From Kineococcus sp. NBC_00420 (lineage in GTDB: Bacteria; Actinomycetota; Actinomycetes; Actinomycetales; Kineococcaceae), in contig NZ_CP107930.1 of NCBI RefSeq assembly GCF_036021035.1, positions 3,906,001-3,970,000 of the forward strand: DNA of 64,000 nt, written 5' to 3'. Both the position numbers and the translations under genes were made by a program. Under the pieces are notes generated by a model that saw only the letters and a program-made list of their open reading frames with translations, had not been told where the DNA came from and did not search any database. This document shows, piece by piece, positions 1-64,000 of the stretch. The first letter of the stretch is position 1. Each line of letters begins with the position of its first letter.

Positions 1-1
1 G

Positions 2-1219
2 TTCATCGCCCCTGAGCACGTGGACACCCCCGACCTGCTGCAGCGCTTCGAACGCGCCTTCGACGGCGACGTCCTCGGGGCGCGGCAGAACCCCGGCGGG
101 CCGCGGCTGATCGAGGACTCCGTCCACCCCGGCCCGGAGGCGGAACAGGTCGGTCTCGACGCCCTCGCCTGGCTGGTCGAGGAACTGCGGACCGGGACCG
201 TCGGCGAGGCCCTCGTGCTCTCGAACCATCCCATGCGGACCGGTCGGGTCACCCCGTCGAAGGTGCGCGGCTGGCGCGACGCGGCGCCCGGGGTGTTCAT
301 CGGCTGGGAGGGCGCACCCGGTCACCAGGCCGCGGCGCTGCCCGCCCCGCTCGGACGCGGGCGGGGACGCGGTCAGTACGACGAACGTCCCGGGAAGTGG
401 TCCTTCCCCGGCTACGACCTCGACCAGTACCGGACGTGGGGCGGGTTCGACGCCGCGACCGCCCGGATGGGCGGGTTGTGGGACTCGCTGCTGGCCGAGG
501 GGTTGCCGTGGTGGATCACCGCGAACTCCGACAACCACTTCGACATCGGCGACACCGTCCGGGTCGGGAACCTCTCGCACGAGCACTACCGCGAACACGG
601 TTCTCGCGGGGAACCCGTCGAGACCGGGGTCGTGCAGCACGGTTACGTCGACTTCGCGCCGGGTTTCTACTCCCGGACCTGCGTGGGTTCCGCCTCCCGG
701 GACTACCGGTCGGTGATGGCCGCACTGCGGTCCGGGCGGGTCTTCGTCGTGCACGGCGGGTTGGTGAAGGCCGTCGAGGGACGGGTGCGCACCGGCCCCG
801 GGCCGGGGGTCACGTTCGGGGCGCGGACGACGGTCGAACGCGGCGGGGACGTCGAGGTGGAACTGGTCGTCGACCCCGCGACCGAGGCGAACGGCAGCGG
901 CGCGGTACCGCGCTCGGCCCGTTGGGACGTCATCGTGGGAACCGTCACCGGACGGGTGGCCGACGTCGACCGCGACCTGTTCGCGGCCCCGGGAACCCGG
1001 GTGGTCGAGAGTTTCGAGGTCCCCGCCTCGGCGACCGGGCGCCAGGTGTTCCGCACCGTCCTGCGCGGTGTCGCCGACCCGCTCTACGTCCGGTTCCGCG
1101 GCAGCGACGGGAACCACGCGCAGGACGACGGTCACCCGCGGGTGGACCGCATCGGGGACTCCGACCCGTGGGACGACCTGTGGTGCTACACGAACCCGGT
1201 GTTCGTCGACGTGCGCTGA
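2..1219 (+). CDS. PHP-type metal-dependent hydrolase-like protein, 5'-truncated by window edge
   Basis: The frame is open to the left edge, so the N-terminus lies outside the window; an in-frame GTG at 20 has no visible start signals. About 405 residues remain. Short motifs typical of metal-binding amidohydrolase/PHP-type phosphoesterase folds are visible: SNHP (encoded near 223-234) and NSDNHFD (near 523-545), which supply His and Asp side chains. The C-terminal third looks like a beta-rich domain (strings of V/R/G and 'VELVVD'). The true substrate cannot be told. The stop lies one base from the stop of the convergent SDR gene, so there is no room for an intergenic terminator. The family assignment is tentative. 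Confidence 0.5.
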   Translation, partial: FIAPEHVDTPDLLQRFERAFDGDVLGARQNPGGPRLIEDSVHPGPEAEQVGLDALAWLVEELRTGTVGEALVLSNHPMRTGRVTPSKVRGWRDAAPGVFIGWEGAPGHQAAALPAPLGRGRGRGQYDERPGKWSFPGYDLDQYRTWGGFDAATARMGGLWDSLLAEGLPWWITANSDNHFDIGDTVRVGNLSHEHYREHGSRGEPVETGVVQHGYVDFAPGFYSRTCVGSASRDYRSVMAALRSGRVFVVHGGLVKAVEGRVRTGPGPGVTFGARTTVERGGDVEVELVVDPATEANGSGAVPRSARWDVIVGTVTGRVADVDRDLFAAPGTRVVESFEVPASATGRQVFRTVLRGVADPLYVRFRGSDGNHAQDDGHPRVDRIGDSDPWDDLWCYTNPVFVDVR

Positions 1220-1220
1220 C

Positions 1221-1937
1221 TCACCAGGGGACCTCGCCCTCGTCGTCGAAGAAACCACCGCTCGGGCCGCCGTCGGGCAGGGTCGCGAGCCGGACCGGGG
1301 TGGCGGCCCCCTCGGCCGGGCTGCGGCCGTGGAAACCCGTGAAGTCGGTCGCGACCAGCCCCGGGCAGGCGACGTTGACCAGGATCCCGGTGCCCTCCAG
1401 TTGCCGGGCGTACTGCACGGTGATCGCGTTCAGGAAGCTCTTCGACGGCGCGTAGGCGGCCATCACCGGTCCGGTCCGACGCGTCAGCGAACCCATGCTG
1501 CTGGAGGTGTTCACGATCCGGGGGGACGGGGCCCGGCGCAGCAGGGGCAGCAGGGCGTTCGTCACCCGGACGGTGCCGTAGACGTTCACGTCGACCACGG
1601 CCCGGACGGCGTCGAGGTCGAGCGTCGTCGGGTCCTGGGTCCAGTCGGGGGCGTACGGACCGGAGATCCCGGAGTTGTTCACGAGGACGTCGAGGCGGCC
1701 CTCCTGCCGTTGCAGGAGGTCCGCCGCCGCGGCGACGCTCGCGTCGTCGGTGACGTCCAGGGGAACGCCGAACGCGTCCACGCCGTCGGCCCGGAGCTTC
1801 GCCACGGCCGGCCCGAGGCGTTCCGGGTCCCGGGCCCCGACGCCCACCCGGAAGCCGAGGGTGCCCAGCCCTGCCGCGATCTCGTAGCCGATGCCCTTGT
1901 TCGCGCCGGTGACCAGCGCGGTCCTCTTCTCACTCAT
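1221..1937 (-). CDS. Short-chain dehydrogenase/reductase (SDR)
   Basis: A 238-residue classical SDR, an NAD(P)-dependent oxidoreductase with a Rossmann fold. The nucleotide-binding motif TGANKGIG is at residues 10-17, NNSG at 87-90, a catalytic serine in the TSSS stretch near 145, and the catalytic YAPSK pair Tyr162/Lys166. The ATG at 1937 (MSEKRTALVTG) was chosen because the upstream in-frame extension to 1997 has no SDR-like content and would run through the regulatory region. It is divergent from a LysR-family gene, with a LysR-type box between them, so it is probably that regulator's target. The substrate is unknown; the C-terminus resembles carbonyl-reductase-like SDRs. Confidence 0.9.
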   Translation of the reverse strand: MSEKRTALVTGANKGIGYEIAAGLGTLGFRVGVGARDPERLGPAVAKLRADGVDAFGVPLDVTDDASVAAAADLLQRQEGRLDVLVNNSGISGPYAPDWTQDPTTLDLDAVRAVVDVNVYGTVRVTNALLPLLRRAPSPRIVNTSSSMGSLTRRTGPVMAAYAPSKSFLNAITVQYARQLEGTGILVNVACPGLVATDFTGFHGRSPAEGAATPVRLATLPDGGPSGGFFDDEGEVPW

Positions 1938-1995
1938 GTGCTCGATGGTCGGTCGGGGTTCCCGTGCCGGTCCAACACCGATCGGGTGGTCCGTC

Positions 1996-2010
1996 ATACC
2001 TTCCGGGTAT
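1996..2010. promoter_or_regulatory. LysR-type T-N11-A operator between SDR and LysR genes
   Basis: The sequence ATACC-TTCCG-GGTAT is a perfect 5-bp dyad with a 5-bp centre that satisfies the LysR T-N11-A rule. It lies 59 bp upstream of the SDR start and just upstream of the LysR -10 element, where a LysR regulator would repress itself and activate the divergent gene. Binding is inferred. Confidence 0.7.
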
Positions 2011-2018
2011 CACGGTCG

Positions 2019-2024
2019 TAGGCT
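2019..2024 (+). promoter_or_regulatory. -10 element (TAGGCT), leaderless LysR gene
   Basis: TAGGCT fits TANNNT and ends 6 nt before the GTG start at 2031. The transcript should therefore begin at or next to the start codon, with no room for a Shine-Dalgarno site. Confidence 0.6.
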
Positions 2025-2030
2025 GTCGGG

Positions 2031-2879
2031 GTGGACACGTTGGAGACCCGGGAGTTGCGGTACTTCGTCGCCGTGGCGGAGGACCTGCACTTCGGTCGGG
2101 CCGCGCAACGCCTCGGCATCGCGCAACCGCCGCTCTCACGGGCCATCCAGCAGCTCGAACGCCGCCTCGGGGTCCGCCTGCTGGAACGCGACCGGCAGGG
2201 GGTCAGCCTGACCGACGCCGGGTCGGTGCTGCTGGTCGAGGGCCGCGCGACGCTGGAGGCCGCGAGCGCCGCGGCCCGTCGGACGCGGCGGGCGGTCGCG
2301 CAGCGGGGGACGCTCGTCCTCACGGTCAAGGCCGCCGGTTCGCACGAACTGCTGCGGAAGGTCCTCGACGCCTACGCGGCCGAACCGGGCGCCGTCGCCG
2401 TCGAGGTCCTGCCGAGCGGGTTGTGCGACCAGGCGCAGATGCTGCGCGACGGCCGCGCCGACGTGGCGTTGCTGCACACCCCGTTCAACTCCCTCGCGGG
2501 TTTCGACAGCGAGCAGCTCTCGAGCGAGGGGCAGGTCGCGATCCTCCCCGCCACGCACCCCCTCGCGTCGCGGAGTTCGGTCACGGTGGCCGAGGTCTCC
2601 GACCTCCCCGGCCTGCCGATGGCCCGCTGGCCGCAGCGCGACGGTTCGTTCCTCCCCGGTCCGGGGCCGGCGATCAGCGACGTGTCCCAGCTCGCCCAGC
2701 TGATCGCCCTGGGCCGGACCGTCGCGGTGTTCCCGGAGTCGGCGCGGTCGTGGTTGTGGGCCGAGCACCGGGCGGTTCCCGTCGTGGACGCGCCGGTGGT
2801 CGGGACCCACATCGCGTGGCCCGCGCACAGTTCCTCCCTCGCGGTGGCGGCTCTGGTGCGGTCCGCGCTCGGGCGCTGA
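2031..2879 (+). CDS. LysR-family transcriptional regulator
   Basis: A 282-residue LysR protein. The N-terminal winged helix-turn-helix covers about residues 1-60 (REL..FVAVAEDLHFGRAA, then QPPLSRAIQQLE and GVRLLER), followed by the periplasmic-binding-protein-like effector domain to the C-terminus. The GTG at 2031 starts exactly at the expected N-terminus and follows a leaderless -10. It is divergent from the SDR gene, with a T-N11-A box between, so self-regulation and control of the SDR are likely. The effector is unknown. Its stop is 4 nt from the convergent XRE gene. Confidence 0.93.
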   Translation: MDTLETRELRYFVAVAEDLHFGRAAQRLGIAQPPLSRAIQQLERRLGVRLLERDRQGVSLTDAGSVLLVEGRATLEAASAAARRTRRAVAQRGTLVLTVKAAGSHELLRKVLDAYAAEPGAVAVEVLPSGLCDQAQMLRDGRADVALLHTPFNSLAGFDSEQLSSEGQVAILPATHPLASRSSVTVAEVSDLPGLPMARWPQRDGSFLPGPGPAISDVSQLAQLIALGRTVAVFPESARSWLWAEHRAVPVVDAPVVGTHIAWPAHSSSLAVAALVRSALGR

Positions 2880-2883
2880 CGTC

Positions 2884-3111
2884 TCACGGGTTCCGGACGC
2901 TGAAGACGTCGCCGGGTTGACAGCGCAGGACGTCGCAGATCGCGGTGAGGGTGGAGAACCGGACCGCGCGGGCCCGGTCGTTCTTGAGGACCGAGAGGTT
3001 CACCACGGTCACCCCGACCCGCGCGGCGAGTTCGGCCAGCGTCATCCCGCGCTCGGCGAGGAGGCGGTCGAGGTGGCAGACGACGCGGTGGTGCTGGTCT
3101 TCGTCCGTCAC
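2884..3111 (-). CDS. XRE-family (YozG-like) HTH regulator
   Basis: A 75-residue single-domain helix-turn-helix protein. The DNA-binding fold spans about residues 13-70: LLAERGMTLAELAARVGV, then VVNLSVLKNDRARAVRFSTL and CQPGDVF. It starts with a GTG that overlaps the stop of the upstream DUF2975 gene by four bases (GTGA), so the two are translationally coupled. Small XRE proteins of this type regularly partner DUF2975 membrane proteins. It probably binds the two ATCGA-NNN-TCGAT sites upstream of the pair and represses them; the signal is unknown. Confidence 0.88.
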   Translation of the reverse strand: MTDEDQHHRVVCHLDRLLAERGMTLAELAARVGVTVVNLSVLKNDRARAVRFSTLTAICDVLRCQPGDVFSVRNP

Positions 3112-3764
3112 ACCAGGCCGACCACGTCGTCCTGCAGGGAACGGCCCTGGCGCAGGGCGCCGGCCAGCAGCAGCAGGAGCGCCACGAACAGGAGGGAGGA
3201 GTGGAGTGGCCAGCCCCACGACGGGCCGAAGTCGGCGTTGGCCCTGAGGCGGTGCAGGGCGAGGTCGAGGGCCAACGGCGGCAGCAGTGGGACGACGTGG
3301 GTCGAGACCAGGAGGGCGAGAGCCATCCGGCGCAACCACCGGGGGTTCTTGCTGTGGAAGGGGTTCCCGTCGGCGAACGCGCGCAGCAGGAACGCACCCC
3401 ACAGCGCGCCGAAGCCCACGCAGACCGTGAGCAGGTCCTCCCGAGCGGTGACCAGGCCGCGCTCGACGCGGGTGAGCTGGACGGTGGCGGTCCACCCCGT
3501 CCCGGTGGAGGTGGCGTCGACCGTCATCCCGGTGCGGACCGTGGTGGGGTTGATCAGGGCACCGTCGGCGGCCGTTGCCGAGTCCGATCGCTCCACCCGG
3601 ATCGGGAAGGACTCCTGCCCCGGCCCGCTGCTGAACGCGCTGAGCACCCCCAGCAGGCCGAACACCACGCACAGCAACCCGATCCGCTGAGCGAAGAACG
3701 CGCAGAGCCGGATCACGTGGGGGCGCAGGTGCACCCCGAAGCGCTGCGCCACCTGCGGGGCCAT
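3108..3764 (-). CDS. DUF2975 integral membrane protein
   Basis: A 218-residue membrane protein with four hydrophobic segments: after the N-terminal VIRLCAFFAQ stretch, near LLTVCVGFGALWG, near MALALLVSTHVV, and near SSLLFVALLLLLAG. The region between TM1 and TM2 is polar and probably extracytoplasmic. DUF2975 proteins have no known biochemical activity but are nearly always paired with a small XRE regulator, as here. The ATG at 3764 was chosen because TATCGA lies 6 nt upstream as a leaderless -10. In-frame GTG 3782 and ATG 3800 are alternatives without Shine-Dalgarno sites. Confidence 0.8.
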   Translation of the reverse strand: MAPQVAQRFGVHLRPHVIRLCAFFAQRIGLLCVVFGLLGVLSAFSSGPGQESFPIRVERSDSATAADGALINPTTVRTGMTVDATSTGTGWTATVQLTRVERGLVTAREDLLTVCVGFGALWGAFLLRAFADGNPFHSKNPRWLRRMALALLVSTHVVPLLPPLALDLALHRLRANADFGPSWGWPLHSSLLFVALLLLLAGALRQGRSLQDDVVGLV

Positions 3765-3775
3765 CGACAGTCGAT
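3763..3775. promoter_or_regulatory. XRE operator 1 (ATCGA-CAG-TCGAT)
   Basis: A 5-bp dyad with a 3-bp spacer overlaps both the candidate -10 (TATCGA, 3771-3776) and the start codon of the DUF2975 gene. Protein bound here would block transcription directly. It shares half-sites and spacing with the second copy 36 bp upstream. Confidence 0.65.
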
Positions 3776-3798
3776 ACGTCACGCCGTGAGCATGGCAC

Positions 3799-3811
3799 AT
3801 CGAGAATCGAT
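3799..3811. promoter_or_regulatory. XRE operator 2 (ATCGA-GAA-TCGAT)
   Basis: The second copy of the same dyad, centred 36 bp from the first; the match extends to 7 bp arms (ACATCGA / TCGATGT, 3797-3813). It sits near the -35 region of the DUF2975 promoter. The two centres are about 3.4 helical turns apart. Confidence 0.65.
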
Positions 3812-3814
3812 GTG

Positions 3815-5503
3815 TCAGTCGATCGCGACGACCGCCCGCACGTCCGCCGTCACCGCGGACAACCGCTCGCGGGCGGCGGCCCGGACCGCGCCGAGTTCCC
3901 CGGCGTCCCCGTCCGTCACGGCGGCCACGACCTCGCAGTAGCCCTTGAGCTTCGGCTCGGTCCCGCTCGGGCGCACCACGACCCGGGTGCCGTCGGCGGT
4001 GCGGAAGCGGAGCCCGTCCGTGGGCGGCAGTCCGTCGAGACCGTCCGCGAGGTCCTCGACGCTGGTCACCGGCGAACCGCCGAGGCTCGTGGGCGGCGCG
4101 GCGCGCAGCCTCGCCATGGTGGCCGGGATGAGGGAGAGGTCCTCGACGCGGATCGTCACCGGAGCGGTCAGGTGGACCCCGTCGGCGCGGTCGAGGTCGG
4201 CCAGGACGTCGTGCAGGGTCCGGCCCGCCGCGAGTTCCCGACGGACGATCCCGGCGACGAGCAGCGAGGCGGAGATCCCGTCCTTGTCCCGGACGACCTC
4301 CGGGGCGACGCAGTAGCCGATCGCCTCCTCGTAGCCGAAGGTGAGGTCCGGGACGCGGGCGATCCACTTGAACCCCGTCAGGGCGGACGCGAAGCGCGCG
4401 CCGCGGCGTTCGGCGACGGCGGTCAGGGCCTGGGAACTCACCACCGAGCAGGCCAGGACCGCGCCGGGGGCGGCGAGTTCGTCCCCCAGCACCCGGCCGA
4501 GGTCGTCGCCGCTCAGCGTCGTGAACCCCTCGGGCCCGGGGACGGCCACGCAGCAGCGGTCGGCGTCGGGGTCCACGGCCAGCACGACGTCCGCGCCCAG
4601 CCGCTGCGCCAGGGCGACCGCGCGGTCGAGCGCGCCGGCCTCCTCGGGGTTGGGGAAGGGCACGGTCGGGAACTCCGGATCGGGGTCGGCCTGCTCCGGG
4701 ACCACGTGGACGTCGTGGAAGCCGTTGCGTCGCAGAGCCTCCAGCAGCACCGGACCGCCGACGCCGTGCATCGGGGTGACGACGATCCGCGGGTCCCGCC
4801 CCGGCGCCGGCCGCACCGCGTCGGTGATCGCGGCGAGGTAGTCCTCGACGACCTCCTCACCGAGCACCGTCCACCCCTGCGTGGCCAGGGGGAGGTCGCG
4901 CAGCGGTCCGACGGCGGCGATGCAGGCGGCGATCTCGGCGTCGGCCGGCGGCACGATCTGCACCCCCCGGCCTTCCTCGGGGGCGGCCCGGCCGCCGAGG
5001 TAGACCTTGTAGCCGTTGTCCCGGGCGGGGTTGTGGCTCGCCGTGACCATGACGCCGGCGTCGGCGGCGTAGCGGCGCACGGCGAAGGCCAGCAGCGGCG
5101 TCGGCAGCGGCCGGGGCAGCAGCAGGACCTCGCAGCCGGCCGCGGTGAGGACGGCGGCGGAGTCGTCGGCGAACTCGCGCGAGCCGTGGCGGGCGTCGAG
5201 CCCGATCACGACGCGGGGGCGTTCGAAGCGCTGGGTCGACCAGGCCCCGAGGCCCGCGGCCGCCCGCTGCACCACGGCCCGGTTCATCCGGTGCTCCCCG
5301 GCGGCGACGACCCCGCGCAGTCCGGCGGTCCCGAACTCCAGGGGCCCGCTGAACCGGTCCGCGAGTTCCTGCCCGGCCTCGGCGTCGCCGGTCGTCGCCG
5401 CGCTCAGCAACGCCTCCAGGGCGGCGCGGTCACGGGGTTCGGGATCGTCCTCGATCCAGGTCCGGACGCGGTCGTGCAGGGTCTGCGACGGGTCGGCGTT
5501 CAC
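3815..5503 (-). CDS. Phosphohexomutase (phosphoglucomutase/phosphomannomutase family)
   Basis: A 562-residue alpha-D-phosphohexomutase that interconverts sugar 1- and 6-phosphates. The active-site phosphoserine is S156 in TASHNPARDNG, the magnesium loop is DPDADR at 311-316, the sugar-binding segment contains EEAIG, and the C-terminal phosphate-binding loop is RPSGTEPK. The length fits the long PgcA/ManB-type proteins. The GTG at 5503 is preceded by a leaderless -10. It would feed glucose-1-phosphate or mannose-1-phosphate to the surface-glycan genes elsewhere in the window. In this family the specificity (glucose, mannose, or ribose/deoxyribose) cannot be read from motifs. Confidence 0.92.
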   Translation of the reverse strand: MNADPSQTLHDRVRTWIEDDPEPRDRAALEALLSAATTGDAEAGQELADRFSGPLEFGTAGLRGVVAAGEHRMNRAVVQRAAAGLGAWSTQRFERPRVVIGLDARHGSREFADDSAAVLTAAGCEVLLLPRPLPTPLLAFAVRRYAADAGVMVTASHNPARDNGYKVYLGGRAAPEEGRGVQIVPPADAEIAACIAAVGPLRDLPLATQGWTVLGEEVVEDYLAAITDAVRPAPGRDPRIVVTPMHGVGGPVLLEALRRNGFHDVHVVPEQADPDPEFPTVPFPNPEEAGALDRAVALAQRLGADVVLAVDPDADRCCVAVPGPEGFTTLSGDDLGRVLGDELAAPGAVLACSVVSSQALTAVAERRGARFASALTGFKWIARVPDLTFGYEEAIGYCVAPEVVRDKDGISASLLVAGIVRRELAAGRTLHDVLADLDRADGVHLTAPVTIRVEDLSLIPATMARLRAAPPTSLGGSPVTSVEDLADGLDGLPPTDGLRFRTADGTRVVVRPSGTEPKLKGYCEVVAAVTDGDAGELGAVRAAARERLSAVTADVRAVVAID

Positions 5504-5509
5504 CCCCTC

Positions 5510-5515
5510 ACCCTA
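5510..5515 (-). promoter_or_regulatory. -10 element (TAGGGT), leaderless phosphohexomutase gene
   Basis: TAGGGT on the minus strand is followed by 6 nt (GAGGGG) and the GTG start at 5503. Confidence 0.6.
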
Positions 5516-5541
5516 CGAGGACCCCGTGCGACGATGGCCGG

Positions 5542-6552
5542 GTGAGCACTCCCGTGGTCGTCCTCGCCGGGTTCCTCGGAGCGGGCAAGACCACGGTCCT
5601 CAACCAGTTGCTGCGCTCGGCCACCGACGTCCGGCTCGGGGTCGTCGTCAACGACTTCGGCGCCGTGGGCATCGACGCCCTCCTCGTGGCCGGCTGGGCC
5701 GACAGCACGGTGTCGCTGGAGAACGGGTGCCTGTGCTGCTCCACCGACGACGGGACCATCGACGAGCTGCTGATCCGGCTGACGGCCCCGCGTCCGGGGG
5801 CGGGCCTGGACGCCGTCGTCATCGAGGCGAGCGGGGTCGCGGAACCCGCCGCGATGGTCCGCCAGGTGCTGAGCAGTTCCGTGCCCGGGGTGAGCTACGG
5901 CGGGCTCGTCGTCGTGGTCGACGCCGTGGAGTTCGAGGCCACCCGGCTGCGGCACGCCGAACTCGACGACCACGTCGCCATGGCGGACGTCGTGCTGCTC
6001 ACCAAGACCGACCTGGTGTCCCCGGAGGCGGCGGCGCGCGTCGCCGAGGTGTGCCGGGGGCTCAACGCGTGGGCGCCCGTCGTCCCCGCCGCGCTCGGCC
6101 GGATGGACGCGCGGTTGCTCTTCGAGCAGCGCCCCCGGGAACAGCGGCAGCTGACCCTCGGGGAACTCGTCGGGGAGCACGAGCACACCGACCACCTGCA
6201 CACGATGTACGACGCCCTGGAGTTCCGCAGCGCCGCCCCGCTGGACCCGCGCCGGTTCGTGGAGTTCCTCGCCGCTCGCCCGTCCGGGGTCTTCCGGATG
6301 AAGGGTTTCCTGCGCTTCGCCGTCGAGGGTTTCCCGCAGCGCTACCTGCTGCACACCGTCGGGGCGGCGGTGCGGTTCGAACGGGGCGGCTGGCCGCGGG
6401 GCTCGGACCGGGCGAGCGAACTCGTGCTCATCGGTGCGGGGTTGGACGCCGACACCCTGCTGGCCGATCTGCAGGCGTGCGTGCACGACGGGCCGCCGCT
6501 CGACGACGAGATGGCGATGATGGGGGTCCTGCGGGACACCGAGGGGGTGTAG
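5542..6552 (+). CDS. COG0523/CobW-family metal-handling GTPase
   Basis: A 336-residue G3E-family P-loop GTPase, thought to act as a metallochaperone. Walker A is GFLGAGKTT at residues 10-18, the metal-binding CxCC motif is NGCLCC (Cys63, 65, 66), the conserved EASG is near 95-98, and the guanine-specificity motif TKTD is at 154-157. A C-terminal CobW_C domain contains the RMKGFLRFA stretch. The GTG at 5542 gives the expected N-terminus. No Zur-type operator is visible upstream, so the metal cannot be guessed. It is divergent from the phosphohexomutase and three bases upstream of a GrpB gene. Confidence 0.92.
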   Translation: MSTPVVVLAGFLGAGKTTVLNQLLRSATDVRLGVVVNDFGAVGIDALLVAGWADSTVSLENGCLCCSTDDGTIDELLIRLTAPRPGAGLDAVVIEASGVAEPAAMVRQVLSSSVPGVSYGGLVVVVDAVEFEATRLRHAELDDHVAMADVVLLTKTDLVSPEAAARVAEVCRGLNAWAPVVPAALGRMDARLLFEQRPREQRQLTLGELVGEHEHTDHLHTMYDALEFRSAAPLDPRRFVEFLAARPSGVFRMKGFLRFAVEGFPQRYLLHTVGAAVRFERGGWPRGSDRASELVLIGAGLDADTLLADLQACVHDGPPLDDEMAMMGVLRDTEGV

Positions 6553-6555
6553 CGC

Positions 6556-7089
6556 ATGACGCTGGGACTGGGCGACGGAGAGGTCGAACTGGTTCCCCAC
6601 TCCGCGGCGTGGGCGACGGCGGGTCGGATCGAGGGCGACCGGCTGCGGGTGGCGCTGCGACGCTGGACCCGGCGGGTCGAGCACGTGGGCAGCACGTCCG
6701 TCCCCGGTCTTCCCGCAAAACCCGTCATCGACCTCTGCGTCGGTGTCGCGGAACTCCGGGCCGCGGACGAGATGGTGGAGGTCATGGCCTCGCTGGGCTA
6801 CGACTACCCCGGCGACGTGGGGATCCCGGACGACCGCGTCTTCGGGCGGGAGCCCGGGTGGCGGACCCACCTCGTCCACGTCGTCGTGGAGGGAGGCCCC
6901 GCCTGGCGGGCCTACCTCGGGTTCCGGGACGCCCTACGGTCCGATGCCGTTCTCCGGGACGAGTACGCGGCGCTCAAGCACCGCCTCGCCCTCGACCACG
7001 TCGGCGACAGGTTCGCGTACACGCAGCGGAAGTCGGAGTTCGTGGCGCGCGCGCTCTCGGGCGGCGCGTCGCCGGACTCCGCACCCTGA
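6556..7089 (+). CDS. GrpB family protein (nucleotidyltransferase-like, UPF0157)
   Basis: A 177-residue GrpB/UPF0157 protein with the signature HVGSTSVPGLPAKPVIDL near residues 38-55, which belongs to the nucleotidyltransferase superfamily fold. The later segment RTHLVHVV and the C-terminal KSEFV stretch also fit the family. Its role is undefined; some relatives are fused to CoaE. It begins 3 nt after the CobW-like gene stop and is almost certainly in the same transcript. Confidence 0.88.
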   Translation: MTLGLGDGEVELVPHSAAWATAGRIEGDRLRVALRRWTRRVEHVGSTSVPGLPAKPVIDLCVGVAELRAADEMVEVMASLGYDYPGDVGIPDDRVFGREPGWRTHLVHVVVEGGPAWRAYLGFRDALRSDAVLRDEYAALKHRLALDHVGDRFAYTQRKSEFVARALSGGASPDSAP

Positions 7090-7131
7090 CCGGCGATCAT
7101 CGCGTCGGAGGTCGGTGAGAGGGTCGCCGCC

Positions 7132-7644
7132 GTGGTCGACGATCCCCGTGGCAGGTTCAGCGTGCCGCTCGCGGTGCAGGCCCTGGTGCTCCACGGGTCC
7201 CGGGTGCTGCTCGCGCGGCGGCGCGGTTCGGGGTACCACGACGGCGAGCTCGGGCTGCCCGCCGGCCACGTCGACGGTGGTGAACCGCTGCGGGCCGCGC
7301 TGGTCCGCGAGGTGGCCGAGGAGGTCTGCCTGCGGGTCGACCCCGCGGACGCCCTGCTGGTCCTCACCGCGCACCTGGCCCCGGAACGCCGGGGGGACCG
7401 GGAGTACCTGCACGCGTTCTTCGCGGTCCGCCGCTGGTCGGGGGAACCGAGGATCGGCGAACCGGAGAAGTGCGACGAGCTGCGCTGGGCCGACGTCGAC
7501 GACCTGCCCGACGACACCGTGGACCACGTCGCGGCGGCGATCGCGACGTGGCGGGCCGGGGAGACGCTGCTGGAACGGGGGTGGTCGGGCGATGAGTTCT
7601 CACCGCGGCCCGGGTCGGGACGTCGAACGGGATCGGAATGGTGA
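7132..7644 (+). CDS. Nudix hydrolase
   Basis: A 170-residue Nudix pyrophosphohydrolase. The Nudix box spans about residues 45-67 (GHVDGGE, then REVAEEVCL), with the catalytic RE and EE residues present and the usual final glycine replaced by cysteine. It hydrolyses a nucleoside diphosphate linked to some moiety; the substrate is unknown. It starts with GTG 42 nt after the GrpB gene and probably belongs to the same transcript. The last codons overlap an in-frame upstream ATG of the next ABC gene, but that gene more likely begins at 7692. Confidence 0.87.
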   Translation: MVDDPRGRFSVPLAVQALVLHGSRVLLARRRGSGYHDGELGLPAGHVDGGEPLRAALVREVAEEVCLRVDPADALLVLTAHLAPERRGDREYLHAFFAVRRWSGEPRIGEPEKCDELRWADVDDLPDDTVDHVAAAIATWRAGETLLERGWSGDEFSPRPGSGRRTGSEW

Positions 7645-7678
7645 GGGAAAGGACGGGCGTGGTGTCGGTGGTCTCTCC

Positions 7679-7684
7679 TAGGGT
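7679..7684 (+). promoter_or_regulatory. -10 element (TAGGGT), leaderless ABC exporter operon
   Basis: TAGGGT is followed by 7 nt and the ATG at 7692. This fixes the start of the ATPase gene 54 bp downstream of the longest possible start. Confidence 0.6.
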
Positions 7685-7691
7685 CGAGGAC

Positions 7692-8693
7692 ATGTCGGTG
7701 AGCGGTCCAGCAGCAGTCACGGGGTCAGCGGTCAGCGCGCGCGGCCTGGTCAAGCGGTACGGGGACGTCACGGCACTGGCGGGGGTGGACCTCGACGTGC
7801 CCGAGGGCACGGTCCTCGCGCTGCTGGGGCCGAACGGCGCCGGCAAGACGACGACGGTGCGCGTCCTCACGACGCTGCTCGTCCCCGACGAGGGGAGCGC
7901 GACCGTGGCCGGGGTGGACGTCCTGCGCGACCCGCGCGAGGTCCGCCGCCGCATCGGGCTGTCCGGGCAGTACGCGGCGGTCGACGAGAACCTGACCGGG
8001 TTCGAGAACCTGGACATGGTGGGCCGGCTCTACCACCTGGGCCGGAAGCGGTCCCGCGAACGGGCGAACGAGCTCCTCGAGCAGTTCCGGTTGAGCGACG
8101 CGGCGAACCGGGTGGCCAAGACCTACTCCGGGGGGATGCGTCGTCGCCTCGACCTGGCCGGGGCGCTCGTCGCCCAGCCCCCGGTGCTGTTCCTCGACGA
8201 GCCGACGACGGGTCTGGACCCGCGCTCGCGCAACGACATGTGGGAGCTGCTGACCCAGATGGTCCAGGGCGGGACGACCCTGCTGCTGACGACGCAGTAC
8301 CTGGAGGAGGCCGAACGCCTCGCCGACGACATCGTGGTCATCGACCACGGCCGCGTCATCGCCCGCGGCACGGCGGACGAGCTCAAGACGCAGGTCGGCG
8401 GTCAGCGGGTCGAGGTCGTCGTCGCGGTCGACGCCGAGGTCGAGACCACGGTGGAGGTCCTGCGGCCGGTCGCGGTGGGGGAGATCCAGGTCGAACGACG
8501 CGCCCGCCGGGTGACCGTCCCGGTCAGCGGGGGCACCCCCGCCCTCGTGGACGCGCTGCGACGGCTCGAGGCGGTGGGGGTCGTCCCGCTCGACGCCGGG
8601 CTGCGGCGGCCGACCCTGGACGACGTCTTCCTCACCCTCACCGGCAAACCCGCCGAGGAACTCGCCGACGAGCACGAGGAGCAGAACGCATGA
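7692..8693 (+). CDS. ABC transporter ATP-binding protein (DrrA type)
   Basis: A 333-residue ATPase of the daunorubicin-resistance (DrrA) family. It has Walker A GPNGAGKTT at residues 46-54, the Q-loop region GLSGQYAAVDENLTG, the signature YSGGMRRRLDLA, Walker B VLFLDEPTTGLD, and the DrrA-type C-terminal domain ending in LDDVFLTLTG. The stop overlaps the permease start (ATGA). Together they form a half-size two-component exporter likely to move a lipophilic compound, drug or lipid out of the cell. No resistance or biosynthesis genes adjoin it, so the cargo is unknown. Confidence 0.94.
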   Translation: MSVSGPAAVTGSAVSARGLVKRYGDVTALAGVDLDVPEGTVLALLGPNGAGKTTTVRVLTTLLVPDEGSATVAGVDVLRDPREVRRRIGLSGQYAAVDENLTGFENLDMVGRLYHLGRKRSRERANELLEQFRLSDAANRVAKTYSGGMRRRLDLAGALVAQPPVLFLDEPTTGLDPRSRNDMWELLTQMVQGGTTLLLTTQYLEEAERLADDIVVIDHGRVIARGTADELKTQVGGQRVEVVVAVDAEVETTVEVLRPVAVGEIQVERRARRVTVPVSGGTPALVDALRRLEAVGVVPLDAGLRRPTLDDVFLTLTGKPAEELADEHEEQNA

Positions 8694-9490
8694 GCTCGCT
8701 GGGCATGGCTCTGGCCGACGGATCCGTCGTCGCCAAGCGCAACCTCATCAAGATCAAGCGGATCCCCGACCTGCTGGTCGGGACCCTCATCTCCCCGATC
8801 ATGTTCATCCTGCTGTTCGGGTACGTCTTCGGCGGGGCGATCGAGGTCCCGGGCATCAACTACCGGGAGTTCCTCGTCCCCGGGATCTTCGCCCAGACGG
8901 TCATCTTCGGGGCCACCATCACGGGCGCGGGGTTGGCCGACGACATGCAGAAGGGGATCATCGAACGGTTCCGCTCGCTGCCCATGGCCCAGTCGGCCGT
9001 GCTGGTGGGGCGGACGTCCTCCGACGTGGTGACCAACGTGATCGTCACCGTCATCATGTCCCTGACGGGATTGATCATCGGCTGGCGGATCCGGACGTCG
9101 TTCCTGGACGCCGTGGTCGGCTACGCGCTGCTCCTGCTGTTCGCCTACGCGATCTCGTGGTGCATGGCGATGCTCGGGTTGCTGATCCGCACCCCCGAGG
9201 CGTTCAACAACCTGACGTTCATCACGATCTTCCCGGTCACGTTCCTCACCAACGGCTTCGTGCCCATCGAGAGCTACCCCCCGGTCCTGCGCCACATCGC
9301 CGAGTGGAACCCGGTGTCGACGTTGGTGCAGTCGGCGCGGGAGCTGTTCGGCAACGTGGGGCCCGGCGCGGAACCCTCGTCGTGGGCGCTGCAGCACGCG
9401 GAGCTCTACACCCTGGCCTGGATCGTCGTCATCCTCGTCGTGTTCGTCCCGCTGGCGACGCGCCAGTACAAGCGGGCCGCCGCGCGCTGA
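8690..9490 (+). CDS. ABC-2 type permease (DrrB type)
   Basis: A 266-residue membrane permease starting at an ATG that overlaps the ATPase stop by 4 bases. Six hydrophobic segments are visible, for instance LVGTLISPIMFILLFG, GIFAQTVIFGATI, VIVTVIMSLTGLIIG, YALLLLFAYAI and LAWIVVILVVF. The conserved ABC-2 cytoplasmic segment (DMQKGIIERFRSLPM) and the extracellular NGFVPIESYP stretch fit the DrrB family. It pairs with the preceding ATPase. Its stop is only 3 nt from the stop of the convergent esterase gene. Confidence 0.93.
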   Translation: MSSLGMALADGSVVAKRNLIKIKRIPDLLVGTLISPIMFILLFGYVFGGAIEVPGINYREFLVPGIFAQTVIFGATITGAGLADDMQKGIIERFRSLPMAQSAVLVGRTSSDVVTNVIVTVIMSLTGLIIGWRIRTSFLDAVVGYALLLLFAYAISWCMAMLGLLIRTPEAFNNLTFITIFPVTFLTNGFVPIESYPPVLRHIAEWNPVSTLVQSARELFGNVGPGAEPSSWALQHAELYTLAWIVVILVVFVPLATRQYKRAAAR

Positions 9491-9493
9491 CGC

Positions 9494-10504
9494 TCAGGAC
9501 GGCGTGGGCCCGCTCAGGTGCCGGCTGAAGAACGCGAAGACCTGGGGCATCACGGCCTTGAACGACGTGGTCAGGTGCTGCCCGCCCTGCTGCAGGGAGA
9601 CCTCGGCGGTGGCGGGCGGGCGGAGGAGCTGCGCGAACCGCTGGGCCCGGGTGACGTCGTCCGGGCTGGCGGTCCCGGCCAGCAGCAGCACCGGGAAACC
9701 CGCCCTGCCCTGCGCGGCGAGGGCGGTGGGGTAGAGCGCCTGGACCGCGGGGTCCTTGCGCTGGGGCAGGTTCGTCTCCATGTCGAAGTACCCGGCGATG
9801 CTGACGACGGCCCCGTAGTCCTCCGGGTGGCGCAACGCGATGGCCGCCGCGCAGTAGGCCCCCGACGACGCGCCCGCCGTGCCCCACCCGCGACCCGGGG
9901 CCGTGACGCGGAAGTCGTCGCGCACCATGGTCGGGACGTCGGTGTCGAGGAACGTCCCGACGGCGGGCTCACCCGGCAGGTCGGTGCACTCGGTGTCGAG
10001 GTCCTTCGAGACCTGCATCTCCGGCATGACGAGGACGAACGGCAGGACGGAACCGTTCGCCGACCCCGTCCGGACGACGTCCAGCGCCGAGTACGAGCGG
10101 TCGGTCCAGTTGTTGTAGGAGGCGCCGTCGCCCCCCGGGTAGAGGAAGAGCACCGGGAAGTCGGAGTGGGCGTAGCGGGGGTCGTCGTACTGCGGTGGGG
10201 TCCACACCCACACCGTCATCGTCACCCCGGACCGCGCGCCGACCAGGACGGTCTGGCGGACCTGGCCGTCGCCGAAGTCCTTGCCGGTGAACTGCTGCGC
10301 GTCGGCCACGTGCGGGTTCGCCGGGGACGTCGCCGAGGCACTGGTGGTGGAGGACGTCGACGCACCGGTGGTGGAGGCTGACGGCGAGCCTGCCGGGTCC
10401 GCGCGACCGGTCCCACCGCCGCCGCACCCCGTCACCAGCAGGAGGGCCGCGAGCGCCGAGGCCGAGCCGAGGCGGCGGGGGAGGACGGGGGAGGACGGGA
10501 GCAC
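9494..10504 (-). CDS. Secreted lipoprotein esterase (alpha/beta hydrolase, esterase-D/enterochelin-esterase type)
   Basis: A 336-residue lipoprotein. The signal peptide ends in the lipobox LLVTGC, with Cys27 as the lipidated residue, followed by a Gly/Ser/Thr-rich linker to about residue 75. The rest is an alpha/beta-hydrolase esterase domain: the nucleophile elbow GASSGA lies after GWGTA, and FLYPGGDGAS probably forms the oxyanion region. A possible acid and the final histidine are near GTASPDD and GQHLTT. The GTG at 10504 was chosen because a strong GGGAGG site lies 7-8 nt upstream. The substrate is unknown. Confidence 0.85.
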   Translation of the reverse strand: MLPSSPVLPRRLGSASALAALLLVTGCGGGGTGRADPAGSPSASTTGASTSSTTSASATSPANPHVADAQQFTGKDFGDGQVRQTVLVGARSGVTMTVWVWTPPQYDDPRYAHSDFPVLFLYPGGDGASYNNWTDRSYSALDVVRTGSANGSVLPFVLVMPEMQVSKDLDTECTDLPGEPAVGTFLDTDVPTMVRDDFRVTAPGRGWGTAGASSGAYCAAAIALRHPEDYGAVVSIAGYFDMETNLPQRKDPAVQALYPTALAAQGRAGFPVLLLAGTASPDDVTRAQRFAQLLRPPATAEVSLQQGGQHLTTSFKAVMPQVFAFFSRHLSGPTPS

Positions 10505-10602
10505 CCCCTGATCCTCCCGGCTCCCGCCGACGGGAGGGGTGCCCGCGCGGGTCTGCACCCGAGGTCCACGGAACCCCTACGGTCCCCGCGCCGGGGAGGG
10601 GG

Positions 10603-11439
10603 TCAGAGCAGCGGCACGACCCCGGCCAGCAGGGCGGCGCAACGACCGGCGGCGTCCCGTCCGGCCTGCAGCACCTCCTCGTGCGAGAGCGGCTGGTCGG
10701 AGACCCCCGCGGCGAGGTTGGTGACCAGGGAGAGGCCCAGGACCTCCATCCCCGCGTGCCGGGCCGCGATGGCCTCCAGCGCCGTGGACATGCCGACCAG
10801 TTGCGCCCCGAGGACCCCGGCCATCCGCACCTCGGCGGGCGTCTCGTACTGCGGCCCGCGGAACTGGGCGTAGACGCCCTCGGCGAGGTCCGGGTCGACC
10901 GTGCGCGCGACCCCGCGCAGCCGGGTGGAGTAGAGGTCCGTCAGGTCGACGAACGTCGGACCCTCCAGCGGCGAGGCGCCGGTGAAGTTCAGGTGGTCCG
11001 AGATCAGGACCGGCGAACCGGCCGGGATCGCCGGGTCGAGCCCACCGCAGCCGTTGGTGAGCACGATCGTGCGGCAGCCCGCGGCCGCGGCGACCCGGAC
11101 GCCGTGGGCGACGGCGCGCACCCCGTGACCCTCGTAGAAGTGCGACCGGGGCAGGACCAGGGCCCGCAGCGGGGTCCCCCCGGGGCGGGCGACCGACACC
11201 GAGCGGACCGTCCCCGCGTGCCCGACCACGGCCGGCGGCAGGAACCCGGGGAGGTCGGTGGCGGGCAACGTCGCCACGACCTCACCCAGCTGGTCCGCCG
11301 CGGCCGACCAGCCCGATCCGAGGATCAGGGCCACGTCGTGGCGTCCGACCCCGCTGAGCTCGGCGAGGGTCGCGGCCGTCTCCTCTGCGAGGGCGAAGGG
11401 GTCGTGCTCAGCGGCGTCGGGGGCGGCGATCGAGGTCAC
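10603..11439 (-). CDS. punA: Purine nucleoside phosphorylase
   Basis: A 278-residue trimeric-type purine nucleoside phosphorylase, which releases purine base from (deoxy)inosine/guanosine for salvage. Family motifs are GSGW near the N-terminus, LTNGCGGL, LISDHLNFTG, QFRGPQYETPAEVRM (purine and phosphate binding), VGMSTALEAIAARH and SLVTNLAAG. The GTG at 11439 is set by a leaderless -10 (TAGGGT, 7 nt). It lies downstream of the GGCT-like gene on the same strand but has its own promoter. It complements the purine synthesis genes purK/purE 10 kb away. Confidence 0.93.
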   Translation of the reverse strand: MTSIAAPDAAEHDPFALAEETAATLAELSGVGRHDVALILGSGWSAAADQLGEVVATLPATDLPGFLPPAVVGHAGTVRSVSVARPGGTPLRALVLPRSHFYEGHGVRAVAHGVRVAAAAGCRTIVLTNGCGGLDPAIPAGSPVLISDHLNFTGASPLEGPTFVDLTDLYSTRLRGVARTVDPDLAEGVYAQFRGPQYETPAEVRMAGVLGAQLVGMSTALEAIAARHAGMEVLGLSLVTNLAAGVSDQPLSHEEVLQAGRDAAGRCAALLAGVVPLL

Positions 11440-11446
11440 ACGCCCC

Positions 11447-11452
11447 ACCCTA
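11447..11452 (-). promoter_or_regulatory. -10 element (TAGGGT), leaderless punA
   Basis: TAGGGT on the minus strand is followed by 7 nt and the GTG at 11439. It lies within 4 nt of the stop of the upstream gene. Confidence 0.6.
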
Positions 11453-11455
11453 GGG

Positions 11456-11908
11456 TCAGGCGTCGTTGGACCGGCAGGGGCGCGCACGCAGGCTGAGGAC
11501 GTAGTCGTGCGGGGCACCACCGGCCTCCGCGGCGTCGGCGAGGCGCCCGAGGTAACGCGCCGTCGGCAGCCCGCCCTCGTAGTCGTCGATCGCGTAGGTC
11601 CAGGCGACGACGTCCCCGTCGAGGGTCTTGACCCGGACGCGGATCTTGCGGAAGAGCCCCAGGTCCATCCCCTCCTTGGCGTCGAGACGGGCCTCGTCGG
11701 CGTCGGTCACGTCGTAGAGGGCGACGTAGACCTGGTCCCCGGGGGCTTCGACGACCGTCGCGAGCGGTCCCTCCCAGCTGCGGTCGTCGCCGCCGAAGGT
11801 CAGACGCCAGTCCAGCAGCCACCCCGTGGAACGCAGGGGGGAGTGCGGAGCCTTCTGCATCATGGCTTCGGGATCGAGGTTGGTCGCGTACGCGGCGTAG
11901 GCGGGCAC
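11456..11908 (-). CDS. Gamma-glutamylcyclotransferase-like protein (AIG2/GGCT fold)
   Basis: A 150-residue protein of the gamma-glutamylcyclotransferase-like superfamily. The substrate loop near the N-terminus is YATNL instead of the common YGSNL. The conserved acidic residue lies in LDAKEGMDLGLFRK, and aromatic residues in YVALYDVTDADEARL fit the fold. The activity on gamma-glutamyl or other amines is unproven. It starts with GTG 11908, behind a leaderless-type TACCCT 8 nt away, and is divergent from lpdA with only 21 bp between the starts. Confidence 0.8.
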   Translation of the reverse strand: MPAYAAYATNLDPEAMMQKAPHSPLRSTGWLLDWRLTFGGDDRSWEGPLATVVEAPGDQVYVALYDVTDADEARLDAKEGMDLGLFRKIRVRVKTLDGDVVAWTYAIDDYEGGLPTARYLGRLADAAEAGGAPHDYVLSLRARPCRSNDA

Positions 11909-11916
11909 GGAGTGAA

Positions 11917-11922
11917 AGGGTA
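11917..11922 (-). promoter_or_regulatory. -10 element (TACCCT), GGCT-like gene
   Basis: TACCCT on the minus strand lies 8 nt before the GTG at 11908. It overlaps the ribosome-binding region (AGGGGA) of divergent lpdA, so transcription and translation signals share the same 21 bp. Confidence 0.45.
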
Positions 11923-11929
11923 GGGGACC

Positions 11930-13378
11930 ATGGCGTCCGTGAGTCCCACCAGCGCGTCCCCGATCAACCAGGCGACCCGCGTCGCGATCCTCGGCGGTGG
12001 TCCCGGCGGCTACGAGGCGGCCCTCGTCGCGGCCCAGCTGGGAGCCGACGTCACCGTCGTCGAGCGCGACGGCCTCGGTGGTTCCACCGTCCTCACCGAC
12101 GTCGTGCCCTCCAAGACGCTCATCGCCACGGCCGAGCTGATGGCCAGCGTGGCGGGCGCCGCCGAGCTCGGGGTCCGCTTCCCCGGCGGCAGCACCCCCG
12201 ACTCCGAACCCGCCGGCGCGGTGACCGTCGACCTCGCCCGCGTGCACGCCCGCGTCAAGGCGCTGGCCTCCGCGCAGTCAGCGGACGTGCGGGCCCGGCT
12301 GGAGAAGGAGGGCGTCACGCTGCTCTCCGGCGCCGGTGCCCTCGACGGGCCGAACGCGGTGGTCGTGAGCGACGGCGAGGACGCGGGCGCGCGGGTGGAG
12401 GCCGACGTCGTGCTCGTCTCCGTCGGCGCCCGGCCGCGGACGCTGCCCGACGCCGAACCGGACGGGGAACGGATCCTCACCTGGAAGCAGGTCTACGACC
12501 TCACCGAACTCCCCGAGCACCTGATCGTCGTCGGCTCCGGGGTCACCGGTGCCGAGTTCGCGAACGCCTACGACGCCCTCGGGGCGCACGTCACCCTCAT
12601 CTCCTCCCGCGACCGGGTGCTGCCGGGGGAGGACGCCGACGCCGCCGAGGTCCTCGAGAGCGTGTTCCGCCGCCGCGGCATGGACGTCATGTCGCGCTCG
12701 CGGGCCGCGAAGGTGGAACGCCACGGCGACTCCGTGATCGTGACCCTCGCCGACGGCCGCACCGTCGAGGGGTCGCACTGCATCGTCGCGGTCGGGGCGA
12801 TCCCGAACACCGCCGGGCTCGGGCTGGAGGAGGCCGGGGTCTGGACGAGCGAATCGGGTCACATCGACGTCGACAAGGTGTCGCGCACCTCGGCCCGCGG
12901 CGTCTACGCCGCCGGCGACTGCACCGGGGTGTTCCCGCTCGCCTCGGTCGCGGCCATGCAGGGCCGCATCGCGATGTGGCACGCGCTCGGCGACACCGTC
13001 GCCCCGCTGAAGCTCCGTTCGGTCGCCTCCACGGTGTTCACCTCGCCGGAGATCGCGACGGTCGGCTGGACCCAGGCGCAGATCGACTCCGGGGAGGCGC
13101 AGGGCGAGATCGTGAAGCTCCCGCTCGCCACCAACGCCCGCGCCAAGATGCTCGGCATCCACGACGGGTTCGTGAAGCTGTTCTGCCGCACCGGGTCCGG
13201 CACCGTCATCGGCGGGGTCGTCGTCGCGCCGCGGGCCAGCGAACTCATCTTCCCGGTGACCCTCGCCGTCGAGAAGCGGCTCAACGTCGACGACGTCGCG
13301 CACGCCTTCACGATCTACCCCTCGCTCACGGGTTCGCTCGCCGAGGCTGCGCGGCAGCTGCACGTGATGGGGGAGTAG
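11930..13378 (+). CDS. lpdA: NAD(P)H-quinone dehydrogenase / lipoamide-dehydrogenase-like flavoprotein
   Basis: A 482-residue FAD-dependent pyridine nucleotide-disulfide reductase-family enzyme. It has the FAD fold GGGPGGYEAA near residue 23, the NAD(P) fold VVGSGVTGAEFA, the second FAD motif YAAGDCTG, and the dimerisation domain. The redox-active CxxxxC pair is absent; the site reads GGSTVLTDVVPSK. This matches the mycobacterial LpdA (Rv3303c) subgroup, which reduces quinones rather than dithiols. An AGGGGA stretch precedes the ATG. It is convergent with the acyl-CoA carboxylase gene, with a hairpin terminator between. Confidence 0.9.
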   Translation: MASVSPTSASPINQATRVAILGGGPGGYEAALVAAQLGADVTVVERDGLGGSTVLTDVVPSKTLIATAELMASVAGAAELGVRFPGGSTPDSEPAGAVTVDLARVHARVKALASAQSADVRARLEKEGVTLLSGAGALDGPNAVVVSDGEDAGARVEADVVLVSVGARPRTLPDAEPDGERILTWKQVYDLTELPEHLIVVGSGVTGAEFANAYDALGAHVTLISSRDRVLPGEDADAAEVLESVFRRRGMDVMSRSRAAKVERHGDSVIVTLADGRTVEGSHCIVAVGAIPNTAGLGLEEAGVWTSESGHIDVDKVSRTSARGVYAAGDCTGVFPLASVAAMQGRIAMWHALGDTVAPLKLRSVASTVFTSPEIATVGWTQAQIDSGEAQGEIVKLPLATNARAKMLGIHDGFVKLFCRTGSGTVIGGVVVAPRASELIFPVTLAVEKRLNVDDVAHAFTIYPSLTGSLAEAARQLHVMGE

Positions 13379-13391
13379 CGGACGCACCTCA

Positions 13392-13429
13392 CCGCGGAAC
13401 TCCCCGGCGCTGCGGGCGGAGTTCCGCGG
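13392..13429. terminator. Bidirectional hairpin between lpdA and accA
   Basis: Perfect 12-bp arms (CCGCGGAACTCC and its complement) flank a 14-nt loop between two convergent genes. There is no T-tract, as is common for actinobacterial terminators. Confidence 0.75.
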
Positions 13430-13439
13430 GGGGGTCAGC

Positions 13440-15347
13440 TCACGCGTCGAGGATCTCGCAGAGCACGGTACCGGTGGTCGTCGTGTCGCCCTGGGCGGCG
13501 GTCAGGCCGGTGATCGTCCCGGCCCTGTGGGCCAGCAGCGGCTGTTCCATCTTCATGGCCTCGAGGACCGCGACGAGCTGGCCCTCGACGACGACGTCAC
13601 CCTCGGCGACCTCGATCTTGACGATGGTCCCCTGCATGGGGGCGACCAACGCGTTCGGGGTCTGCGCCGAACCACCGACGGCCTTGGTCTTGCCCTTGCC
13701 CCCGCGGTGCGTCGCGGAACGGTAGGCGCGGGCCACGGCGGCCCCCGTCGCCACCCCGGCCCGGGAGATCTCCTGACCGGCGCGGGAGAGCTGCGCGTTG
13801 AACTGCTCGACGGGGAAGGACACCTCGAGGCGCTTCCCGGCGACCTCGACGACGATCGTCTCGCGGTGCTGCGCACCGTCCCCACCGGCCTCCAGCGCAC
13901 CGGCACCCGGCAGGGTCGAGGCGTCGAAGTCGGTCTCGATCCAGCGGGTGTGGATCGTGAAGTCCTCGCTCTTCGTGGCCGCGAAGGCGGGGTCGGCCAC
14001 GACCGCGCGGTGGAAGGGGATGACCGTCGGAACCCCCTCGACGGCGAACTCGCCCAGGGCGCGGGCCGCCCGGGCCAGGGCCTGCTCGCGGGTCGCGCCG
14101 GTCACGATGAGCTTCGCCAGCAGGGAGTCGAAGTCCTGGGAGATCTCGACGCCGCCGTTGACGGCCACGGCCCGGGGGTCGATCCCGGTGTCGACGCGGA
14201 CCCCGGGACCGGAGGGGATGGAGAACCGCGTGAGCTTCCCCGGACGGGGCAGGAAGTTCGCCGTCGGGTCCTCGCCGTTGATGCGGAACTCCAGGGAGTG
14301 GCCCCGGGTGGCGACCTCGGAGTAGCCCAGGTGCTCGCCGCGGGCGATGCGGAACTGCTCGACCACGAGGTCGAGACCGCTGATCTCCTCGGTGACGGGG
14401 TGTTCCACCTGCAGGCGGGTGTTGACCTCGAGGAAGGCCAGCGTCCCGTCGGCCGCGACGAGGAACTCGACGGTCCCCGCCCCGACGTAGCCGGCCTCGC
14501 GCACGATCGCCAGCGACGCGCGGCGGAGCTCGGCGTCCTGCTCGGCGCTGAGGAACGGCGCGGGCGCCTCCTCGACGAGCTTCTGGTGGCGGCGCTGCAG
14601 CGAGCAGTCGCGCGTGGACACCACGACCGCACCGCCGTGGGCGTCGGCCAGGACCTGGGTCTCGACGTGGCGGGGACGGTCGAGGTAGCGCTCGACGAAG
14701 CACTCGCCCCGGCCGAAGGCGGCCTCGGCCTCGCGGACGGCGGAAGCGAACAGCTCGGCGATCTTGTCGCGGTCGCGGGCGACCTTCAGCCCGCGGCCGC
14801 CGCCGCCGAAGGCGGCCTTGATTGCGATCGGCAGACCGTGCTCGTCGGCGAAGGCGATGACCTCCTCGGGTCCGTTCACCGGGTCCGGGGTGCCGGCGAC
14901 CAGCGGGGCCCCGGCGCGGGCGGCCAGGTGACGGGCCGAGACCTTGTCGCCGAGGGCCTCGATCGCGCTGGGCGGCGGGCCGATCCAGGTGAGCCCGGCG
15001 TCCATGACCTGCTGGGCGAACCCAGCGTTCTCGGAGAGGAACCCGTAGCCCGGGTGGACGGCGTCGGCGCCGGAGCGCACCGCGACCTCGACGAGCTTGG
15101 CCCCGTCGAGGTAGGTCTCCTTGGCGCTGGTCCCGCCCAGGGAGTACGCCTCGTCGGCCATCCGGACGTGCAGCGCGTCGCGGTCCCCCTCGGAGTACAC
15201 GGCGACCGACTGCAGACCCGCGTCGCGGGCGGCGCGCACCACGCGCACCGCGATCTCGCCCCGGTTGGCGACGAGGACCTTGGTGACCGGACCCGTCACC
15301 CGTACCGCAGTCGTCGACGACTCGGTGGACGGTTCGGGGGAGGTCAT
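13440..15347 (-). CDS. Acyl-CoA carboxylase alpha subunit (biotin carboxylase + biotin carboxyl carrier)
   Basis: A 635-residue AccA3-type protein. The biotin carboxylase half starts with [18 protein letters not shown] and contains the ATP-grasp GGGGRGLK loop and the [14 protein letters not shown] motif. The C-terminal carrier domain carries EAMKM with the biotinylated Lys599. It carboxylates its biotin with bicarbonate and ATP for acetyl- or propionyl-CoA carboxylation. A GGAG site 7 nt upstream supports the ATG at 15347. A basic, Ala-rich linker (about residues 525-565) makes it longer than usual. The beta (AccD) and epsilon subunits are not in this window; BirA, 3.5 kb away, would load the biotin. 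Confidence 0.94.
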
Positions 15348-15407
15348 GCGGCGTCTCCGGAGATCGAGGGGTGGGGAGGTGCGGGGGTGGCGGGACGAGG
15401 GCTGAGA

Positions 15408-16043
15408 CTACCCGCGCGGCGCCCACAAGTCGGTCCACCGGACGCCCGCCTCCCGCGCGAGGTCGCGCAGCAGCGGCAGCGACACCCCCACGACGGCGTG
15501 CGGGTCGCCCTCGACCCCACGGACGAACGCCCCACCGAGGCCGTCGAGGGTGAAGGCACCCGCGACGAGCAGCGGTTCACCCGTCGCGACGTAGGCCTCG
15601 ATCTCGGCGTCGGAGACGTCGGCGAAGTGCACCGTCACGCTGGCGACGCCGCCGATGGTCGCGCCGGAGCCACCCGCGTCGGGGTCCCGGGTGTCGATCA
15701 GCCAGTGACCCGTGTGCAGCACCCCGCTGCGACCCCGCATGGCCTGCCAGCGGGCGCTCGCGTCGGCGGCGTCGCTCGGCTTGCCGAGGACCTGACCGTC
15801 GAAGGCGAGGACGGAGTCGCAGCCCAGGACCAGGGCGTCCTCGGCGACGTCGTCGTGCCCGGCGACGTCCTCGGCCTTCGCCTTGGCCAGGACCAGGCAG
15901 ACGTCCTCGGCGTCGGTGACGCCGTAGTGCGCGACCACCGCGGGTTCGTCGACCCCCGACACGATGACCTGCGGGTCGATCCCGGCGGAGCGGAGGGTGG
16001 CCAGCCGGGCGGGCGAGGCGGAGGCGAGGAGCAGCGACGTCAC
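15408..16043 (-). CDS. maf: Maf family nucleoside triphosphate pyrophosphatase
   Basis: A 211-residue Maf/Ham1-superfamily protein. The phosphate-binding N-terminus is [14 protein letters not shown], the catalytic acidic residue is in [13 protein letters not shown], and the C-terminal [11 protein letters not shown] is conserved. Maf proteins hydrolyse non-canonical nucleotides and have been linked to septation control. It precedes accA by 60 nt on the same strand, as in other actinobacteria where maf sits with acc genes. The GTG at 16043 gives the canonical N-terminus; no strong Shine-Dalgarno is visible. Confidence 0.93.
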
Positions 16044-16085
16044 GCCGTCATGGTTCCACGCCCGACACCCCGGACCGGCCCCCGC

Positions 16086-17735
16086 TCAGGCGGGGAGCAG
16101 GGCGGAGCGCAGGACGTCGAGGCCGACCGAGCCGACGTCGAGGGCCCGGTGGTGGAAGGTGCGCAGGTCGAACGAGTCACCGTCGTGGGCGGCGACGTCG
16201 TCGCGCAGGGCCGTCCAGAGGCGCTCGCCGACCTTGTAGCTCGGGGCCTGACCGGGCCAGCCGAGGTAGCGGTCGAGCTCGAAGCGCAGGACGTCGGCGT
16301 GGTTGCCGGACACCGACTGCAGGAACGCCCACGCCTTCTCGTAGGTCCACTCGCCGCCACCGACCTCGGCGGGCGCGGGCAGGCCGCAGTGGATCCCGAT
16401 GTCGAGCACCACGCGGCCCGCGCGCAGCAACTGCCCGTCGAGCATCCCGAGGACCTCGCCCGGGGAGCGCAGGAACCCCAGGTCCTGCATCAGCCGTTCG
16501 GCGTAGAGGGCCCAGCCCTCGCCGTGCCCGGAGATCCAGCAGGCCTGCCGGCGCCAGCGGTTCAGGACCGCGGAGTTCACGGCCGTCTGGCCGACCTGCA
16601 GGTGGTGGCCGGGAACGCCCTCGTGGTGCACGGTCGTCGCCTCGCGCCACGTCGAGAACGTCGTCTGGCCCGTCGGGACGGCCCACCACATCCGGCCCGG
16701 GCGGGTGAAGTCCTCGCTGGGGCCGGTGTAGTAGATCCCGCCGCTCGTCGTGGGCGCGATCCGGCACTCGAGGCGGAGGATCTCGGCCGGGATGTCGAAG
16801 TGCCTGCCCTGCACGGCGTCGATGGTCTCGTCGGAGCGGTCCTGCATCCACGCGCGGAAGTTCGCGGCCCCCTCCACCACCAGGGCGGGGTCGGCGTCGA
16901 GCGCGGCCGCGGCGGCCGCGACGTCGCGGGAACCGGTGATGCGCCGGGCCACGTCGGCCATCTCCGAGCGCAACCGGGCGACCTCCTCCAGGCCCCACGC
17001 GTAGGTCTCGTCGAGGTCGATGGTGGCGCCGACGTGGTAGCGCGACCACAACCCGTACCGCTCGCGGCCGATCGCGTCGACGCTCGGCGCCTGGGGCAGG
17101 AGTTCTTCGCGCAGGACGTCGGCCAGCCCCGCGTAGGCCCGCGCGGCCAGCTCCCCGGCGCGCTCGACGGCGGCGCCGTGGCCCGCGGGGAACGTGGCGA
17201 AGAACCCGTCCGGGGCGGCGTAGGACCCGGCCTCGGCGATGCAGGCCCGCACCTGGCGGACCGCGGCGACCCGTCCGGTCGCCGCGGCCGCGCGCAGGCT
17301 CTCCACGTAGCCGGTGATCGCGTCGGGGACGGCCGCCAGGCGCTCACCGACGACCTGCCAGTCGGCGGCGGACTCCGTCGGCAGCAGGTCGAAGACCATC
17401 CGCAGGTCCTGGACGGGGGAGGCGATGACGTTGAGGTCGCCGAGGGTCTCGCCCGCGTCGTGCAGGGCCACCTCGAGCCCGAGCCGGTCGTTCATCGCGG
17501 CCACCGTGACGCGGTCGACCTCGTCCACGACCGGGGTGGCGGCCAGCTCGGCGAGCGTCGAGCGGTTCAGCGCCGCGACCTGCTCCAGACCGGCCGGGGA
17601 ACGGTCACCGAGACCGGGGGCGGGATCGGGCACCCCCAGCGTGAGGGCGAACGTCGGCTGCAGGCGCAGCACCGTCTCGAGGTGCCCCTCGGCGACCGCG
17701 TCGACGGCGGTGGCGGGGCGTCCGGCTCTCTGCAC
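16086..17735 (-). CDS. DUF885 family putative metallohydrolase
   Basis: A 549-residue DUF885 protein, a family thought to be zinc-dependent carboxypeptidase/hydrolase-like enzymes. The HHEGVPGHHLQ segment supplies a HExxxH-like set of His/Glu zinc ligands, with further conserved stretches ECRIAPTTSGGIYY and GEGWALYAERLM. There is no signal peptide, so the protein is probably cytoplasmic. The GTG at 17735 is fixed by a leaderless -10 (TAGTCT, 6 nt). It sits where accE/accD lie in related genomes, but nothing links it to the carboxylase. The substrate is unknown. Confidence 0.88.
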   Translation of the reverse strand: MQRAGRPATAVDAVAEGHLETVLRLQPTFALTLGVPDPAPGLGDRSPAGLEQVAALNRSTLAELAATPVVDEVDRVTVAAMNDRLGLEVALHDAGETLGDLNVIASPVQDLRMVFDLLPTESAADWQVVGERLAAVPDAITGYVESLRAAAATGRVAAVRQVRACIAEAGSYAAPDGFFATFPAGHGAAVERAGELAARAYAGLADVLREELLPQAPSVDAIGRERYGLWSRYHVGATIDLDETYAWGLEEVARLRSEMADVARRITGSRDVAAAAAALDADPALVVEGAANFRAWMQDRSDETIDAVQGRHFDIPAEILRLECRIAPTTSGGIYYTGPSEDFTRPGRMWWAVPTGQTTFSTWREATTVHHEGVPGHHLQVGQTAVNSAVLNRWRRQACWISGHGEGWALYAERLMQDLGFLRSPGEVLGMLDGQLLRAGRVVLDIGIHCGLPAPAEVGGGEWTYEKAWAFLQSVSGNHADVLRFELDRYLGWPGQAPSYKVGERLWTALRDDVAAHDGDSFDLRTFHHRALDVGSVGLDVLRSALLPA

Positions 17736-17741
17736 GCCGCG

Positions 17742-17747
17742 AGACTA
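17742..17747 (-). promoter_or_regulatory. -10 element (TAGTCT), leaderless DUF885 gene
   Basis: TAGTCT on the minus strand lies 6 nt before the GTG at 17735, within the 21 bp that separate this gene from the stop of the upstream iron-transport gene. Confidence 0.6.
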
Positions 17748-17756
17748 GCCGCGTGA

Positions 17757-18773
17757 TCACCCCCGCGCGTTCGCGGCGGCCGCGTCCAGCAACGGCAGCA
17801 GGCGTTCCAGCTGCCACGGGATGTTCAGCACCGTCGCCGACGTCGCGCTGACCAGCGACTGGTCCTCGAGCCAGGCGACGGCGTCGGCGGCGACGGCCGG
17901 CATCGTCGCGTAGACCGGGTCCGCCCGGAGCTCCTCGCGGGGCATGCCGTAGCCGATGACGAGGTCGGAGTCGACGTCGCGCACGCGTTCCTTGGCGACC
18001 TCGGCGTAGAACGTCTGCTCCTGCTCGGCCAGCGCCAGCACGCCCGGGGAGTCGACCAGGCCGAGCTCGTGCAGCATGTCGACGCGCGGGTCACCCGGGA
18101 GGTAGACGTAGAGGGTGCCCGGGTCGGCCGAGACGTAGGTGATCGTCCTGCCCCGCAGCGCAGGGTGTGCGGCAGCGCTGTTCGCGAGGTCGTCCTCGGT
18201 GTCCGCGACCAGGGTCGCCGCCTCCTCCGTCCTGCCGACGGCCCGGCCGATGAGGGTGGCCTGGTCCTGCCAGGTCGTCAGCCACGGCTGGTCGGGGTAG
18301 GCGACCGTGGGAGCGATCCTGCTGAGGGTGGTCCAGTCCTCGGCCGTGATCCCGGAGTACACCGCGAGGACCAGGTCGGGGGCCAGGGCGGTGATCTGCT
18401 CGAAGGGGACCTCGCCCGAGGTGGGGTTGGGCAGGAACTCGGTCTGCGCGGCGTCGAAGTGGCCCTCCCACCAGGGGTAGGTGCCGTCCTCGAGTCCGCC
18501 GTAGGTGACCTCGGGGACGCCCACCGGTTGCAGCCCCAGCGCCCACAGCGCGTCCTGCGAGCCCCAGCCGAGGCAGACGATCCGGGTCGGGGTGGCCTCG
18601 ATCGTCGTCGAGCCGAGGGCGTGCTCGATCGTCACCGGGAAGGCCGCGTTGTCGGCACTGCCGGTGCCCGCCGGGGTGCTGCCCGGGTCCTGGGTCGATT
18701 CCGCACTGCCGCAGGCGGTCACGAGGGCGGCGAGGGGAGCGGTGGCGAGCAGGGCTCGGCGACTGGGGCGCAC
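17757..18773 (-). CDS. Iron-siderophore ABC transporter substrate-binding lipoprotein (FepB/FecB type)
   Basis: A 338-residue periplasmic-binding lipoprotein. The signal MRPSRRALLATAPLAALVTAC ends with lipidated Cys21. The class III binding fold has the typical starts VTIEHALGSTTI, RIVCLGWGSQDALWALG and ITALAPDLVLA. It would bind a ferric siderophore outside the membrane. GGAG lies 6 nt before the GTG at 18773. A clear iron box 26 bp upstream indicates IdeR/DtxR repression when iron is plentiful. No permease or ATPase is adjacent, so it must work with transporter parts elsewhere. Confidence 0.92.
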   Translation of the reverse strand: MRPSRRALLATAPLAALVTACGSAESTQDPGSTPAGTGSADNAAFPVTIEHALGSTTIEATPTRIVCLGWGSQDALWALGLQPVGVPEVTYGGLEDGTYPWWEGHFDAAQTEFLPNPTSGEVPFEQITALAPDLVLAVYSGITAEDWTTLSRIAPTVAYPDQPWLTTWQDQATLIGRAVGRTEEAATLVADTEDDLANSAAAHPALRGRTITYVSADPGTLYVYLPGDPRVDMLHELGLVDSPGVLALAEQEQTFYAEVAKERVRDVDSDLVIGYGMPREELRADPVYATMPAVAADAVAWLEDQSLVSATSATVLNIPWQLERLLPLLDAAAANARG

Positions 18774-18798
18774 GGGGACTCCAGGAGGACAGCGGTGG

Positions 18799-18817
18799 TC
18801 AGGTCAGGCTCACCTCA
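18799..18817. promoter_or_regulatory. IdeR/DtxR-type iron box
   Basis: TCAGGTCAGGCTCACCTCA matches 15 of 19 positions of the IdeR/DtxR consensus dyad TTAGGTTAGGCTAACCTAA, with all departures being T/A to C changes. It lies directly upstream of the siderophore-binding protein gene. Repression by iron-loaded IdeR is inferred. Confidence 0.75.
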
Positions 18818-18851
18818 CCACACAACCCCCCGTTCCGGGAAGTCCGGTGCG

Positions 18852-18857
18852 TAGCGT
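18852..18857 (+). promoter_or_regulatory. -10 element (TAGCGT), leaderless birA
   Basis: TAGCGT is followed by 6 nt and the GTG at 18864. It is divergent from the iron-regulated gene but 34 bp beyond the iron box. Confidence 0.6.
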
Positions 18858-18863
18858 GGGGCC

Positions 18864-19664
18864 GTGGACACGCCGTGGACCGACCTGGACCGACCTCCGC
18901 TGCGGGCGCTGCCGCTGCGGCGAGCCCTGGTGGGGGACGGGCTCTGGAGCCGTCTCGACCTCGTCGCCACCACCGGCTCCACCAACGCCGACCTGCTCGC
19001 CGACACCGACGCGCCCGACGGGGCCGTCCTGGTCGCCGACCACCAGGCCGCCGGGCGCGGGCGCCTGGGCCGGGTGTGGTCGGCACCGCCGCGTTCCGGC
19101 CTGGCCGTCTCGGTGCTGCTGCGCCCGCGACGTCCCGTCGCGGACTGGTCGCTGCTGCCGCTCGTCACGGGCCTCGCCGTCGTCGACGCGATGCAGGCCC
19201 TCGGGGTGAGCGCCCGGCTGAAGTGGCCCAACGACGTCCTCGTCGAGGGTCCCGACCGGCCGGGGAAGGTCTGCGGGATCCTCGCCGAGGTCCGGGGGGA
19301 GCGCGTCGTGCTCGGGGCCGGGATCAACGTCTCGCTGCGCACCGACGAACTGCCCGTCGACACCGCGACGTCGCTGGTGCTGGCCGGGGCGCGCAGCCAC
19401 GACCGCGACACCGTCCTGCGGCGCTACCTGCGGGCGCTGCGCACCCGCGTCGACGCGTGGGCCGCGGGGGAGTCACCGCTGGGCGACTACCGCGCGCTGA
19501 GCGCGACCATCGGCCAGGACGTGCGGGCCCACCTGCCCGACGGATCGGCGCTGGAGGCCCTCGCCGTCGACGTCGACGACGACGGACGGCTGGTCGTGGA
19601 GGGGTCAGACGGCGCCCGGACGAGCCTCTCGGCGGCTGACGTCGTCCACCTGCGCCGACGCTGA
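18864..19664 (+). CDS. birA: Biotin-[acyl-CoA carboxylase] ligase
   Basis: A 266-residue biotin protein ligase without the N-terminal DNA-binding domain of E. coli BirA. Motifs are TTGSTNADLLAD (biotin pocket), the adenylation loop GRGRLGRVW near residue 75, KWPNDVLV, and a C-terminal SH3-like domain. It activates biotin with ATP and transfers it to the acyl-CoA carboxylase carrier, whose gene is 3.5 kb away. It starts at a leaderless GTG. Its last 60 bases overlap the convergent GtrA gene. Confidence 0.93.
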   Translation: MDTPWTDLDRPPLRALPLRRALVGDGLWSRLDLVATTGSTNADLLADTDAPDGAVLVADHQAAGRGRLGRVWSAPPRSGLAVSVLLRPRRPVADWSLLPLVTGLAVVDAMQALGVSARLKWPNDVLVEGPDRPGKVCGILAEVRGERVVLGAGINVSLRTDELPVDTATSLVLAGARSHDRDTVLRRYLRALRTRVDAWAAGESPLGDYRALSATIGQDVRAHLPDGSALEALAVDVDDDGRLVVEGSDGARTSLSAADVVHLRRR

Positions 19665-20177
19665 CCCCGCGTGCTGCTGCGGGTGGGCCTCCCAGCCCTC
19701 CTCGCCGAGCTCCTCGACGAAGACGAAGCGGCGGTAGGCCCACCAGCGGAACAACGTCCCCAGCGCGACCCCGACGATCTTGGCGGACACGTTGGAGGCG
19801 ACCGGACCGCGCAGGTCGAGGACGTAGTACGTGAAGGCCAGGCAGACCAGGGAGATGAGCAGACCGACGCCATTCATCACGAAGAACAGCACCAGCTCCC
19901 GCGGGGCCGAGGCCCGGCGGCGGTGCCGGAACGTCCAGTACCGGTTGCCCAGCCAGGCGACCAGGATGCTCAGGACGGTCGAGATGACGTTGGCCGTCAG
20001 CGGTTTCGCGTGCAGGACGCCGACGCCGTCGGCACCCGCGTAGCGGAGGAGGTTGAACACCCCGAAGTCGGTGACGAAGGCGACCCCGCCGACGATGCCG
20101 AACTTCGCGGCCTCGCGCGCCAGCACCTCGTAGGTGTCGCGCAGACGGCGCACCAGCCCCTGGTCGTTCCTGCTCAC
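19605..20177 (-). CDS. GtrA family membrane protein
   Basis: A 190-residue GtrA/DPMS-associated protein with four hydrophobic helices (FGIVGGVAFVTDFGVFNLL, ANVISTVLSILVAWLGNRYWTF, LVLFFVMNGVGLLISLVCL, VGVALGTLFRWWAYRRFVF). GtrA proteins help move polyprenol-phosphate sugars or anchor glycosyltransferases at the membrane. The ortholog sits beside birA and purK in mycobacteria (Rv3277), the same place as here. The GTG at 20177 was chosen for the family's N-terminus. A 60-nt tail-to-tail overlap with birA covers about 19 codons of each gene. Confidence 0.88.
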   Translation of the reverse strand: MSRNDQGLVRRLRDTYEVLAREAAKFGIVGGVAFVTDFGVFNLLRYAGADGVGVLHAKPLTANVISTVLSILVAWLGNRYWTFRHRRRASAPRELVLFFVMNGVGLLISLVCLAFTYYVLDLRGPVASNVSAKIVGVALGTLFRWWAYRRFVFVEELGEEGWEAHPQQHAGSASAQVDDVSRREARPGAV

Positions 20178-20285
20178 GCTGCTGTTCCCGCCCTCTCGCT
20201 CGTCCGTGCCACCCGTCCCGGGCCGTTGCCCGTGCACCGGTGCGGCCACGCAGTCTGACGGGTCAGGCTGGGAACCGGCTCCAGG

Positions 20286-20432
20286 TCAGCGTTCGGAGCG
20301 GGCCCGCGTGTCGGATGGGGCCGACCTCGGCTCGAGGTGGTCCTCCATCTTCATCGCTCCGACGATCCCGATGACGACGAACGTCACGCAGGCGATCACG
20401 GTGAACAACTGGACTTCCCCCTCCGTGGGCAC
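20286..20432 (-). CDS. Small single-pass membrane protein (48 aa)
   Basis: This small gene starts with GTG at 20432 and ends with TGA at 20286. The 48-residue product has a short polar N-terminus (VPTEGEVQ), one strong hydrophobic helix (LFTVIACVTFVVIGIVGAM) and a charged C-terminal tail (KMEDHLEP, then Arg/Ser-rich). It fills most of the gap between gtrA and purK. No clear Shine-Dalgarno site is visible, and no in-frame ATG lies upstream before a stop. The function is unknown; the amphipathic charge pattern supports a real peptide over a chance frame. Confidence 0.55.
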   Translation of the reverse strand: MPTEGEVQLFTVIACVTFVVIGIVGAMKMEDHLEPRSAPSDTRARSER

Positions 20433-20540
20433 GCCCCGCAGGCAGCGGAACGGTGCGACCAGGGTGACTCACCCCACGAGAGGTGGCATCCCAGAGGTCC
20501 ATCGGCACCCGTCGGGTACGGCTGAGCGGGTCCGGTGGCC

Positions 20541-20546
20541 TACCCT
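20541..20546 (+). promoter_or_regulatory. -10 element (TACCCT), purKE operon
   Basis: TACCCT is followed by 8 nt and the GTG at 20555, consistent with a leaderless or near-leaderless purK transcript. Confidence 0.5.
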
Positions 20547-20554
20547 CGGCGAAC

Positions 20555-21784
20555 GTGTCGACCCTCGGTTCGCGACCCGACCCCGCCCCCTACGCCCGAC
20601 CCGGTGGGTTCCCCGTCGTCGGGGTCGTCGGCGGGGGCCAGCTGGCCCGGATGATGCAGCCCCCCGCCATCGCCCTCGGGCTGCGGTTGCGGGTGCTGGC
20701 CGAGGGCCCCGACGTCAGTGCGGCGCAGGTCATCACGCCCGCCCCGATCGGTGCCGCCGACGACCTCGAGGCGCTCGTCGCGTTCGCCTCCGAGTGCGAC
20801 GCCGTCACCTTCGACCACGAGCACGTCCCCACCGCGGGACTGCGCGCGATGGCCGAGGTGACGTCCGTGCAGCCCGGGGCCGACGCCCTCGTGCACGCCC
20901 AGGACAAGATCGTCATGCGTGAGAAGCTCACCGAGCTCGGGGTCCCGTGCCCCCGCTGGGCCCGCGTCGGCGACCGCGCGCAGATCGAGGAGTTCGCCGC
21001 GCAGGTCGGTTGGCCGGTCGTGCTGAAGACCCCGCGCGGTGGCTACGACGGCAAGGGCGTCCTCGTCCTGGACTCCCCGGAGGACCCCGCCTGGACCACG
21101 GCCGACGGGTGGTTCGCGGACTGGGCCGAGCGGGGTCCGCTGCTGGCCGAGGAACACGTCCCCTTCACCCGCGAGCTCGCGGCCCTCGTCGTGCGCAGCC
21201 CGTCCGGGCAGGCCGCGGCCTGGCCCGTCGTCGAGACCGTCCAGCGCGACGGCGTCTGCCACGAGGTCACCGCCCCGGCCCCCGACCTCGACGACGAGCT
21301 CGCCGCCCGGCTCACGGGGATCGCGCTGAGCATCGCGGGCGGCCTCGGCGTCACCGGCGTGCTGGCCGTCGAGGTGTTCGAGGTCGTGCGCGACGGGCGC
21401 CCGACCGTCCTCGTCAACGAACTCGCGATGCGCCCGCACAACTCGGGCCACTGGACCATCGACGGGTCGCAGACCAGCCAGTTCGAGAACCACCTGCGGG
21501 CCGTGCTCGACCTCCCGCTGGGGTCCACGGCGGCCCGTGACCCGTGGACGGTCATGGTGAACGTGCTGGGGCCGCGAGAGATCGAGTCCCGCCACGAGGA
21601 CCTGTACCGCTCCTACCTGCACGTCATGGCCCACGACCCGGGCGTCAAGGTGCACCTGTACGGCAAGGAACAACGGGCCGGCCGCAAGCTCGGCCACGTC
21701 ACCGTCCACGGTGACGACCTCGACACCGTCCGCGCGCGTGCCCGGCACGCGGCGGCCTTCATCGCTGGGGAGATCGACGAATGA
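20555..21784 (+). CDS. purK: 5-(carboxyamino)imidazole ribonucleotide synthase
   Basis: A 409-residue ATP-grasp enzyme that carboxylates AIR to N5-CAIR in purine synthesis. The N-terminal [21 protein letters not shown], the ATP-grasp [17 protein letters not shown] loop, [11 protein letters not shown] and [17 protein letters not shown] (magnesium and substrate site) are all typical of PurK. The GTG at 20555 is supported by a -10 element 8 nt upstream; a longer in-frame start at 20483 would add non-conserved residues. The stop overlaps the purE start (ATGA). Confidence 0.95.
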
Positions 21785-22302
21785 GCGCAGTGCGTGTGGG
21801 ACTCGTCATGGGTTCCGACTCCGACTGGCCCGTGATGGAGGAGGCCGCCAAGGCCCTCGACGAGTTCGCCGTCGGCTACGAGGCCGACGTCGTCTCGGCG
21901 CACCGGATGCCGCAGGACATGATCGCCTGGGGTTCCGCCGCCGCCGAGCGCGGCCTGCAGGTCGTCATCGCCGGGGCCGGCGGGGCCGCCCACCTGCCCG
22001 GCATGCTCGCCAGCGTCACGCCGCTGCCCGTCATCGGCGTCCCCGTCCCGTTACGTCACCTCGACGGCATGGACTCGCTGCTCTCCATCGTCCAGATGCC
22101 GGCCGGGGTTCCCGTCGCGACGGTGTCCATCGGCGGCGCCCGCAACGCGGGTCTGCTGGCCGTGCGGATCCTCGCGGCGACCGACACCGACCTGCGCGCC
22201 CGGATGGTGCAGTTCCAGGACGCGTTGCGCCAGAGCGCCTACGACAAGGGCTCGGCGCTGCGCGCGCGGACCCGCCGGGGTGGCGTGGGTTTCGGCGGCT
22301 GA
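21781..22302 (+). CDS. purE: N5-carboxyaminoimidazole ribonucleotide mutase
   Basis: A 173-residue class I PurE. It converts N5-CAIR to CAIR, the step after PurK, with which it overlaps by 4 bases. The motifs [10 protein letters not shown] near the N-terminus, SAHRMPQ (catalytic His) and [12 protein letters not shown] are present, and the C-terminus carries the usual Lys/Arg tail. The operon ends in a strong hairpin 18 bp downstream. Confidence 0.96.
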
Positions 22303-22319
22303 CCGCCGCTGCTCGGCTG

Positions 22320-22373
22320 GAGTGGAGCGTTCGGCGGCTCCCCGTGTTCCTGAAGCCGCCGAACGCTCCACTC
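22320..22373. terminator. 20-bp perfect hairpin after purE
   Basis: Perfect 20-bp inverted arms (22320-22339 and 22354-22373; outer end GAGTGGAGCG) enclose a 14-nt loop, 17 bp after the purE stop. The position suits a terminator, but the stem is unusually long and there is no T-run. Confidence 0.65.
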
Positions 22374-22590
22374 GACGCTTCGGCGGGGTCCCCTGACCCA
22401 CCCTCACCGGACGGACCGACACACGGTGGTGCTGCGTACTGGGTGCACGGTGGACTGTGCGCGGTGCTGGGCTGCGCGGTGCACGGAGAGTCGAACTCCA
22501 GGCTGCCCTCCACCCCCATCGGTTGGCCGGGGTGCCCGCCGGCCATCGGGTCGTGTCCGCTCCCGTCCGGTTACCGACTTCCCGCCTCGA
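22374..22590. other. Intergenic spacer between purE hairpin and DIP1984 gene
   Basis: No gene is seen. The stretch 22443-22486 carries imperfect repeats of GTGCACGGTG / GTGCGCGGTG. A tRNA T-arm look-alike at 22484-22500 has no matching acceptor or anticodon arm. Confidence 0.5.
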
Positions 22591-23049
22591 TCAGTCAAGC
22601 AGTTCGTGCGTCCAGTTCGCCTCCTGGATGCGGCCTTCCAGGGTGCGCAGCGTGCGGGCCACCTCGTCGGCCTGCGACCGCAGTTCGCCCACCGGCAAGG
22701 CCTTGAGCTGCCGCAGTTCGCTGCGCAGGTGACGCAGGCTGCTGCCCGCCGCGGCGTCCGCGGCCGACACGAGCAGGGCGTGGCGCATCCGCAGGACGTC
22801 GCGGGCCGCGAGCGCGTCCGTCATCGACCCGTCCGGGCCGAGGTCGACCTGGGAGTTGGTGCGGTTGATCCGGGTGATGAGGTTCTGCAACCGGGTGAGC
22901 ACGTGCCCGGCCTCCACGAGCAGGGCGGCGGCGTCCTCGGCGGGTTCCTCACCCTCCTGGTACCTGGCGTTGGCGGTGATGCGGGCCCGCAACTGCTCCA
23001 CCCGGCGCTGGGCGTCCGCGCGCTCGGTCAGTCCCTCGGCGATCTTCAC
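22591..23049 (-). CDS. DIP1984 family protein
   Basis: A 152-residue, highly charged, all-helical protein of the DIP1984/septicolysin-like family. It starts KIAEGLTERADAQRRVEQL and contains LQNLITRINRTNSQV and LRSELRQLKALPVGELR, a pattern suggesting a long coiled coil (about residues 5-60 and 95-145). The function is unknown; relatives are small soluble helical proteins. The GTG at 23049 is set by a leaderless -10 (TAGGGT, 7 nt). It is divergent from the S33 hydrolase gene. Confidence 0.88.
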   Translation of the reverse strand: MKIAEGLTERADAQRRVEQLRARITANARYQEGEEPAEDAAALLVEAGHVLTRLQNLITRINRTNSQVDLGPDGSMTDALAARDVLRMRHALLVSAADAAAGSSLRHLRSELRQLKALPVGELRSQADEVARTLRTLEGRIQEANWTHELLD

Positions 23050-23056
23050 GGCTGCG

Positions 23057-23062
23057 ACCCTA
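23057..23062 (-). promoter_or_regulatory. -10 element (TAGGGT), leaderless DIP1984 gene
   Basis: TAGGGT on the minus strand is followed by 7 nt and the GTG at 23049. Confidence 0.6.
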
Positions 23063-23107
23063 GGCGCCGGCGCGGGTCTCGTCGACGGGGTCGCACCGCC
23101 CTGTGGG

Positions 23108-23113
23108 TACGGT
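23108..23113 (+). promoter_or_regulatory. -10 element (TACGGT), leaderless S33 hydrolase gene
   Basis: TACGGT is followed by 6 nt and the GTG at 23120. It forms a divergent promoter pair with the DIP1984 gene 46 bp away. Confidence 0.6.
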
Positions 23114-23119
23114 CGGGCG

Positions 23120-24385
23120 GTGAGTCTGCACACCGAGTCCCACCGCGTCGACGGTCACGACGTCCACGAGCACGTCCTCACCGTCCCCCTGGACCACCGG
23201 GGTTCCGACCCCGGGAGCATCGAGGTGTTCGCCCGCGAGTACGTCCGCGACGGGCAGCGTGACGCCCCGCGGCTGGTGTTCTTCCAGGGCGGGCCGGGAA
23301 ACCCCGCGAACCGGCCGGAGGTGGTCGGTGGCTGGCTGGAGCGGGCGCTCGAGGAGTTCCGCGTGGTGCTGCTGGACCAGCGCGGCACGGGCCGGTCCAC
23401 GCCGCTGGACCGCCAGAGCCTCGCCGAGGTGGGTTCCTCCGCCGACCAGGCCCGCTACCTGAGGCACTTCCGCGCCGACTCCATCGTGGCCGACGCCGAA
23501 CTGCTGCGCCTCGCGCTCGGCGACGACACCTGGGCCGCGCTGGGCCAGAGCTACGGCGGGTTCTGCCTCACGACCTACCTCTCGCAGGCCCCGCAGGGTC
23601 TGCGCGAGGTGTTCATCACGGCCGGCCTCCCGGGGATCGCCACGACCGCCGACGACGTGTACCGCGCGACGTACGCGCAGACGGCCGTGCGCAACGCCGA
23701 GTTCTTCGCCCGCTACCCCCGCGATCTGGGTGTGGCGCAGGCGGTCGCCGACCACCTCGAGCAGCAGGAGGAACTCCTGCCGAGCGGGGAGCGGCTCAGC
23801 GCCCGGCGGTTCGCGACCATCGGCATCGCCCTGGGGCAGGTGTCCGGTTTCGACGCCCTGCACTTCGCGCTGGAGGACCCGTTCACGCGCAGCGGCCGGT
23901 TGCGCGAACGGTTCCTGCTCGAGATGGGGCGACGGCTGTCCTTCGCGGCGCACCCGCTCTACGCGGTGGTCCACGAGAGCATCTACGCCCAGGGGGCGGC
24001 GACGAACTGGGCCGCGCAGCGGGTGCGGGCGGAGTTCCCGCGCTTCGACCTCTCCAGTGGTTTCGCCTTCACCGGTGAGCACGTCTACCCCTGGCAGTTC
24101 GAGGAGGACCCCGCGCTGGTCCCGTTGCGCGGGGCCGCCGACCTGCTGGCCGCGGACGCCGACCTCCCGCCGCTCTACGACGCGGACGTGCTGGCCGGGA
24201 ACACCGTCCCCGTCGCGGCCGCGGTCTACGTCGACGACATGTTCGTGCCCTACGCGTCCTCCCGGGCGACCGCCGCGGCGATCCGGGGTGCGCGCACCTT
24301 CGTGACGAACGAGTACCAGCACGACGGTCTGCGGATGGACGGGCGGCGGCTGCTGGACGTGCTGTTCGGGCTGGCGCGTCGTTAG
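23120..24385 (+). CDS. Alpha/beta hydrolase, prolyl-aminopeptidase-like (S33)
   Basis: A 421-residue cytoplasmic alpha/beta-hydrolase of the proline iminopeptidase type. It shows the oxyanion segment FFQGGPGNPA, LDQRGTGRSTPL, the nucleophile elbow GQSYGGF, and a large helical cap. The acid is probably in AVYVDDMFVPY and the catalytic His in NEYQHDGLR near the C-terminus. Such enzymes remove N-terminal proline from peptides, though exact specificity is not shown. The stop overlaps the convergent diguanylate cyclase stop by 4 bases. Confidence 0.9.
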   Translation: MSLHTESHRVDGHDVHEHVLTVPLDHRGSDPGSIEVFAREYVRDGQRDAPRLVFFQGGPGNPANRPEVVGGWLERALEEFRVVLLDQRGTGRSTPLDRQSLAEVGSSADQARYLRHFRADSIVADAELLRLALGDDTWAALGQSYGGFCLTTYLSQAPQGLREVFITAGLPGIATTADDVYRATYAQTAVRNAEFFARYPRDLGVAQAVADHLEQQEELLPSGERLSARRFATIGIALGQVSGFDALHFALEDPFTRSGRLRERFLLEMGRRLSFAAHPLYAVVHESIYAQGAATNWAAQRVRAEFPRFDLSSGFAFTGEHVYPWQFEEDPALVPLRGAADLLAADADLPPLYDADVLAGNTVPVAAAVYVDDMFVPYASSRATAAAIRGARTFVTNEYQHDGLRMDGRRLLDVLFGLARR

Positions 24386-25869
24386 GGCGTCGCGAAGGTG
24401 TGGAAGCGGTTCTTGCCGCCCACCTTCGCCGTGTACATCGCGTGGTCGGCGTTGCGCAGCAGCCGGTGCGCGTCGACGTCCGGCCCGGCCAGGGCCAGCC
24501 CGACGCTGATCCCCACCTGCACGGTGCGGCCGTCGAGGACGAGCGGTTCGCGGACCCGGTCGACCACCCGGCGCGCCACGGCGGTCGCCACCTCGAGGAC
24601 GCGTCCCTCGGGGATCCGCAGCAGGACGACGAACTCGTCGCCGCCCAGGCGGGCGCAGAGGTCACCCGGACGCAGCGTGCGGCGCAGGCGGTCCGCGACC
24701 CGGCACAGGAGTTCGTCGCCCGCCGCGTGGCCGAGTTCGTCGTTGACGGGTTTGAACCCGTCGAGGTCGCAGAACAGCACGGCCGTGCCGTCCGCGCCGG
24801 CCCGCAGCTCCCGTTCCAGGGCCAGGGTGAACGTCGAGCGGTTCGCGAGACCCGTGAGCCCGTCGGTGCGGGCGGCCCGGACGAGGTCGTCGTGCTGCTC
24901 CCGACCGCGCAGCGCCAGGACCGCCTGCTGCGAGACCGCCCGGACGGCGGTGGACACCTCGCCGGAGGAGGTGCGCGAGGACTCGCCGACGACGATCCAC
25001 CGCGTCGGTCGTCCGCCCGGGGCGGGCAGGGCGAGGCTGATCCAGCGGTCCGCGTGGCCGACCTGCTGCAACCGCTGCAGCAGCGGACCGCTCACGGGAG
25101 CGGGTTCGTCGGTGCCGGCGAGGGCGTCGCGGTCCCACGGTGTGGAAGCGGGTAGTTGCAGACCCGTGGAGGTGTGGACCGCGGTCCGCCCCGCGCGCTC
25201 CTCGACGCCGAGGGCGTGGCTGCCCGGCGTGGCGGAGCAGACGGCTTCCGTCGCGACCCAGGCCAGACGCACGATCTCCTCCCGGGTGCCCGCGGTCAGC
25301 AGGGCGGCGCTGAGACCGGCCAGTGCGGCCTGGCGTCCGGTCGCCTGCTCCCGGGCGAAGAGGCTCCCGGCCAGGTGGCGGGCCACCGCGCTGATGAGCA
25401 GCGTCAGCGGCAGCGGGCCGAGCAGACCGCCGACCACGACGGACCCGGGATGGCCGGGCAGCAGCGGCCAGGTGACCAGGGAGGTCAGCAGGGCACCGGC
25501 GACGAGGACCGCGTGGACCACCCCGCACCGCCACGAACCGTAGACGGCGCGTTGCCACATGGCGGTGAAGGCGAAGCCGAAGGCGAGCTGCGGGGAGCTC
25601 GCGCAGGCCGCGAACGCGGCCGACGCCGCGGCCTCGAGCAGGTCGGTGGACCAGTGGGCCGCGGCCACCCGGTACCGGCGGAGCCAGACCGCGCAGAGAA
25701 CGGTGCTCGCCAGCGCGAGACCCACCAGGGTGCTCCCGCGTTCGCCCACGACGGCGCCCGGCAGCGTGAGGGCCAGCGAGACCAGGGCCGAGCCGCAGAA
25801 GAGCCAGCGGGTCCGGGCGATCAGTCCCTCGGGCCGCCGCAACGACCGGCGCAGCACAGGTCGGGTCAC
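24382..25869 (-). CDS. Membrane-bound diguanylate cyclase (GGDEF)
   Basis: A 495-residue protein. The N-terminal half has about six hydrophobic helices (LFCGSALVSLALTLPGAVV through LLPGHPGSVVVGGLLGPLPL) that form a membrane sensor. A GAF-like segment (about 190-315) follows, and then the GGDEF domain. The active site is intact: DLDGFKPVNDELGHAAGDELL and GGDEF. An RPGD inhibitory site lies five residues before GGDEF, so product feedback is expected. It makes cyclic di-GMP. No EAL domain is attached. The GTG at 25869 is the longest reasonable start and lacks a strong ribosome site. Confidence 0.92.
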   Translation of the reverse strand: MTRPVLRRSLRRPEGLIARTRWLFCGSALVSLALTLPGAVVGERGSTLVGLALASTVLCAVWLRRYRVAAAHWSTDLLEAAASAAFAACASSPQLAFGFAFTAMWQRAVYGSWRCGVVHAVLVAGALLTSLVTWPLLPGHPGSVVVGGLLGPLPLTLLISAVARHLAGSLFAREQATGRQAALAGLSAALLTAGTREEIVRLAWVATEAVCSATPGSHALGVEERAGRTAVHTSTGLQLPASTPWDRDALAGTDEPAPVSGPLLQRLQQVGHADRWISLALPAPGGRPTRWIVVGESSRTSSGEVSTAVRAVSQQAVLALRGREQHDDLVRAARTDGLTGLANRSTFTLALERELRAGADGTAVLFCDLDGFKPVNDELGHAAGDELLCRVADRLRRTLRPGDLCARLGGDEFVVLLRIPEGRVLEVATAVARRVVDRVREPLVLDGRTVQVGISVGLALAGPDVDAHRLLRNADHAMYTAKVGGKNRFHTFATP

Positions 25870-26039
25870 CCGGAGGTCATCGACGTCCCGCCGGTGGTCC
25901 TTGACCGCCCGGTGGGCTCTGGGGGGGCGGGACCGTCACTCTGGCCCCTCGTGTCTCAGGTTGCTCACACGTAACCCTTGTCTGTGAGCACTCTGAGCAC
26001 CAAACTCGGCCTCGATCGTCCACCGAACCTGGAGGCCCC

Positions 26040-27797
26040 GTGCGCAAGATCGTCCTGTCGGCCGCGATGAGCACCGCGCTCCTCGCGACGACGCTCGCGG
26101 TGACGCAGTCGTCATCGTCGGCTCAGTCCGCCACCCCCGCCACCACCCGCACGGCGAAGACCACCACCACCGCGGCCCAGTACGTCGTCCTCTACGACGC
26201 CGGCGTCAGCGACGCCCTGGCCCGCACCTCGATCGCCGCGGCCGGGGGCACCGTGCTCTCCAGCAACGCCGAGGTCGGCTACGCGATGGTCTCCAGCGAC
26301 GCCGCCGACTTCGTCGAGAAGGCCGGTTCCGCCCTCGGCCTGGTCGGAGCCGCGAAGAACCGCAGCATCGGTGAGGCGCCCGCCGACACCGTCGCCGACG
26401 CCGCCTCCGTCGTGGAGAAGCTCACCGCGTCCGAGCGTGCGCAGGTGCAGGCGAACGTGGACCTCAAGTCCCTCGCCACCCGCAAGCCCAAGGACGAACC
26501 GCTGGCCCCGCTGCAGTGGGACATGGCCGCCATCGGCGCCACCAGCGACGGCTCGTACGCGACCCAGCCCGGCACGAAGAAGGTCACCGTCGGGATCATC
26601 GACACCGGCGTCGACGGCACCCACCCCGACATCGCGCCGAACTTCGACGCCGCGGACAGCCGCAACTTCGTCACCGACATGCCCGACCTCGACGGTCCCT
26701 GCGAGGTCGCGACCTGCGTCGACCCCGTCGACGTCGACGACGACGGCCACGGCACCCACGTCGCCAGCACCATCGGCGCCCCCATCAACGGCCTCGGGAT
26801 GGCCGGTGTCGCCCCCAAGGTCAACCTCGTGAACATCCGCGCGGGCCAGGACTCCGGGTACTTCTTCCTCCAGCCCACCCTCGACGCGCTCACCTACGCC
26901 GGTGACGCCGGCGTCGACGTCGTCAACATGAGCTTCTACGTCGACCCGTGGCTCTACAACTGCCAGGCGAACCCGGCCGACTCGCCCGCCGAGCAGCAGC
27001 AGCAGCGCGTCGTCGTCGCCGCCGTCCAGCGCGCGATCGACTACGCCCGCAGCAAGGGCGTCCTGCCGGTGTCCGCGTCCGGCAACGAGTCGACCGACCT
27101 CGGCGCCCCGGGCGTCGACTCGACCAGCCCCGACTACCCGGTCGACGCCGACGGCAACCCGACCCAGGCCCGCGACCGCACCATCGACAACGCCACCTGC
27201 CTCAACGTGCCCGCCGAGAACGACGGCGTCGTCACCGTGAACTCGACCGGCCCGTCCGGCCGGAAGGCGTACTACTCCAACTTCGGCACCGAGCAGTCCG
27301 ACGTCTCCGCCCCCGGTGGCGACGCCTACGACACCCCCGACCAGCGGGTCAGCCCCGACGGGGAGATCCTCGCGGCCTACCCGGAGGCGCTCGCCATCGC
27401 CAGCGGTGACGTCGACGAGAACGGCGACCCCACCAGCCCGTTCGTGATCCGCGAGGTCACCAAGGACGGCCGCAACGCGTACTACCAGTACCTGCAGGGC
27501 ACCTCGATGGCGTCCCCGCACGCAGCCGGTGTCGCGGCCCTCATCGTCAGCCAGTACGGCAAGCCCGACAAGGCCCACCCCGGCACCCTGACGCTGGACC
27601 CGGACCTCACCCAGGCGATCCTGCTCGGGACGGCCACGGACACCCCGTGCCCGGTGCCGGCGGAGTTCACCTACCGCCGCGTGTCGGCGACCGCGGGGGA
27701 GAGCACCACCACCGCGACCTGCGCCGGACCGGCCGACGACAACGGCTTCTACGGCGAGGGGATCGTGAACGCCCGGACCGCGGTCTCCGCGTTCTGA
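26040..27797 (+). CDS. Secreted subtilisin-like serine protease (S8)
   Basis: A 585-residue subtilase with an intact triad: Asp188 in VGIIDTGVDGTHPD, His237 in DGHGTHVAS and Ser489 in GTSMASPHAAGVAA, with oxyanion Asn349 in SASGNE. A Sec signal peptide (MRKIVLSAAMSTALLATTLA) and an inhibitor-like propeptide (about residues 30-150) precede the catalytic domain. It is exported and matures by losing the propeptide. A GGAGG site lies just upstream of the GTG. Acid-rich loops (DVDDDGHG) may bind calcium. A strong terminator follows. Confidence 0.94.
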   Translation: MRKIVLSAAMSTALLATTLAVTQSSSSAQSATPATTRTAKTTTTAAQYVVLYDAGVSDALARTSIAAAGGTVLSSNAEVGYAMVSSDAADFVEKAGSALGLVGAAKNRSIGEAPADTVADAASVVEKLTASERAQVQANVDLKSLATRKPKDEPLAPLQWDMAAIGATSDGSYATQPGTKKVTVGIIDTGVDGTHPDIAPNFDAADSRNFVTDMPDLDGPCEVATCVDPVDVDDDGHGTHVASTIGAPINGLGMAGVAPKVNLVNIRAGQDSGYFFLQPTLDALTYAGDAGVDVVNMSFYVDPWLYNCQANPADSPAEQQQQRVVVAAVQRAIDYARSKGVLPVSASGNESTDLGAPGVDSTSPDYPVDADGNPTQARDRTIDNATCLNVPAENDGVVTVNSTGPSGRKAYYSNFGTEQSDVSAPGGDAYDTPDQRVSPDGEILAAYPEALAIASGDVDENGDPTSPFVIREVTKDGRNAYYQYLQGTSMASPHAAGVAALIVSQYGKPDKAHPGTLTLDPDLTQAILLGTATDTPCPVPAEFTYRRVSATAGESTTTATCAGPADDNGFYGEGIVNARTAVSAF

Positions 27798-27821
27798 GGT
27801 CAGTCCTCCCGCACGCACCAC

Positions 27822-27855
27822 GACCCCGCCGACCGCACCTGCGGTCGGCGGGGTC
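27822..27855. terminator. Bidirectional terminator between S8 protease and LCP genes
   Basis: Near-perfect arms of about 15-16 bp (GACCCCGCCGACCGC and complement) with a tetraloop-sized turn are followed by TTCGGG. It lies between two convergent stops and is the clearest intrinsic terminator in the window. Confidence 0.85.
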
Positions 27856-27863
27856 TTCGGGTC

Positions 27864-29066
27864 TCAGGCCGCCAGCGACTTCAGGGCCGCGGTGTCGTCC
27901 TTCTTGAGGTCCTCGAACATCTCCAGCGCCTTGTCGGTGTTCCACTTCACGGCCAGGCCGTGGGCGGTCCGCAGGTTCGGGTCGGAGACGGGGACCGTCA
28001 TCGAGATCCCCGAGGCGCTCGACGCGCCGCGCATGCCCTGCAGGAACTTCACCAGGTCCCCGATCCCGGCGTCCTCGTCCAGCGTCACCGCGGAACCGCC
28101 GGAGGAGGCCAGCGGGAAGGCCTTGAACGGGTTCAGCAGCGTCGCCGGGCTGGCCGCCTTCGAGATGATCGCCGCGAGGAGTTCGCGCTGACGCACGGCG
28201 CGACCGAGGTCGCCCTGGACGTCGGAGTAGCGGTACCGGGCGTAGCCCAGCGCGGTCCTGCCGTCCATCTGCTGGCAGCCGGCCTGGATGTCCAGCCCCG
28301 CCCGCACGTCGTCGACGGCCTGCGTCGGGCACATCTGCACGCCGCCGACGGCGTTGACGATCTGGGCGAACCCGCCGAAACCCGTCTCGACGTAGTGGTC
28401 GATGCGCAGCCCGGAGACGTTCTCGATCGTCTGCATCAGCAGGGGAGCGCCCCCGATCGAGAACGCCGCGTTGATCTTGTTGCTGTCGTGGCCCGGGATC
28501 GGCACGTAGGAGTCGCGCGGGATGCTGATGAGCGCTGCGGGCCCGCCGCCGTCGGGGACGTGCAGCAGCATGATCGTGTCGGTGCGCTGACCGGAGATGT
28601 CCGTACCTCCCGCGGAGTACTCCGCGATCTCCTCCGGGGACAGGCCGTCGCGGGAGTCGCTGCCGACGATGAGGTAGGTCGTCCCCGGGGTCGCCGCCGG
28701 CCGTGCCCCCGTGGAGGCCGCGGCCACCTGGTTCACCGCGGACCAGCCGCGCCAGGTCAGCGCCAACGGGTAGGCGACCGCGAGGACGACGAGGACGGCC
28801 ACGATCCCGAGGACCCGGCGGCGACGGCGGACGTTGCGGCGCGGCCGGGACCGGGGCTCGCGGGGTTCTCGCGGTTCCCGGAGTTCACGCGCGGTCTGCG
28901 GGGCCGGCGCGGCGGGTTCGTGGAGGTCGAGGAGGCGCTGTTCGCGCCCGGGGGTCTGCGCCGCCGGCCTCGGGGGGGCGGGACGTCGCGACGGGCGGCC
29001 GTAGGTCGTGGAGTGCCACTGCTCGCCGCGGTCGGCGGTGTCGTCGTTCGGCGGCTCGGCGGGCAT
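27864..29066 (-). CDS. LytR-CpsA-Psr (LCP) family wall-polymer ligase
   Basis: A 400-residue LCP protein. A long basic, Pro/Arg-rich cytoplasmic tail (about 1-80) is followed by one transmembrane helix (VLGIVAVLVVLAVAYPLAL) and the extracellular LCP domain. Family motifs are VGSDSRDGLS, RTDTIMLLHV and ISIPRDSYVPIPG, plus RYRYSDVQGDLGRAVRQ with the arginines that bind the lipid pyrophosphate. LCP enzymes move polymers from undecaprenyl carriers onto peptidoglycan. Here it is next to UDP-glucose dehydrogenase and 12 kb from the galactan genes, so ligation of that polymer is plausible. The start is set by a leaderless -10. Confidence 0.92.
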   Translation of the reverse strand: MPAEPPNDDTADRGEQWHSTTYGRPSRRPAPPRPAAQTPGREQRLLDLHEPAAPAPQTARELREPREPREPRSRPRRNVRRRRRVLGIVAVLVVLAVAYPLALTWRGWSAVNQVAAASTGARPAATPGTTYLIVGSDSRDGLSPEEIAEYSAGGTDISGQRTDTIMLLHVPDGGGPAALISIPRDSYVPIPGHDSNKINAAFSIGGAPLLMQTIENVSGLRIDHYVETGFGGFAQIVNAVGGVQMCPTQAVDDVRAGLDIQAGCQQMDGRTALGYARYRYSDVQGDLGRAVRQRELLAAIISKAASPATLLNPFKAFPLASSGGSAVTLDEDAGIGDLVKFLQGMRGASSASGISMTVPVSDPNLRTAHGLAVKWNTDKALEMFEDLKKDDTAALKSLAA

Positions 29067-29072
29067 TGCTCC

Positions 29073-29078
29073 ACCGTA
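29073..29078 (-). promoter_or_regulatory. -10 element (TACGGT), leaderless LCP gene
   Basis: TACGGT on the minus strand is followed by 6 nt (GGAGCA) and the ATG at 29066, favouring this start over the in-frame ATG at 29114. Confidence 0.55.
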
Positions 29079-29211
29079 CGGCGCTCGGTGCGCCGGATCC
29101 GGTACCCGCGACACGCCCGCACGCGGGCCTCACGCTTCGCTCACATCCGGGCCCCCGACGCCAAGAACCCTCCCCACCCAGCGAGCGCCCGGAACGGGGG
29201 CTGCGCCGGGC

Positions 29212-29227
29212 GGGAAGGGTCCTTCCC
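29212..29227. terminator. Short hairpin downstream of ugd
   Basis: GGGAAGG-GT-CCTTCCC forms a near-continuous palindrome 12 bp after the ugd stop on the minus strand. The loop would open to four bases or more. Confidence 0.5.
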
Positions 29228-29239
29228 ACGGGTGGTGCG

Positions 29240-30568
29240 TCAGGCGCGCGGGCGGCCCAGCGCGCGGTACGTCCAGCCGGCGTTGCGCCAGCGCGAGGGG
29301 TCGAGGGCGTTGCGGCCGTCGAGGATGCGCTTCTCCTTGACCAGCCCGGCGATGGTGGCCGGTTCCAGGTCGCGGTACTCCTTCCACTCCGTCAAGAGCA
29401 GGACGACGTCGGCGCCGCGGACGGCCTCCTCGACGGTGTCGGCGTAGGAGATGTCCGGGACGGCCTTGCGGGCGTTGTCCAGGGCCGCGGGGTCGGTCAG
29501 GACGACGTCGCCGCCCTGGAGGCGGATCTGCGCGGCCACGTTGAGGGCGGGGCTGTCGCGGATGTCGTCGGAGAGCGGCTTGAACGCCGCACCGAGGACG
29601 GCGACGCGCTTGCCGATGAGCGAGCCCTCGCAGACCTCGCGGGCCAGGTCCACCATGCGGATCCGGCGGCGCATGTTGATGGAGTCGACCTCGCGCAGGA
29701 ACGTCAGCGTCTGGTCGGCGCCGAGCTCCCCGGCGCGGGCCATGAAGGCGCGGATGTCCTTGGGCAGGCAGCCCCCGCCGAAGCCGAGGCCGGCGTTGAG
29801 GAACTTGCGCCCGATCCGGTCGTCGTGCCCGATGGCGTCGGCGAGCTGGGCGACGTCGGCGTTGACCTTCTCGCAGAGCTCGGCCATCGCGTTGATGAAG
29901 GAGATCTTGGTGGCGAGGAAGGAGTTGGCGGCGACCTTGACCAGCTCGGCGGTCTGGTAGTCGGTGACGATCAACGGGGTGCCCCGCTTCAGCGGCGTGG
30001 CGTAGACCTCGTCGAGGAGGGCCTTGGCGGCCTTGCCCTCGGTCGTGGTCTGGCCGCCGGAGACGCCGTAGACGAGGCGGTCGGGGGTCAGGGTGTCCTC
30101 GACGGCGTGACCCTCGCGCAGGAACTCGGGGTTCCAGGCCAGGCCGGCGCCCGGGGCCTTGTCGAGGACCTTGGCGGCCAGGCGGGTCGCCGTGCCGACG
30201 GGGACGGTGGACTTGCCGATGACGAGTTCGCCGGCGGCGACGTAGGGGAGGAGTCCGTCGACCGCGGCGTCGACGTACTTCATGTCCGCGGCGAACTCGC
30301 CCTTCTTCTGGGGTGTGCCCACGCACACGAAGTGCACGGCCGACCCGGCCGCCTCGGCCATGTCGGTGGTGAACTTCAGTCGGCCGGTGGCCATGGTGCG
30401 CTCGAGCAGTTCGGGCAGCCCCGGCTCGAAGAACGGCGCACGAGCGGCCTGGAGGGCCGCGATCTTCTCAGGGTCCACGTCGATCCCGATGACGTCGTGT
30501 CCCAGCTCCGCCATGCATGCCGCATGGACGGCTCCGAGGTATCCGCACCCGATGACAGTCATCCGCAT
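29240..30568 (-). CDS. ugd: UDP-glucose 6-dehydrogenase
   Basis: A 442-residue nucleotide-sugar dehydrogenase that oxidises UDP-glucose twice to UDP-glucuronate with NAD. The N-terminal Rossmann motif is TVIGCGYLGAVHA, the central region has FVCVGTPQKK, and the catalytic cysteine is in FGGGCLPKDIRAF. The C-terminal UDP-binding domain contains GAAFKPLSDDIRDSPA. The ATG at 30568 is preceded by TACTGT 7 nt upstream. The product would supply surface-glycan synthesis encoded downstream. Confidence 0.94.
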   Translation of the reverse strand: MRMTVIGCGYLGAVHAACMAELGHDVIGIDVDPEKIAALQAARAPFFEPGLPELLERTMATGRLKFTTDMAEAAGSAVHFVCVGTPQKKGEFAADMKYVDAAVDGLLPYVAAGELVIGKSTVPVGTATRLAAKVLDKAPGAGLAWNPEFLREGHAVEDTLTPDRLVYGVSGGQTTTEGKAAKALLDEVYATPLKRGTPLIVTDYQTAELVKVAANSFLATKISFINAMAELCEKVNADVAQLADAIGHDDRIGRKFLNAGLGFGGGCLPKDIRAFMARAGELGADQTLTFLREVDSINMRRRIRMVDLAREVCEGSLIGKRVAVLGAAFKPLSDDIRDSPALNVAAQIRLQGGDVVLTDPAALDNARKAVPDISYADTVEEAVRGADVVLLLTEWKEYRDLEPATIAGLVKEKRILDGRNALDPSRWRNAGWTYRALGRPRA

Positions 30569-30575
30569 GGAGCGC

Positions 30576-30581
30576 ACAGTA
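30576..30581 (-). promoter_or_regulatory. -10 element (TACTGT), leaderless ugd
   Basis: TACTGT on the minus strand is followed by 7 nt and the ATG at 30568. A weak -35 (TTCTCT, 30599-30604) lies 17 bp upstream. Confidence 0.6.
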
Positions 30582-30774
30582 GCGATACGTGAGCGGTGAG
30601 AGAACTCTTGACTCCATCCGTGGCGGTGTGCGTGCCCGCTTCGGGGGGCTCAGGAGGTGGGTTCGTGCAGGAGTGGTGAGGGAGGTCACGGCGGCGCGTG
30701 ACACTCTGTGCCTCAAGATTCGGCCGTCAGAGGTCGAAGACTGGAGCCACGGCACGTCCCACCGGAAGGTCACC

Positions 30775-31836
30775 ATGCGCTTGCGTCCTCGCACCCTCGG
30801 CCTCGCGGCCGCCCTCGCGGTCAGCTCGGCCCTCGTGGCGGGTGCCGCTCCCGCGACGGCTTCCCCGGGAGTCGACCTGAAGGCGGCGGCGACCAGCCGC
30901 GTCTACGGGGCCGACCGCATCGGCACCGCCGTCGCCGCCTCGAAGTCCTTCACCGGACAGGGGGCCGACGCCGTCGTCCTGACCCGCTCCGACACCTTCG
31001 CCGACGCCCTCGCGGGTGCGCCGCTGGCCTCGGACAAGGGCGGCCCGCTGCTCATGACGCCCCGCACCAGCCTCGACCCCGGCGTCGCCGCGGCGATCAA
31101 GGACGAGCTGAAGCCCGGCGGCACCGTCTACCTCCTCGGTGACGCCAACGCCCTCTCCGCCGACGTCGAGAACTCCGTGAAGGCCCTCGGCTTCCCGACG
31201 GTCCGCCTCTTCGGTTCCGACCGCTTCGGCACCGCCGTCGCGATCGCCAAGCAGCTGCCGTCGGCCACGAGCGTCTCGGTCGTCACCGGCTGGAACTTCC
31301 CCGACGGCCTCGCCGCCGGTGCCCTCATGGGGGTCGTCGACACCGACTCCGGTCACAGCATCGGCGCGGTCCTGCTCTCCGACGGCAACAACCTCGGCGC
31401 GAGCACCCAGGGCTACCTGGACTCCCGTCGGTTCAGCACCAAGATCGCCGTCGGCGGGACCGCCGTCACCGCCGTCACCAAGTACCAGACCGGCTGGTCG
31501 CAGCTCGCCGGCAACGACCGCTACGAGACGGCGTCGCTGGTCGCCAAGCAGTTCACCTCCACCGCGTACTTCCAGGACGCCACCGAGATCATCGGTGTCG
31601 CCACCGGTGAGAACTGGCCCGACGCCCTGGCGGGCTCGGCGCTGCTCGCCTACGGCGGTGGCCCCATGCTGCTGACCGCGAAGGGCTCGCTGCCCGCCAG
31701 TACCCGCTCCGCGATCGACGCGCTCAAGGCCGACGCGGCCACCGAGGGCACGTCCATCCAGAAGGTGCTCGTCTTCGGTGACGAGAACTCGGTGTCGGCC
31801 GGCGCCTACGACGCGATCGTCTCCGCCGTCGGCTGA
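30775..31836 (+). CDS. Secreted cell-wall-binding repeat 2 protein
   Basis: A 353-residue exported protein with a clear Sec signal (TLGLAAALAVSSALVAGAAPATA). Its body is three cell-wall-binding repeat 2 units of about 90-95 residues, each starting with a GADRIGTAV-type motif: VYGADRIGTAVAAS, LFGSDRFGTAVAIA and LAGNDRYETASLVA. In clostridia such repeats bind anionic wall polymers. No catalytic domain is attached, so it may be a structural or adhesive surface protein. The ATG at 30775 follows a GGAAGG site; no convincing promoter was found in the 206 bp gap upstream. Confidence 0.88.
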   Translation: MRLRPRTLGLAAALAVSSALVAGAAPATASPGVDLKAAATSRVYGADRIGTAVAASKSFTGQGADAVVLTRSDTFADALAGAPLASDKGGPLLMTPRTSLDPGVAAAIKDELKPGGTVYLLGDANALSADVENSVKALGFPTVRLFGSDRFGTAVAIAKQLPSATSVSVVTGWNFPDGLAAGALMGVVDTDSGHSIGAVLLSDGNNLGASTQGYLDSRRFSTKIAVGGTAVTAVTKYQTGWSQLAGNDRYETASLVAKQFTSTAYFQDATEIIGVATGENWPDALAGSALLAYGGGPMLLTAKGSLPASTRSAIDALKADAATEGTSIQKVLVFGDENSVSAGAYDAIVSAVG

Positions 31837-31847
31837 GGCGGTACCCG

Positions 31848-32246
31848 TCAGGCAGGCCCGTCGCGCTCGTCGCGGCGGGCCTGTTCGCGTGCCGGTTCCT
31901 GGCGCCGGGCCTGTTCCGGGGTCACGGCCTCGTCGAGGGCGAGGCGACGGGCGAGCTGGGTGATGGTCTCCTCCAGGTGGCGCGAGCGCCGGTAGGAGGA
32001 GACGACGAACCCGAGGAACGCGATCACCAGCCCGTAGAGCAGCAGGTCCGCCCCCCGGCCCACGCCGACAGCGTTCGCGACGTCCGTGACGGCCCCCGGG
32101 ACGAGGATGCTGGCGACGGCCAGCGCGACCAGCGCCCCGAGCAGCAACCGGCGGATCGCCTGGTGACGGGCTCCGGCGGTGGAGCGGACGAGGACCACGC
32201 CGACGACGAGCACGACGACGATGAGCAGGACCTGGATGGCGAGCAC
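31848..32246 (-). CDS. DUF2304 small membrane protein
   Basis: A 132-residue protein with three hydrophobic helices (AIQVLLIVVVLVVGVVLV, LLLGALVALAVASILVPG, LLLYGLVIAFLGFVVSSY) and a charged helical tail rich in Arg/Glu, probably a coiled coil. DUF2304 proteins are commonly encoded beside a GT2 glycosyltransferase, as here: the start is 5 nt after that gene's stop. The pair is thought to act in surface-glycan synthesis; the DUF2304 role is unknown, and a membrane anchor or flippase partner is one guess. Confidence 0.85.
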   Translation of the reverse strand: MLAIQVLLIVVVLVVGVVLVRSTAGARHQAIRRLLLGALVALAVASILVPGAVTDVANAVGVGRGADLLLYGLVIAFLGFVVSSYRRSRHLEETITQLARRLALDEAVTPEQARRQEPAREQARRDERDGPA

Positions 32247-32251
32247 GCGGT

Positions 32252-32977
32252 CTACCCCAGCAGCGTTTCGACGAGGATGTTGATGCTGTTCAGCAGCGAC
32301 TGACCCTTGGAACGGGAGTAGTCGGTGTAGAGCACGTGGACGGGGTGCTCGGCCCAGCGCAGGTCGCTGCGCCCCACCTGGTGGACGATCTCGCTGGCGT
32401 GGGCCATCCGGTTGTGCCGGATGCGCAACGTCGCGGCGCCCGTGCGCGAGAGCACCCGCAACCCGTTGTGCGCGTCGGTCAGGCGCATCCCCGTCGTCCG
32501 GTTCGTGTAGACGACCGCGGCGCGCAGCACCAGGCGCCGCAACGGGTCCAGCTCGGTGCGCCGGTCCAGGAAGCGCGACCCGAAGACGACGTCGAGGTGC
32601 TCGCGCTCCAGGCGGGCGACCATCGCCGCGGCGTCCTCGACGCGGTGCTGGCCGTCGGCGTCGAAGGTGACGACCGAACGCGTCGACGGATCGCGCAGCG
32701 CGTAGGCGATGCCCGTCTGCAGGGCCGCGCCCTGGCCGAGGTTCACCGCGTGCCGCACCACCACGGCGCCCGCGTCCTGCGCCGCGGCGGCGGAGGCGTC
32801 GGTGCTGCCGTCGTCGACGCAGACCACGTGGTCGAACCGTTCGCGCAGCCCGCGCACGACGTCGCCGACGACGCTGGCCTCGCAGAACAACGGGATGACC
32901 ACCCACGTGCCGGGGAAGCCGGGCGTGCACGGATCGACCGGGGAGTCGGTCGTGGGGACGTTCGATGAGGTGTTCAC
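32252..32977 (-). CDS. Glycosyltransferase family 2 (polyprenyl-phosphate sugar transferase-like)
   Basis: A 241-residue GT-A fold enzyme of the DPM1-like GT2 group. The donor-binding start is VVIPLFCEASVVGDVV, the VCVDDGSTDAS segment follows, and the metal site is in TFDADGQHRVED. It has no membrane helices. It may load a sugar on a polyprenyl carrier together with its DUF2304 partner. The GTG at 32977 was chosen because the longer ORF start (33019) would run into the divergent ABC gene. Confidence 0.88.
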   Translation of the reverse strand: MNTSSNVPTTDSPVDPCTPGFPGTWVVIPLFCEASVVGDVVRGLRERFDHVVCVDDGSTDASAAAAQDAGAVVVRHAVNLGQGAALQTGIAYALRDPSTRSVVTFDADGQHRVEDAAAMVARLEREHLDVVFGSRFLDRRTELDPLRRLVLRAAVVYTNRTTGMRLTDAHNGLRVLSRTGAATLRIRHNRMAHASEIVHQVGRSDLRWAEHPVHVLYTDYSRSKGQSLLNSINILVETLLG

Positions 32978-33027
32978 GGCCCGTCCATCATGGCTGCTCG
33001 CCGCCGTCGATCGGCGCATCGGCGAGG

Positions 33028-34857
33028 ATGGCGCGCGTGAAGTCCCTGCTGTCGACCGTCCGCGCCCTGCTCGCCCTCCTCCCGGCGGGGAGTTCGCGGT
33101 TCGTGACGGCCTACTGCACCGCCCAGGCCCTGCTCTCCGTCTTCGACGTCGTCGCGCTCGGTCTGCTGGCCGTCCTGCTGCCCGCCGCGGTCAGCGGGAA
33201 CGGGCAGCTGGCGATCGCGATCCCCTTCCTCGGCTCGGCCATCACCACGACCCAGCTCATCGTGCTGATCTGCGTCGCGAGCCTGCTGCTGGTGCTGAAG
33301 TCGCTGACCCAGCTCGCCCTGGTGCGCTGGGGGGTGATCCGCTTCGCCGAGCACGAGGTCGACGTCGCCGACCGGCTCGTGCGCTCCTACCTGTCGGCGT
33401 CGTGGGCCTACCGGCTGCGGGCCAGTTCGGCGCGCGCGGTCCGCACGGTCGACGAGTCGCTGAACCAGTCCTTCAACGGGTTCCTCATGCCGTTCTCGAG
33501 CCTCGTCGCCGAGGTCGCCTCGTTGTTCGCGGTGGGGATCGTCGTCCTCGTCGCGGCCTGGCAGACGGCGATCGTGGCCGCCGTCTACTTCGGGCTCGTC
33601 GCCGTCCTGCTCTACTCCGTCATCGCGAAGCGGGCCGCCGCGGCGGGACGCACCGCCACGGCCGCCAGCGTCGACACGATCCGCCTCGTGCAGGAGTCGT
33701 TCGCGACGACGAAGGAGATCACCCTGCGCGGTCGCGGCGACCAGCTCGCCGGGGTCGCGCGCGAGGTCCGCACGGGCAGCGCCCGGGCGCGCGGGATGGC
33801 GTTCTTCTACTCCGTCGGGCCGCGCTTCGTCCTGGAGGCGGCCCTGCTGGGCGGGTTCCTCGTCGTCGGTGGGATCGCGGTGCTCACCCAGGGCGTGACC
33901 GAGGCGGTGTCGGCGATCGGCCTCTTCGCCGTCGCCGGGTTCCGCGTCGTGCCGTGCCTGACCCGGCTGCAGTCGGTCTTCGCGACGATGCACGCCCACG
34001 AGCCGAACGCCCAGGAGGTCCTGGAGGCGCTGCGCGAGACCGGCGCCTCCCACGGTGCCGCCCGCTTCGCCCCGGTCGACCCGCGCGGACTGCCGGACGG
34101 CGCCGTGGCCATCGACCTCCTCGACGTCACCTTCACCTACCCCGGCAGCGACCGTCCGGCCCTGGACGGGGTGTCGATCACGGTGCCCGCGGGGTCCCGC
34201 GTCGCCGTCGTCGGCCGCTCCGGCTCGGGGAAGTCCACCCTCGTCGACCTGGTGCTGGGGCTGCTCACGCCGTCCTCGGGGCAGCTGCTCGTCGGCGGCA
34301 AGCCGTTCGACGAGGTCGCCGCGGCGTGGCGCGCGCGGGTCGGCTACGTGCCGCAGGAGGTCGCGCTGCTCGACGCCGACGTGGCCCGCAACGTCGCTCT
34401 GTCCTGGCGCGACGAGGACGTCGACGTCGCCCGGGTCGAGCAGGTCCTCGCGGCCGCGCAGCTCAGCGACGTCGTCGCCGGTCTGCCCCAGGGCGTGCAC
34501 ACGCCGGTGGGGGAGCGCGGGTTGCGGCTCTCCGGCGGGCAGCGGCAGCGGCTGGGGATCGCGCGGGCCCTCTACGCCGACCCGAAGGTCCTCGTCCTCG
34601 ACGAGGCGACGTCGGCGCTGGACGCCTCGACGGAGGCCGCGGTGACCGCGACGGTCGCCGCGCTGCGTTCGGAGGTGACGGTTCTGGTGGTCGCGCACCG
34701 GCTCGCGACGGTGCGCGACTGCGACGCGGTGGTGCTGCTGGAGGAGGGGCGCGTCGTCGACGTGGGGACGTTCGACGAGGTCGTCGCGCGGGTTCCGGAC
34801 TTCGCCCGCCAGGCCCAGCTCTCGGGCCTGGCGAGTGATCACGAGATCGCTGGGTAG
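33028..34857 (+). CDS. ABC exporter, fused membrane and ATPase domains
   Basis: A 609-residue type IV (MsbA-like) half transporter. Residues 1-330 form a six-helix membrane domain, and the C-terminal ATPase has Walker A VGRSGSGKSTLVD, the signature LSGGQRQRLGIAR and Walker B VLVLDEATSALD. It probably flips a lipid-linked glycan or other amphiphile for the glycosyltransferases that follow. The ATG at 33028 was chosen; a GTG at 33037 is an equally possible start. The gene's TAG stop (34855-34857) lies inside the -10 element of the next gene. Confidence 0.9.
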   Translation: MARVKSLLSTVRALLALLPAGSSRFVTAYCTAQALLSVFDVVALGLLAVLLPAAVSGNGQLAIAIPFLGSAITTTQLIVLICVASLLLVLKSLTQLALVRWGVIRFAEHEVDVADRLVRSYLSASWAYRLRASSARAVRTVDESLNQSFNGFLMPFSSLVAEVASLFAVGIVVLVAAWQTAIVAAVYFGLVAVLLYSVIAKRAAAAGRTATAASVDTIRLVQESFATTKEITLRGRGDQLAGVAREVRTGSARARGMAFFYSVGPRFVLEAALLGGFLVVGGIAVLTQGVTEAVSAIGLFAVAGFRVVPCLTRLQSVFATMHAHEPNAQEVLEALRETGASHGAARFAPVDPRGLPDGAVAIDLLDVTFTYPGSDRPALDGVSITVPAGSRVAVVGRSGSGKSTLVDLVLGLLTPSSGQLLVGGKPFDEVAAAWRARVGYVPQEVALLDADVARNVALSWRDEDVDVARVEQVLAAAQLSDVVAGLPQGVHTPVGERGLRLSGGQRQRLGIARALYADPKVLVLDEATSALDASTEAAVTATVAALRSEVTVLVVAHRLATVRDCDAVVLLEEGRVVDVGTFDEVVARVPDFARQAQLSGLASDHEIAG

Positions 34858-34860
34858 GGT
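34855..34860 (+). promoter_or_regulatory. -10 element (TAGGGT) overlapping a stop codon, GT4 gene
   Basis: TAGGGT begins with the TAG stop of the ABC exporter gene and is followed by 8 nt and the GTG at 34869. Confidence 0.5.
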
Positions 34861-34868
34861 CACCGATC

Positions 34869-36005
34869 GTGTCGTCCCTGGTCCGCATCGCGACGCGGAC
34901 CTACCCGCCGGACGTGGGTGCCGCGCCGTTCCGGCTGCGCGCCCTCGCCCGCGCCCTGGTCGAGGCCGGGTGCGACGTCGAGGTCGTCACGACCACCGCG
35001 ACCGCGCCGGAGACCCGTGACCCCGGGGTCGCCACCTCGCGCTTCCCCGTGCTGCGCGACGGCGACGGTGCCGTGCGCGGGTACCTGCAGTACCTCTCCT
35101 TCGACGTCCCGCTGACCGCACGGCTGCTCACCGGTCGCCGTCCCGACGTCGTCGTCCACGAACCGCCGCCCACCACCGGCGTCGTCACCCGGATCACCTC
35201 GGCGCTGCGCCGGACCCCCTACGTCTCCTACCTGCCCGACGTCTGGTCGCAGGGTGCCGTCGCCGCCGGCGCGCCCCGGCCCGTGCTCCGGGCCGTCGAG
35301 TTCGCCGAGCAGGCCGCCCTGCGCGGGGCCGCGCGCGTCCTCGCCGTCACCGAGGGGATGGCGCAGCAGGTGGTCCGCGGCGGGGTCGACCCCGACACGG
35401 TCCGCGTCGTCGGCAACGGCGTCGACGTCGACGTGTTCCGCCCGCAGGAGAGCGTCGCGGGGCCGGGGTTGCGGGTCGTCTACAGCGGCACGATGTCGGA
35501 GTGGCAGGGGGCCGAGGTCCTGCTCCGCGGGTTCGTGCGGTTCCTCGGGTCGAACCCCGACGCCCGGCTGACCATGGTCGGCGGGGGAGTCGACGTCCCG
35601 AGGTTGCGGGCGCTGGCCGCCGACCTCGCCCCGCACGCCGTGGACCTGCCCGGCACCGTCGCCCCGGAACGCGCGGCCGAGCTGCTGGCCCACGCCGACG
35701 TCGCGCTCGCCTCGCTGGTCCCGGACACCGGCTACGACCTCATGTCGCCCACCAAGATCTTCGCCGCCACCGCCTGCGGGACCCCCGTCCTCTTCGCCGG
35801 GGTCGGGGGCGGCGCCGACCTCGTGCGCGAGCACGACCTGGGGTGGGTGGTCGGGCACTCCGCGACCGCCGTCGCCGACGCCCTGCGCGAGGTCACGACC
35901 CCGACCCCGCCGACCCGGGAACGCCTGCGGGAGTGGGCCCTGGAGCACGGGTCGCTGGCCTCCGCCGCGCGACGGGCCGCCGCCGCGGTCCTCGAGGTCC
36001 TGTGA
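34869..36005 (+). CDS. Glycosyltransferase family 4
   Basis: A 378-residue GT-B fold retaining glycosyltransferase. The N-terminal acceptor domain starts LVRIATRTYPPDVGAAPFR. The C-terminal nucleotide-sugar domain has RVVYSGTMSEWQGAEVLL and the family E-x7-E region TKIFAATACGTPVLFAG. It is cytoplasmic or membrane-associated and adds a sugar to a lipid-linked acceptor. It overlaps the DUF6541 gene by four bases (GTGA). The donor sugar cannot be read from motifs. Confidence 0.9.
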   Translation: MSSLVRIATRTYPPDVGAAPFRLRALARALVEAGCDVEVVTTTATAPETRDPGVATSRFPVLRDGDGAVRGYLQYLSFDVPLTARLLTGRRPDVVVHEPPPTTGVVTRITSALRRTPYVSYLPDVWSQGAVAAGAPRPVLRAVEFAEQAALRGAARVLAVTEGMAQQVVRGGVDPDTVRVVGNGVDVDVFRPQESVAGPGLRVVYSGTMSEWQGAEVLLRGFVRFLGSNPDARLTMVGGGVDVPRLRALAADLAPHAVDLPGTVAPERAAELLAHADVALASLVPDTGYDLMSPTKIFAATACGTPVLFAGVGGGADLVREHDLGWVVGHSATAVADALREVTTPTPPTRERLREWALEHGSLASAARRAAAAVLEVL

Positions 36006-38044
36006 ACCCCCCGATCCCCGTCATCACCGGCGGCTCCCCGGCCTCCGACGCCCTGACCCTCGCGCTCGGCGTCCTCTGGGTCCTCCTCCCGGGCGGTCTG
36101 GTGCTGGTGGCCGGCGGGGTCCGGAAGGTCCCCGTGCTGCTCGGGGCCGCGCCGGCCACCTCCGTCGGGATCTCCACCCTCGCCGCGACGGTCAGCGGGC
36201 TGAGCGGCACGCGGTTCTCCTGGTGGCTCGTGCTCGCGGCCACCGCCGGTCTGCTCGCCGTGCTCGCCCTCGTCCGCGGCCGGGCCGGTGCCTTCGAGAC
36301 CGAACGGGTCCCGCGCGGGCCCGCGCTCGCCGCCGCCGCGCTGCTGCTCGCCGCGACCGCCACCGCCCTCGAGCTGTTCCGCCGCGGGATGGGGGCGCTG
36401 GCGACGCCGTCGCAGGAACACGACACCCTCACCCACGCCCTCGTCACCGCCCGGATCCTGCGCACCGGTGACGCGGCCCCCTGGCGCGGGCAGGTCCTCG
36501 ACGTCGTCACCGGGACACCCGCGCAGTACTACCCGAACGGTCTGCACCAGTGGGCCGCGCTCGTCGCCCAGAGCGGGGACGTCAGCGCCGTCGCCGGCTT
36601 CAACGCGACCAGCGTCGTCGTCCTCGCCGTCGTCCAGCCCCTCGGCCTCCTCGCCCTGGCGGCGCGGACCCTGCCGAAGGAGTGGCTGCCCGCCGGCGGG
36701 GTCGCCGCGATCGCGTCGGTGCTGGCCTACCAACCGCTGCAGGCCATGCACCACGACTCGGGCGCCCTACCCAACGCCGCCGCGATCGCCTTCGCCCCCG
36801 GGGTGGTCGCACTGCTGCTGCCCCCACCGCGGACCCCCGGCCGGGGTGTCGTCGGGATCCTCCCCGCGATCGCCCTCGCCTGCGCCGGAGCCGTCACCGT
36901 CCACCCCAGCGCCGCCCTCACCATCGGCGGCGGCTTCCTCGGGGCCTACGTCTTCGGCCTCGTCCTCCGCGCGGAAACAACACTTTCCGCCCCTGACCGG
37001 GCACGTTCGAGGGCGGAAAGTGTTGTTTCCGCGGGGACGTGGCTCGCGGGGCTCGCCGGGGCGGGGGTCCTGGTCGCCGCGCTCGTCGGGACCGCCCTCA
37101 CCCAGGCGGCGGCCGCCGGCGGCGGGTCCAGCTCACGCTTCGCCCGCGACATCCCGGCGGAGTCGCTGCCCGACGCGCTGCACCGCGTGTTCACGCTGCC
37201 CTTCCAGGGCGGCCTCGACCTCGCCTCCACCCGCGAGCAGTGGTGGCTGGCGGTCCCCGTCCTGCTCGGCGTCGCGCTCGCCGGGCGCCGGGCCGGGGCC
37301 GTCGCGCTGACCTGGCTGGTCTGGTCCGCGCTCGCGCTCGCCTACCTGCTCGACCTGCACGCCCCGGGTCTCGACCTGGTCTGGGACACCGCGTGGAACT
37401 CCTACTTCCGGGTCGTGGCGCACGGCAGTCCCTGGGCGTGGCTGCTCGTCGGGGTCGGTGTGCTGCGGCTCTCGACGCTGCTCGCCCGCCGGTGGACCCC
37501 CGTGCTGGCCCCGGTGCTGGCCACCGTCCTGGGCGCCGCGCTGCTCACCGCCAACGTGCTCGACGTGTTCTCGATCGAGGTGCAGGCCCTGCGCGAGCGC
37601 TACGCCGAGCCCACCTACCAGCGCATCGACGCCGACGACCAGGCCGCCGGCCGCTACCTGGCCGCGCACGTGCAGCCCGGCCAGCGCGTCATGAACTCCG
37701 GCAACGACGGGTCGACCTACGACTACGTCCTCGACGGTGTCCCGATCCTCGCCACGACGGCCGTGCCCACGACCCCGCTGCCCGACCTGCGGACGCTGAC
37801 GGCCCGCTTCCACGACCTGCCCACCGACCCCGAGGTCCAGGCGCTGGTCGCGAAGTACGACATCGGCTGGGTCGTCGTGGACTCCGTGGCCCCCGGCCTG
37901 CCGCTGAAACCGGCCGACGCCGTGTTCTTCGGCCAGCCCGGCTACGACGTCCCGCCCGGGCTCACCGGCCTCGACGGGGTCGAGGGGCTGCGCAAGGTCT
38001 TCACCAGCGGGACGGTGAGCGTGTGGCAGGTGACCCTGCCGTGA
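36002..38044 (+). CDS. DUF6541-type polytopic membrane protein (GT-C-like)
   Basis: A 680-residue membrane protein with about 12-13 hydrophobic helices in the first 540 residues and a soluble C-terminal domain. It resembles the actinobacterial DUF6541 family, which has the general layout of GT-C polyprenol-dependent glycosyltransferases: an early loop with SQEHDTLTHALVTARIL carries acidic/His residues. It sits between GT4 and a double GT2 with 4-base overlaps, so a role in the same glycan pathway is likely. A 62-bp perfect hairpin lies in frame inside it (36971-37032), encoding a hydrophilic loop. Confidence 0.8.
   Translation: MNPPIPVITGGSPASDALTLALGVLWVLLPGGLVLVAGGVRKVPVLLGAAPATSVGISTLAATVSGLSGTRFSWWLVLAATAGLLAVLALVRGRAGAFETERVPRGPALAAAALLLAATATALELFRRGMGALATPSQEHDTLTHALVTARILRTGDAAPWRGQVLDVVTGTPAQYYPNGLHQWAALVAQSGDVSAVAGFNATSVVVLAVVQPLGLLALAARTLPKEWLPAGGVAAIASVLAYQPLQAMHHDSGALPNAAAIAFAPGVVALLLPPPRTPGRGVVGILPAIALACAGAVTVHPSAALTIGGGFLGAYVFGLVLRAETTLSAPDRARSRAESVVSAGTWLAGLAGAGVLVAALVGTALTQAAAAGGGSSSRFARDIPAESLPDALHRVFTLPFQGGLDLASTREQWWLAVPVLLGVALAGRRAGAVALTWLVWSALALAYLLDLHAPGLDLVWDTAWNSYFRVVAHGSPWAWLLVGVGVLRLSTLLARRWTPVLAPVLATVLGAALLTANVLDVFSIEVQALRERYAEPTYQRIDADDQAAGRYLAAHVQPGQRVMNSGNDGSTYDYVLDGVPILATTAVPTTPLPDLRTLTARFHDLPTDPEVQALVAKYDIGWVVVDSVAPGLPLKPADAVFFGQPGYDVPPGLTGLDGVEGLRKVFTSGTVSVWQVTLP
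36971..37032. repeat. 22-bp perfect inverted repeat inside the DUF6541 gene
   Basis: Arms 36971-36992 and 37011-37032 are perfect complements (outer end GCGGAAACAACACTTTCC), with an 18-nt loop. The AT-rich stem core stands out from the surrounding GC-rich coding sequence. The frame stays open through it and encodes a polar stretch between two hydrophobic helices. Confidence 0.9.
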
Positions 38045-39900
38045 CACCGCGAGCGACCTGGCACCCTGTCCCGGTGCCCCGGGAACGTGTCATCGCCGTC
38101 GTCGTCGCCTGGGACCGCCGCGACCTGCTGCTCGCCGGGCTCGACGCGCTCGCCGCCCAGACCCGCCGCCCCGACCTCGTCGTGGTGGTCGACAACGCCT
38201 CCTCCGACGGCTCCCCACAGGCCGTCCGGGAGTGGAGCACCGGCACCGACCTGCCGCTCGACCTGGTCGTCCTGCCCCGCAACACCGGCGGCGCCGGCGG
38301 GTTCGCCGCCGGTCTGGCCCGCGCGGTGCACCGCCACGACGCCGACGCCGTCTGGCTGATGGACGACGACACCGTCCCGACCCCGACGGCGCTCGCGGAA
38401 GCGCTGGCCGCCCTGCGGCGCACCGGGTCCGCGGTCGTGGCGAGCCGGGTCGTGTGGACCGACGGCCGGGACCACCCGATGAACACCCCCCGCGAGCGTC
38501 CCGGGGTCAGCGCGCAGGAGCGGGCGGCGGCCCGGGCCGCGGGCTGCCTGCCGATCCGTTCGGCCAGCTTCGTCGCGCTGCTGCTCGACGCGCGGGCGGT
38601 GCGCGAGGACGGACTGCCCGAGGCCGCCTTCTTCCTCTGGAACGACGACTTCGAGTACACGACCCGGCTGCTGCGCCGCCGGCGCGGGGTCGCGTGCGCG
38701 GCCAGCGTCGTGGAGCACCGCACCAAGGTGTTCGGCTCCACCGACGCCGACCCGGGGGAGCGGTTCGTGCTCGAGGTCCGCAACAAGCTGTGGACCTTCA
38801 CCCGCTCCCGACCCCTCGACGCCCGCGACACCGTCCTCTACGGCGGGGCGACGCTGCGCCGCTGGGGCCGGACCATCGCCCGCTCGCAGCGCCGCGACGT
38901 CCTGCTCAGGGGCCTGACCAGCGGGCTGCGCCAGGGGGTCCGCCGCCCCGCCGCCACGGCCACCGTCCTCGCCGGCCTCGGAGAGGTCTCCGACGACGTC
39001 CGCGCCGTGGAGTCCGCCGCCGGCCGCGCCCCCCTCCTGGAGCCGGCTGGACGCCGGCTCCAGGACCTGAGGTTCTCGGTGCTGCTGCCGGTGTGGGCGC
39101 GCGACGAGGTCGCGCAGCTGCAGCGCGCGGTCGCCAGCGTGACGAGCGACCAGGAACTGCGGCCCGACGAGGTCCTGATCGTCCGCGACGGCCCCGTCCC
39201 CGACGACCTGCAGGAGGCCCTCGACGCCCTGCAGGGCGTCCGCGTCCTGGAACTGCCGGTCAACGTGGGTCTCGCCCGGGCCCTCGAGGAGGGTCTGCGG
39301 CACTGCACCTTCGACGTCGTCGCCCGGATGGACGCCGACGACGTGAGCCTGCCGCACCGCTTCGCCCGTCAGCTGCCGCTGATCGCCGCGGGTGCGGACC
39401 TCGTGGGGGCGGGTCTGCTGGAGATCGGCGCCGACGAGGACGACGTCGTCGGCCGCCGCGTCCCGCCGACCGGCGCGGCCGCGATCGCCCGCTACGCCCG
39501 CTTCCACGACCCCTTCAACCACCCGACGGTGGTCTACCGCCGTTCCGCGGTCGCCGCGGCGGGGGGTTACCGGGACCTGGACCTCATGGAGGACTACTGG
39601 CTGTTCGCGCGGATGATCGGCGCGGGTGCCCGCGTGGAGAACCTCGCCGAACCGCTCGTGAAGTACCGCGTGGGTGCGTCCCCGGACGCCGGCTCCTACG
39701 CCCGCCGCGGTGGTCTGCGCCTCTTCCGCTCCGAGCTCACCCTGCAGGGGCACCTGCTGCGGGAGGGGTTCACGAGTCCCGTCCAGGCCGCCCGCAACGT
39801 CGTCGTGCGCGGCGGCTACCGCTTCGTCCCGACCCGGATCCGCACGCTCGCCTACCGGGCGCTCATCGCGACGTCCCACCAGCAAGGAGGTGACCGGTGA
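38041..39900 (+). CDS. Tandem (fused) family 2 glycosyltransferase
   Basis: A 619-residue protein with two complete GT-A domains. Domain 1 (about 15-300) has VIAVVVAWDRRDLLLAGLDAL, VDNASSDGS and DDDT (WLMDDDTVPTP), with the GlfT-like GGAGGFAAGLARAV. Domain 2 (about 345-600) has FSVLLPVWARDE, GLARALEEGL and DADD (RMDADDVSLPHRF), like WcaA/AmsE enzymes. Two separate active sites suggest addition of two sugars or a repeating linkage. A 13-bp hairpin lies exactly in the linker. The start overlaps the DUF6541 stop (GTGA) and the end overlaps the acyltransferase start. Confidence 0.88.
   Translation: MTPRATWHPVPVPRERVIAVVVAWDRRDLLLAGLDALAAQTRRPDLVVVVDNASSDGSPQAVREWSTGTDLPLDLVVLPRNTGGAGGFAAGLARAVHRHDADAVWLMDDDTVPTPTALAEALAALRRTGSAVVASRVVWTDGRDHPMNTPRERPGVSAQERAAARAAGCLPIRSASFVALLLDARAVREDGLPEAAFFLWNDDFEYTTRLLRRRRGVACAASVVEHRTKVFGSTDADPGERFVLEVRNKLWTFTRSRPLDARDTVLYGGATLRRWGRTIARSQRRDVLLRGLTSGLRQGVRRPAATATVLAGLGEVSDDVRAVESAAGRAPLLEPAGRRLQDLRFSVLLPVWARDEVAQLQRAVASVTSDQELRPDEVLIVRDGPVPDDLQEALDALQGVRVLELPVNVGLARALEEGLRHCTFDVVARMDADDVSLPHRFARQLPLIAAGADLVGAGLLEIGADEDDVVGRRVPPTGAAAIARYARFHDPFNHPTVVYRRSAVAAAGGYRDLDLMEDYWLFARMIGAGARVENLAEPLVKYRVGASPDAGSYARRGGLRLFRSELTLQGHLLREGFTSPVQAARNVVVRGGYRFVPTRIRTLAYRALIATSHQQGGDR
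39035..39065. repeat. 13-bp perfect inverted repeat at the GT2-GT2 fusion joint
   Basis: Arms 39035-39047 and 39053-39065 (TCCTGGAGCCGGC and complement) flank a 5-nt loop. The hairpin encodes the linker LLEPAGRRLQDL between the two enzyme domains. Confidence 0.85.
39884..39893 (+). promoter_or_regulatory. Consensus Shine-Dalgarno of the acyltransferase gene
   Basis: AAGGAGGTGA, a full match to the anti-Shine-Dalgarno sequence, lies 6 nt before the GTG at 39897. It is the strongest ribosome site noted in the window and fixes the overlapping start. Confidence 0.8.
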
Positions 39901-41084
39901 CCGCCGTCACCGACACGCAGCCCCCCGCCGACACCACGGCGGCCAGGCGCCTCCCCGAGGTCCGCTCGATCACCGGGCTGCGGATCGTCGCGGCCGTCTG
40001 GGTGCTGCTCTTCCACTGGAAGTTCACCCCGCTGCCGGACTGGGAGCGGGTGCGGGCCTTCCTCGTGCCGGTCACCGACTCCGGGCACCTGGGCGTCGAC
40101 CTCTTCTACGTGATCTCGGGGTTCGTCATCACGCTGACCTACGTCGAGAAGATGGGCCGGCGACCGGACCTGCGCGGCTGGTGGCGGTTCTGGTGGGCCC
40201 GGATCTGCCGCGTCTGGCCCGCCTACGCCGTCGTCGTCGTGCTGTTCGGGATCTGGCTGCTGTGGCGGCGCAGCATCGACCCGACGTTCTACGCCTACCA
40301 GGGCGTCCAGCCCGACCTCGGGCCGTGGAGCTGGATCCAGCAGCTGCTGCTCGTCCAGCTCTGGCACCGTCCCGACTTCGACGGGGCCAGCTTCGTCGGC
40401 GCGACGTGGTCGGTCTCGGCCGAGATGGCCGCCTACGTCGCCTTCCCCGTCCTCGCGCTCGTGCTGTACCGGCTGAAGCGGCTGCCCTGGTGGGTGCTCG
40501 TCGCCGGCGCCGTCGCGCTGATGGCCCCGGCCGCCCTGCGCAGCTACCAGACCGGGGTCATCTACTGGGACTACAGCTGGCTGGAGCGCATCTTCACCTG
40601 CTTCGGCGCAGGTGCGCTGGTATGCCTCGCGGTGCGCAAGCTGCAGGCGGGTCCCCGCTCCGGCGAGCTCGCGGCCCGCTGGGCCCCGCGGGTCGCCTGG
40701 ATCCTGGTGATCGAGTGCGTGCTCGTCGTCGGCTGGGCCGCGGGCCGGCCCTACGACCGCTTCGCCGTCGTCGCGGTCCTCTTCCCACTGCTCGTCGGCG
40801 CGCTGGCCCTCACCGACGCGGGCCCCTCGGCCTTCCTGTCCCGCCCGGCGATCGTGCTCGGCGGGCGGATCTCCTACAGCGTCTACCTGGTGCACGTGCC
40901 GGTGTACGAGATCTTCTGGACCTTCCAGAAGGAGGTCCCGCAGATCGCGCCGGGGGGGCCGTGGACGAGCTTCGTGGTGCCGAACCTGCCGATCGTCGCC
41001 ATCGGGCTCGGGTGGGTCCTGTGGAGGTTCGTCGAGGAACCCGCCCGCCGCCGCCTGCGCGCGGTGGGCCGTGCGCGCCGTTGA
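39897..41084 (+). CDS. Acyltransferase family 3 (OafA/YrhL type) membrane protein
   Basis: A 395-residue integral membrane O-acyltransferase with about ten helices. The catalytic His region is near the N-terminus (RIVAAVWVLLFHWK), followed by the conserved GHLGVDLFYVISGFVITL. The rest is hydrophobic segments alternating with short Arg-rich loops, ending in FVEEPARRRLR. Such enzymes acetylate or succinylate exported polysaccharides. It closes the first glycan gene set and overlaps the preceding gene by 4 bases. Confidence 0.92.
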   Translation: MTAVTDTQPPADTTAARRLPEVRSITGLRIVAAVWVLLFHWKFTPLPDWERVRAFLVPVTDSGHLGVDLFYVISGFVITLTYVEKMGRRPDLRGWWRFWWARICRVWPAYAVVVVLFGIWLLWRRSIDPTFYAYQGVQPDLGPWSWIQQLLLVQLWHRPDFDGASFVGATWSVSAEMAAYVAFPVLALVLYRLKRLPWWVLVAGAVALMAPAALRSYQTGVIYWDYSWLERIFTCFGAGALVCLAVRKLQAGPRSGELAARWAPRVAWILVIECVLVVGWAAGRPYDRFAVVAVLFPLLVGALALTDAGPSAFLSRPAIVLGGRISYSVYLVHVPVYEIFWTFQKEVPQIAPGGPWTSFVVPNLPIVAIGLGWVLWRFVEEPARRRLRAVGRARR

Positions 41085-41107
41085 AGTGGGTGGGGGTCCG
41101 GGACGGC

Positions 41108-41113
41108 TACGCT
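41108..41113 (+). promoter_or_regulatory. Possible -10 element (TACGCT) of the glf transcript
   Basis: TACGCT lies 9 nt before the ATG of a short leader ORF and about 87 nt before glf. It could start the transcript of the arabinogalactan-like genes. Confidence 0.4.
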
Positions 41114-41122
41114 GACGCCACC

Positions 41123-44396
<3,274 letters not shown>

Positions 44397-44398
44397 GC

Positions 44399-45295
44399 GT
44401 GCCGACGGCCACGACCGTCACGGCGACGTCGCCGCTGGTAGCCCCGGGCCACGGCTCGGGGCTGCTGGACGTCGTCCGGTACCGGTACCTGCTGAAGCTG
44501 CTGGTCCGCAAGGAGATGCGGGTCCGCTACCGCGGCTCCGTCATGGGTCTGCTGTGGTCCTACGTGAAGCCGGGCGTGCAGTTCGCCGTCTTCTACTTCG
44601 CGATGGGGGAGTTCCTCAAGCTCAACGAGAGCGTCCCCAACTTCGCGGTGTACCTGTTCTCCGGCATCGTGGTGATCAACTTCTACACCGAGGCGTTCGG
44701 CAACGCGACGCGCTCGGTGGTCGGCAACGCTCCGCTGATCAAGAAGATCTTCCTGCCCCGGGAACTGTTCTCGGTGTCCTCGGCGTGGGTCGCGGCGATC
44801 CACTTCCTGCCCCAGCTGATCGTCCTGCTGGTGGCCTGCTTCGTCACGGGCTGGCGTCCCGGGGTCGTGCAGATCCTGGCGGGTCTGCTGGGTTTCGTGA
44901 TCGTGGCCGTGCTCTCGGTGGGGCTGGGGCTGCTCTTCGGTGCGGTCAACGTGCTGTACCGGGACTTCGAGAACATCGTGGACCTGCTGCTGATGATCGT
45001 GACCTGGACCTCGCCCGTCCTCTACGACTGGCAGAAGGTCGCCGCCGCGACCGGCGGTCCGAACTCCCTGTTCATGACCCTCTACCAGCTGAACCCGGTG
45101 ACGGCGGCCGTCGAGCTGTTCCACTGGGCGTTCTGGTACCCGACCGGCGACGTCCGTGACGCCGTGGCCCCGGTCGTGCTGCCGCCGCACCTGCTGTGGT
45201 CGGGTCTGTGGGGTCTCCTCATCGCTCTCGTGATGCTCGCGCTGGGACAGTTCGTGTTCCGCCGCATCGAGGGCCGTTTCGCGCAGGAGCTGTGA
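44399..45295 (+). CDS. wzm: Polysaccharide ABC exporter permease (Wzm/RfbD type)
   Basis: A 298-residue ABC-2 permease with six helices. The N-terminal amphipathic start is LLKLLVRKEMRVRYRGSVMGLLWSY, typical of O-antigen/galactan exporters. AGGAGAG lies 7 nt upstream of the GTG. With the next gene it forms a transporter like Rv3783/Rv3781 of mycobacteria, implicated in moving lipid-linked galactan across the membrane. Its TGA overlaps the ATPase start by one base. Confidence 0.92.
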   Translation: MPTATTVTATSPLVAPGHGSGLLDVVRYRYLLKLLVRKEMRVRYRGSVMGLLWSYVKPGVQFAVFYFAMGEFLKLNESVPNFAVYLFSGIVVINFYTEAFGNATRSVVGNAPLIKKIFLPRELFSVSSAWVAAIHFLPQLIVLLVACFVTGWRPGVVQILAGLLGFVIVAVLSVGLGLLFGAVNVLYRDFENIVDLLLMIVTWTSPVLYDWQKVAAATGGPNSLFMTLYQLNPVTAAVELFHWAFWYPTGDVRDAVAPVVLPPHLLWSGLWGLLIALVMLALGQFVFRRIEGRFAQEL

Positions 45296-46074
45296 TGAGC
45301 GTGACGACTTCCTCCGACTCCCCGGTGCCGGGCGCCGCCGCGGCCGACGCACCCACCGCGATCGAGGTCCACGGCCTGGTCAAGGACTTCACCCTCCGCC
45401 ACAACCGCTCCCTCAAGGAGCTGGCGATGGCGAAGATCCGCAAGCGTCCGATCTCGGACAACTTCCGCGCGCTGCACAGCATCGACCTCGAGGTCCGCCA
45501 GGGCGAGTCCCTGGCCCTGCTCGGGTTCAACGGGTCGGGCAAGTCGACGCTGCTGAAGCTGATCTCCGGGGTCATGCGCCCGGACCAGGGCACCATCGGG
45601 GTCCGCGGCCGCATCGCCGGGCTCATCGAGGTCGGTGCCGGGTTCCACCCCGACCTGACGGGGCGGGAGAACGTCTACCTCAACGGCGCCATCCTCGGGA
45701 TGGACGAGGCGACGATCAACGAACGCTTCGACGACATCGTCGCGTTCAGCGAGATCGAGCGCTTCATCGACACCGAGGTGAAGTTCTACTCCTCCGGGAT
45801 GTTCCTGCGCCTCGCCTTCGCCGTCGCGGTGCACACCGACCCCGAGGTCTTCCTCATCGACGAGATCCTCTCCGTCGGCGACGAGCCGTTCCAGAAGAAG
45901 TGCCTGGCCCGGATCGAGGAACTGCGCGCCGAGGGCCGCACGCTCGTCATCGTCAGCCACGACCTCGACATGGTCGCGAACCTCTGCACCCGCGGGATCC
46001 TGCTCGAGCAGGGTCGCATCGTGGCCGACGACACCGCGACCCGCGTCGTCGCCCGCATGCGCGGTGAGGCGTGA
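45295..46074 (+). CDS. wzt: Polysaccharide ABC exporter ATPase (Wzt type, no C-terminal carbohydrate domain)
   Basis: A 259-residue ATPase. Walker A is LLGFNGSGKSTLLK, the signature is the variant YSSGM seen in polysaccharide exporters, and Walker B is EVFLIDEILSVGD; IEVGAGFHPDLTGRENVYLNG is typical of the family. The protein ends soon after the ATPase fold, so it lacks the sugar-reading C-terminal domain of O9a-type Wzt, as in the mycobacterial Rv3781. Its stop overlaps the next start (GTGA). Confidence 0.93.
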   Translation: MSVTTSSDSPVPGAAAADAPTAIEVHGLVKDFTLRHNRSLKELAMAKIRKRPISDNFRALHSIDLEVRQGESLALLGFNGSGKSTLLKLISGVMRPDQGTIGVRGRIAGLIEVGAGFHPDLTGRENVYLNGAILGMDEATINERFDDIVAFSEIERFIDTEVKFYSSGMFLRLAFAVAVHTDPEVFLIDEILSVGDEPFQKKCLARIEELRAEGRTLVIVSHDLDMVANLCTRGILLEQGRIVADDTATRVVARMRGEA

Positions 46075-47636
46075 CCGCCACGACGACACCGGGGACGGGG
46101 CGGCCGCGCACGGCCGGACCCGCCGCCTCCCGCTTCGGGACCTTCGTCCCCGCCCTCGTGGTCGGCGTCCTCGCGGCCGCCACCTTCGTCCTCGTCCACC
46201 GGGCCCTGGTCGACGACGCCTACATCACCCTCGCCTACGCGCGGAACCTCGCGCTGCACGGGACGTGGGGGCTGCTGTCGAACGTCGAGTCCAACACCGC
46301 GACGTCACCGTTGTGGGTGCTGCTGCTCGCCGGGGTCACCGCCGTCGTGCGCCGGCCCGTCGTCGCGCTGGGCATCCTGCACGTCGTGATGGCCGTGGCC
46401 CTCACCCTCTCGCTGACCTCCGCGGCCCGTCGCACGGGACTGCCGGCGTGGGTGGGTCCGGTCGCGGCGGTCGCGATCGGGGTCAACCCGCTGCTGCTGA
46501 GTTCCGTCGGCCTCGAGTCGGCGTTCCTCGTGCTGCTGCTGTCGTTGCTGCTGCTCACCGCGGTCCGCGGGGCCGCGCTGCCCTACGGGCTGGTCGCGGG
46601 CGCCGTCGTGCTGACCCGGATGGACGCCTCCGTCGTGGTCGTCGTCCTCACCCTGCTGACCCCGGCCGTGCTGAAGCGGGTCTGGATCGCCGTCCCCGCC
46701 GCCCTGGTCGTGGTGCTCCCGTGGATGGCGTGGAGCTGGTTCGCCCTGGGCTCCGCCGTCCCGGACACCGTCGTCATCAAGACGCTGCAGAAGGCGTGGG
46801 AGCAGTACGACGTCCACAACGGCATGCAGCTCTACGTCGAGGTCTACGGGCTGACGGCCGTCCTCGCGTTCCTGCCGGTGCTGCTGGGCGGGCTCGGTTG
46901 GTTCGTGCTCGTGGGGTTCGGCTGGACCCGTCGCCGGTCGGCGACGAGCGCCCCGAGCGAGCTGCGGGTGTGGCCGTGGCTGGCGCTGGGGATCGCGGGC
47001 GTCGCGCACTACGTGGCGCTGAGCGTCCTCGGCGTGCCGCCGTACCACTGGTACTACGCGGTGCTGGTGTCGGCGTCGACGATGGTCGGGGCCGCGGCCC
47101 TCGGTGCCTGCTTCCGCGGCCTGGAACTGCGCCCCGTCGCGCTCGGGGCGAGCGCGGCGGCCGTCGTCCTGCTCGTGGCGAGCGTCGGCTCCGACCTGCG
47201 GGCCGGGACGCCGTGGGCGCTGGCCCCGATCCAGACGAACTGGGCCCACCCGGCCCGCTACACCGAGATCGCCCTCGACGTGAAGACGATCCTGCAGCAG
47301 CAGGGGGGTCCGCAGTACGTGACCTCGCCCGGTGAGGTCGGGCACCTGGCCTACGTCTGCGACTGCGTCGTCGACTACTTCGGCGACCCGGCCCGGGTGC
47401 AGCCGATGATCGACCAGGTCGAGGCCGGGGCCTCGCCCCTGGAGAAGCGGCTGCTGGAGTGGAACTTCACGCACCGCGACGCGTCCGCACCGCCCGTTCC
47501 GGTGGCGGGGGAGTTGTTCCGCTACGACCGGGGGACCGAACCGCCCGCGGCGCAAGGGCTGCCGACCTGGCCGATCACCACGACCTGGGACATGGTCCCC
47601 TCCGACATCGTCCTGCAACCGGTGGGTGGCGCGTGA
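46071..47636 (+). CDS. GT-C membrane glycosyltransferase (AftB/ArnT-like)
   Basis: A 521-residue membrane protein with about ten helices in the first 370 residues and a soluble C-terminal domain of about 150 residues. The GT-C signature is in the first extracellular loop: VDDAYITLAYARNLA, with the acidic pair used by polyprenol-phosphate-sugar enzymes, followed by NTATSPLWVL. This DDAYITLRY pattern is found in AftB, the arabinofuranosyltransferase next to ubiA in mycobacteria, and the neighbours here are the same. Assignment to AftB itself is an inference from context; it is shorter (521 versus about 627). Confidence 0.72.
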   Translation: MTATTTPGTGRPRTAGPAASRFGTFVPALVVGVLAAATFVLVHRALVDDAYITLAYARNLALHGTWGLLSNVESNTATSPLWVLLLAGVTAVVRRPVVALGILHVVMAVALTLSLTSAARRTGLPAWVGPVAAVAIGVNPLLLSSVGLESAFLVLLLSLLLLTAVRGAALPYGLVAGAVVLTRMDASVVVVVLTLLTPAVLKRVWIAVPAALVVVLPWMAWSWFALGSAVPDTVVIKTLQKAWEQYDVHNGMQLYVEVYGLTAVLAFLPVLLGGLGWFVLVGFGWTRRRSATSAPSELRVWPWLALGIAGVAHYVALSVLGVPPYHWYYAVLVSASTMVGAAALGACFRGLELRPVALGASAAAVVLLVASVGSDLRAGTPWALAPIQTNWAHPARYTEIALDVKTILQQQGGPQYVTSPGEVGHLAYVCDCVVDYFGDPARVQPMIDQVEAGASPLEKRLLEWNFTHRDASAPPVPVAGELFRYDRGTEPPAAQGLPTWPITTTWDMVPSDIVLQPVGGA

Positions 47637-48142
47637 GCCCGTTGTCCTCGATCGCCGCGGCCGACCTGCGCGTCCTGCGCGGCGTCCAGTCCGCGGTGAC
47701 CTTCCCCGGCGCCGTCCCCACGGCGACGGCCCTCTCGCACGCGGGGGAGCACGCCGCCGCGTGGATCGGCCTCGGCACCGTCGGGTTCCTGCTCGACCGG
47801 TCCCGCCGCCGGGAGTGGGCGATCGCCACGGCGTCGGTGGTCGCCGCGCACGGCGCCTCCGTCGTGCTCAAGCGCGTCGCGCGCCGGCACCGCCCGCTGG
47901 ACCACCACGTCCAGGTCCGGGTCGGCACACCCAGCCGCTGGAGCATGCCCTCCTCGCACGCGACGTCGACGACGGCCGCCGCGGTCGCGTTCGCGCCGCT
48001 GCTGCCGGTCCCGACGTGGCCGCTGGTCCCCGCGATGGCCCTGTCCCGGCTCGTGCTCGGCGTGCACTACCCGAGCGACGTCACCGCCGGTGCCCTCCTC
48101 GGCGCCGCGACGACGGTCGTGGTCCGCCGGATCGCCTCGTGA
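47633..48142 (+). CDS. PAP2-type membrane phosphatase (Rv3807c-like)
   Basis: A 169-residue PAP2 phosphatase. The three active-site motifs are visible: KRVARRHRP (K-x6-RP), SMPSSHATS (PSxH variant of PSGH) and SRLVLGVHYPSDV (SR-x5-H-x3-D). Its neighbour Rv3807c in mycobacteria is proposed to remove the phosphate from decaprenyl-phosphoryl-5-phosphoribose, after UbiA. Here it precedes ubiA with a 4-base overlap, fitting that route. Confidence 0.88.
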   Translation: MSPLSSIAAADLRVLRGVQSAVTFPGAVPTATALSHAGEHAAAWIGLGTVGFLLDRSRRREWAIATASVVAAHGASVVLKRVARRHRPLDHHVQVRVGTPSRWSMPSSHATSTTAAAVAFAPLLPVPTWPLVPAMALSRLVLGVHYPSDVTAGALLGAATTVVVRRIAS

Positions 48143-49041
48143 CCACCCAGGAGCGCTCGATCACCCCGTCCACGTCCCGGCTGCCCGCCTGGTTGCGGGC
48201 GATGCGCCCGCGGCAGTGGGTCAAGAACGTCCTCGTCCTCGCGCCGGTGTTCCCGGCCGGATCGCAGGTCGGGCTGGACACCCTCACCGGGGTGGGCGTC
48301 GCGTTCGTGCTGTTCTGCCTCGTGTCGAGCTCGATCTACCTCATCAACGACGCGAAGGACGTCGAGGCCGACCGCGCCCACCCGCGCAAGCGGTTCCGCC
48401 CGATCGCGTCGGGGGAGCTGTCCTCCCGGACCGCCGTCGTCCTCGCGATCGTGCTCGCCGTGCTCGCCCTGGGGTTCGGCACCTTCTGGCAGCCGATGCT
48501 CGGGGTCGTCCTCGGGGTGTACTTCGCGATCCAGCTCGCGTACTGCTTCGGGGTCAAGCACGAACCCGTCCTCGAGCTCGCCTGCGTCGCGTCGGGCTTC
48601 CTGCTGCGGATGCTCGCCGGCGGCACCGCGGGTGACATCCCGCTGTCGGGGTGGTTCCTGCTCACCACGGCGTTCGGTTCGCTGTTCATGGCGGCCGGCA
48701 AGCGCTACGGCGAGGCCCGTCGCGGGGAGCTCACCGGTGAACCGGTGCGCCGGGTCGTGCAGAAGTACTCCACCACCTACCTGCGGTTCGTCTGGACGCT
48801 CGCGGCGACGGTCGTCGTCACGACCTACGCGCTGTGGGCGATCGAGGTCCTGGTCGCCCAGACCGGCACGAACCTCGCGACCCTGACCATCGTCCCGTTC
48901 ATCCTCGCCGTCCTGCGCTACGCCGTCGACGTGGACGCGGGCAACGCCGAGGAACCCGAGGAGATCGCCCTGCACGACCGGGTGCTGCTGGCCCTCGCCG
49001 TGGTGTGGTGCGGCTCGCTGCTGCTGGCGGTGTGGCTCTGA
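48139..49041 (+). CDS. ubiA: Decaprenyl-phosphate 5-phosphoribosyltransferase (UbiA family)
   Basis: A 300-residue UbiA-superfamily prenyltransferase with about nine helices. The acidic PRPP/prenyl motif is NDAKDVEADRAHPRKRFRP near residue 70, the form seen in Rv3806c, and a second acidic region lies near KRYGEARRGE. It would transfer ribose-5-phosphate from PRPP to decaprenyl phosphate, the first step to decaprenyl-phosphoryl-arabinose. The GTG overlaps the PAP2 stop. The epimerase genes dprE1/dprE2 are not in the window. Confidence 0.92.
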   Translation: MTTQERSITPSTSRLPAWLRAMRPRQWVKNVLVLAPVFPAGSQVGLDTLTGVGVAFVLFCLVSSSIYLINDAKDVEADRAHPRKRFRPIASGELSSRTAVVLAIVLAVLALGFGTFWQPMLGVVLGVYFAIQLAYCFGVKHEPVLELACVASGFLLRMLAGGTAGDIPLSGWFLLTTAFGSLFMAAGKRYGEARRGELTGEPVRRVVQKYSTTYLRFVWTLAATVVVTTYALWAIEVLVAQTGTNLATLTIVPFILAVLRYAVDVDAGNAEEPEEIALHDRVLLALAVVWCGSLLLAVWL

Positions 49042-49472
49042 TGCGCGAGTTCCTGCGCTCCGAGCGCATGGGCGAGGTCGTCCGGTTCCTCATCTCGGGC
49101 GGGATCGCCTACCTCGCCGACCTCCTGGTCTTCAACCTGCTGCTGCTCGCCGGGGTCGACTCGATCCTGGCGAAGGTCGTCTCCAGCGTCATCGCGATCT
49201 TCATCGCGTTCCTGGGCAGCCGCTACTACACGTGGCGCGACCGGCGCAGCGAGCACCCCGGCCGCGAGTACGCGATGTTCTTCCTGTTCTCCGCGATCGC
49301 GGCGGGCCTGCAGCTGCTGTGCCTGGCGATCACCCACAACGGCCTCGGCTGGACGTCGGCGCTGGCCGACAACATCTCCGGCAACGTCGTGGGGATGGCC
49401 ATCGCGATGGTGTTCCGGTTCCTGACCTTCCGGACGTTCGTCTTCCCGGACCGCTCCGTCACCCGTGCGTGA
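49041..49472 (+). CDS. GtrA family membrane protein
   Basis: A 143-residue four-helix GtrA protein, the second in this window (VVRFLISGGIAYLADLLVFNLLLL, KVVSSVIAIFIAFLGSRYYTW, YAMFFLFSAIAAGLQLLCLA, GMAIAMVFRFLTFRTFVF). It resembles mycobacterial Rv3789, which sits with the dprE/aft genes and is linked to arabinan synthesis. One base of the ubiA stop is shared with its ATG. It could carry decaprenyl-phosphoryl-arabinose or anchor an arabinosyltransferase. Confidence 0.87.
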   Translation: MREFLRSERMGEVVRFLISGGIAYLADLLVFNLLLLAGVDSILAKVVSSVIAIFIAFLGSRYYTWRDRRSEHPGREYAMFFLFSAIAAGLQLLCLAITHNGLGWTSALADNISGNVVGMAIAMVFRFLTFRTFVFPDRSVTRA

Positions 49473-50562
49473 CCGTCGCTTCCTGGGCCCCGCGCTGCTG
49501 GGGGCCGTGGTGGCCGTCGCGATCGTCCTCTCCGGGGTCGGCCAGGAGTCGTGGGAACGCGGCTACGACCTCGCGGTCTACCGCGACGGCGCACGGGACC
49601 TGCTGGCCGGTCGCGACCTGTACCTGCGCGAGACCTACCGCGGGCACTGGTTCGTCTACCCGCCCTTCGCGGCGGTCCTCTTCCTGCCGTTGCTGCTCCT
49701 CCCGGCCTCCGCGGACCTCCTCGTGTGGGACGCGGTGCTGCTCGGGGTCACGGTGTGGGGGACCTGGCGGGTCTTCCGGTCCTTCGGCGCCGCGCTGTCC
49801 GCGGGTCTCGGTGTCGCGTTCGTCCTGCTGAGCGACCCGTTCCGGGAGGCGCTGGTGCTCGGGCAGATCAGCCCGCTCGTCGTGCTCGGGCTGGTGCTCG
49901 GGTGCCTCTACGGCGGGCGGGGCGGATCGATCCCCGCCGCGTTGTCGGCGGCGGTGAAGGTGACCCCGGCACTCGTCGTGGCGGCGCTGCTGAACCGGCA
50001 GGCGCGACGGTGGTTCGCGCTGCCCGTCGTCGTGGTCGGGGCCGTCCTGACCCTGCTCGGGGTGCTCGTCTCACCCCGGTCGGCGGTGTCCTACTTCGGG
50101 GGCCTGCTCTGGGACTCCGCCCGGGTCGCCGCCCCGGGGACGACGACGAACAACTCCCTGGCCGGGGCGTTCGCCCACGCCGGGGTGCCGACGTGGCCCG
50201 CGCTGGTGCTCAGCGTCCCGTTGCTGGTGACCGTCGCCGTGGTGGCGCGGCGCTGCGACTGGCTGGACCGGACGGCTCGCATCCGGTTCGGGCTGCTCGT
50301 CTCCCTGGTGACGTGCCTCGTGTCGCCGGTGACGTGGTCGCACCACGCGCTGGCCGCGCCGATCGCCGTCGTGGTGCTGTTCGCCCTCGGGCGGTACCGG
50401 CCGCTGGTGGTGCTGGCCGGCGTCCCGTGGTTGCTGCCGGTGCTGCAGTGGGGGCCCGTGCTCAGCGAGACCCGGCCGGTGTCGTTGCTGGTGCTCGTCG
50501 TCCTGCTGGTGCGGCGACGACCGCGAGCCTCGGTCACCCCACCGGAGCCGGCGACCGCGTAG
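49465..50562 (+). CDS. GT87/DUF2029 membrane glycosyltransferase
   Basis: A 365-residue GT-C protein with about ten helices. The first loop has WERGYDLAVYRDGARDLLAGRDLY and the second YPPFAAVLFLP, the DUF2029/GT87 pattern shared by PimE and AftC-type polyprenol-phosphate-sugar transferases. It would act on the outer membrane face at the end of the arabinogalactan-like gene set. The GTG at 49465 overlaps the gtrA end by 8 bases; the last 29 bases overlap convergent ltrA. Whether it uses mannose or arabinose donors is open. Confidence 0.82.
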   Translation: MRDRRFLGPALLGAVVAVAIVLSGVGQESWERGYDLAVYRDGARDLLAGRDLYLRETYRGHWFVYPPFAAVLFLPLLLLPASADLLVWDAVLLGVTVWGTWRVFRSFGAALSAGLGVAFVLLSDPFREALVLGQISPLVVLGLVLGCLYGGRGGSIPAALSAAVKVTPALVVAALLNRQARRWFALPVVVVGAVLTLLGVLVSPRSAVSYFGGLLWDSARVAAPGTTTNNSLAGAFAHAGVPTWPALVLSVPLLVTVAVVARRCDWLDRTARIRFGLLVSLVTCLVSPVTWSHHALAAPIAVVVLFALGRYRPLVVLAGVPWLLPVLQWGPVLSETRPVSLLVLVVLLVRRRPRASVTPPEPATA

Positions 50563-51712
50563 GCACCGGGGGACGGACCACCAGCACCGCGACGACGACC
50601 GCCATGACCACGGCCGTCAGGGTCACGGGGACGGGCAGCACGGGGTCGAGCAGCACGAGCAGCGCACCGACCGGGACGACGGTGTTGACGAGGCGGTCGG
50701 CGCTCTGCCGGATCGCGAGGAACCAGATCCCGAGGACGAACACCGCGACGGGGACGGTCACCGTGAACGAGGCGGCGACGTCGCCGAGTTCGCCCTTCCC
50801 CGCGAGGTGCTCGATCTCCACCTCGATCCCGGCGGAGAACGCGCCCGCGGCGGCGAACACGAAGTAGTGCAGGTAGCCGTAGCGGAGGGAACTGCTGAGG
50901 TCGCGGATCACCCGGTGGTGCGGCGGCCAGAAGTAGGTCCACCACATCGCCGCCGTCACGACGAGGGTGAGGACGGCGATGGAGATCAGCGGTCGCAGCG
51001 CCTCGGCGTCGTGCAGGGCCTCGATGACCGCGTTGGCCGATCCGAGCAGGCTCTCGCCCAGCAGGATGAGGGTGAAGAGGCCGTACCGCTCGGTGATGTG
51101 GTGCGTGTGCCACGGCGTCCGGCCCTGGCGTTCCGCCACGACGGGGACGGCGATCTCGGCCAGGGCCAGGACGACGAACGCGGGGACCGCGAGGTCCTCG
51201 GGCAGGGCGAGGAACGCGATCCAGAACACCTGCACGATGGCGATGCCCAGCGCGTACACGACCGTCGTCCGCCGACGGGGCCCCGCGCTCCGCGCCGCGC
51301 GGAGCCACTGCGCGATCATCGCGACGCGCATGACGACGTAGCCGACGACGGTGATCGTGAAGTCGGAGTGCTCGAACGCCGGTTGCACCCCGGCCGCGAG
51401 GATCAGGACCCCGGCCATCTGGAGGATCGTGAGGACGCGGTAGAGCCAGTCGTCGGTGGCGAAGCTCGTGGCGAACCAGGTGAAGTTCATCCACGCCCAC
51501 CAGATGGCGAAGAACAGCAACAGGTAGTGCGTGAGGGCGTACCCGACGTCGCCGTCGGAGAGGGAGTGGTGGAACTCGGCCGCCGTGATGCTCACGGCCA
51601 CCACGAACACCAGGTCGAAGAACAGTTCCAGCGAGGACGCGACCCGTCCCGGTTCCTGCGGGTCGCGGGCCCGCATCGGGATCAGGCGGGCACGGGCGCT
51701 CGTCTCGGTCAC
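50534..51712 (-). CDS. ltrA: Low-temperature-requirement protein A (LtrA) family membrane protein
   Basis: A 392-residue protein with about 12 hydrophobic segments. Family motifs are SSLELFFDLVFVVAV near residue 27, ATSFATDDWLYRVL, HHITERYGLFTLILLGES and the final WFLAIRQSAD region. LtrA was named from Listeria mutants that fail to grow in the cold; the activity is unknown. The GTG at 51712 is fixed by a leaderless -10, and 29 bp separate this start from that of the divergent phosphotransferase gene. Confidence 0.9.
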   Translation of the reverse strand: MTETSARARLIPMRARDPQEPGRVASSLELFFDLVFVVAVSITAAEFHHSLSDGDVGYALTHYLLLFFAIWWAWMNFTWFATSFATDDWLYRVLTILQMAGVLILAAGVQPAFEHSDFTITVVGYVVMRVAMIAQWLRAARSAGPRRRTTVVYALGIAIVQVFWIAFLALPEDLAVPAFVVLALAEIAVPVVAERQGRTPWHTHHITERYGLFTLILLGESLLGSANAVIEALHDAEALRPLISIAVLTLVVTAAMWWTYFWPPHHRVIRDLSSSLRYGYLHYFVFAAAGAFSAGIEVEIEHLAGKGELGDVAASFTVTVPVAVFVLGIWFLAIRQSADRLVNTVVPVGALLVLLDPVLPVPVTLTAVVMAVVVAVLVVRPPVPTRSPAPVG

Positions 51713-51718
51713 GCGCCG

Positions 51719-51724
51719 ACGGTA
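51719..51724 (-). promoter_or_regulatory. -10 element (TACCGT), leaderless ltrA
   Basis: TACCGT on the minus strand is followed by 6 nt and the GTG at 51712. Confidence 0.6.
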
Positions 51725-51729
51725 GCGGG

Positions 51730-51735
51730 TAGCGT
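51730..51735 (+). promoter_or_regulatory. -10 element (TAGCGT), leaderless phosphotransferase gene
   Basis: TAGCGT is followed by 6 nt and the GTG at 51742. It lies only 5 bp from the -10 of the divergent ltrA promoter, so the two promoters must interleave. Confidence 0.6.
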
Positions 51736-51741
51736 CGGGCC

Positions 51742-52527
51742 GTGGAGGAGGCGCTGCGAGGGGGGTACCTGTCCGCGCCGGTCCGGCGAGGTGACACCGT
51801 CGTGCGGCCGACCGGACCGTGGAGTCCGGGAGTTCACCGCTTGCTGGGCGCGTTGGTCGAGCGGGGTTTCCCCTCCGCCCCGCGGCTCCTCTCGGTCGAC
51901 GCCACCACCGAAACCCTGACGTTCGTGCCCGGTCAGGCCGGGACGTACCCGGTGAGCGCGGTCCAGCGGTCGGACGCCGCCCTCGTCTCGGTCGCCCGAA
52001 CCCTGCGCTCGCTGCACGACACCACGTCGGGTCTCGACCTGGCGGGGGAGTGGCAGGCCCGGACGGTCCTGCCCGTCGAGGTCGACTGCTTCGGCCACAA
52101 CGACCTCGGACCGTACAACGTCGTCTTCGACGGCTCCGAGGTGGTGGCCTTCATTGACTGGGACCTCGCGGGACCCTCGAACCGCGTCTGGGACCTCTGC
52201 TACGCCGCCCACCGCTTCGCGCCCCTGTCTGCGCCGCGGTCGACGGTGGCCTTCGGTTGGGATCCGGTGCCCGACCAGGGCGTCCGGTTGCGGACGTTCT
52301 TGCACGCCTACGGACGCCCGGTCGACGTCGGGTACCTGCTCGACCTGCTCGTCGTGCGGCTCTCCGCGCTCGCTGCGAACATCGAACTCCAGGTCTCCCG
52401 GGGTGATCCCGCCTACGAGCGGCACCGCGACGAGCGGCACGGGGACGGCTACCGCGAGGACGTCGGGTGGATCCTCGGCCACCGGGCGGAGTGGGTCGTT
52501 CAGGCGGCGGGTCGTCCGGCGGTGTGA
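51742..52527 (+). CDS. Aminoglycoside phosphotransferase-like kinase (APH family)
   Basis: A 261-residue protein of the APH/choline-kinase fold. The catalytic loop is FGHNDLGPYNVVF, with Asp and Asn in the usual places, followed by the magnesium-binding FIDWDLAGPSNRVWDL. The short N-terminal lobe starts with a phosphate-binding-like PVRRGDTVVRPTG. Such kinases phosphorylate small hydroxylated molecules; antibiotic resistance is possible but not shown. The last 28 bases overlap the convergent DUF559 gene. Confidence 0.87.
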   Translation: MEEALRGGYLSAPVRRGDTVVRPTGPWSPGVHRLLGALVERGFPSAPRLLSVDATTETLTFVPGQAGTYPVSAVQRSDAALVSVARTLRSLHDTTSGLDLAGEWQARTVLPVEVDCFGHNDLGPYNVVFDGSEVVAFIDWDLAGPSNRVWDLCYAAHRFAPLSAPRSTVAFGWDPVPDQGVRLRTFLHAYGRPVDVGYLLDLLVVRLSALAANIELQVSRGDPAYERHRDERHGDGYREDVGWILGHRAEWVVQAAGRPAV

Positions 52528-53327
52528 ACGTCGCGGACCACTGCGAGCCACCACCCCCGCTGCCGGACGACCTGGTCCCAGCTGAACCGCAGCACGACGA
52601 ATCCCCGTCGCCGCAGTTCGGCGTCCCGACGGAGGTCCTCGTTGCGTCGTTCGCGTGCGGAGTGGAAGGTGAAACCGTCCACCTCGACGACCAGCCAGTC
52701 GTCGATGACGAAGTCGGTCCGGCCGGCTGGTTCCAGCACACGCTGGGTTCGCAGCGGATACCCCTCGTCGAGGAGGTCGACACGCGCGATGCTCTCCAGC
52801 GCCGAATCGCACACCGGGTCGGCCAGGGTGATCAGCCCACGACGGGGATCGTTGCGGTTCATCCGACGGGCTGCGTCCTCCAGTTCCTCGACCGTGACGA
52901 GGCCGCGCCGCAGGGCGTGGTCGAGGGGGACGAGTGCGAAACGCCGTGGGAGGCAGCGCAGGCAGTCCAGGACGGTGGTCAGGGGATCGGTGCACCCGTC
53001 GAGGTCACGGACCTCCCTGCGGTGCACCACCGTCCCCGGCCAGGTGCCGCGTGAGCCGGGAGGACTGGTGATGTGCGGCCGTGAGGGTGGGTCGACGAGG
53101 TCGAGCCCGAGGGCGGCCGCCGCGGTGTGGCAACTGCGGACACCCCCGAGGACGGCGGCCGCGACGAGTTCGGGGTGGGTGTCCAGCAGCGCGTACACGC
53201 CCCGGCTGGGCTGGACGACCTCGCCGACGGCGACGGCTGCTCGCAGGGCACGTCGGGACGTCCTGAGGTGCAGCCGTTCGAACCGTGCGGCGCCACCGCA
53301 CTCGCGGAGGGCTTCGAGGGGGTCCAT
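52500..53327 (-). CDS. AbiEi-type HTH plus DUF559 nuclease-like protein
   Basis: A 275-residue two-part protein common in actinobacteria. The N-terminal half (about 1-170) resembles the AbiEi antitoxin winged-helix and linker region: LRTSRRALRAAVAVGEVVQPSRGVYAL. The C-terminal DUF559 domain has the Vsr/PD-(D/E)xK-like set TDFVIDDWLVVEVDGFTFH, then RRGFVVLRFSWDQV. No toxin gene is adjacent, so this is not a standard AbiE pair. The function is unknown; DNA binding or repair-type cleavage is possible. The ATG at 53327 is the first good start. Confidence 0.82.
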   Translation of the reverse strand: MDPLEALRECGGAARFERLHLRTSRRALRAAVAVGEVVQPSRGVYALLDTHPELVAAAVLGGVRSCHTAAAALGLDLVDPPSRPHITSPPGSRGTWPGTVVHRREVRDLDGCTDPLTTVLDCLRCLPRRFALVPLDHALRRGLVTVEELEDAARRMNRNDPRRGLITLADPVCDSALESIARVDLLDEGYPLRTQRVLEPAGRTDFVIDDWLVVEVDGFTFHSARERRNEDLRRDAELRRRGFVVLRFSWDQVVRQRGWWLAVVRDVHTAGRPAA

Positions 53328-53398
53328 GGCCGGAAAGGTTGCCCGAACGGTGGCTCGGCTGCTCAGAGGCCTGTGGACAACGAGGGGGCGTACACGAT

Positions 53399-53469
53399 TG
53401 CTAGCTCCATTCAACGACACACCGGGAGACTCGGGCGGTTCAACGGCGTGTCGTCGAATGGAGCTAGCA
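53399..53469. repeat. 26-bp imperfect inverted repeat in intergenic DNA
   Basis: Arms 53399-53424 and 53444-53469 pair at 24 of 26 positions (outer end TGCTAGCTCCATTC), around a 19-nt loop. It lies between the SpoIID-like gene and the DUF559 gene. Both mismatches are A opposite C. It is AT-richer than the flanks. Confidence 0.85.
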
Positions 53470-53486
53470 GTTCTGTTCGCCGACCG

Positions 53487-53531
53487 TGTGGTGCTCCACC
53501 ACCAGCGGGGGCGACGACGGGGAGCACCACA
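53487..53531. terminator. Hairpin after the LGFP operon
   Basis: Perfect 11-bp arms (TGTGGTGCTCC and complement) flank a 23-nt loop, 11 bp after the stop of the minus-strand SpoIID-like gene. It is likely the operon terminator; there is no T-run. Confidence 0.6.
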
Positions 53532-53542
53532 GCGTGTGAGCG

Positions 53543-55546
53543 TCAGCTGCGGGCGACCGTGCGGGTGGTCGAGTCGTAGGTGAGCGTTCCGCCCTGGAAG
53601 GTCTGCGAGACGCGGGAGCCGTTCCACTGCTCGTCGGCCGTGGGCATGCCCAGGGAACCGTTCTCCCACCCCTGGGCGGCCCAGGTGGTGAGGAGCGCCC
53701 CGCGCACCGCGTGCGCACCGGTCGCGGCGGAGTAGTAGATCGACCCGCCCTGGAAGGGGGTGAACCAGCCCCGTCCGTTCGGCAGGGCGGCGTCCCCGGA
53801 GGTGGGGAAACCCAGACCGTTCTCCCAGCCGAGCTGACCGTACTTCTGCAGGATCGCGCCACGGACCTCGTGGGCGCCGGTCGTGGGGGACCAGTAGATC
53901 GACCCGCCCTGGAACCGGGTGAACCAGCCCGCCCCGTTCGGCGTGGGCGCGTCGCTGCTCACCGGCAGGCCCAGGCCCGTCTCCCACCCGAGGGAGGCCC
54001 ACCGGCGGAGGATGTCCCCGCGGACGGCCTGCGCGCCGGTGGCCGCGGACCAGTAGATCGACCCGCCCTGGAAGTGGGTGTAGTAGGCGTTCCCGCCGGG
54101 AACCCGGCTGTCACCGGTCGTGGGGAAACCGAGGCCGGTCTCCCAGCCCATCGCGGCCCACTTGCTGCGGATGGCGCCGCGGACCTCGTGCGCACCGGTC
54201 GCCGCGGAGGCGTAGATCGAACCGCCCGCGTAGTGCTGGTAGGCGCCCTGGCCGTTCGGGGTGGTGAGTTCACCGGTGGTGGCCCCGCCCATCGTGCCGC
54301 CCGCACCGCCGAGGGCGTCGTACTGCAGCTGCACCGCACTGACGATGGCGAAGTAGTCCGACCGCAGGGCACCCAGCTGACGCAGTTTCGTCCCCGTCAC
54401 CGCGACGCTGCCGTTGGTGCAGACGAGGGTCGCGCCGGTGACGCGGCCGCCGTAGTCGCCGCGACCGTCGCGGGCCTTGACGACGATGCCCGTCGCGGCG
54501 CCACCGGGGGCGCAGCCCGCGTTGAAGGCCGCGGCGGACACGGTGTTCGTCCAGGCGGCCACGGTGTCCCCGGGGGCGGTGCGGCCCGGCGCGGAGAACG
54601 GGTCCTCCTTGGCGACGAGGTACGGCTTGGAACCCGCGACCGTCCACCCTCCGTTGGAGGAGGAGAACTGGGTGAAGGCGACCTGGCCGGAGGAGGCGCG
54701 GATCTCACCGGCGGTCGCGGCGATCGCCGAGTTCGTCGACGACGGCGTCGTCCAGGTCTGCGCCCCGTTCCTGTCCCGGCTCTCCGCACCCCGGTACACC
54801 TGGCACGCGGTCGTGTCGCAGATGTCGGTCTGCGCCTGCGCGTTCAGCACGGACAGCGCGTAGCTGCGGGCCGCCACGGCCTGGGCCTTGAGCGCCTCCG
54901 CGTTCCAGGATGAGGGGGACTCGGCGGGCACGACCCCGCGCAGGTAGGTCTCGAGCGGGACGTCGTTGACGACGGTCAGGGTCGGACCGGTGACGATGCG
55001 GATGACCCCGTCGTAGCGGACGAAGGAACCGTCGCCCTTCTGCAGCATCACCCCGTCGGGACCGCTGATGGTGACGGAACCACCCCACGTCTGGTTCCCG
55101 CCGCCGTCGACGGTGCCGGAGAGCCCGGAGCCGCTCGGCGCGACGACCAGCCGCTGCCCGGCGCCGACCTTCTGGTCGGTGCCGGAGATGGACAACGGCT
55201 GGCCCGTGGGCGCGTAGACGGCGACGGCGGCGTTGGCGAACGACGTCAGTCCGACCCGCAGCGTCCGGTTCTCGCGCGAGGCGACGTCGGTGCCCGGGTA
55301 GTAGAAGTCGAGGATCGTGCGGTAGCCCTGGCCGGCGACGGCGCGCGACTGGGCCCCCCACTGCGACATGCCGATCCCGTGGCCGAACCCGTGGCCCACG
55401 AACGTGAACGAACCCCCGCTGGCGGGGCGCACCTCGTCGGCGGCCGCCGGGCCCGCGGTGAGGGTTCCGGCCGTGAGGGCCAGGGCGGTTCCGGCGATGA
55501 CACCGGTGAGGCCGGTGACCAGGCGGGAGAGGGGGGTGCGTGTCAT
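53543..55546 (-). CDS. Secreted SpoIID/LytB-like protein with LGFP repeats
   Basis: A 667-residue exported protein: signal peptide (VTGLTGVIAGTALALTAGTL), then a SpoIID-like glycan-hydrolase domain (about 40-400), then four clear plus one degenerate LGFP repeat of about 53 residues. The GHGFGHGIGMSQWGA motif (51-65) precedes LETYLRGVVPAESPSSW, whose Glu209 corresponds to the lytic-transglycosylase-type acid of SpoIID. SpoIID-type enzymes act on denuded glycan strands, which fits being encoded with an amidase. LGFP repeats bind wall polymer in corynebacteria. GGAGGA lies before the ATG. It is the last gene of the operon. Confidence 0.9.
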   Translation of the reverse strand: MTRTPLSRLVTGLTGVIAGTALALTAGTLTAGPAAADEVRPASGGSFTFVGHGFGHGIGMSQWGAQSRAVAGQGYRTILDFYYPGTDVASRENRTLRVGLTSFANAAVAVYAPTGQPLSISGTDQKVGAGQRLVVAPSGSGLSGTVDGGGNQTWGGSVTISGPDGVMLQKGDGSFVRYDGVIRIVTGPTLTVVNDVPLETYLRGVVPAESPSSWNAEALKAQAVAARSYALSVLNAQAQTDICDTTACQVYRGAESRDRNGAQTWTTPSSTNSAIAATAGEIRASSGQVAFTQFSSSNGGWTVAGSKPYLVAKEDPFSAPGRTAPGDTVAAWTNTVSAAAFNAGCAPGGAATGIVVKARDGRGDYGGRVTGATLVCTNGSVAVTGTKLRQLGALRSDYFAIVSAVQLQYDALGGAGGTMGGATTGELTTPNGQGAYQHYAGGSIYASAATGAHEVRGAIRSKWAAMGWETGLGFPTTGDSRVPGGNAYYTHFQGGSIYWSAATGAQAVRGDILRRWASLGWETGLGLPVSSDAPTPNGAGWFTRFQGGSIYWSPTTGAHEVRGAILQKYGQLGWENGLGFPTSGDAALPNGRGWFTPFQGGSIYYSAATGAHAVRGALLTTWAAQGWENGSLGMPTADEQWNGSRVSQTFQGGTLTYDSTTRTVARS

Positions 55547-57500
55547 GTCGTCCTCCGGGGACTCGCGCGGTTCAGTGGTTCAGCGAGATCGAGGTGCTGC
55601 GGCGGACGGCGTCCCACACGAGGTAACCGCCCTGGAAGTCGAGGCGCAAGCCCCCCGGAAGGGGGTGCTCCTCGCCCACCGGGAAACCCAGCGGGCCGTT
55701 CTCCCAGCCCGAGGCGGCCCACGCGTCGCGGAACGCGCCGCGGACGGCGTGCGCACCGGTCGACGGCGACCAGTACACGGAACCGCCCTCGAAGTGGGTG
55801 TAGGTCCCCGGTCTCGTGGGCGTGCGCTGGTCGCCCGTCGTCGGGAAACCGAGACCGGTCTCCCACCCCAGTGCCGCCCAGCGGTCCCGGACCGCCCCGC
55901 GGACCTCGTGGGCCCCCGTCGCGGGGGACCAGTAGATCGAGCCGCCCTGGAAGTGGTTGTAGGCGCCGGCGCGCTGCGGGGTGCGCTGTTCGTCGGTGAG
56001 CGGCGCACCGAGCGCGGACGTGGCGCCGAGGGAGGTGAACCGGCCCGCGATGGCGCCGTGCACCTCGCGCACCGGCGTCGTGGGGGAGGAGTAGACGCTG
56101 CCGTAGCGGTAGTCGCGGCGCTGGACGCCCGTCGCGGACGTCGTGCGCCGGCCGCCGACGTCGGCGCCGAGGACGGAGCGGTCCCCGCCGAGGGCGATCC
56201 AGTGGCCCGTCAGCGGGTCGGCCGTCCCGCTCCACCACGAGGTCTCGCGGGCCGCGCCGGAGAACGTCAACGACAGGTGGACGTGGCTCGTGTGCGGGTC
56301 GGGACCGGTGTACGGCTGCCACCCGGCGGCGGGGTCGTACGCCTTCCACACCGAACGGTTCCAGATGACGTACATGACCCCGAGCCGGCGGGCGTTGACG
56401 GCGGTGTTCCCCTGCTCGTCCGGCGCCAGCAACCAGGTGGTGAACTCCTGGGCGAGGGCCGCCTGCGCCGGGTCCGCGGCGTCCAGCGCCCAGTCCAGCG
56501 CGCGGCCGTCGGAGTGCTCGGAGACCGGGACGCCGTTCGCCGGGCAGTCCCGGGAGGTGCCCACGGTCTGCTTCCCGTACGTGTCCCTGATCAGCTGCGC
56601 GAGCGCCAGGGTGCCCGGACGGGGTGCGGCGCAGGAGATCGGCGCCTGGTAGCGCGCGGGCAGCGCGTCGACGTCGGCGGGAACCCCCGCGGGGGTGCGG
56701 GGTGCCGCCGACGCCGCCGACGGCGCCAGCAGGCACGTCAACGTCGCGGCGAGGACTCCCGCCACGACGTTCCGCCGACGTCCCACGTCACTTCTGCTTC
56801 GCGGTGATCTTGCCGGTGGAGCGGTTCCAGGTCAGGGTTCCGCCCTCGAAGTCCATCCGCAGCCCGCCGTCGACGGAGTACTCGTCCTTGGTCGGGAAAC
56901 CCAGCCAGGAGTTCTCCCAGCCGAGACCGGCCCAGGTCTCGCGGAACGCGCCGCGCACGGCGTGGGCGCCGGTCGCGGGGCTCCAGTAGATCGAGCCGCC
57001 CTGGAAGTGGTTGTAGAAACCCTTGCCGTTCGGGGTCGCGGTGTCGTCGATCGTGGGGAAACCCATGCCGCGTTCCCAGCCGAGGGCGGCCCAGCGGGCC
57101 CGGATGTCCCCGGCGGTCCAGTGGGCTCCGGTGGCCCCGGAGTAGTAGATGGAACCGCCCTGGAAGTGCGTGAACCAGCCGCCCGCGGCCTTCGAGTCGC
57201 CCGTCACGGGGAACCCGGCGGGGCCGCCCTCCCAGCCCAGCGCGGCCCACTTGCTGCGGATCGCGCCGCGCACGTCGTGCGCCCCGGTGGCCGCGGACCA
57301 GTAGATCGAGCCGTTCTGGAAGTGGTTGTAGGAACCGCCCTTGGCCTTGGAGTCGTCGGTCGTCGGGAACCCGAGCCCGTTCTCCCAGCCGAGGTTCCCC
57401 CAGGCCGCCAGGATCGCGCCGCGCACCGTGTGCGCACCGGTGGTCCTGTTCCAGTAGATCGCGCCGCCGGTGTAGAAGCGGTAGGAACCGCTCCCACCGG
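53690..57500. repeat. Diverged DNA repeats encoding LGFP units (three genes)
   Basis: A unit of about 159 bp recurs some 13 times in three neighbouring genes, at 53.6-54.3, 55.6-56.1 and 56.8-57.5 kb. A core such as CAGTAGATCGA followed by a GCCCTGGAA-type end (plus strand) is nearly unchanged near 53891, 54050, 55930, 56987 and 57298. High identity between genes suggests recent duplication or gene conversion. Confidence 0.8.
55572..56786 (-). CDS. Secreted zinc-peptidase-like (VanY/M15-related) protein with LGFP repeats
   Basis: A 404-residue exported protein. After a signal peptide (VVAGVLAATLTCLLAPSAASA), the domain at about 40-180 has SEHSDGRALDW (His91, Asp98) and HTSHVHLSL (His168/His170), the zinc-ligand layout of VanY/M15-like carboxypeptidases and ARB-07466-like domains. 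About four LGFP repeats follow. Peptidase or lytic activity on peptidoglycan is inferred, not shown. The GTG start is 1 nt after the stop of the amidase gene, and the SpoIID-like gene begins 25 nt downstream. Confidence 0.82.
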   Translation of the reverse strand: MGRRRNVVAGVLAATLTCLLAPSAASAAPRTPAGVPADVDALPARYQAPISCAAPRPGTLALAQLIRDTYGKQTVGTSRDCPANGVPVSEHSDGRALDWALDAADPAQAALAQEFTTWLLAPDEQGNTAVNARRLGVMYVIWNRSVWKAYDPAAGWQPYTGPDPHTSHVHLSLTFSGAARETSWWSGTADPLTGHWIALGGDRSVLGADVGGRRTTSATGVQRRDYRYGSVYSSPTTPVREVHGAIAGRFTSLGATSALGAPLTDEQRTPQRAGAYNHFQGGSIYWSPATGAHEVRGAVRDRWAALGWETGLGFPTTGDQRTPTRPGTYTHFEGGSVYWSPSTGAHAVRGAFRDAWAASGWENGPLGFPVGEEHPLPGGLRLDFQGGYLVWDAVRRSTSISLNH

Positions 57501-58734
57501 GGGTGTCGTTCTCGGGGGTGGTCGGTGCGCCGAGCACGGCGGCCCCGCCGACGGCGGCGTACTTCGAGTCGATCGCGGTGCTGGTGGCGGCACCCATGAG
57601 CTGGGCGACGCGGGCGCGGATGCTGTCCATCCGGGTGAAGCCGACGTTGCCGGGGCAGGCCGTGAAACCCACGTCGCGGTGGGCGTTGATCGTCCGGAGC
57701 TTCACGGTCGTGCCGGGGGAGTAGCGCGCGGTGCCGCCGCCGGCGGAGGTGAGGTAGGTGACCCCGTCGGCGGGCAGGCCGTACATCGACAGCTTCCAGG
57801 CGATGACCTGCGCCACGGAGTCGAGGCACTCGGCGCTCGGCGCGACGGAGGTGAAGTCGCCCATCATCGAGACGCCGAAGGTGTCGGCGTTGAAACCACC
57901 GGCGTGGGCGCCCACGACCGGTTGGGTGATCCCGCCGGCGCGACCCTCCCAGATGCCACCGAAGCGGTCGACGACGAAGTTGTACCCGAGGTCCGCCCAG
58001 CCCAGGGAGACCGTGTGGTAGCGGTACATTCCGCGGATCACCGAGGGGACCTCGGACTGGCTGTAGGTCCCGCCGTCGGCGGTGTGGTGCACCACGCAGG
58101 CCTTGATGGTGTCGCTGTAGCTCGCGCCGCCCTTGCGCAGGGACTCGTCGGCGCCCCAGTCCGCCCGGGAGCGGATCCTCGGTTGCGGGACGGCCTTCGG
58201 GCTGGCCTTGACCTCCGAGGCGAGGGTGCTGCGGGAGAGCGCGGAGCTCTCACCGGCGTCGACGAGCTGCAGGTGGGCGTCGGCGACGTCGGTCGCGGGC
58301 AGGCGCACCTGGACGGTCGCGCCGGCGCCGAGGGCGCCGACCCAGGTGGGGTCCGAGGCCGTCACGGAGCGTCGCCCCTCGGCGGTGTCCGGGTCGGGTT
58401 CGGAGTCGTTGAGGGGGAGGTCGCTCCAGGCGGTCCAGTCGCCGCCGGCCTTGCGCACCCGCAGCGAGACGGTGTCCGTGGAGGCGCCGGAGGGGAAGGT
58501 CACGCCGAGCATGTGGCCGCCGTCGACGTCGACGGAGACGACGGTCAGCCCACCGGTGGAGAGCAGACCGGCGCTGCGCCGGCCACCGAGCGGGTAGGCG
58601 CGGGTCGAGCCACCGACCTGGAGGGCCGCGGGGGCCAGGGCGCTCGCGGAGGTCTGCCCGCACAGCAGGGCGGCGCCGGCCGCCCCTCCGGCGAGGAGGG
58701 CGCGACGGGACAGGGGGGTGGTGACGGACCGCAT
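56788..58734 (-). CDS. Secreted PGRP-type N-acetylmuramoyl-L-alanine amidase with LGFP repeats
   Basis: A 648-residue protein. The signal has a twin-arginine look (LSRRALLAGGAAGAALL). A beta-rich N-terminal region (40-180) precedes the PGRP/amidase_2 domain (186-380), which begins RSRADWGADE. Zinc ligands are His216 in VVHHTAD, His352 in NAHRDVG and Cys360; Tyr251 (LGYNF) completes the active site. Five LGFP repeats close the protein. It cuts the stem peptide from muramic acid. The ATG at 58734 was chosen for the signal peptide and the AAGGAGG stretch upstream. It leads the three-gene wall-enzyme operon. Confidence 0.92.
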   Translation of the reverse strand: MRSVTTPLSRRALLAGGAAGAALLCGQTSASALAPAALQVGGSTRAYPLGGRRSAGLLSTGGLTVVSVDVDGGHMLGVTFPSGASTDTVSLRVRKAGGDWTAWSDLPLNDSEPDPDTAEGRRSVTASDPTWVGALGAGATVQVRLPATDVADAHLQLVDAGESSALSRSTLASEVKASPKAVPQPRIRSRADWGADESLRKGGASYSDTIKACVVHHTADGGTYSQSEVPSVIRGMYRYHTVSLGWADLGYNFVVDRFGGIWEGRAGGITQPVVGAHAGGFNADTFGVSMMGDFTSVAPSAECLDSVAQVIAWKLSMYGLPADGVTYLTSAGGGTARYSPGTTVKLRTINAHRDVGFTACPGNVGFTRMDSIRARVAQLMGAATSTAIDSKYAAVGGAAVLGAPTTPENDTPGGSGSYRFYTGGAIYWNRTTGAHTVRGAILAAWGNLGWENGLGFPTTDDSKAKGGSYNHFQNGSIYWSAATGAHDVRGAIRSKWAALGWEGGPAGFPVTGDSKAAGGWFTHFQGGSIYYSGATGAHWTAGDIRARWAALGWERGMGFPTIDDTATPNGKGFYNHFQGGSIYWSPATGAHAVRGAFRETWAGLGWENSWLGFPTKDEYSVDGGLRMDFEGGTLTWNRSTGKITAKQK

Positions 58735-58774
58735 CTGGGCTCGTTCCTCCTTCTGGCGTGGGGCGACGATCACC

Positions 58775-58830
58775 CCGTGGGTCACACCCACACGGGTGAA
58801 CGCTCGGCTCCGGCATCGGCTGACCCACGG
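58775..58830 (-). promoter_or_regulatory. Structured 5' leader of the LGFP operon
   Basis: Perfect 10-bp arms CCGTGGGTCA (58821-58830, minus strand) and TGACCCACGG (58775-58784) close a 36-nt internal segment. That segment contains a small hairpin with CACCC and GGGTG arms and a GGAGCCGAGC stretch. It sits about 20 bases before the AAGGAGG site. A regulatory RNA is possible. Confidence 0.4.
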
Positions 58831-58876
58831 CGGACCTTGAGCGTGTCGCTGCTGTCCTGTGCGCCATCCGTCACGC

Positions 58877-58906
58877 AAAGTAGGTGACGATGCCAGTGGT
58901 GTACAA
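58877..58906 (-). promoter_or_regulatory. Sigma-A-like promoter of the LGFP operon
   Basis: On the minus strand TTGTAC (58906-58901) and TACTTT (58882-58877) are separated by 18 bp. Transcription would start near 58870, giving a leader of about 135 nt. Confidence 0.5.
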
Positions 58907-59040
58907 GGTGCGTGAGTGCACAACTGCGTAACACCTCTGTGGTCACTCACTCACTCTACGTCACAATCGTCCGTCCAGCCCCAGTTCTGAGGGCCGAGAT
59001 GTGGTCTTCACCAAGGGTTCGAGTTGTTCGGGAACGACGA

Positions 59041-59063
59041 AGCCCCCCGGCCCGCAGGGGGCT
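59041..59063 (-). terminator. Terminator after the DUF1800-DUF1501 operon
   Basis: Arms AGCCCCC (59041-59047) and GGGGGCT (59057-59063) flank a 9-nt loop. On the minus strand the stem is followed by TCGTCGTT, the usual actinobacterial intrinsic terminator form. Confidence 0.75.
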
Positions 59064-59119
59064 CGGAGGGCTCGTCCAGCCCCTTCTCAGACTCAGGGGC
59101 ACGTCACGCAGAGTGATGG

Positions 59120-60397
59120 CTACGTCGAACGGACGACCCCCAGAGGGGTGCCCGAGAACCCCGGGAAGATCGTCGCGAGCGAACCCGCCCCGCACCGCTT
59201 CTGCAGCACCTCGCCGATGATCGAGCGGTAGTCGCTCGTCCCGGCGAGGTCCCCGTCGACGAGCCGGTCGGCCCCCAGGCCCGGCCAGACGCCGTGGACC
59301 CTGCCGCCGACGACGCCGCCGCCGAGCAGCAGGACGGCGTTGCCGTGACCGTGGTCCAGACCGCCCGAGGCGTTCTCCCCGACCCGACGGCCGAACTCCG
59401 ACAACGTCACGAGGGTGGTGGAGGCGAAGGAGCCGCCGAGGTCGGTCGCGAAGGCCGCCAACGACGAGGACAGCTCCGTGAGCTTCTCCTTCATCCACCC
59501 GCCGTCGACCCGGCCGAGGCCGGCGTGCATGTCCCAGTCGCCGTAGTCCAGGGCGATCACCTGGACCGGGGCGCCGGACTTCTTGAGCACGGCGGCCTGG
59601 GCGAGCGCCTTGCCGAGGTCGGTGTCGGGGTAGCTCGCCCCGTTCGCCGGACCGCTCGCGGTGCTCTTGAGTGCGGCGACCCCCTCCATCGCGGTGATGA
59701 GGGTGCCCGCGGGGGCCGCGACCTCGGGGCGGGCGCCCGTGTGCATGCGACGCAGCGCCGCGTGCCAGGTCGGCCGGTCGTCGCCCGGGCCGATGAGGTT
59801 GAAACCCGCGAGGGACGTCATCGTCGTCTCCTGGCCGGGCCCGGCGAACGAGCGCGGGGTGGTGTTGGAGATGCCGACCACGTTCAGCACCGAACCCGTG
59901 CCCAGCGAGCCGAGGGTGCGGTCGATCCAGCCGGTGCGGACCGAGGAACCCGGGGCGGCGAGTTCCATCTGCTCCATCGCGGCGAAGTGCGAACGCGTCG
60001 GGTCGGACTGGCCGACGGCGTGCACGACCCCGAAGGTCCCGTTGCGCCACAGCGGCATCAGCGGGGCCATCGCCGGGTGCAGGCCGAACGTCTGGTCCAG
60101 GCCGAGCAGCGTGGACCGCGGGACGGCGATGTTCGGGCGGGCCGCGTAGTACCCCGCGTCGCCGCCGGGCACGACGGCCGACAACCCGTCGAAACCCCCG
60201 TGCAGGCTCAGCACGACCAGGGTCTCGCCGTTCCAGCCGGACCCGGCGAAGGAGACCTGGGTGGAGACGTCGCCCACGGTGTAGGTGGTCGCACCCGCGG
60301 CCGCCGCGGCCAGCGCCGCGCGCAGCACGGTCCGGCGGGAGACGAGCTTCGAACCCTCGTCGCAGCCGCAGCGGTCGGCGTCCTCGAACTTCGACAC
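59120..60397 (-). CDS. DUF1501 family secreted protein
   Basis: A 425-residue protein with a twin-arginine signal: KLVSRRTVLRAALAAAAAGA near residue 20, preceded by a short Cys/Asp-containing leader. The mature part has LVVLSLHGGFDGLSAVVP, ALDYGDWDMHAG and LSEFGRRVGEN, then GLDHGHGNAVLLLGG, the alkaline-phosphatase/sulfatase-like signature of DUF1501. The activity is unknown. It is exported folded through Tat. It starts with GTG behind GGAAGGA and lies 14 nt after the DUF1800 gene, its constant partner in many bacteria. Confidence 0.9.
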   Translation of the reverse strand: MSKFEDADRCGCDEGSKLVSRRTVLRAALAAAAAGATTYTVGDVSTQVSFAGSGWNGETLVVLSLHGGFDGLSAVVPGGDAGYYAARPNIAVPRSTLLGLDQTFGLHPAMAPLMPLWRNGTFGVVHAVGQSDPTRSHFAAMEQMELAAPGSSVRTGWIDRTLGSLGTGSVLNVVGISNTTPRSFAGPGQETTMTSLAGFNLIGPGDDRPTWHAALRRMHTGARPEVAAPAGTLITAMEGVAALKSTASGPANGASYPDTDLGKALAQAAVLKKSGAPVQVIALDYGDWDMHAGLGRVDGGWMKEKLTELSSSLAAFATDLGGSFASTTLVTLSEFGRRVGENASGGLDHGHGNAVLLLGGGVVGGRVHGVWPGLGADRLVDGDLAGTSDYRSIIGEVLQKRCGAGSLATIFPGFSGTPLGVVRST

Positions 60398-60411
60398 GTC
60401 AGGGTCCTTCC

Positions 60412-61884
60412 TCAGCGGATCGTGAACGTCGGGCCGTCGAGCGTGAGCGCGACGACGTAGCGCAGGTTGTCCTGGACCCACCGGTCGTTCCTCGAGACCG
60501 GCGCTCCGGGCTGGCGGTTCGCGTACATCAGCAGCGCCGCCTTCTCGTCCGCGGTCAACGGGCTCCCCGTGAGGCGGACGCCCAGCGCGTCGACCAGCGC
60601 GCCCCAGGTGCCGGGGAAGTCGCCCAGCAGGTCCGGCGCCTTGGCGAAGGGCAGCTCGGGCGGGTACCAGCCGGCGGCGAAGTCCATGTGCCGGTTCCAG
60701 CGCGAGAGCGTGCCGCTGGGGGAGATCCAGGCCGCGGCCACGTCGGGGTACCCGTTGGGGGCGCCCCAGGCCATCGGCGCGTGCCCCTGGTCCAGCACGT
60801 GCCAGAACAGCTTGGTGATGCCGCCGGTGCCGCTGGACTCCATGCCGGTGCCCAGCGTCCGCAGGGTCGCGACGTAGTCCTCCTGCGGGGTGCGGACCTT
60901 CTGGCCCGCCGCGGACCAGAACTCGGCGGAGTCGAACAGCGTGCGCAGCACCGCGACGACCTGACCACCGGTGCTGGTCCAGGTCTGGGCCATCCGGTCG
61001 ATCAGCGCCGCCGGGGGGTTGTCGGAGACGAACCGGGTGGCGATCCTCGTGCTGAGGCGGCGCGCGGTGGCCGGGTGGACCGCCAGCCAGCGCAGGTAGG
61101 CGTCGATCCAGCCGTTCCCGTCCGCCGGGGCGTGCGGGGGGACGACGAAGCCGAAGACGGTGCGGCCGCCGCCGTCGTGGCGACCGGCGTCGTAGACCGC
61201 GGAACCGTCCGCGGCGATCGTCAGGCCGGTCAGCAACCGGGCGGAGTTCTTGACGTCGGCCTCGGTGTACCCGGCGTCGACGCCGACGGTGTGCAGTTCC
61301 AGCAGTTCCCGACCGTAGTTCTCGTTCGGCTTCGCCGCGGTCGAGCTCGCGTTGTCCAGGTAGTTCAGCATCGCCTGGTGGCGGGCCGAGGCGACCAGCA
61401 TGTCGGGGAAGCTCCCGAACGCGAACCGGCGGATCACGTTGCGGTCGTAGTCCTGCCGGCTGTACCAGGCGTCGGAACTCGGGCAGGTGACGTGCAGGAC
61501 GTTGTTGAAGACGTCGACGACGACCTCGAACAGCTGCCGGTTGCTCCAGATCTGGCGGGCCAGCGTGAGGCGGCCCGTCTCGAGCATCGCGTTCCACTCC
61601 GTCGCCGCGTACCCGCCGGCGTAGAGCTGCTGGGCGCTGCGCCAGTAGAAGCTCATCCGGCCGGCGAAGGAGTCCATCGCGGCGTCGTCGACCGCGCCGG
61701 GAGCGAGCTGGCGGTCCAGCCAGGCCGCGGTGCCGAGCCTCGCGACCTCGGCCAGGGACGCCGGGGTGGGGCCCCAGCTGGCGCGGCGCAGCAGGTGCAG
61801 CCGGTCGGCGGCGCTCTCGTGCGCGAACGGCGACGCCGCGGGGCGTCGGCGGCCTCGGGTGACGGTGGCGGCGGAGGAAGGCAC
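60412..61884 (-). CDS. DUF1800 family protein
   Basis: A 490-residue, largely helical protein of DUF1800. The start DRLHLLRRASWGPTPASLAEVARLG, the central NENYGRELLELHTVGVDAGYTEADV and the LTGLTI and FGFVVPPHAP stretches are typical. No signal peptide is visible from the GTG at 61884; it could be carried out with its DUF1501 partner. The role is unknown, though the DUF1800/DUF1501 pair is widespread as a unit. The start is weakly supported (only AGG upstream). Confidence 0.88.
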   Translation of the reverse strand: MPSSAATVTRGRRRPAASPFAHESAADRLHLLRRASWGPTPASLAEVARLGTAAWLDRQLAPGAVDDAAMDSFAGRMSFYWRSAQQLYAGGYAATEWNAMLETGRLTLARQIWSNRQLFEVVVDVFNNVLHVTCPSSDAWYSRQDYDRNVIRRFAFGSFPDMLVASARHQAMLNYLDNASSTAAKPNENYGRELLELHTVGVDAGYTEADVKNSARLLTGLTIAADGSAVYDAGRHDGGGRTVFGFVVPPHAPADGNGWIDAYLRWLAVHPATARRLSTRIATRFVSDNPPAALIDRMAQTWTSTGGQVVAVLRTLFDSAEFWSAAGQKVRTPQEDYVATLRTLGTGMESSGTGGITKLFWHVLDQGHAPMAWGAPNGYPDVAAAWISPSGTLSRWNRHMDFAAGWYPPELPFAKAPDLLGDFPGTWGALVDALGVRLTGSPLTADEKAALLMYANRQPGAPVSRNDRWVQDNLRYVVALTLDGPTFTIR

Positions 61885-61950
61885 GCGACCTGTTCGGCAG
61901 GGGATCTCCGAAGCTTGAGCCGACCGGGTGGGCGGGCTGCGGACCGGGCC

Positions 61951-61981
61951 TTGCGCTGGAGTGCCCTCCAGCGCCTAGCGT
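61951..61981 (+). promoter_or_regulatory. MerR-type promoter and operator of the alcohol dehydrogenase gene
   Basis: A -35 TTGCGC (61951-61956) and -10 TAGCGT (61976-61981) are 19 bp apart, the long spacer that MerR activators correct. A perfect 9-bp dyad (GCGCTGGAG-TGCC-CTCCAGCGC, 61953-61974) fills the spacer. The -10 is 7 nt before the ATG, so the mRNA is leaderless. Confidence 0.8.
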
Positions 61982-61988
61982 CCCCGGC

Positions 61989-63029
61989 ATGCGGACGACG
62001 ACAGGCCTGGCGCTGCTCGCGCCGGGCGGAACCTTGCAGCCCTCGACCATCGAACGGCGGGACCTGCGCCCGGACGACCTCGCGGTGCGGGTCACGTGGT
62101 GCGGCGTCTGCCACACCGACCTGCACGCGGTGCAGGACGCGGGCAGCGGCCCGCTCGTCCCGGGGCACGAGTTCGTGGGCGTGGTGAGCGAGGTGGGGAC
62201 GCAGGTCACCCGCTTCGCCGTCGGTGACACGGTCGCGGTCGGCAACATCGTCGACTCCTGCGGGACGTGCGCCTCCTGTCGCGCCGGTGACGAGCAGTTC
62301 TGCGCCGAGTTCCCGACCCTGACCTACGGCGGGAGGGACCGCGTCGACGGCTCCACCACGTCGGGCGCGTACGCGGGGGAGTACGTCGTGCGCGAGGGGT
62401 TCGCCTACGCCCTGCCCGCCGGGATGGACCCCGCCGGCGCGGCCCCGCTGATGTGCGCCGGGGTGACGGTCTTCGAACCGTTGCGCCGCTTCGGGGTGGG
62501 GGCGGGGGACCGGGTGGGGGTCGTCGGGCTCGGTGGGCTGGGTCACCTCGCGGTGAAGTTCGCCCGGGCGATGGGGGCGGAGGTCTCGGTGTTCACGACC
62601 TCGCAGGCGAAGGTGGAGGACGCCCGTTCGCTCGGGGTCGAGGACGTCGTGGTCTCCCGCGACGCCGACGCGATGGCCGCCGTGGCCGGCCGGTTCGACG
62701 TCGTGCTGGACACCGCGTCGGCCAAGCACGACCTCTCGCCGTACCTGCGCAGCCTGCGTGCGGACGGCACGTTGTGCGTCCTCGGCATCCCCGACCGCTA
62801 CGAGGCCGATCCGATGGCCCTCATGCAGGGGTTCAAGCGGCTGACCGCCTCGGGCAGCGGCGGGCGCCCCCGGACCCGGGAGATGCTGGACTTCGCCGCC
62901 GCGCACGGGATCAGCGCGGACGTCGAGGTCGTGACCCCGGCGGAGATCACGACGGCCTTCGAACGGCTGGGACGCGGGGACGTCCGCTGGCGGTTCGTCC
63001 TGGACACCGCGTCCCTGGCTCAGGCGTAG
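61989..63029 (+). CDS. Zinc-dependent alcohol dehydrogenase (YahK/CAD type)
   Basis: A 346-residue medium-chain dehydrogenase that interconverts alcohols and aldehydes with NAD(P)H. The catalytic zinc ligands are in CGVCHTDLH and GHE, the structural zinc site has four cysteines in SCGTCASCRAGDEQFC, and the nucleotide fold is VGLGGLGHLAVKFA. GGRDRVDGSTTSGAYAGEYV marks the YahK/cinnamyl-alcohol branch. It is controlled by a MerR-type promoter, with the MerR gene directly downstream. A role in aldehyde detoxification is likely. Confidence 0.93.
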   Translation: MRTTTGLALLAPGGTLQPSTIERRDLRPDDLAVRVTWCGVCHTDLHAVQDAGSGPLVPGHEFVGVVSEVGTQVTRFAVGDTVAVGNIVDSCGTCASCRAGDEQFCAEFPTLTYGGRDRVDGSTTSGAYAGEYVVREGFAYALPAGMDPAGAAPLMCAGVTVFEPLRRFGVGAGDRVGVVGLGGLGHLAVKFARAMGAEVSVFTTSQAKVEDARSLGVEDVVVSRDADAMAAVAGRFDVVLDTASAKHDLSPYLRSLRADGTLCVLGIPDRYEADPMALMQGFKRLTASGSGGRPRTREMLDFAAAHGISADVEVVTPAEITTAFERLGRGDVRWRFVLDTASLAQA

Positions 63030-63032
63030 CGT
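63027..63032 (+). promoter_or_regulatory. -10 element (TAGCGT) overlapping the adh stop, merR gene
   Basis: TAGCGT starts with the TAG stop of the dehydrogenase gene and is followed by 7 nt and the GTG at 63040. Confidence 0.5.
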
Positions 63033-63039
63033 CGTGGCC

Positions 63040-63444
63040 GTGACCACCCCGGACGCCGCCGGGCTCGGGATCCGTGAGGTCTCCGAGTCCACCGGACTCA
63101 GCGTCGACGCGCTGCGCTGGTACGAGAAGGAGGGGCTGCTCCCGCAGGTCGGGCGCCGCGCCGACGGTCGCCGGGTCTACGGCCCCGGCGCCGTCCGCTT
63201 CGTGCAGCTCGTCCAGGCGTTGCGCCGCACCGGGATGCCCGTCGCGCAGGTGCGGACGTTCGTGCAGCTCGGGCCGGGGACGCCCGGGAACAGCGCCGTG
63301 CGGCTGGAGGTGCTGCTCCGGCAGCAGGAACTCGTCGCGCACCGGATGGCCGAACTGCGTCGCGACGAGGAGGTCCTGCGCCGCAAGGTCGAGAACTACC
63401 GCTACCTCATCGCGAACGGACTCGACTGCGAGGACGAGTCCTGA
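63040..63444 (+). CDS. MerR-family transcriptional regulator
   Basis: A 134-residue MerR protein. The winged helix-turn-helix (about 8-75) begins LGIREVSESTGLSVDALRWYEKEGLLPQ and includes DGRRVYG. A long dimerisation helix (VRLEVLLRQQELVAHRMAELRRDEEVLRRKV) follows, and one cysteine lies in the last six residues (LDCEDES), as in some aldehyde-sensing NmlR/AdhR proteins. It should activate the dehydrogenase gene through the 19-bp promoter. The GTG at 63040 was chosen over 63034 because of the -10 spacing. Confidence 0.9.
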   Translation: MTTPDAAGLGIREVSESTGLSVDALRWYEKEGLLPQVGRRADGRRVYGPGAVRFVQLVQALRRTGMPVAQVRTFVQLGPGTPGNSAVRLEVLLRQQELVAHRMAELRRDEEVLRRKVENYRYLIANGLDCEDES

Positions 63445-63472
63445 ACCCCGCCTCCCCGGGGGGAGGGGTTCA
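63442..63472. terminator. Hairpin after merR
   Basis: TGAACCCC and GGGGTTCA arms with an inner CTCCCC/GGGGAG stem form a long hairpin that includes the merR stop codon. It separates the gene from the convergent diguanylate cyclase and can serve both strands. Confidence 0.7.
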
Positions 63473-64000
63473 GGTGACCTGAGCGGTCTGGGCGGCTGCA
63501 CCACCGTCGGTGCGGTCACGGTGGTGACGGGCCTTGGCCGCGTACATCGCCGCGTCCGCTCGGCGCAGCAGCTCGTCGAGGGTGGCCGGCTCGGTGCTGA
63601 CGGCGGTGCCGATGCTGGCCGAGACGCGGACCACGGTCCCGTCGAGGTCGTACGGAGCCCGCAGCGCGGCGCCCGTGCGAGCGGCCACCTCCGCCACGAC
63701 CGCAGCGTCCCCGGTGGCCAGCACCACGACGAACTCGTCACCGCCCAGACGGGCCAGTCCGTCGCCGGGACGCAGGAGCCCGGCCATGCGGTCCGCGGCC
63801 AGACGCAGCAGCAGGTCTCCGGCGGCGTGCCCGTACCGGTCGTTGACGGGTTTGAAGTGGTCCAGGTCGACGTAGATGACCGCGACGGTGCTCACGGCGT
63901 CCACCTCGGGAACGGCCGCGTCGCCCAGGTGCCGGGTGAAGTGCTCCTGCAGCCCGGTGCGGTTCAGCCGTCCGGTCAGTGCGTCGTGGGTCGCGGCGTG
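63470..64000 (-). CDS. Diguanylate cyclase (GGDEF), N-terminus beyond window
   Basis: Only the C-terminal 176 residues are in the window; the frame stays open to the right edge. The GGDEF domain begins near HDALTGRLNRTGL and contains YVDLDHFKPVNDRYGHAAGDLLL and the intact GGDEF, preceded five residues earlier by the RPGD inhibitory site. It makes cyclic di-GMP. The sensor region is not visible. It is the second cyclase gene here, and neither is paired with a phosphodiesterase. Confidence 0.92.
   Translation of the reverse strand, partial: HAATHDALTGRLNRTGLQEHFTRHLGDAAVPEVDAVSTVAVIYVDLDHFKPVNDRYGHAAGDLLLRLAADRMAGLLRPGDGLARLGGDEFVVVLATGDAAVVAEVAARTGAALRAPYDLDGTVVRVSASIGTAVSTEPATLDELLRRADAAMYAAKARHHRDRTDGGAAAQTAQVT

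Follow-up and report, generated by a model that had tools for sequence, protein, structure and literature searches.

What might three adjacent genes for exported proteins of different predicted wall-hydrolase folds, one of them a SpoIID domain, do together in the wall of Kineococcus sp. NBC_00420? The window analyzed here is a stretch of 64,000 nucleotides (contig NZ_CP107930.1, positions 3,906,001 to 3,970,000), in which the three genes, called A, B, and C in the following, occupy positions 58734-53543 on the minus strand with gaps of 1 and 25 nt between them. Gene A (56788..58734) encodes a predicted exported PGRP/Amidase_2 N-acetylmuramoyl-L-alanine amidase, gene B (55572..56786) an exported protein with a VldE/MT3-fold (LAS) zinc endopeptidase-like domain, and gene C (53543..55546) an exported protein with a SpoIID/LytB domain of permuted order. 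A starts with an ATG that has AGGAGG in front, B with a GTG 1 nt past the stop of A, and C with an ATG that has GGAGG in front, 25 nt past B. All three proteins carry tandem LGFP repeats (PF08310) scoring above the Pfam cut-off, namely five in A (E 1.6e-90), four in B (5.1e-60), and five in C (2.9e-87). On the minus strand, the repeats of A lie at 56803..57534 (Pfam and genome search) and the four repeats of C listed in the genome search at 53657..54289. These observations bear out the first-pass annotation, which had described three adjacent, coupled genes for different wall-cutting folds with LGFP tails.

The Amidase_2 domain of A was recognized by Pfam with an E-value of 3.4e-15, and the alignment with PGRPs covers both histidines and the cysteine of the zinc site of PGRP-type amidases. 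We take H216, H352, and C360 together with Y251 to be the zinc-site residues, and SRRALLAG at residue 9 is presumably a Tat-like signal. For B, no Pfam or NCBIfam model matched the catalytic half (about residues 26-200; 56187-56711) up to an E-value of 0.1. The AlphaFold2 model of B (pLDDT 95.9) retrieved the VldE/MT3 fold in a Foldseek search (E 8.7e-7), and it superimposes on pneumococcal VldE (Spr1875) with a Z-score of 12.0 (105 residues, 2.2 A), the next entry reaching 4.8. The zinc ligands H301, D308, and H375 of VldE and its essential H370 and H373 are all matched in B (by H91, D98, H165, H168, and H170), and all 53 relatives in the alignment retain these residues. The zinc peptidase-like middle protein of the first-pass annotation can hence be specified, from model and residues, as having a VldE/MT3 L,D-endopeptidase fold. 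VldE D372 corresponds to a serine (Ser167) in B and to an aspartate in the B protein of G005; at this position the 53 relatives have D (41), N (6), S (3), G (2), or E (1). Since the D372 alanine mutant of VldE is inactive (PMC11667670), B may have weak or altered activity, and because this position differs we regard B as a relative of VldE that possibly works alike, not as a VldE. B also differs from VldE in its C-terminal LGFP tail, VldE having an N-terminal wall-binding (LysM-named) module, and in two cysteines typical of the actinobacterial B group (C52 in 53 of 53 and C81 in 52 of 53 relatives).

For C, the SpoIID domain scored over the Pfam cut-off (E 1.4e-27), a profile match to SpoIID 4rwr reached 1.2e-51, and the model resembles C. 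difficile SpoIID with a Z-score of 16.1 over 212 residues. The motifs GHGFGHGIGMSQWGA, VVPAES (containing E209), and ICDTTACQVY follow one another from residues 51, 205, and 242. The catalytic glutamate of the GVVxxE motif is present in C and invariant across 36 aligned sequences; of the clostridial SpoIID motif both cysteines are kept, and an alanine replaces one zinc histidine. The GHGxGMSQ segment is not C-terminal in C, so that the order is reversed compared to all three solved SpoIID sequences (from two species). This permuted order was found in 29 of the 29 best-scoring loci tested and, with redundancy included, in 71 of 72 open reading frames, the one non-permuted exception (L098) being a locus outside the 29; motif order was set by profiles, as a regular-expression count left 17 of the 29 undecided. 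The permuted order makes C a variant in structure, to which models derived from spore formers align in two separate parts. No SpoIID with a circular permutation was found in a literature search that lacked most subscription papers. For C, Foldseek returned many weak unrelated matches alongside SpoIID, and NAD-kinase-like matches that fall in its central part (Z about 6) were read as a common beta arrangement.

A search for the same trio in relatives, proposed in the first-pass annotation, revealed the A-B-C order in 8 of 11 genomes of the genus, which is not a chance result. B was not found in two of the 11 genomes (G003 and G009, both drafts). In G010, where the contig begins at this point, B is preceded by nothing but an LGFP tail, and in G001 a TGA lies inside the B frame across a full match. 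Within the order sample, SpoIID was present in 126 of 297 genomes. The first-pass annotation had remarked that SpoIID-like enzymes are best known from sporulation and that no sporulation genes are in view; SpoIID is ordinary in this order, however, and its domain proteins are common outside endospore formers. Three Kineococcus species are described as non-endospore-forming (PMC7601052). Strong B matches (E below 1e-40) were obtained for 46 genomes of the order sample, out of 109 at 1e-3 of which the weaker ones were dropped, and 43 of these 46 contain SpoIID, an association for which, as for the others, the tests overrate independence because the genomes are related. Where B and SpoIID lie on the same contig, they are at most 10 kb apart in 23 of 30 genomes (15 of 20 outside the family); in the other 20 of the 43 genomes, they lie on different contigs (13) or far apart on one (7). 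An A-like amidase was seen in 8 of the 15 B-C clusters outside the family, and amidases are possibly undercounted in the other 7 because the simple gene caller missed real genes (B in L153, L171, and L164, C in L157); some stretches also end at contig edges. In the class sample, with a cut-off for B of E up to 1e-20, SpoIID was found in 100 of 118 genomes with B, compared to 181 of 374 overall. Inspection by eye of domain matches within 9 kb showed clusters in at least G385, G372, G357, G340, G336, G315, and G451 of this sample. The idea that rhamnose genes separate SpoIID from B outside the family proved wrong, as the 212-aa gene tested (L148) is a CoA-transferase.

In other families, the tails of the catalytic set are mostly CWB2, FG-GAP, PG_binding_1, or unnamed. 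Judged from these sequence comparisons, the recurring unit is the predicted catalytic set and not the LGFP anchor, and the putative wall anchor of the set is exchangeable, being LGFP in Kineococcaceae. Since LGFP repeats occur in 11 genes of the genome (46 matches), they are not special to the operon, and some of the eight LGFP genes outside it encode folds that are not wall cutters. Across the order sample, 53 of 105 genomes with LGFP contain GlfT2 and 52 do not (odds ratio 2.35, from related genomes), and LGFP as a galactan-specific anchor was therefore rejected as a rule. A tie of the set to arabinogalactan through LGFP is accordingly not supported, given the LGFP genomes without GlfT2, the LGFP genes that are not cutters, and the other anchors used elsewhere. 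The nearest neighbour of an LGFP repeat was a repeat of the same gene in another species in 81 of 90 cases and in none a repeat of another gene in the same species, and there was no sign of tail exchange within the operon in the genus. In G067 and G052, the tails of the amidase and B are 97 and 99% identical within the genome and 48-52% identical between genomes.

The galactan/arabinan cluster noted about 3 kb away in the first-pass annotation is real. It extends over 41200..50562 on the plus strand, its last gene ending 3.0 kb from C, and contains genes for Glf, GlfT2, an ABC exporter pair that is nearest to galactan/teichoic exporters, PAP2, decaprenyl-phosphate phosphoribosyltransferase, GtrA, and GT87. 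Of the 25 genomes that have SpoIID and GlfT2 on one contig, 22 have them no more than 20 kb apart; in two of these 22 (G120 and G208) the GlfT2 match is weak. Strong B matches are absent from all 14 genomes outside Kineococcaceae in which SpoIID is a neighbour of GlfT2. By presence alone, SpoIID and GlfT2 show a negative association, 34 genomes containing both (odds ratio 0.45). The first-pass interpretation is supported in part: the SpoIID gene has a genomic link to wall-polysaccharide genes, and such a link of the whole set is seen in Kineococcaceae alone. In G003, C adjoins AftA. A GH43-LGFP gene adjoins A in G001 and G003, and in G011 it adjoins B, next to A.

We slightly favor the interpretation that A, B, and C are exported peptidoglycan hydrolases that cooperate while LGFP keeps them in the wall, and that they correspond, in vegetative cells, to SpoIID-SpoIIP and to LytB-LytC of B. 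subtilis. The amidase A would cut between MurNAc and L-Ala and strip off stem peptides, B would cut inside cross-linked stems, most likely between L-Ala and D-Glu, and C, acting as a lytic transglycosylase, would then cut the glycan laid open in this way. Peptide stripping followed by glycan cutting, as proposed in the first-pass annotation, agrees with the predicted folds. The LGFP repeats would retain all three enzymes in the wall, serving in Kineococcaceae as the anchor of a set whose C gene lies near arabinogalactan genes. Summed up, the predicted activities would equal those of SpoIIP (amidase and endopeptidase) plus SpoIID, here for vegetative wall turnover or cell separation. This is the best explanation we can offer for the genes, their order, folds, key residues, conservation, and neighbourhood, from which it infers the activities and their sequence, the binding by LGFP, the physical cooperation, and the place in the wall. 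Since the conserved set would supply stripped substrate beside a SpoIID gene, a direct test is possible; no study on SpoIID-domain function in Actinobacteria was found in a search that lacked most subscription papers.

The likeness to the DMP engulfment machinery of endospore formers, which combines an amidase, an endopeptidase, and the SpoIID lytic transglycosylase acting on denuded glycan (PMC6934232), is one of activity only. SpoIIP is a single bifunctional protein, whereas in the operon its jobs would fall to two proteins, the PGRP amidase and the one with the VldE fold, and the Kineococcus SpoIID domain is permuted and comes with a putative wall-binding repeat. In B. subtilis, LytB and LytC have CWB2 repeats in common, unlike the LGFP repeats found here, and LytC belongs to an amidase family other than that of A. 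The lytABC locus resembles the present one in that a SpoIID/LytB-domain gene adjoins an amidase gene inside a wall-polymer cassette, and the passage that lists this teichoic/teichuronic cassette names no VldE-type gene (PMC8753576). That SpoIID-type genes lie close to wall-polymer genes both here and in lytABC may point to a general link between hydrolases and polymer assembly. All three tails match the sequences of the solved LGFP structures of C. glutamicum PS1 (6swz/6sx4). PS1 is a mycoloyltransferase from a wall that contains mycolates, in contrast to the predicted peptidoglycan hydrolases that have the repeat in the operon. For three proteins of C. glutamicum, an interaction of their LGFP domains with the peptidoglycan layer is reported (PMC12113857).

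The comparison with B. subtilis also raises the alternative that C does not cut but stimulates the amidase, as LytB (CwbA) does for LytC, the operon then comprising two hydrolases and an activator. C and LytB belong to one family, LytB is listed as not hydrolysing peptidoglycan, CwbA is said to stimulate amidases in the title of a cited work, and an actinobacterial amidase-SpoIID pair (L156) has CWB2 tails in common. We nevertheless consider this alternative unlikely, given the invariant catalytic glutamate and the two retained cysteines of C, and a predicted endopeptidase supplied by B as in SpoIIP. Three independent autolysins for separation or turnover, which would have a promoter and a widespread anchor in common without acting sequentially, would account for the diversity of the 11 LGFP genes, for the many genomes with B or SpoIID alone or apart, and for the gene-by-gene evolution of the repeats; we regard this as rather unlikely, since the catalytic set clusters in several families despite differing gene orders and anchors. 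Very improbable, in our view, are exported lysins against other bacteria or foreign wall fragments. A phage tape-measure protein gave the MT3 domain its name (PMC11667670), but inheritance gene by gene, a conserved upstream region, and the position of SpoIID genes near the cell's own wall-polymer genes argue against such lysins. Six flanking genes in the window were compared with Pfam and assigned to DUF1501, DUF1800, LtrA, APH, and a DUF559-like family, one gene having no match.

The favored reading of a cooperating, LGFP-held set can be extended, tentatively and with more doubt than trust, to Actinobacteria in general: a vegetative anchored equivalent of SpoIIP-SpoIID, made up of a PGRP amidase, a VldE-type endopeptidase, and a circularly permuted SpoIID, might clear glycan sequentially at the attachment site of the secondary wall polymer, with the anchor swapped between lineages (LGFP, CWB2, FG-GAP, or PG_binding_1) and sometimes homogenised between genes. 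The lack of a strong B in the 14 genomes mentioned above makes this extension, and slightly also the favored reading, less probable.

The upstream region of the operon (58735..58990, minus strand; GTGACGTAGAGTGA...GAGCGTTCACCCGTGTGGGTG) was also examined. A sigma-70-type promoter scan found none, compared to 0.1 expected, and Rfam at the gathering score matched nothing in the window, this region included. The sole permissive match (E 0.5), to a Yersinia sRNA model on the opposite strand, was discarded. Folding of the alignment yielded two-sided changes in 3 of 47 pairs, and no structure is claimed. The region is alignable in 8 genomes, 7 of which contain the core GTGACGTA[GC]AGT, and its 21-base pattern occurs only once in the genome.

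Three coupled, LGFP-tailed genes lie on the minus strand of the window, which is a 64-kb part of a single 5.43-Mb contig (G000:C1:3906001-3970000), exactly where the first-pass annotation had placed them, and this observation was confirmed. Gene A (58734-56788), encoding a PGRP amidase, starts with ATG and has AGGAGG ahead; gene B (56786-55572) starts with GTG one base past the stop of A, and gene C (55546-53543), encoding a SpoIID/LytB-domain protein, starts with ATG, has GGAGG ahead and lies 25 bases past B. The same gaps of 1 and 25 nt are present in genome G005. Judged by eye, all three products carry signal-type N-termini, that of A including the twin-arginine-like SRRALLAG, presumably a motif of the twin-arginine type. 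The region 5′ of A was alignable in all eight genomes sampled, with its core present in seven, and the upstream pattern occurs once in the genome when up to three mismatches are allowed. Directly upstream of the operon, on the same strand, Pfam identified a DUF1501 and DUF1800 gene pair (59120-61884); by eye, a DUF1800-like gene starts upstream in G005, G002 and G004 as well.

The Amidase_2 domain of A was recognized by Pfam (E 3.4e-15), and alignment with PGRPs through VVHHTAD and AHRDVGFTACPG yielded H216, H352, C360 and Y251, which we take to be the residues with roles in PGRP catalysis and which appear as expected of a cutting PGRP. The genome encodes another LGFP-bearing PGRP amidase, a paralogue of A, just past the window end (L019, G000:C1 ~3970725-3972500), about 6-7 kb upstream of A; in G002 and G006, too, a comparable second copy lies close to the operon.

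For the catalytic half of B, no Pfam or NCBIfam model matched up to E 0.1. Its AlphaFold2 model (pLDDT 95.9) retrieved pneumococcal VldE as all of the top five Foldseek matches (E 8.7e-7 to 2.5e-5), a second structural aligner gave Z 12.0 over 105 residues at 2.2 Å with the next entry at Z 4.8, and a B profile recovered the VldE sequence at 4.8e-8. The published study of VldE describes an L,D-endopeptidase that cleaves cross-linked stems between L-Ala and D-Glu; H301, D308 and H375 are its predicted metal ligands, and H370, D372 and H373 are required (PMC11667670). Because all of these residues except D372 are kept in B, we name it VldE-like, and its activity would be that of VldE; at the position of D372, B of the window has Ser and 41 of 53 aligned relatives have Asp. 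H91, R95, D98, H165, H168 and H170 of B are invariant in the same alignment. C52 and C81, conserved in 53/53 and 52/53 members of this actinobacterial group, perhaps form a disulfide.

C matched the SpoIID and SpoIID_LytB models (1.4e-27 and 3.2e-52). Against three solved SpoIID sequences from two species it showed two matching stretches each, in reversed order; for 4rwr, residues 157-282 correspond to chain positions 63-198 and residues 8-54 to 273-319, the match being stronger with a 36-row profile (1.2e-51). The AlphaFold2 model (pLDDT 92.5) matched C. difficile SpoIID in Foldseek (5.3e-6), and its residues 56-371 superpose on residues 71-308 of that protein (Z 16.1); the structural alignment omits the N-terminal segment, which the sequence match places at the other end of SpoIID. 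With profiles of both SpoIID parts, the permuted order was found in 29/29 best-scoring loci tested and, across all loci searched, in 71 of 72 ORFs, redundancy included, the exception being L098, which was not among the 29. L098 (G006 C6) is a second, short SpoIID whose motifs are arranged canonically; G006 thus has both orders. E209, the predicted catalytic Glu in VVPAES, is invariant across the 36 aligned rows; of the clostridial zinc motif, two Cys are present and one His is replaced by Ala. A permutation of SpoIID was not mentioned in the sections consulted of a review (PMC6934232), and no paper on SpoIID and circular permutation was found among open-licence literature, which is weak evidence of novelty.

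A-B-C is contiguous in eight of the eleven genus genomes (in G010, B is preceded by an LGFP tail alone, at a contig start). B was found neither in G009, where A-C occupies a 3.1-kb contig, nor in G003, whose A and C are on separate contigs; in G001, A and B are adjacent, the full match of B spans a TGA, and C lies about 26 kb away. An LGFP-bearing GH43 glycosidase, a candidate for arabinan or galactan trimming, adjoins A in G001 and G003 (L166, L175) and both B and A in the sister-genus genome G011 (L164). C adjoins AftA in G003.

Beyond the genus, the catalytic set recurs with other anchors. Among 297 genomes of the order, SpoIID was present in 126 and strong B (E below 1e-40) in 46, 43 of which contained SpoIID (Fisher p 3e-15, kinship ignored). 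Both were on one contig in 30 of these 43 and at most 10 kb apart in 23 of the 30; outside the family, the latter held for 15 of 20 same-contig genomes, and the two genes are divergent in G015. An A-like amidase was found in 8 of the 15 extra-family B-C stretches, with gene orders such as C-A-B (G067, G036, G052) and A-C..B (G164, G234), others besides. The tails comprise CWB2 (amidase and SpoIID of G234), FG-GAP (amidase of G164), PG_binding_1 (B of G112), LGFP (amidase of G027) and repeats without Pfam name (A and B of G067), and several loci have a tail common to two or three of their members. The A and B tails are 97% identical inside G067 (L152) and 99% inside G052 (L154), compared with 48-52% between genomes, and look as if homogenised by gene conversion. 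In 374 genomes of the class, B (E up to 1e-20) was found in 118, SpoIID in 181 and both in 100, with B-SpoIID clusters outside the order in at least seven.

The tails of A, B and C contain five, four and five Pfam LGFP stretches, and solved C. glutamicum PS1 sequences match all three. The whole genome holds 46 LGFP matches across 11 genes, those outside the operon encoding the second PGRP amidase, a CAP protein, a GDSL esterase, an Ltp-lipoprotein-domain protein, an Excalibur protein and three others; in the order, LGFP occurs in 105/297 genomes, 53 of which contain the galactan gene GlfT2. LGFP is therefore a general surface repeat, neither an operon nor a galactan mark. The earlier interpretation of the trio was right in outline, but not in regarding LGFP as its link to arabinogalactan. 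The nearest neighbour of 90 LGFP repeats of the genus was in the same gene of another species for 81, in another gene of another species for five, among the own gene's other repeats for four and in another gene within the species for none; the repeats are inherited gene by gene within the genus. L014 (G000:C1 ~4567 kb) encodes a Cys-rich, exported-looking protein with six LGFP stretches as sole Pfam match, which we take to resemble methylamine dehydrogenase light chain. In Modestobacter and Blastococcus (L038, L047), the ORF after an LGFP amidase ORF is long and contains 15 or 13 LGFP stretches, and Pfam shows no clear enzyme domain in it.

The analysis contributes a fold for B, the permutation of SpoIID, the recurring catalytic set with its varying anchors and the SpoIID-GlfT2 neighbourhood. 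Gene order, folds, residues and surroundings of the trio are observed; for substrates, order of action, binding and cooperation we infer that A would strip the glycan bare, B would open cross-linked stems and C would cut the glycan once bared, with LGFP holding all three in the wall. The summed activities of SpoIIP and SpoIID are the same as those proposed here from genes, folds and residues. One main rival is that C merely stimulates A, the two other proteins being the hydrolases, and LytB (CwbA) is reported to stimulate amidases (PMC10653849). The other is that A, B and C are independent autolysins.

SpoIID and GlfT2 occur together in 34/297 genomes, below the expectation under independence (odds ratio 0.45), thus neither needs the other. 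Where both are on the same contig, they are at most 20 kb apart in 22 of 25 genomes, as read off match tables (exceptions: G015, 163 kb; G222, 51 kb; G283, 453 kb); nine genomes have them on separate contigs. This proximity spans four families (f1, f8, f9, f17) and includes 14 of 17 genomes outside the window's family. Strong B was found in none of these 14, so the GlfT2 neighbour outside Kineococcaceae is SpoIID without B, which counts against a galactan link of the whole set. Near extra-family B-C clusters, other polymer genes were found in three stretches tested: G027 has genes for a cytidylyltransferase and for a CDP-glycerol glycerophosphotransferase, and G067 and G036 have GT2 genes. In B. 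subtilis, lytC-lytB-lytA is listed within the teichoic/teichuronic cassette (PMC8753576). Inside the galactan/arabinan cluster of the window, a 521-aa ORF (46071-47636) has no Pfam match, and its position suggests a glycosyltransferase. Arabinogalactan is reportedly present in the Kineococcus wall, going by the title of a 1993 work by Yokota.
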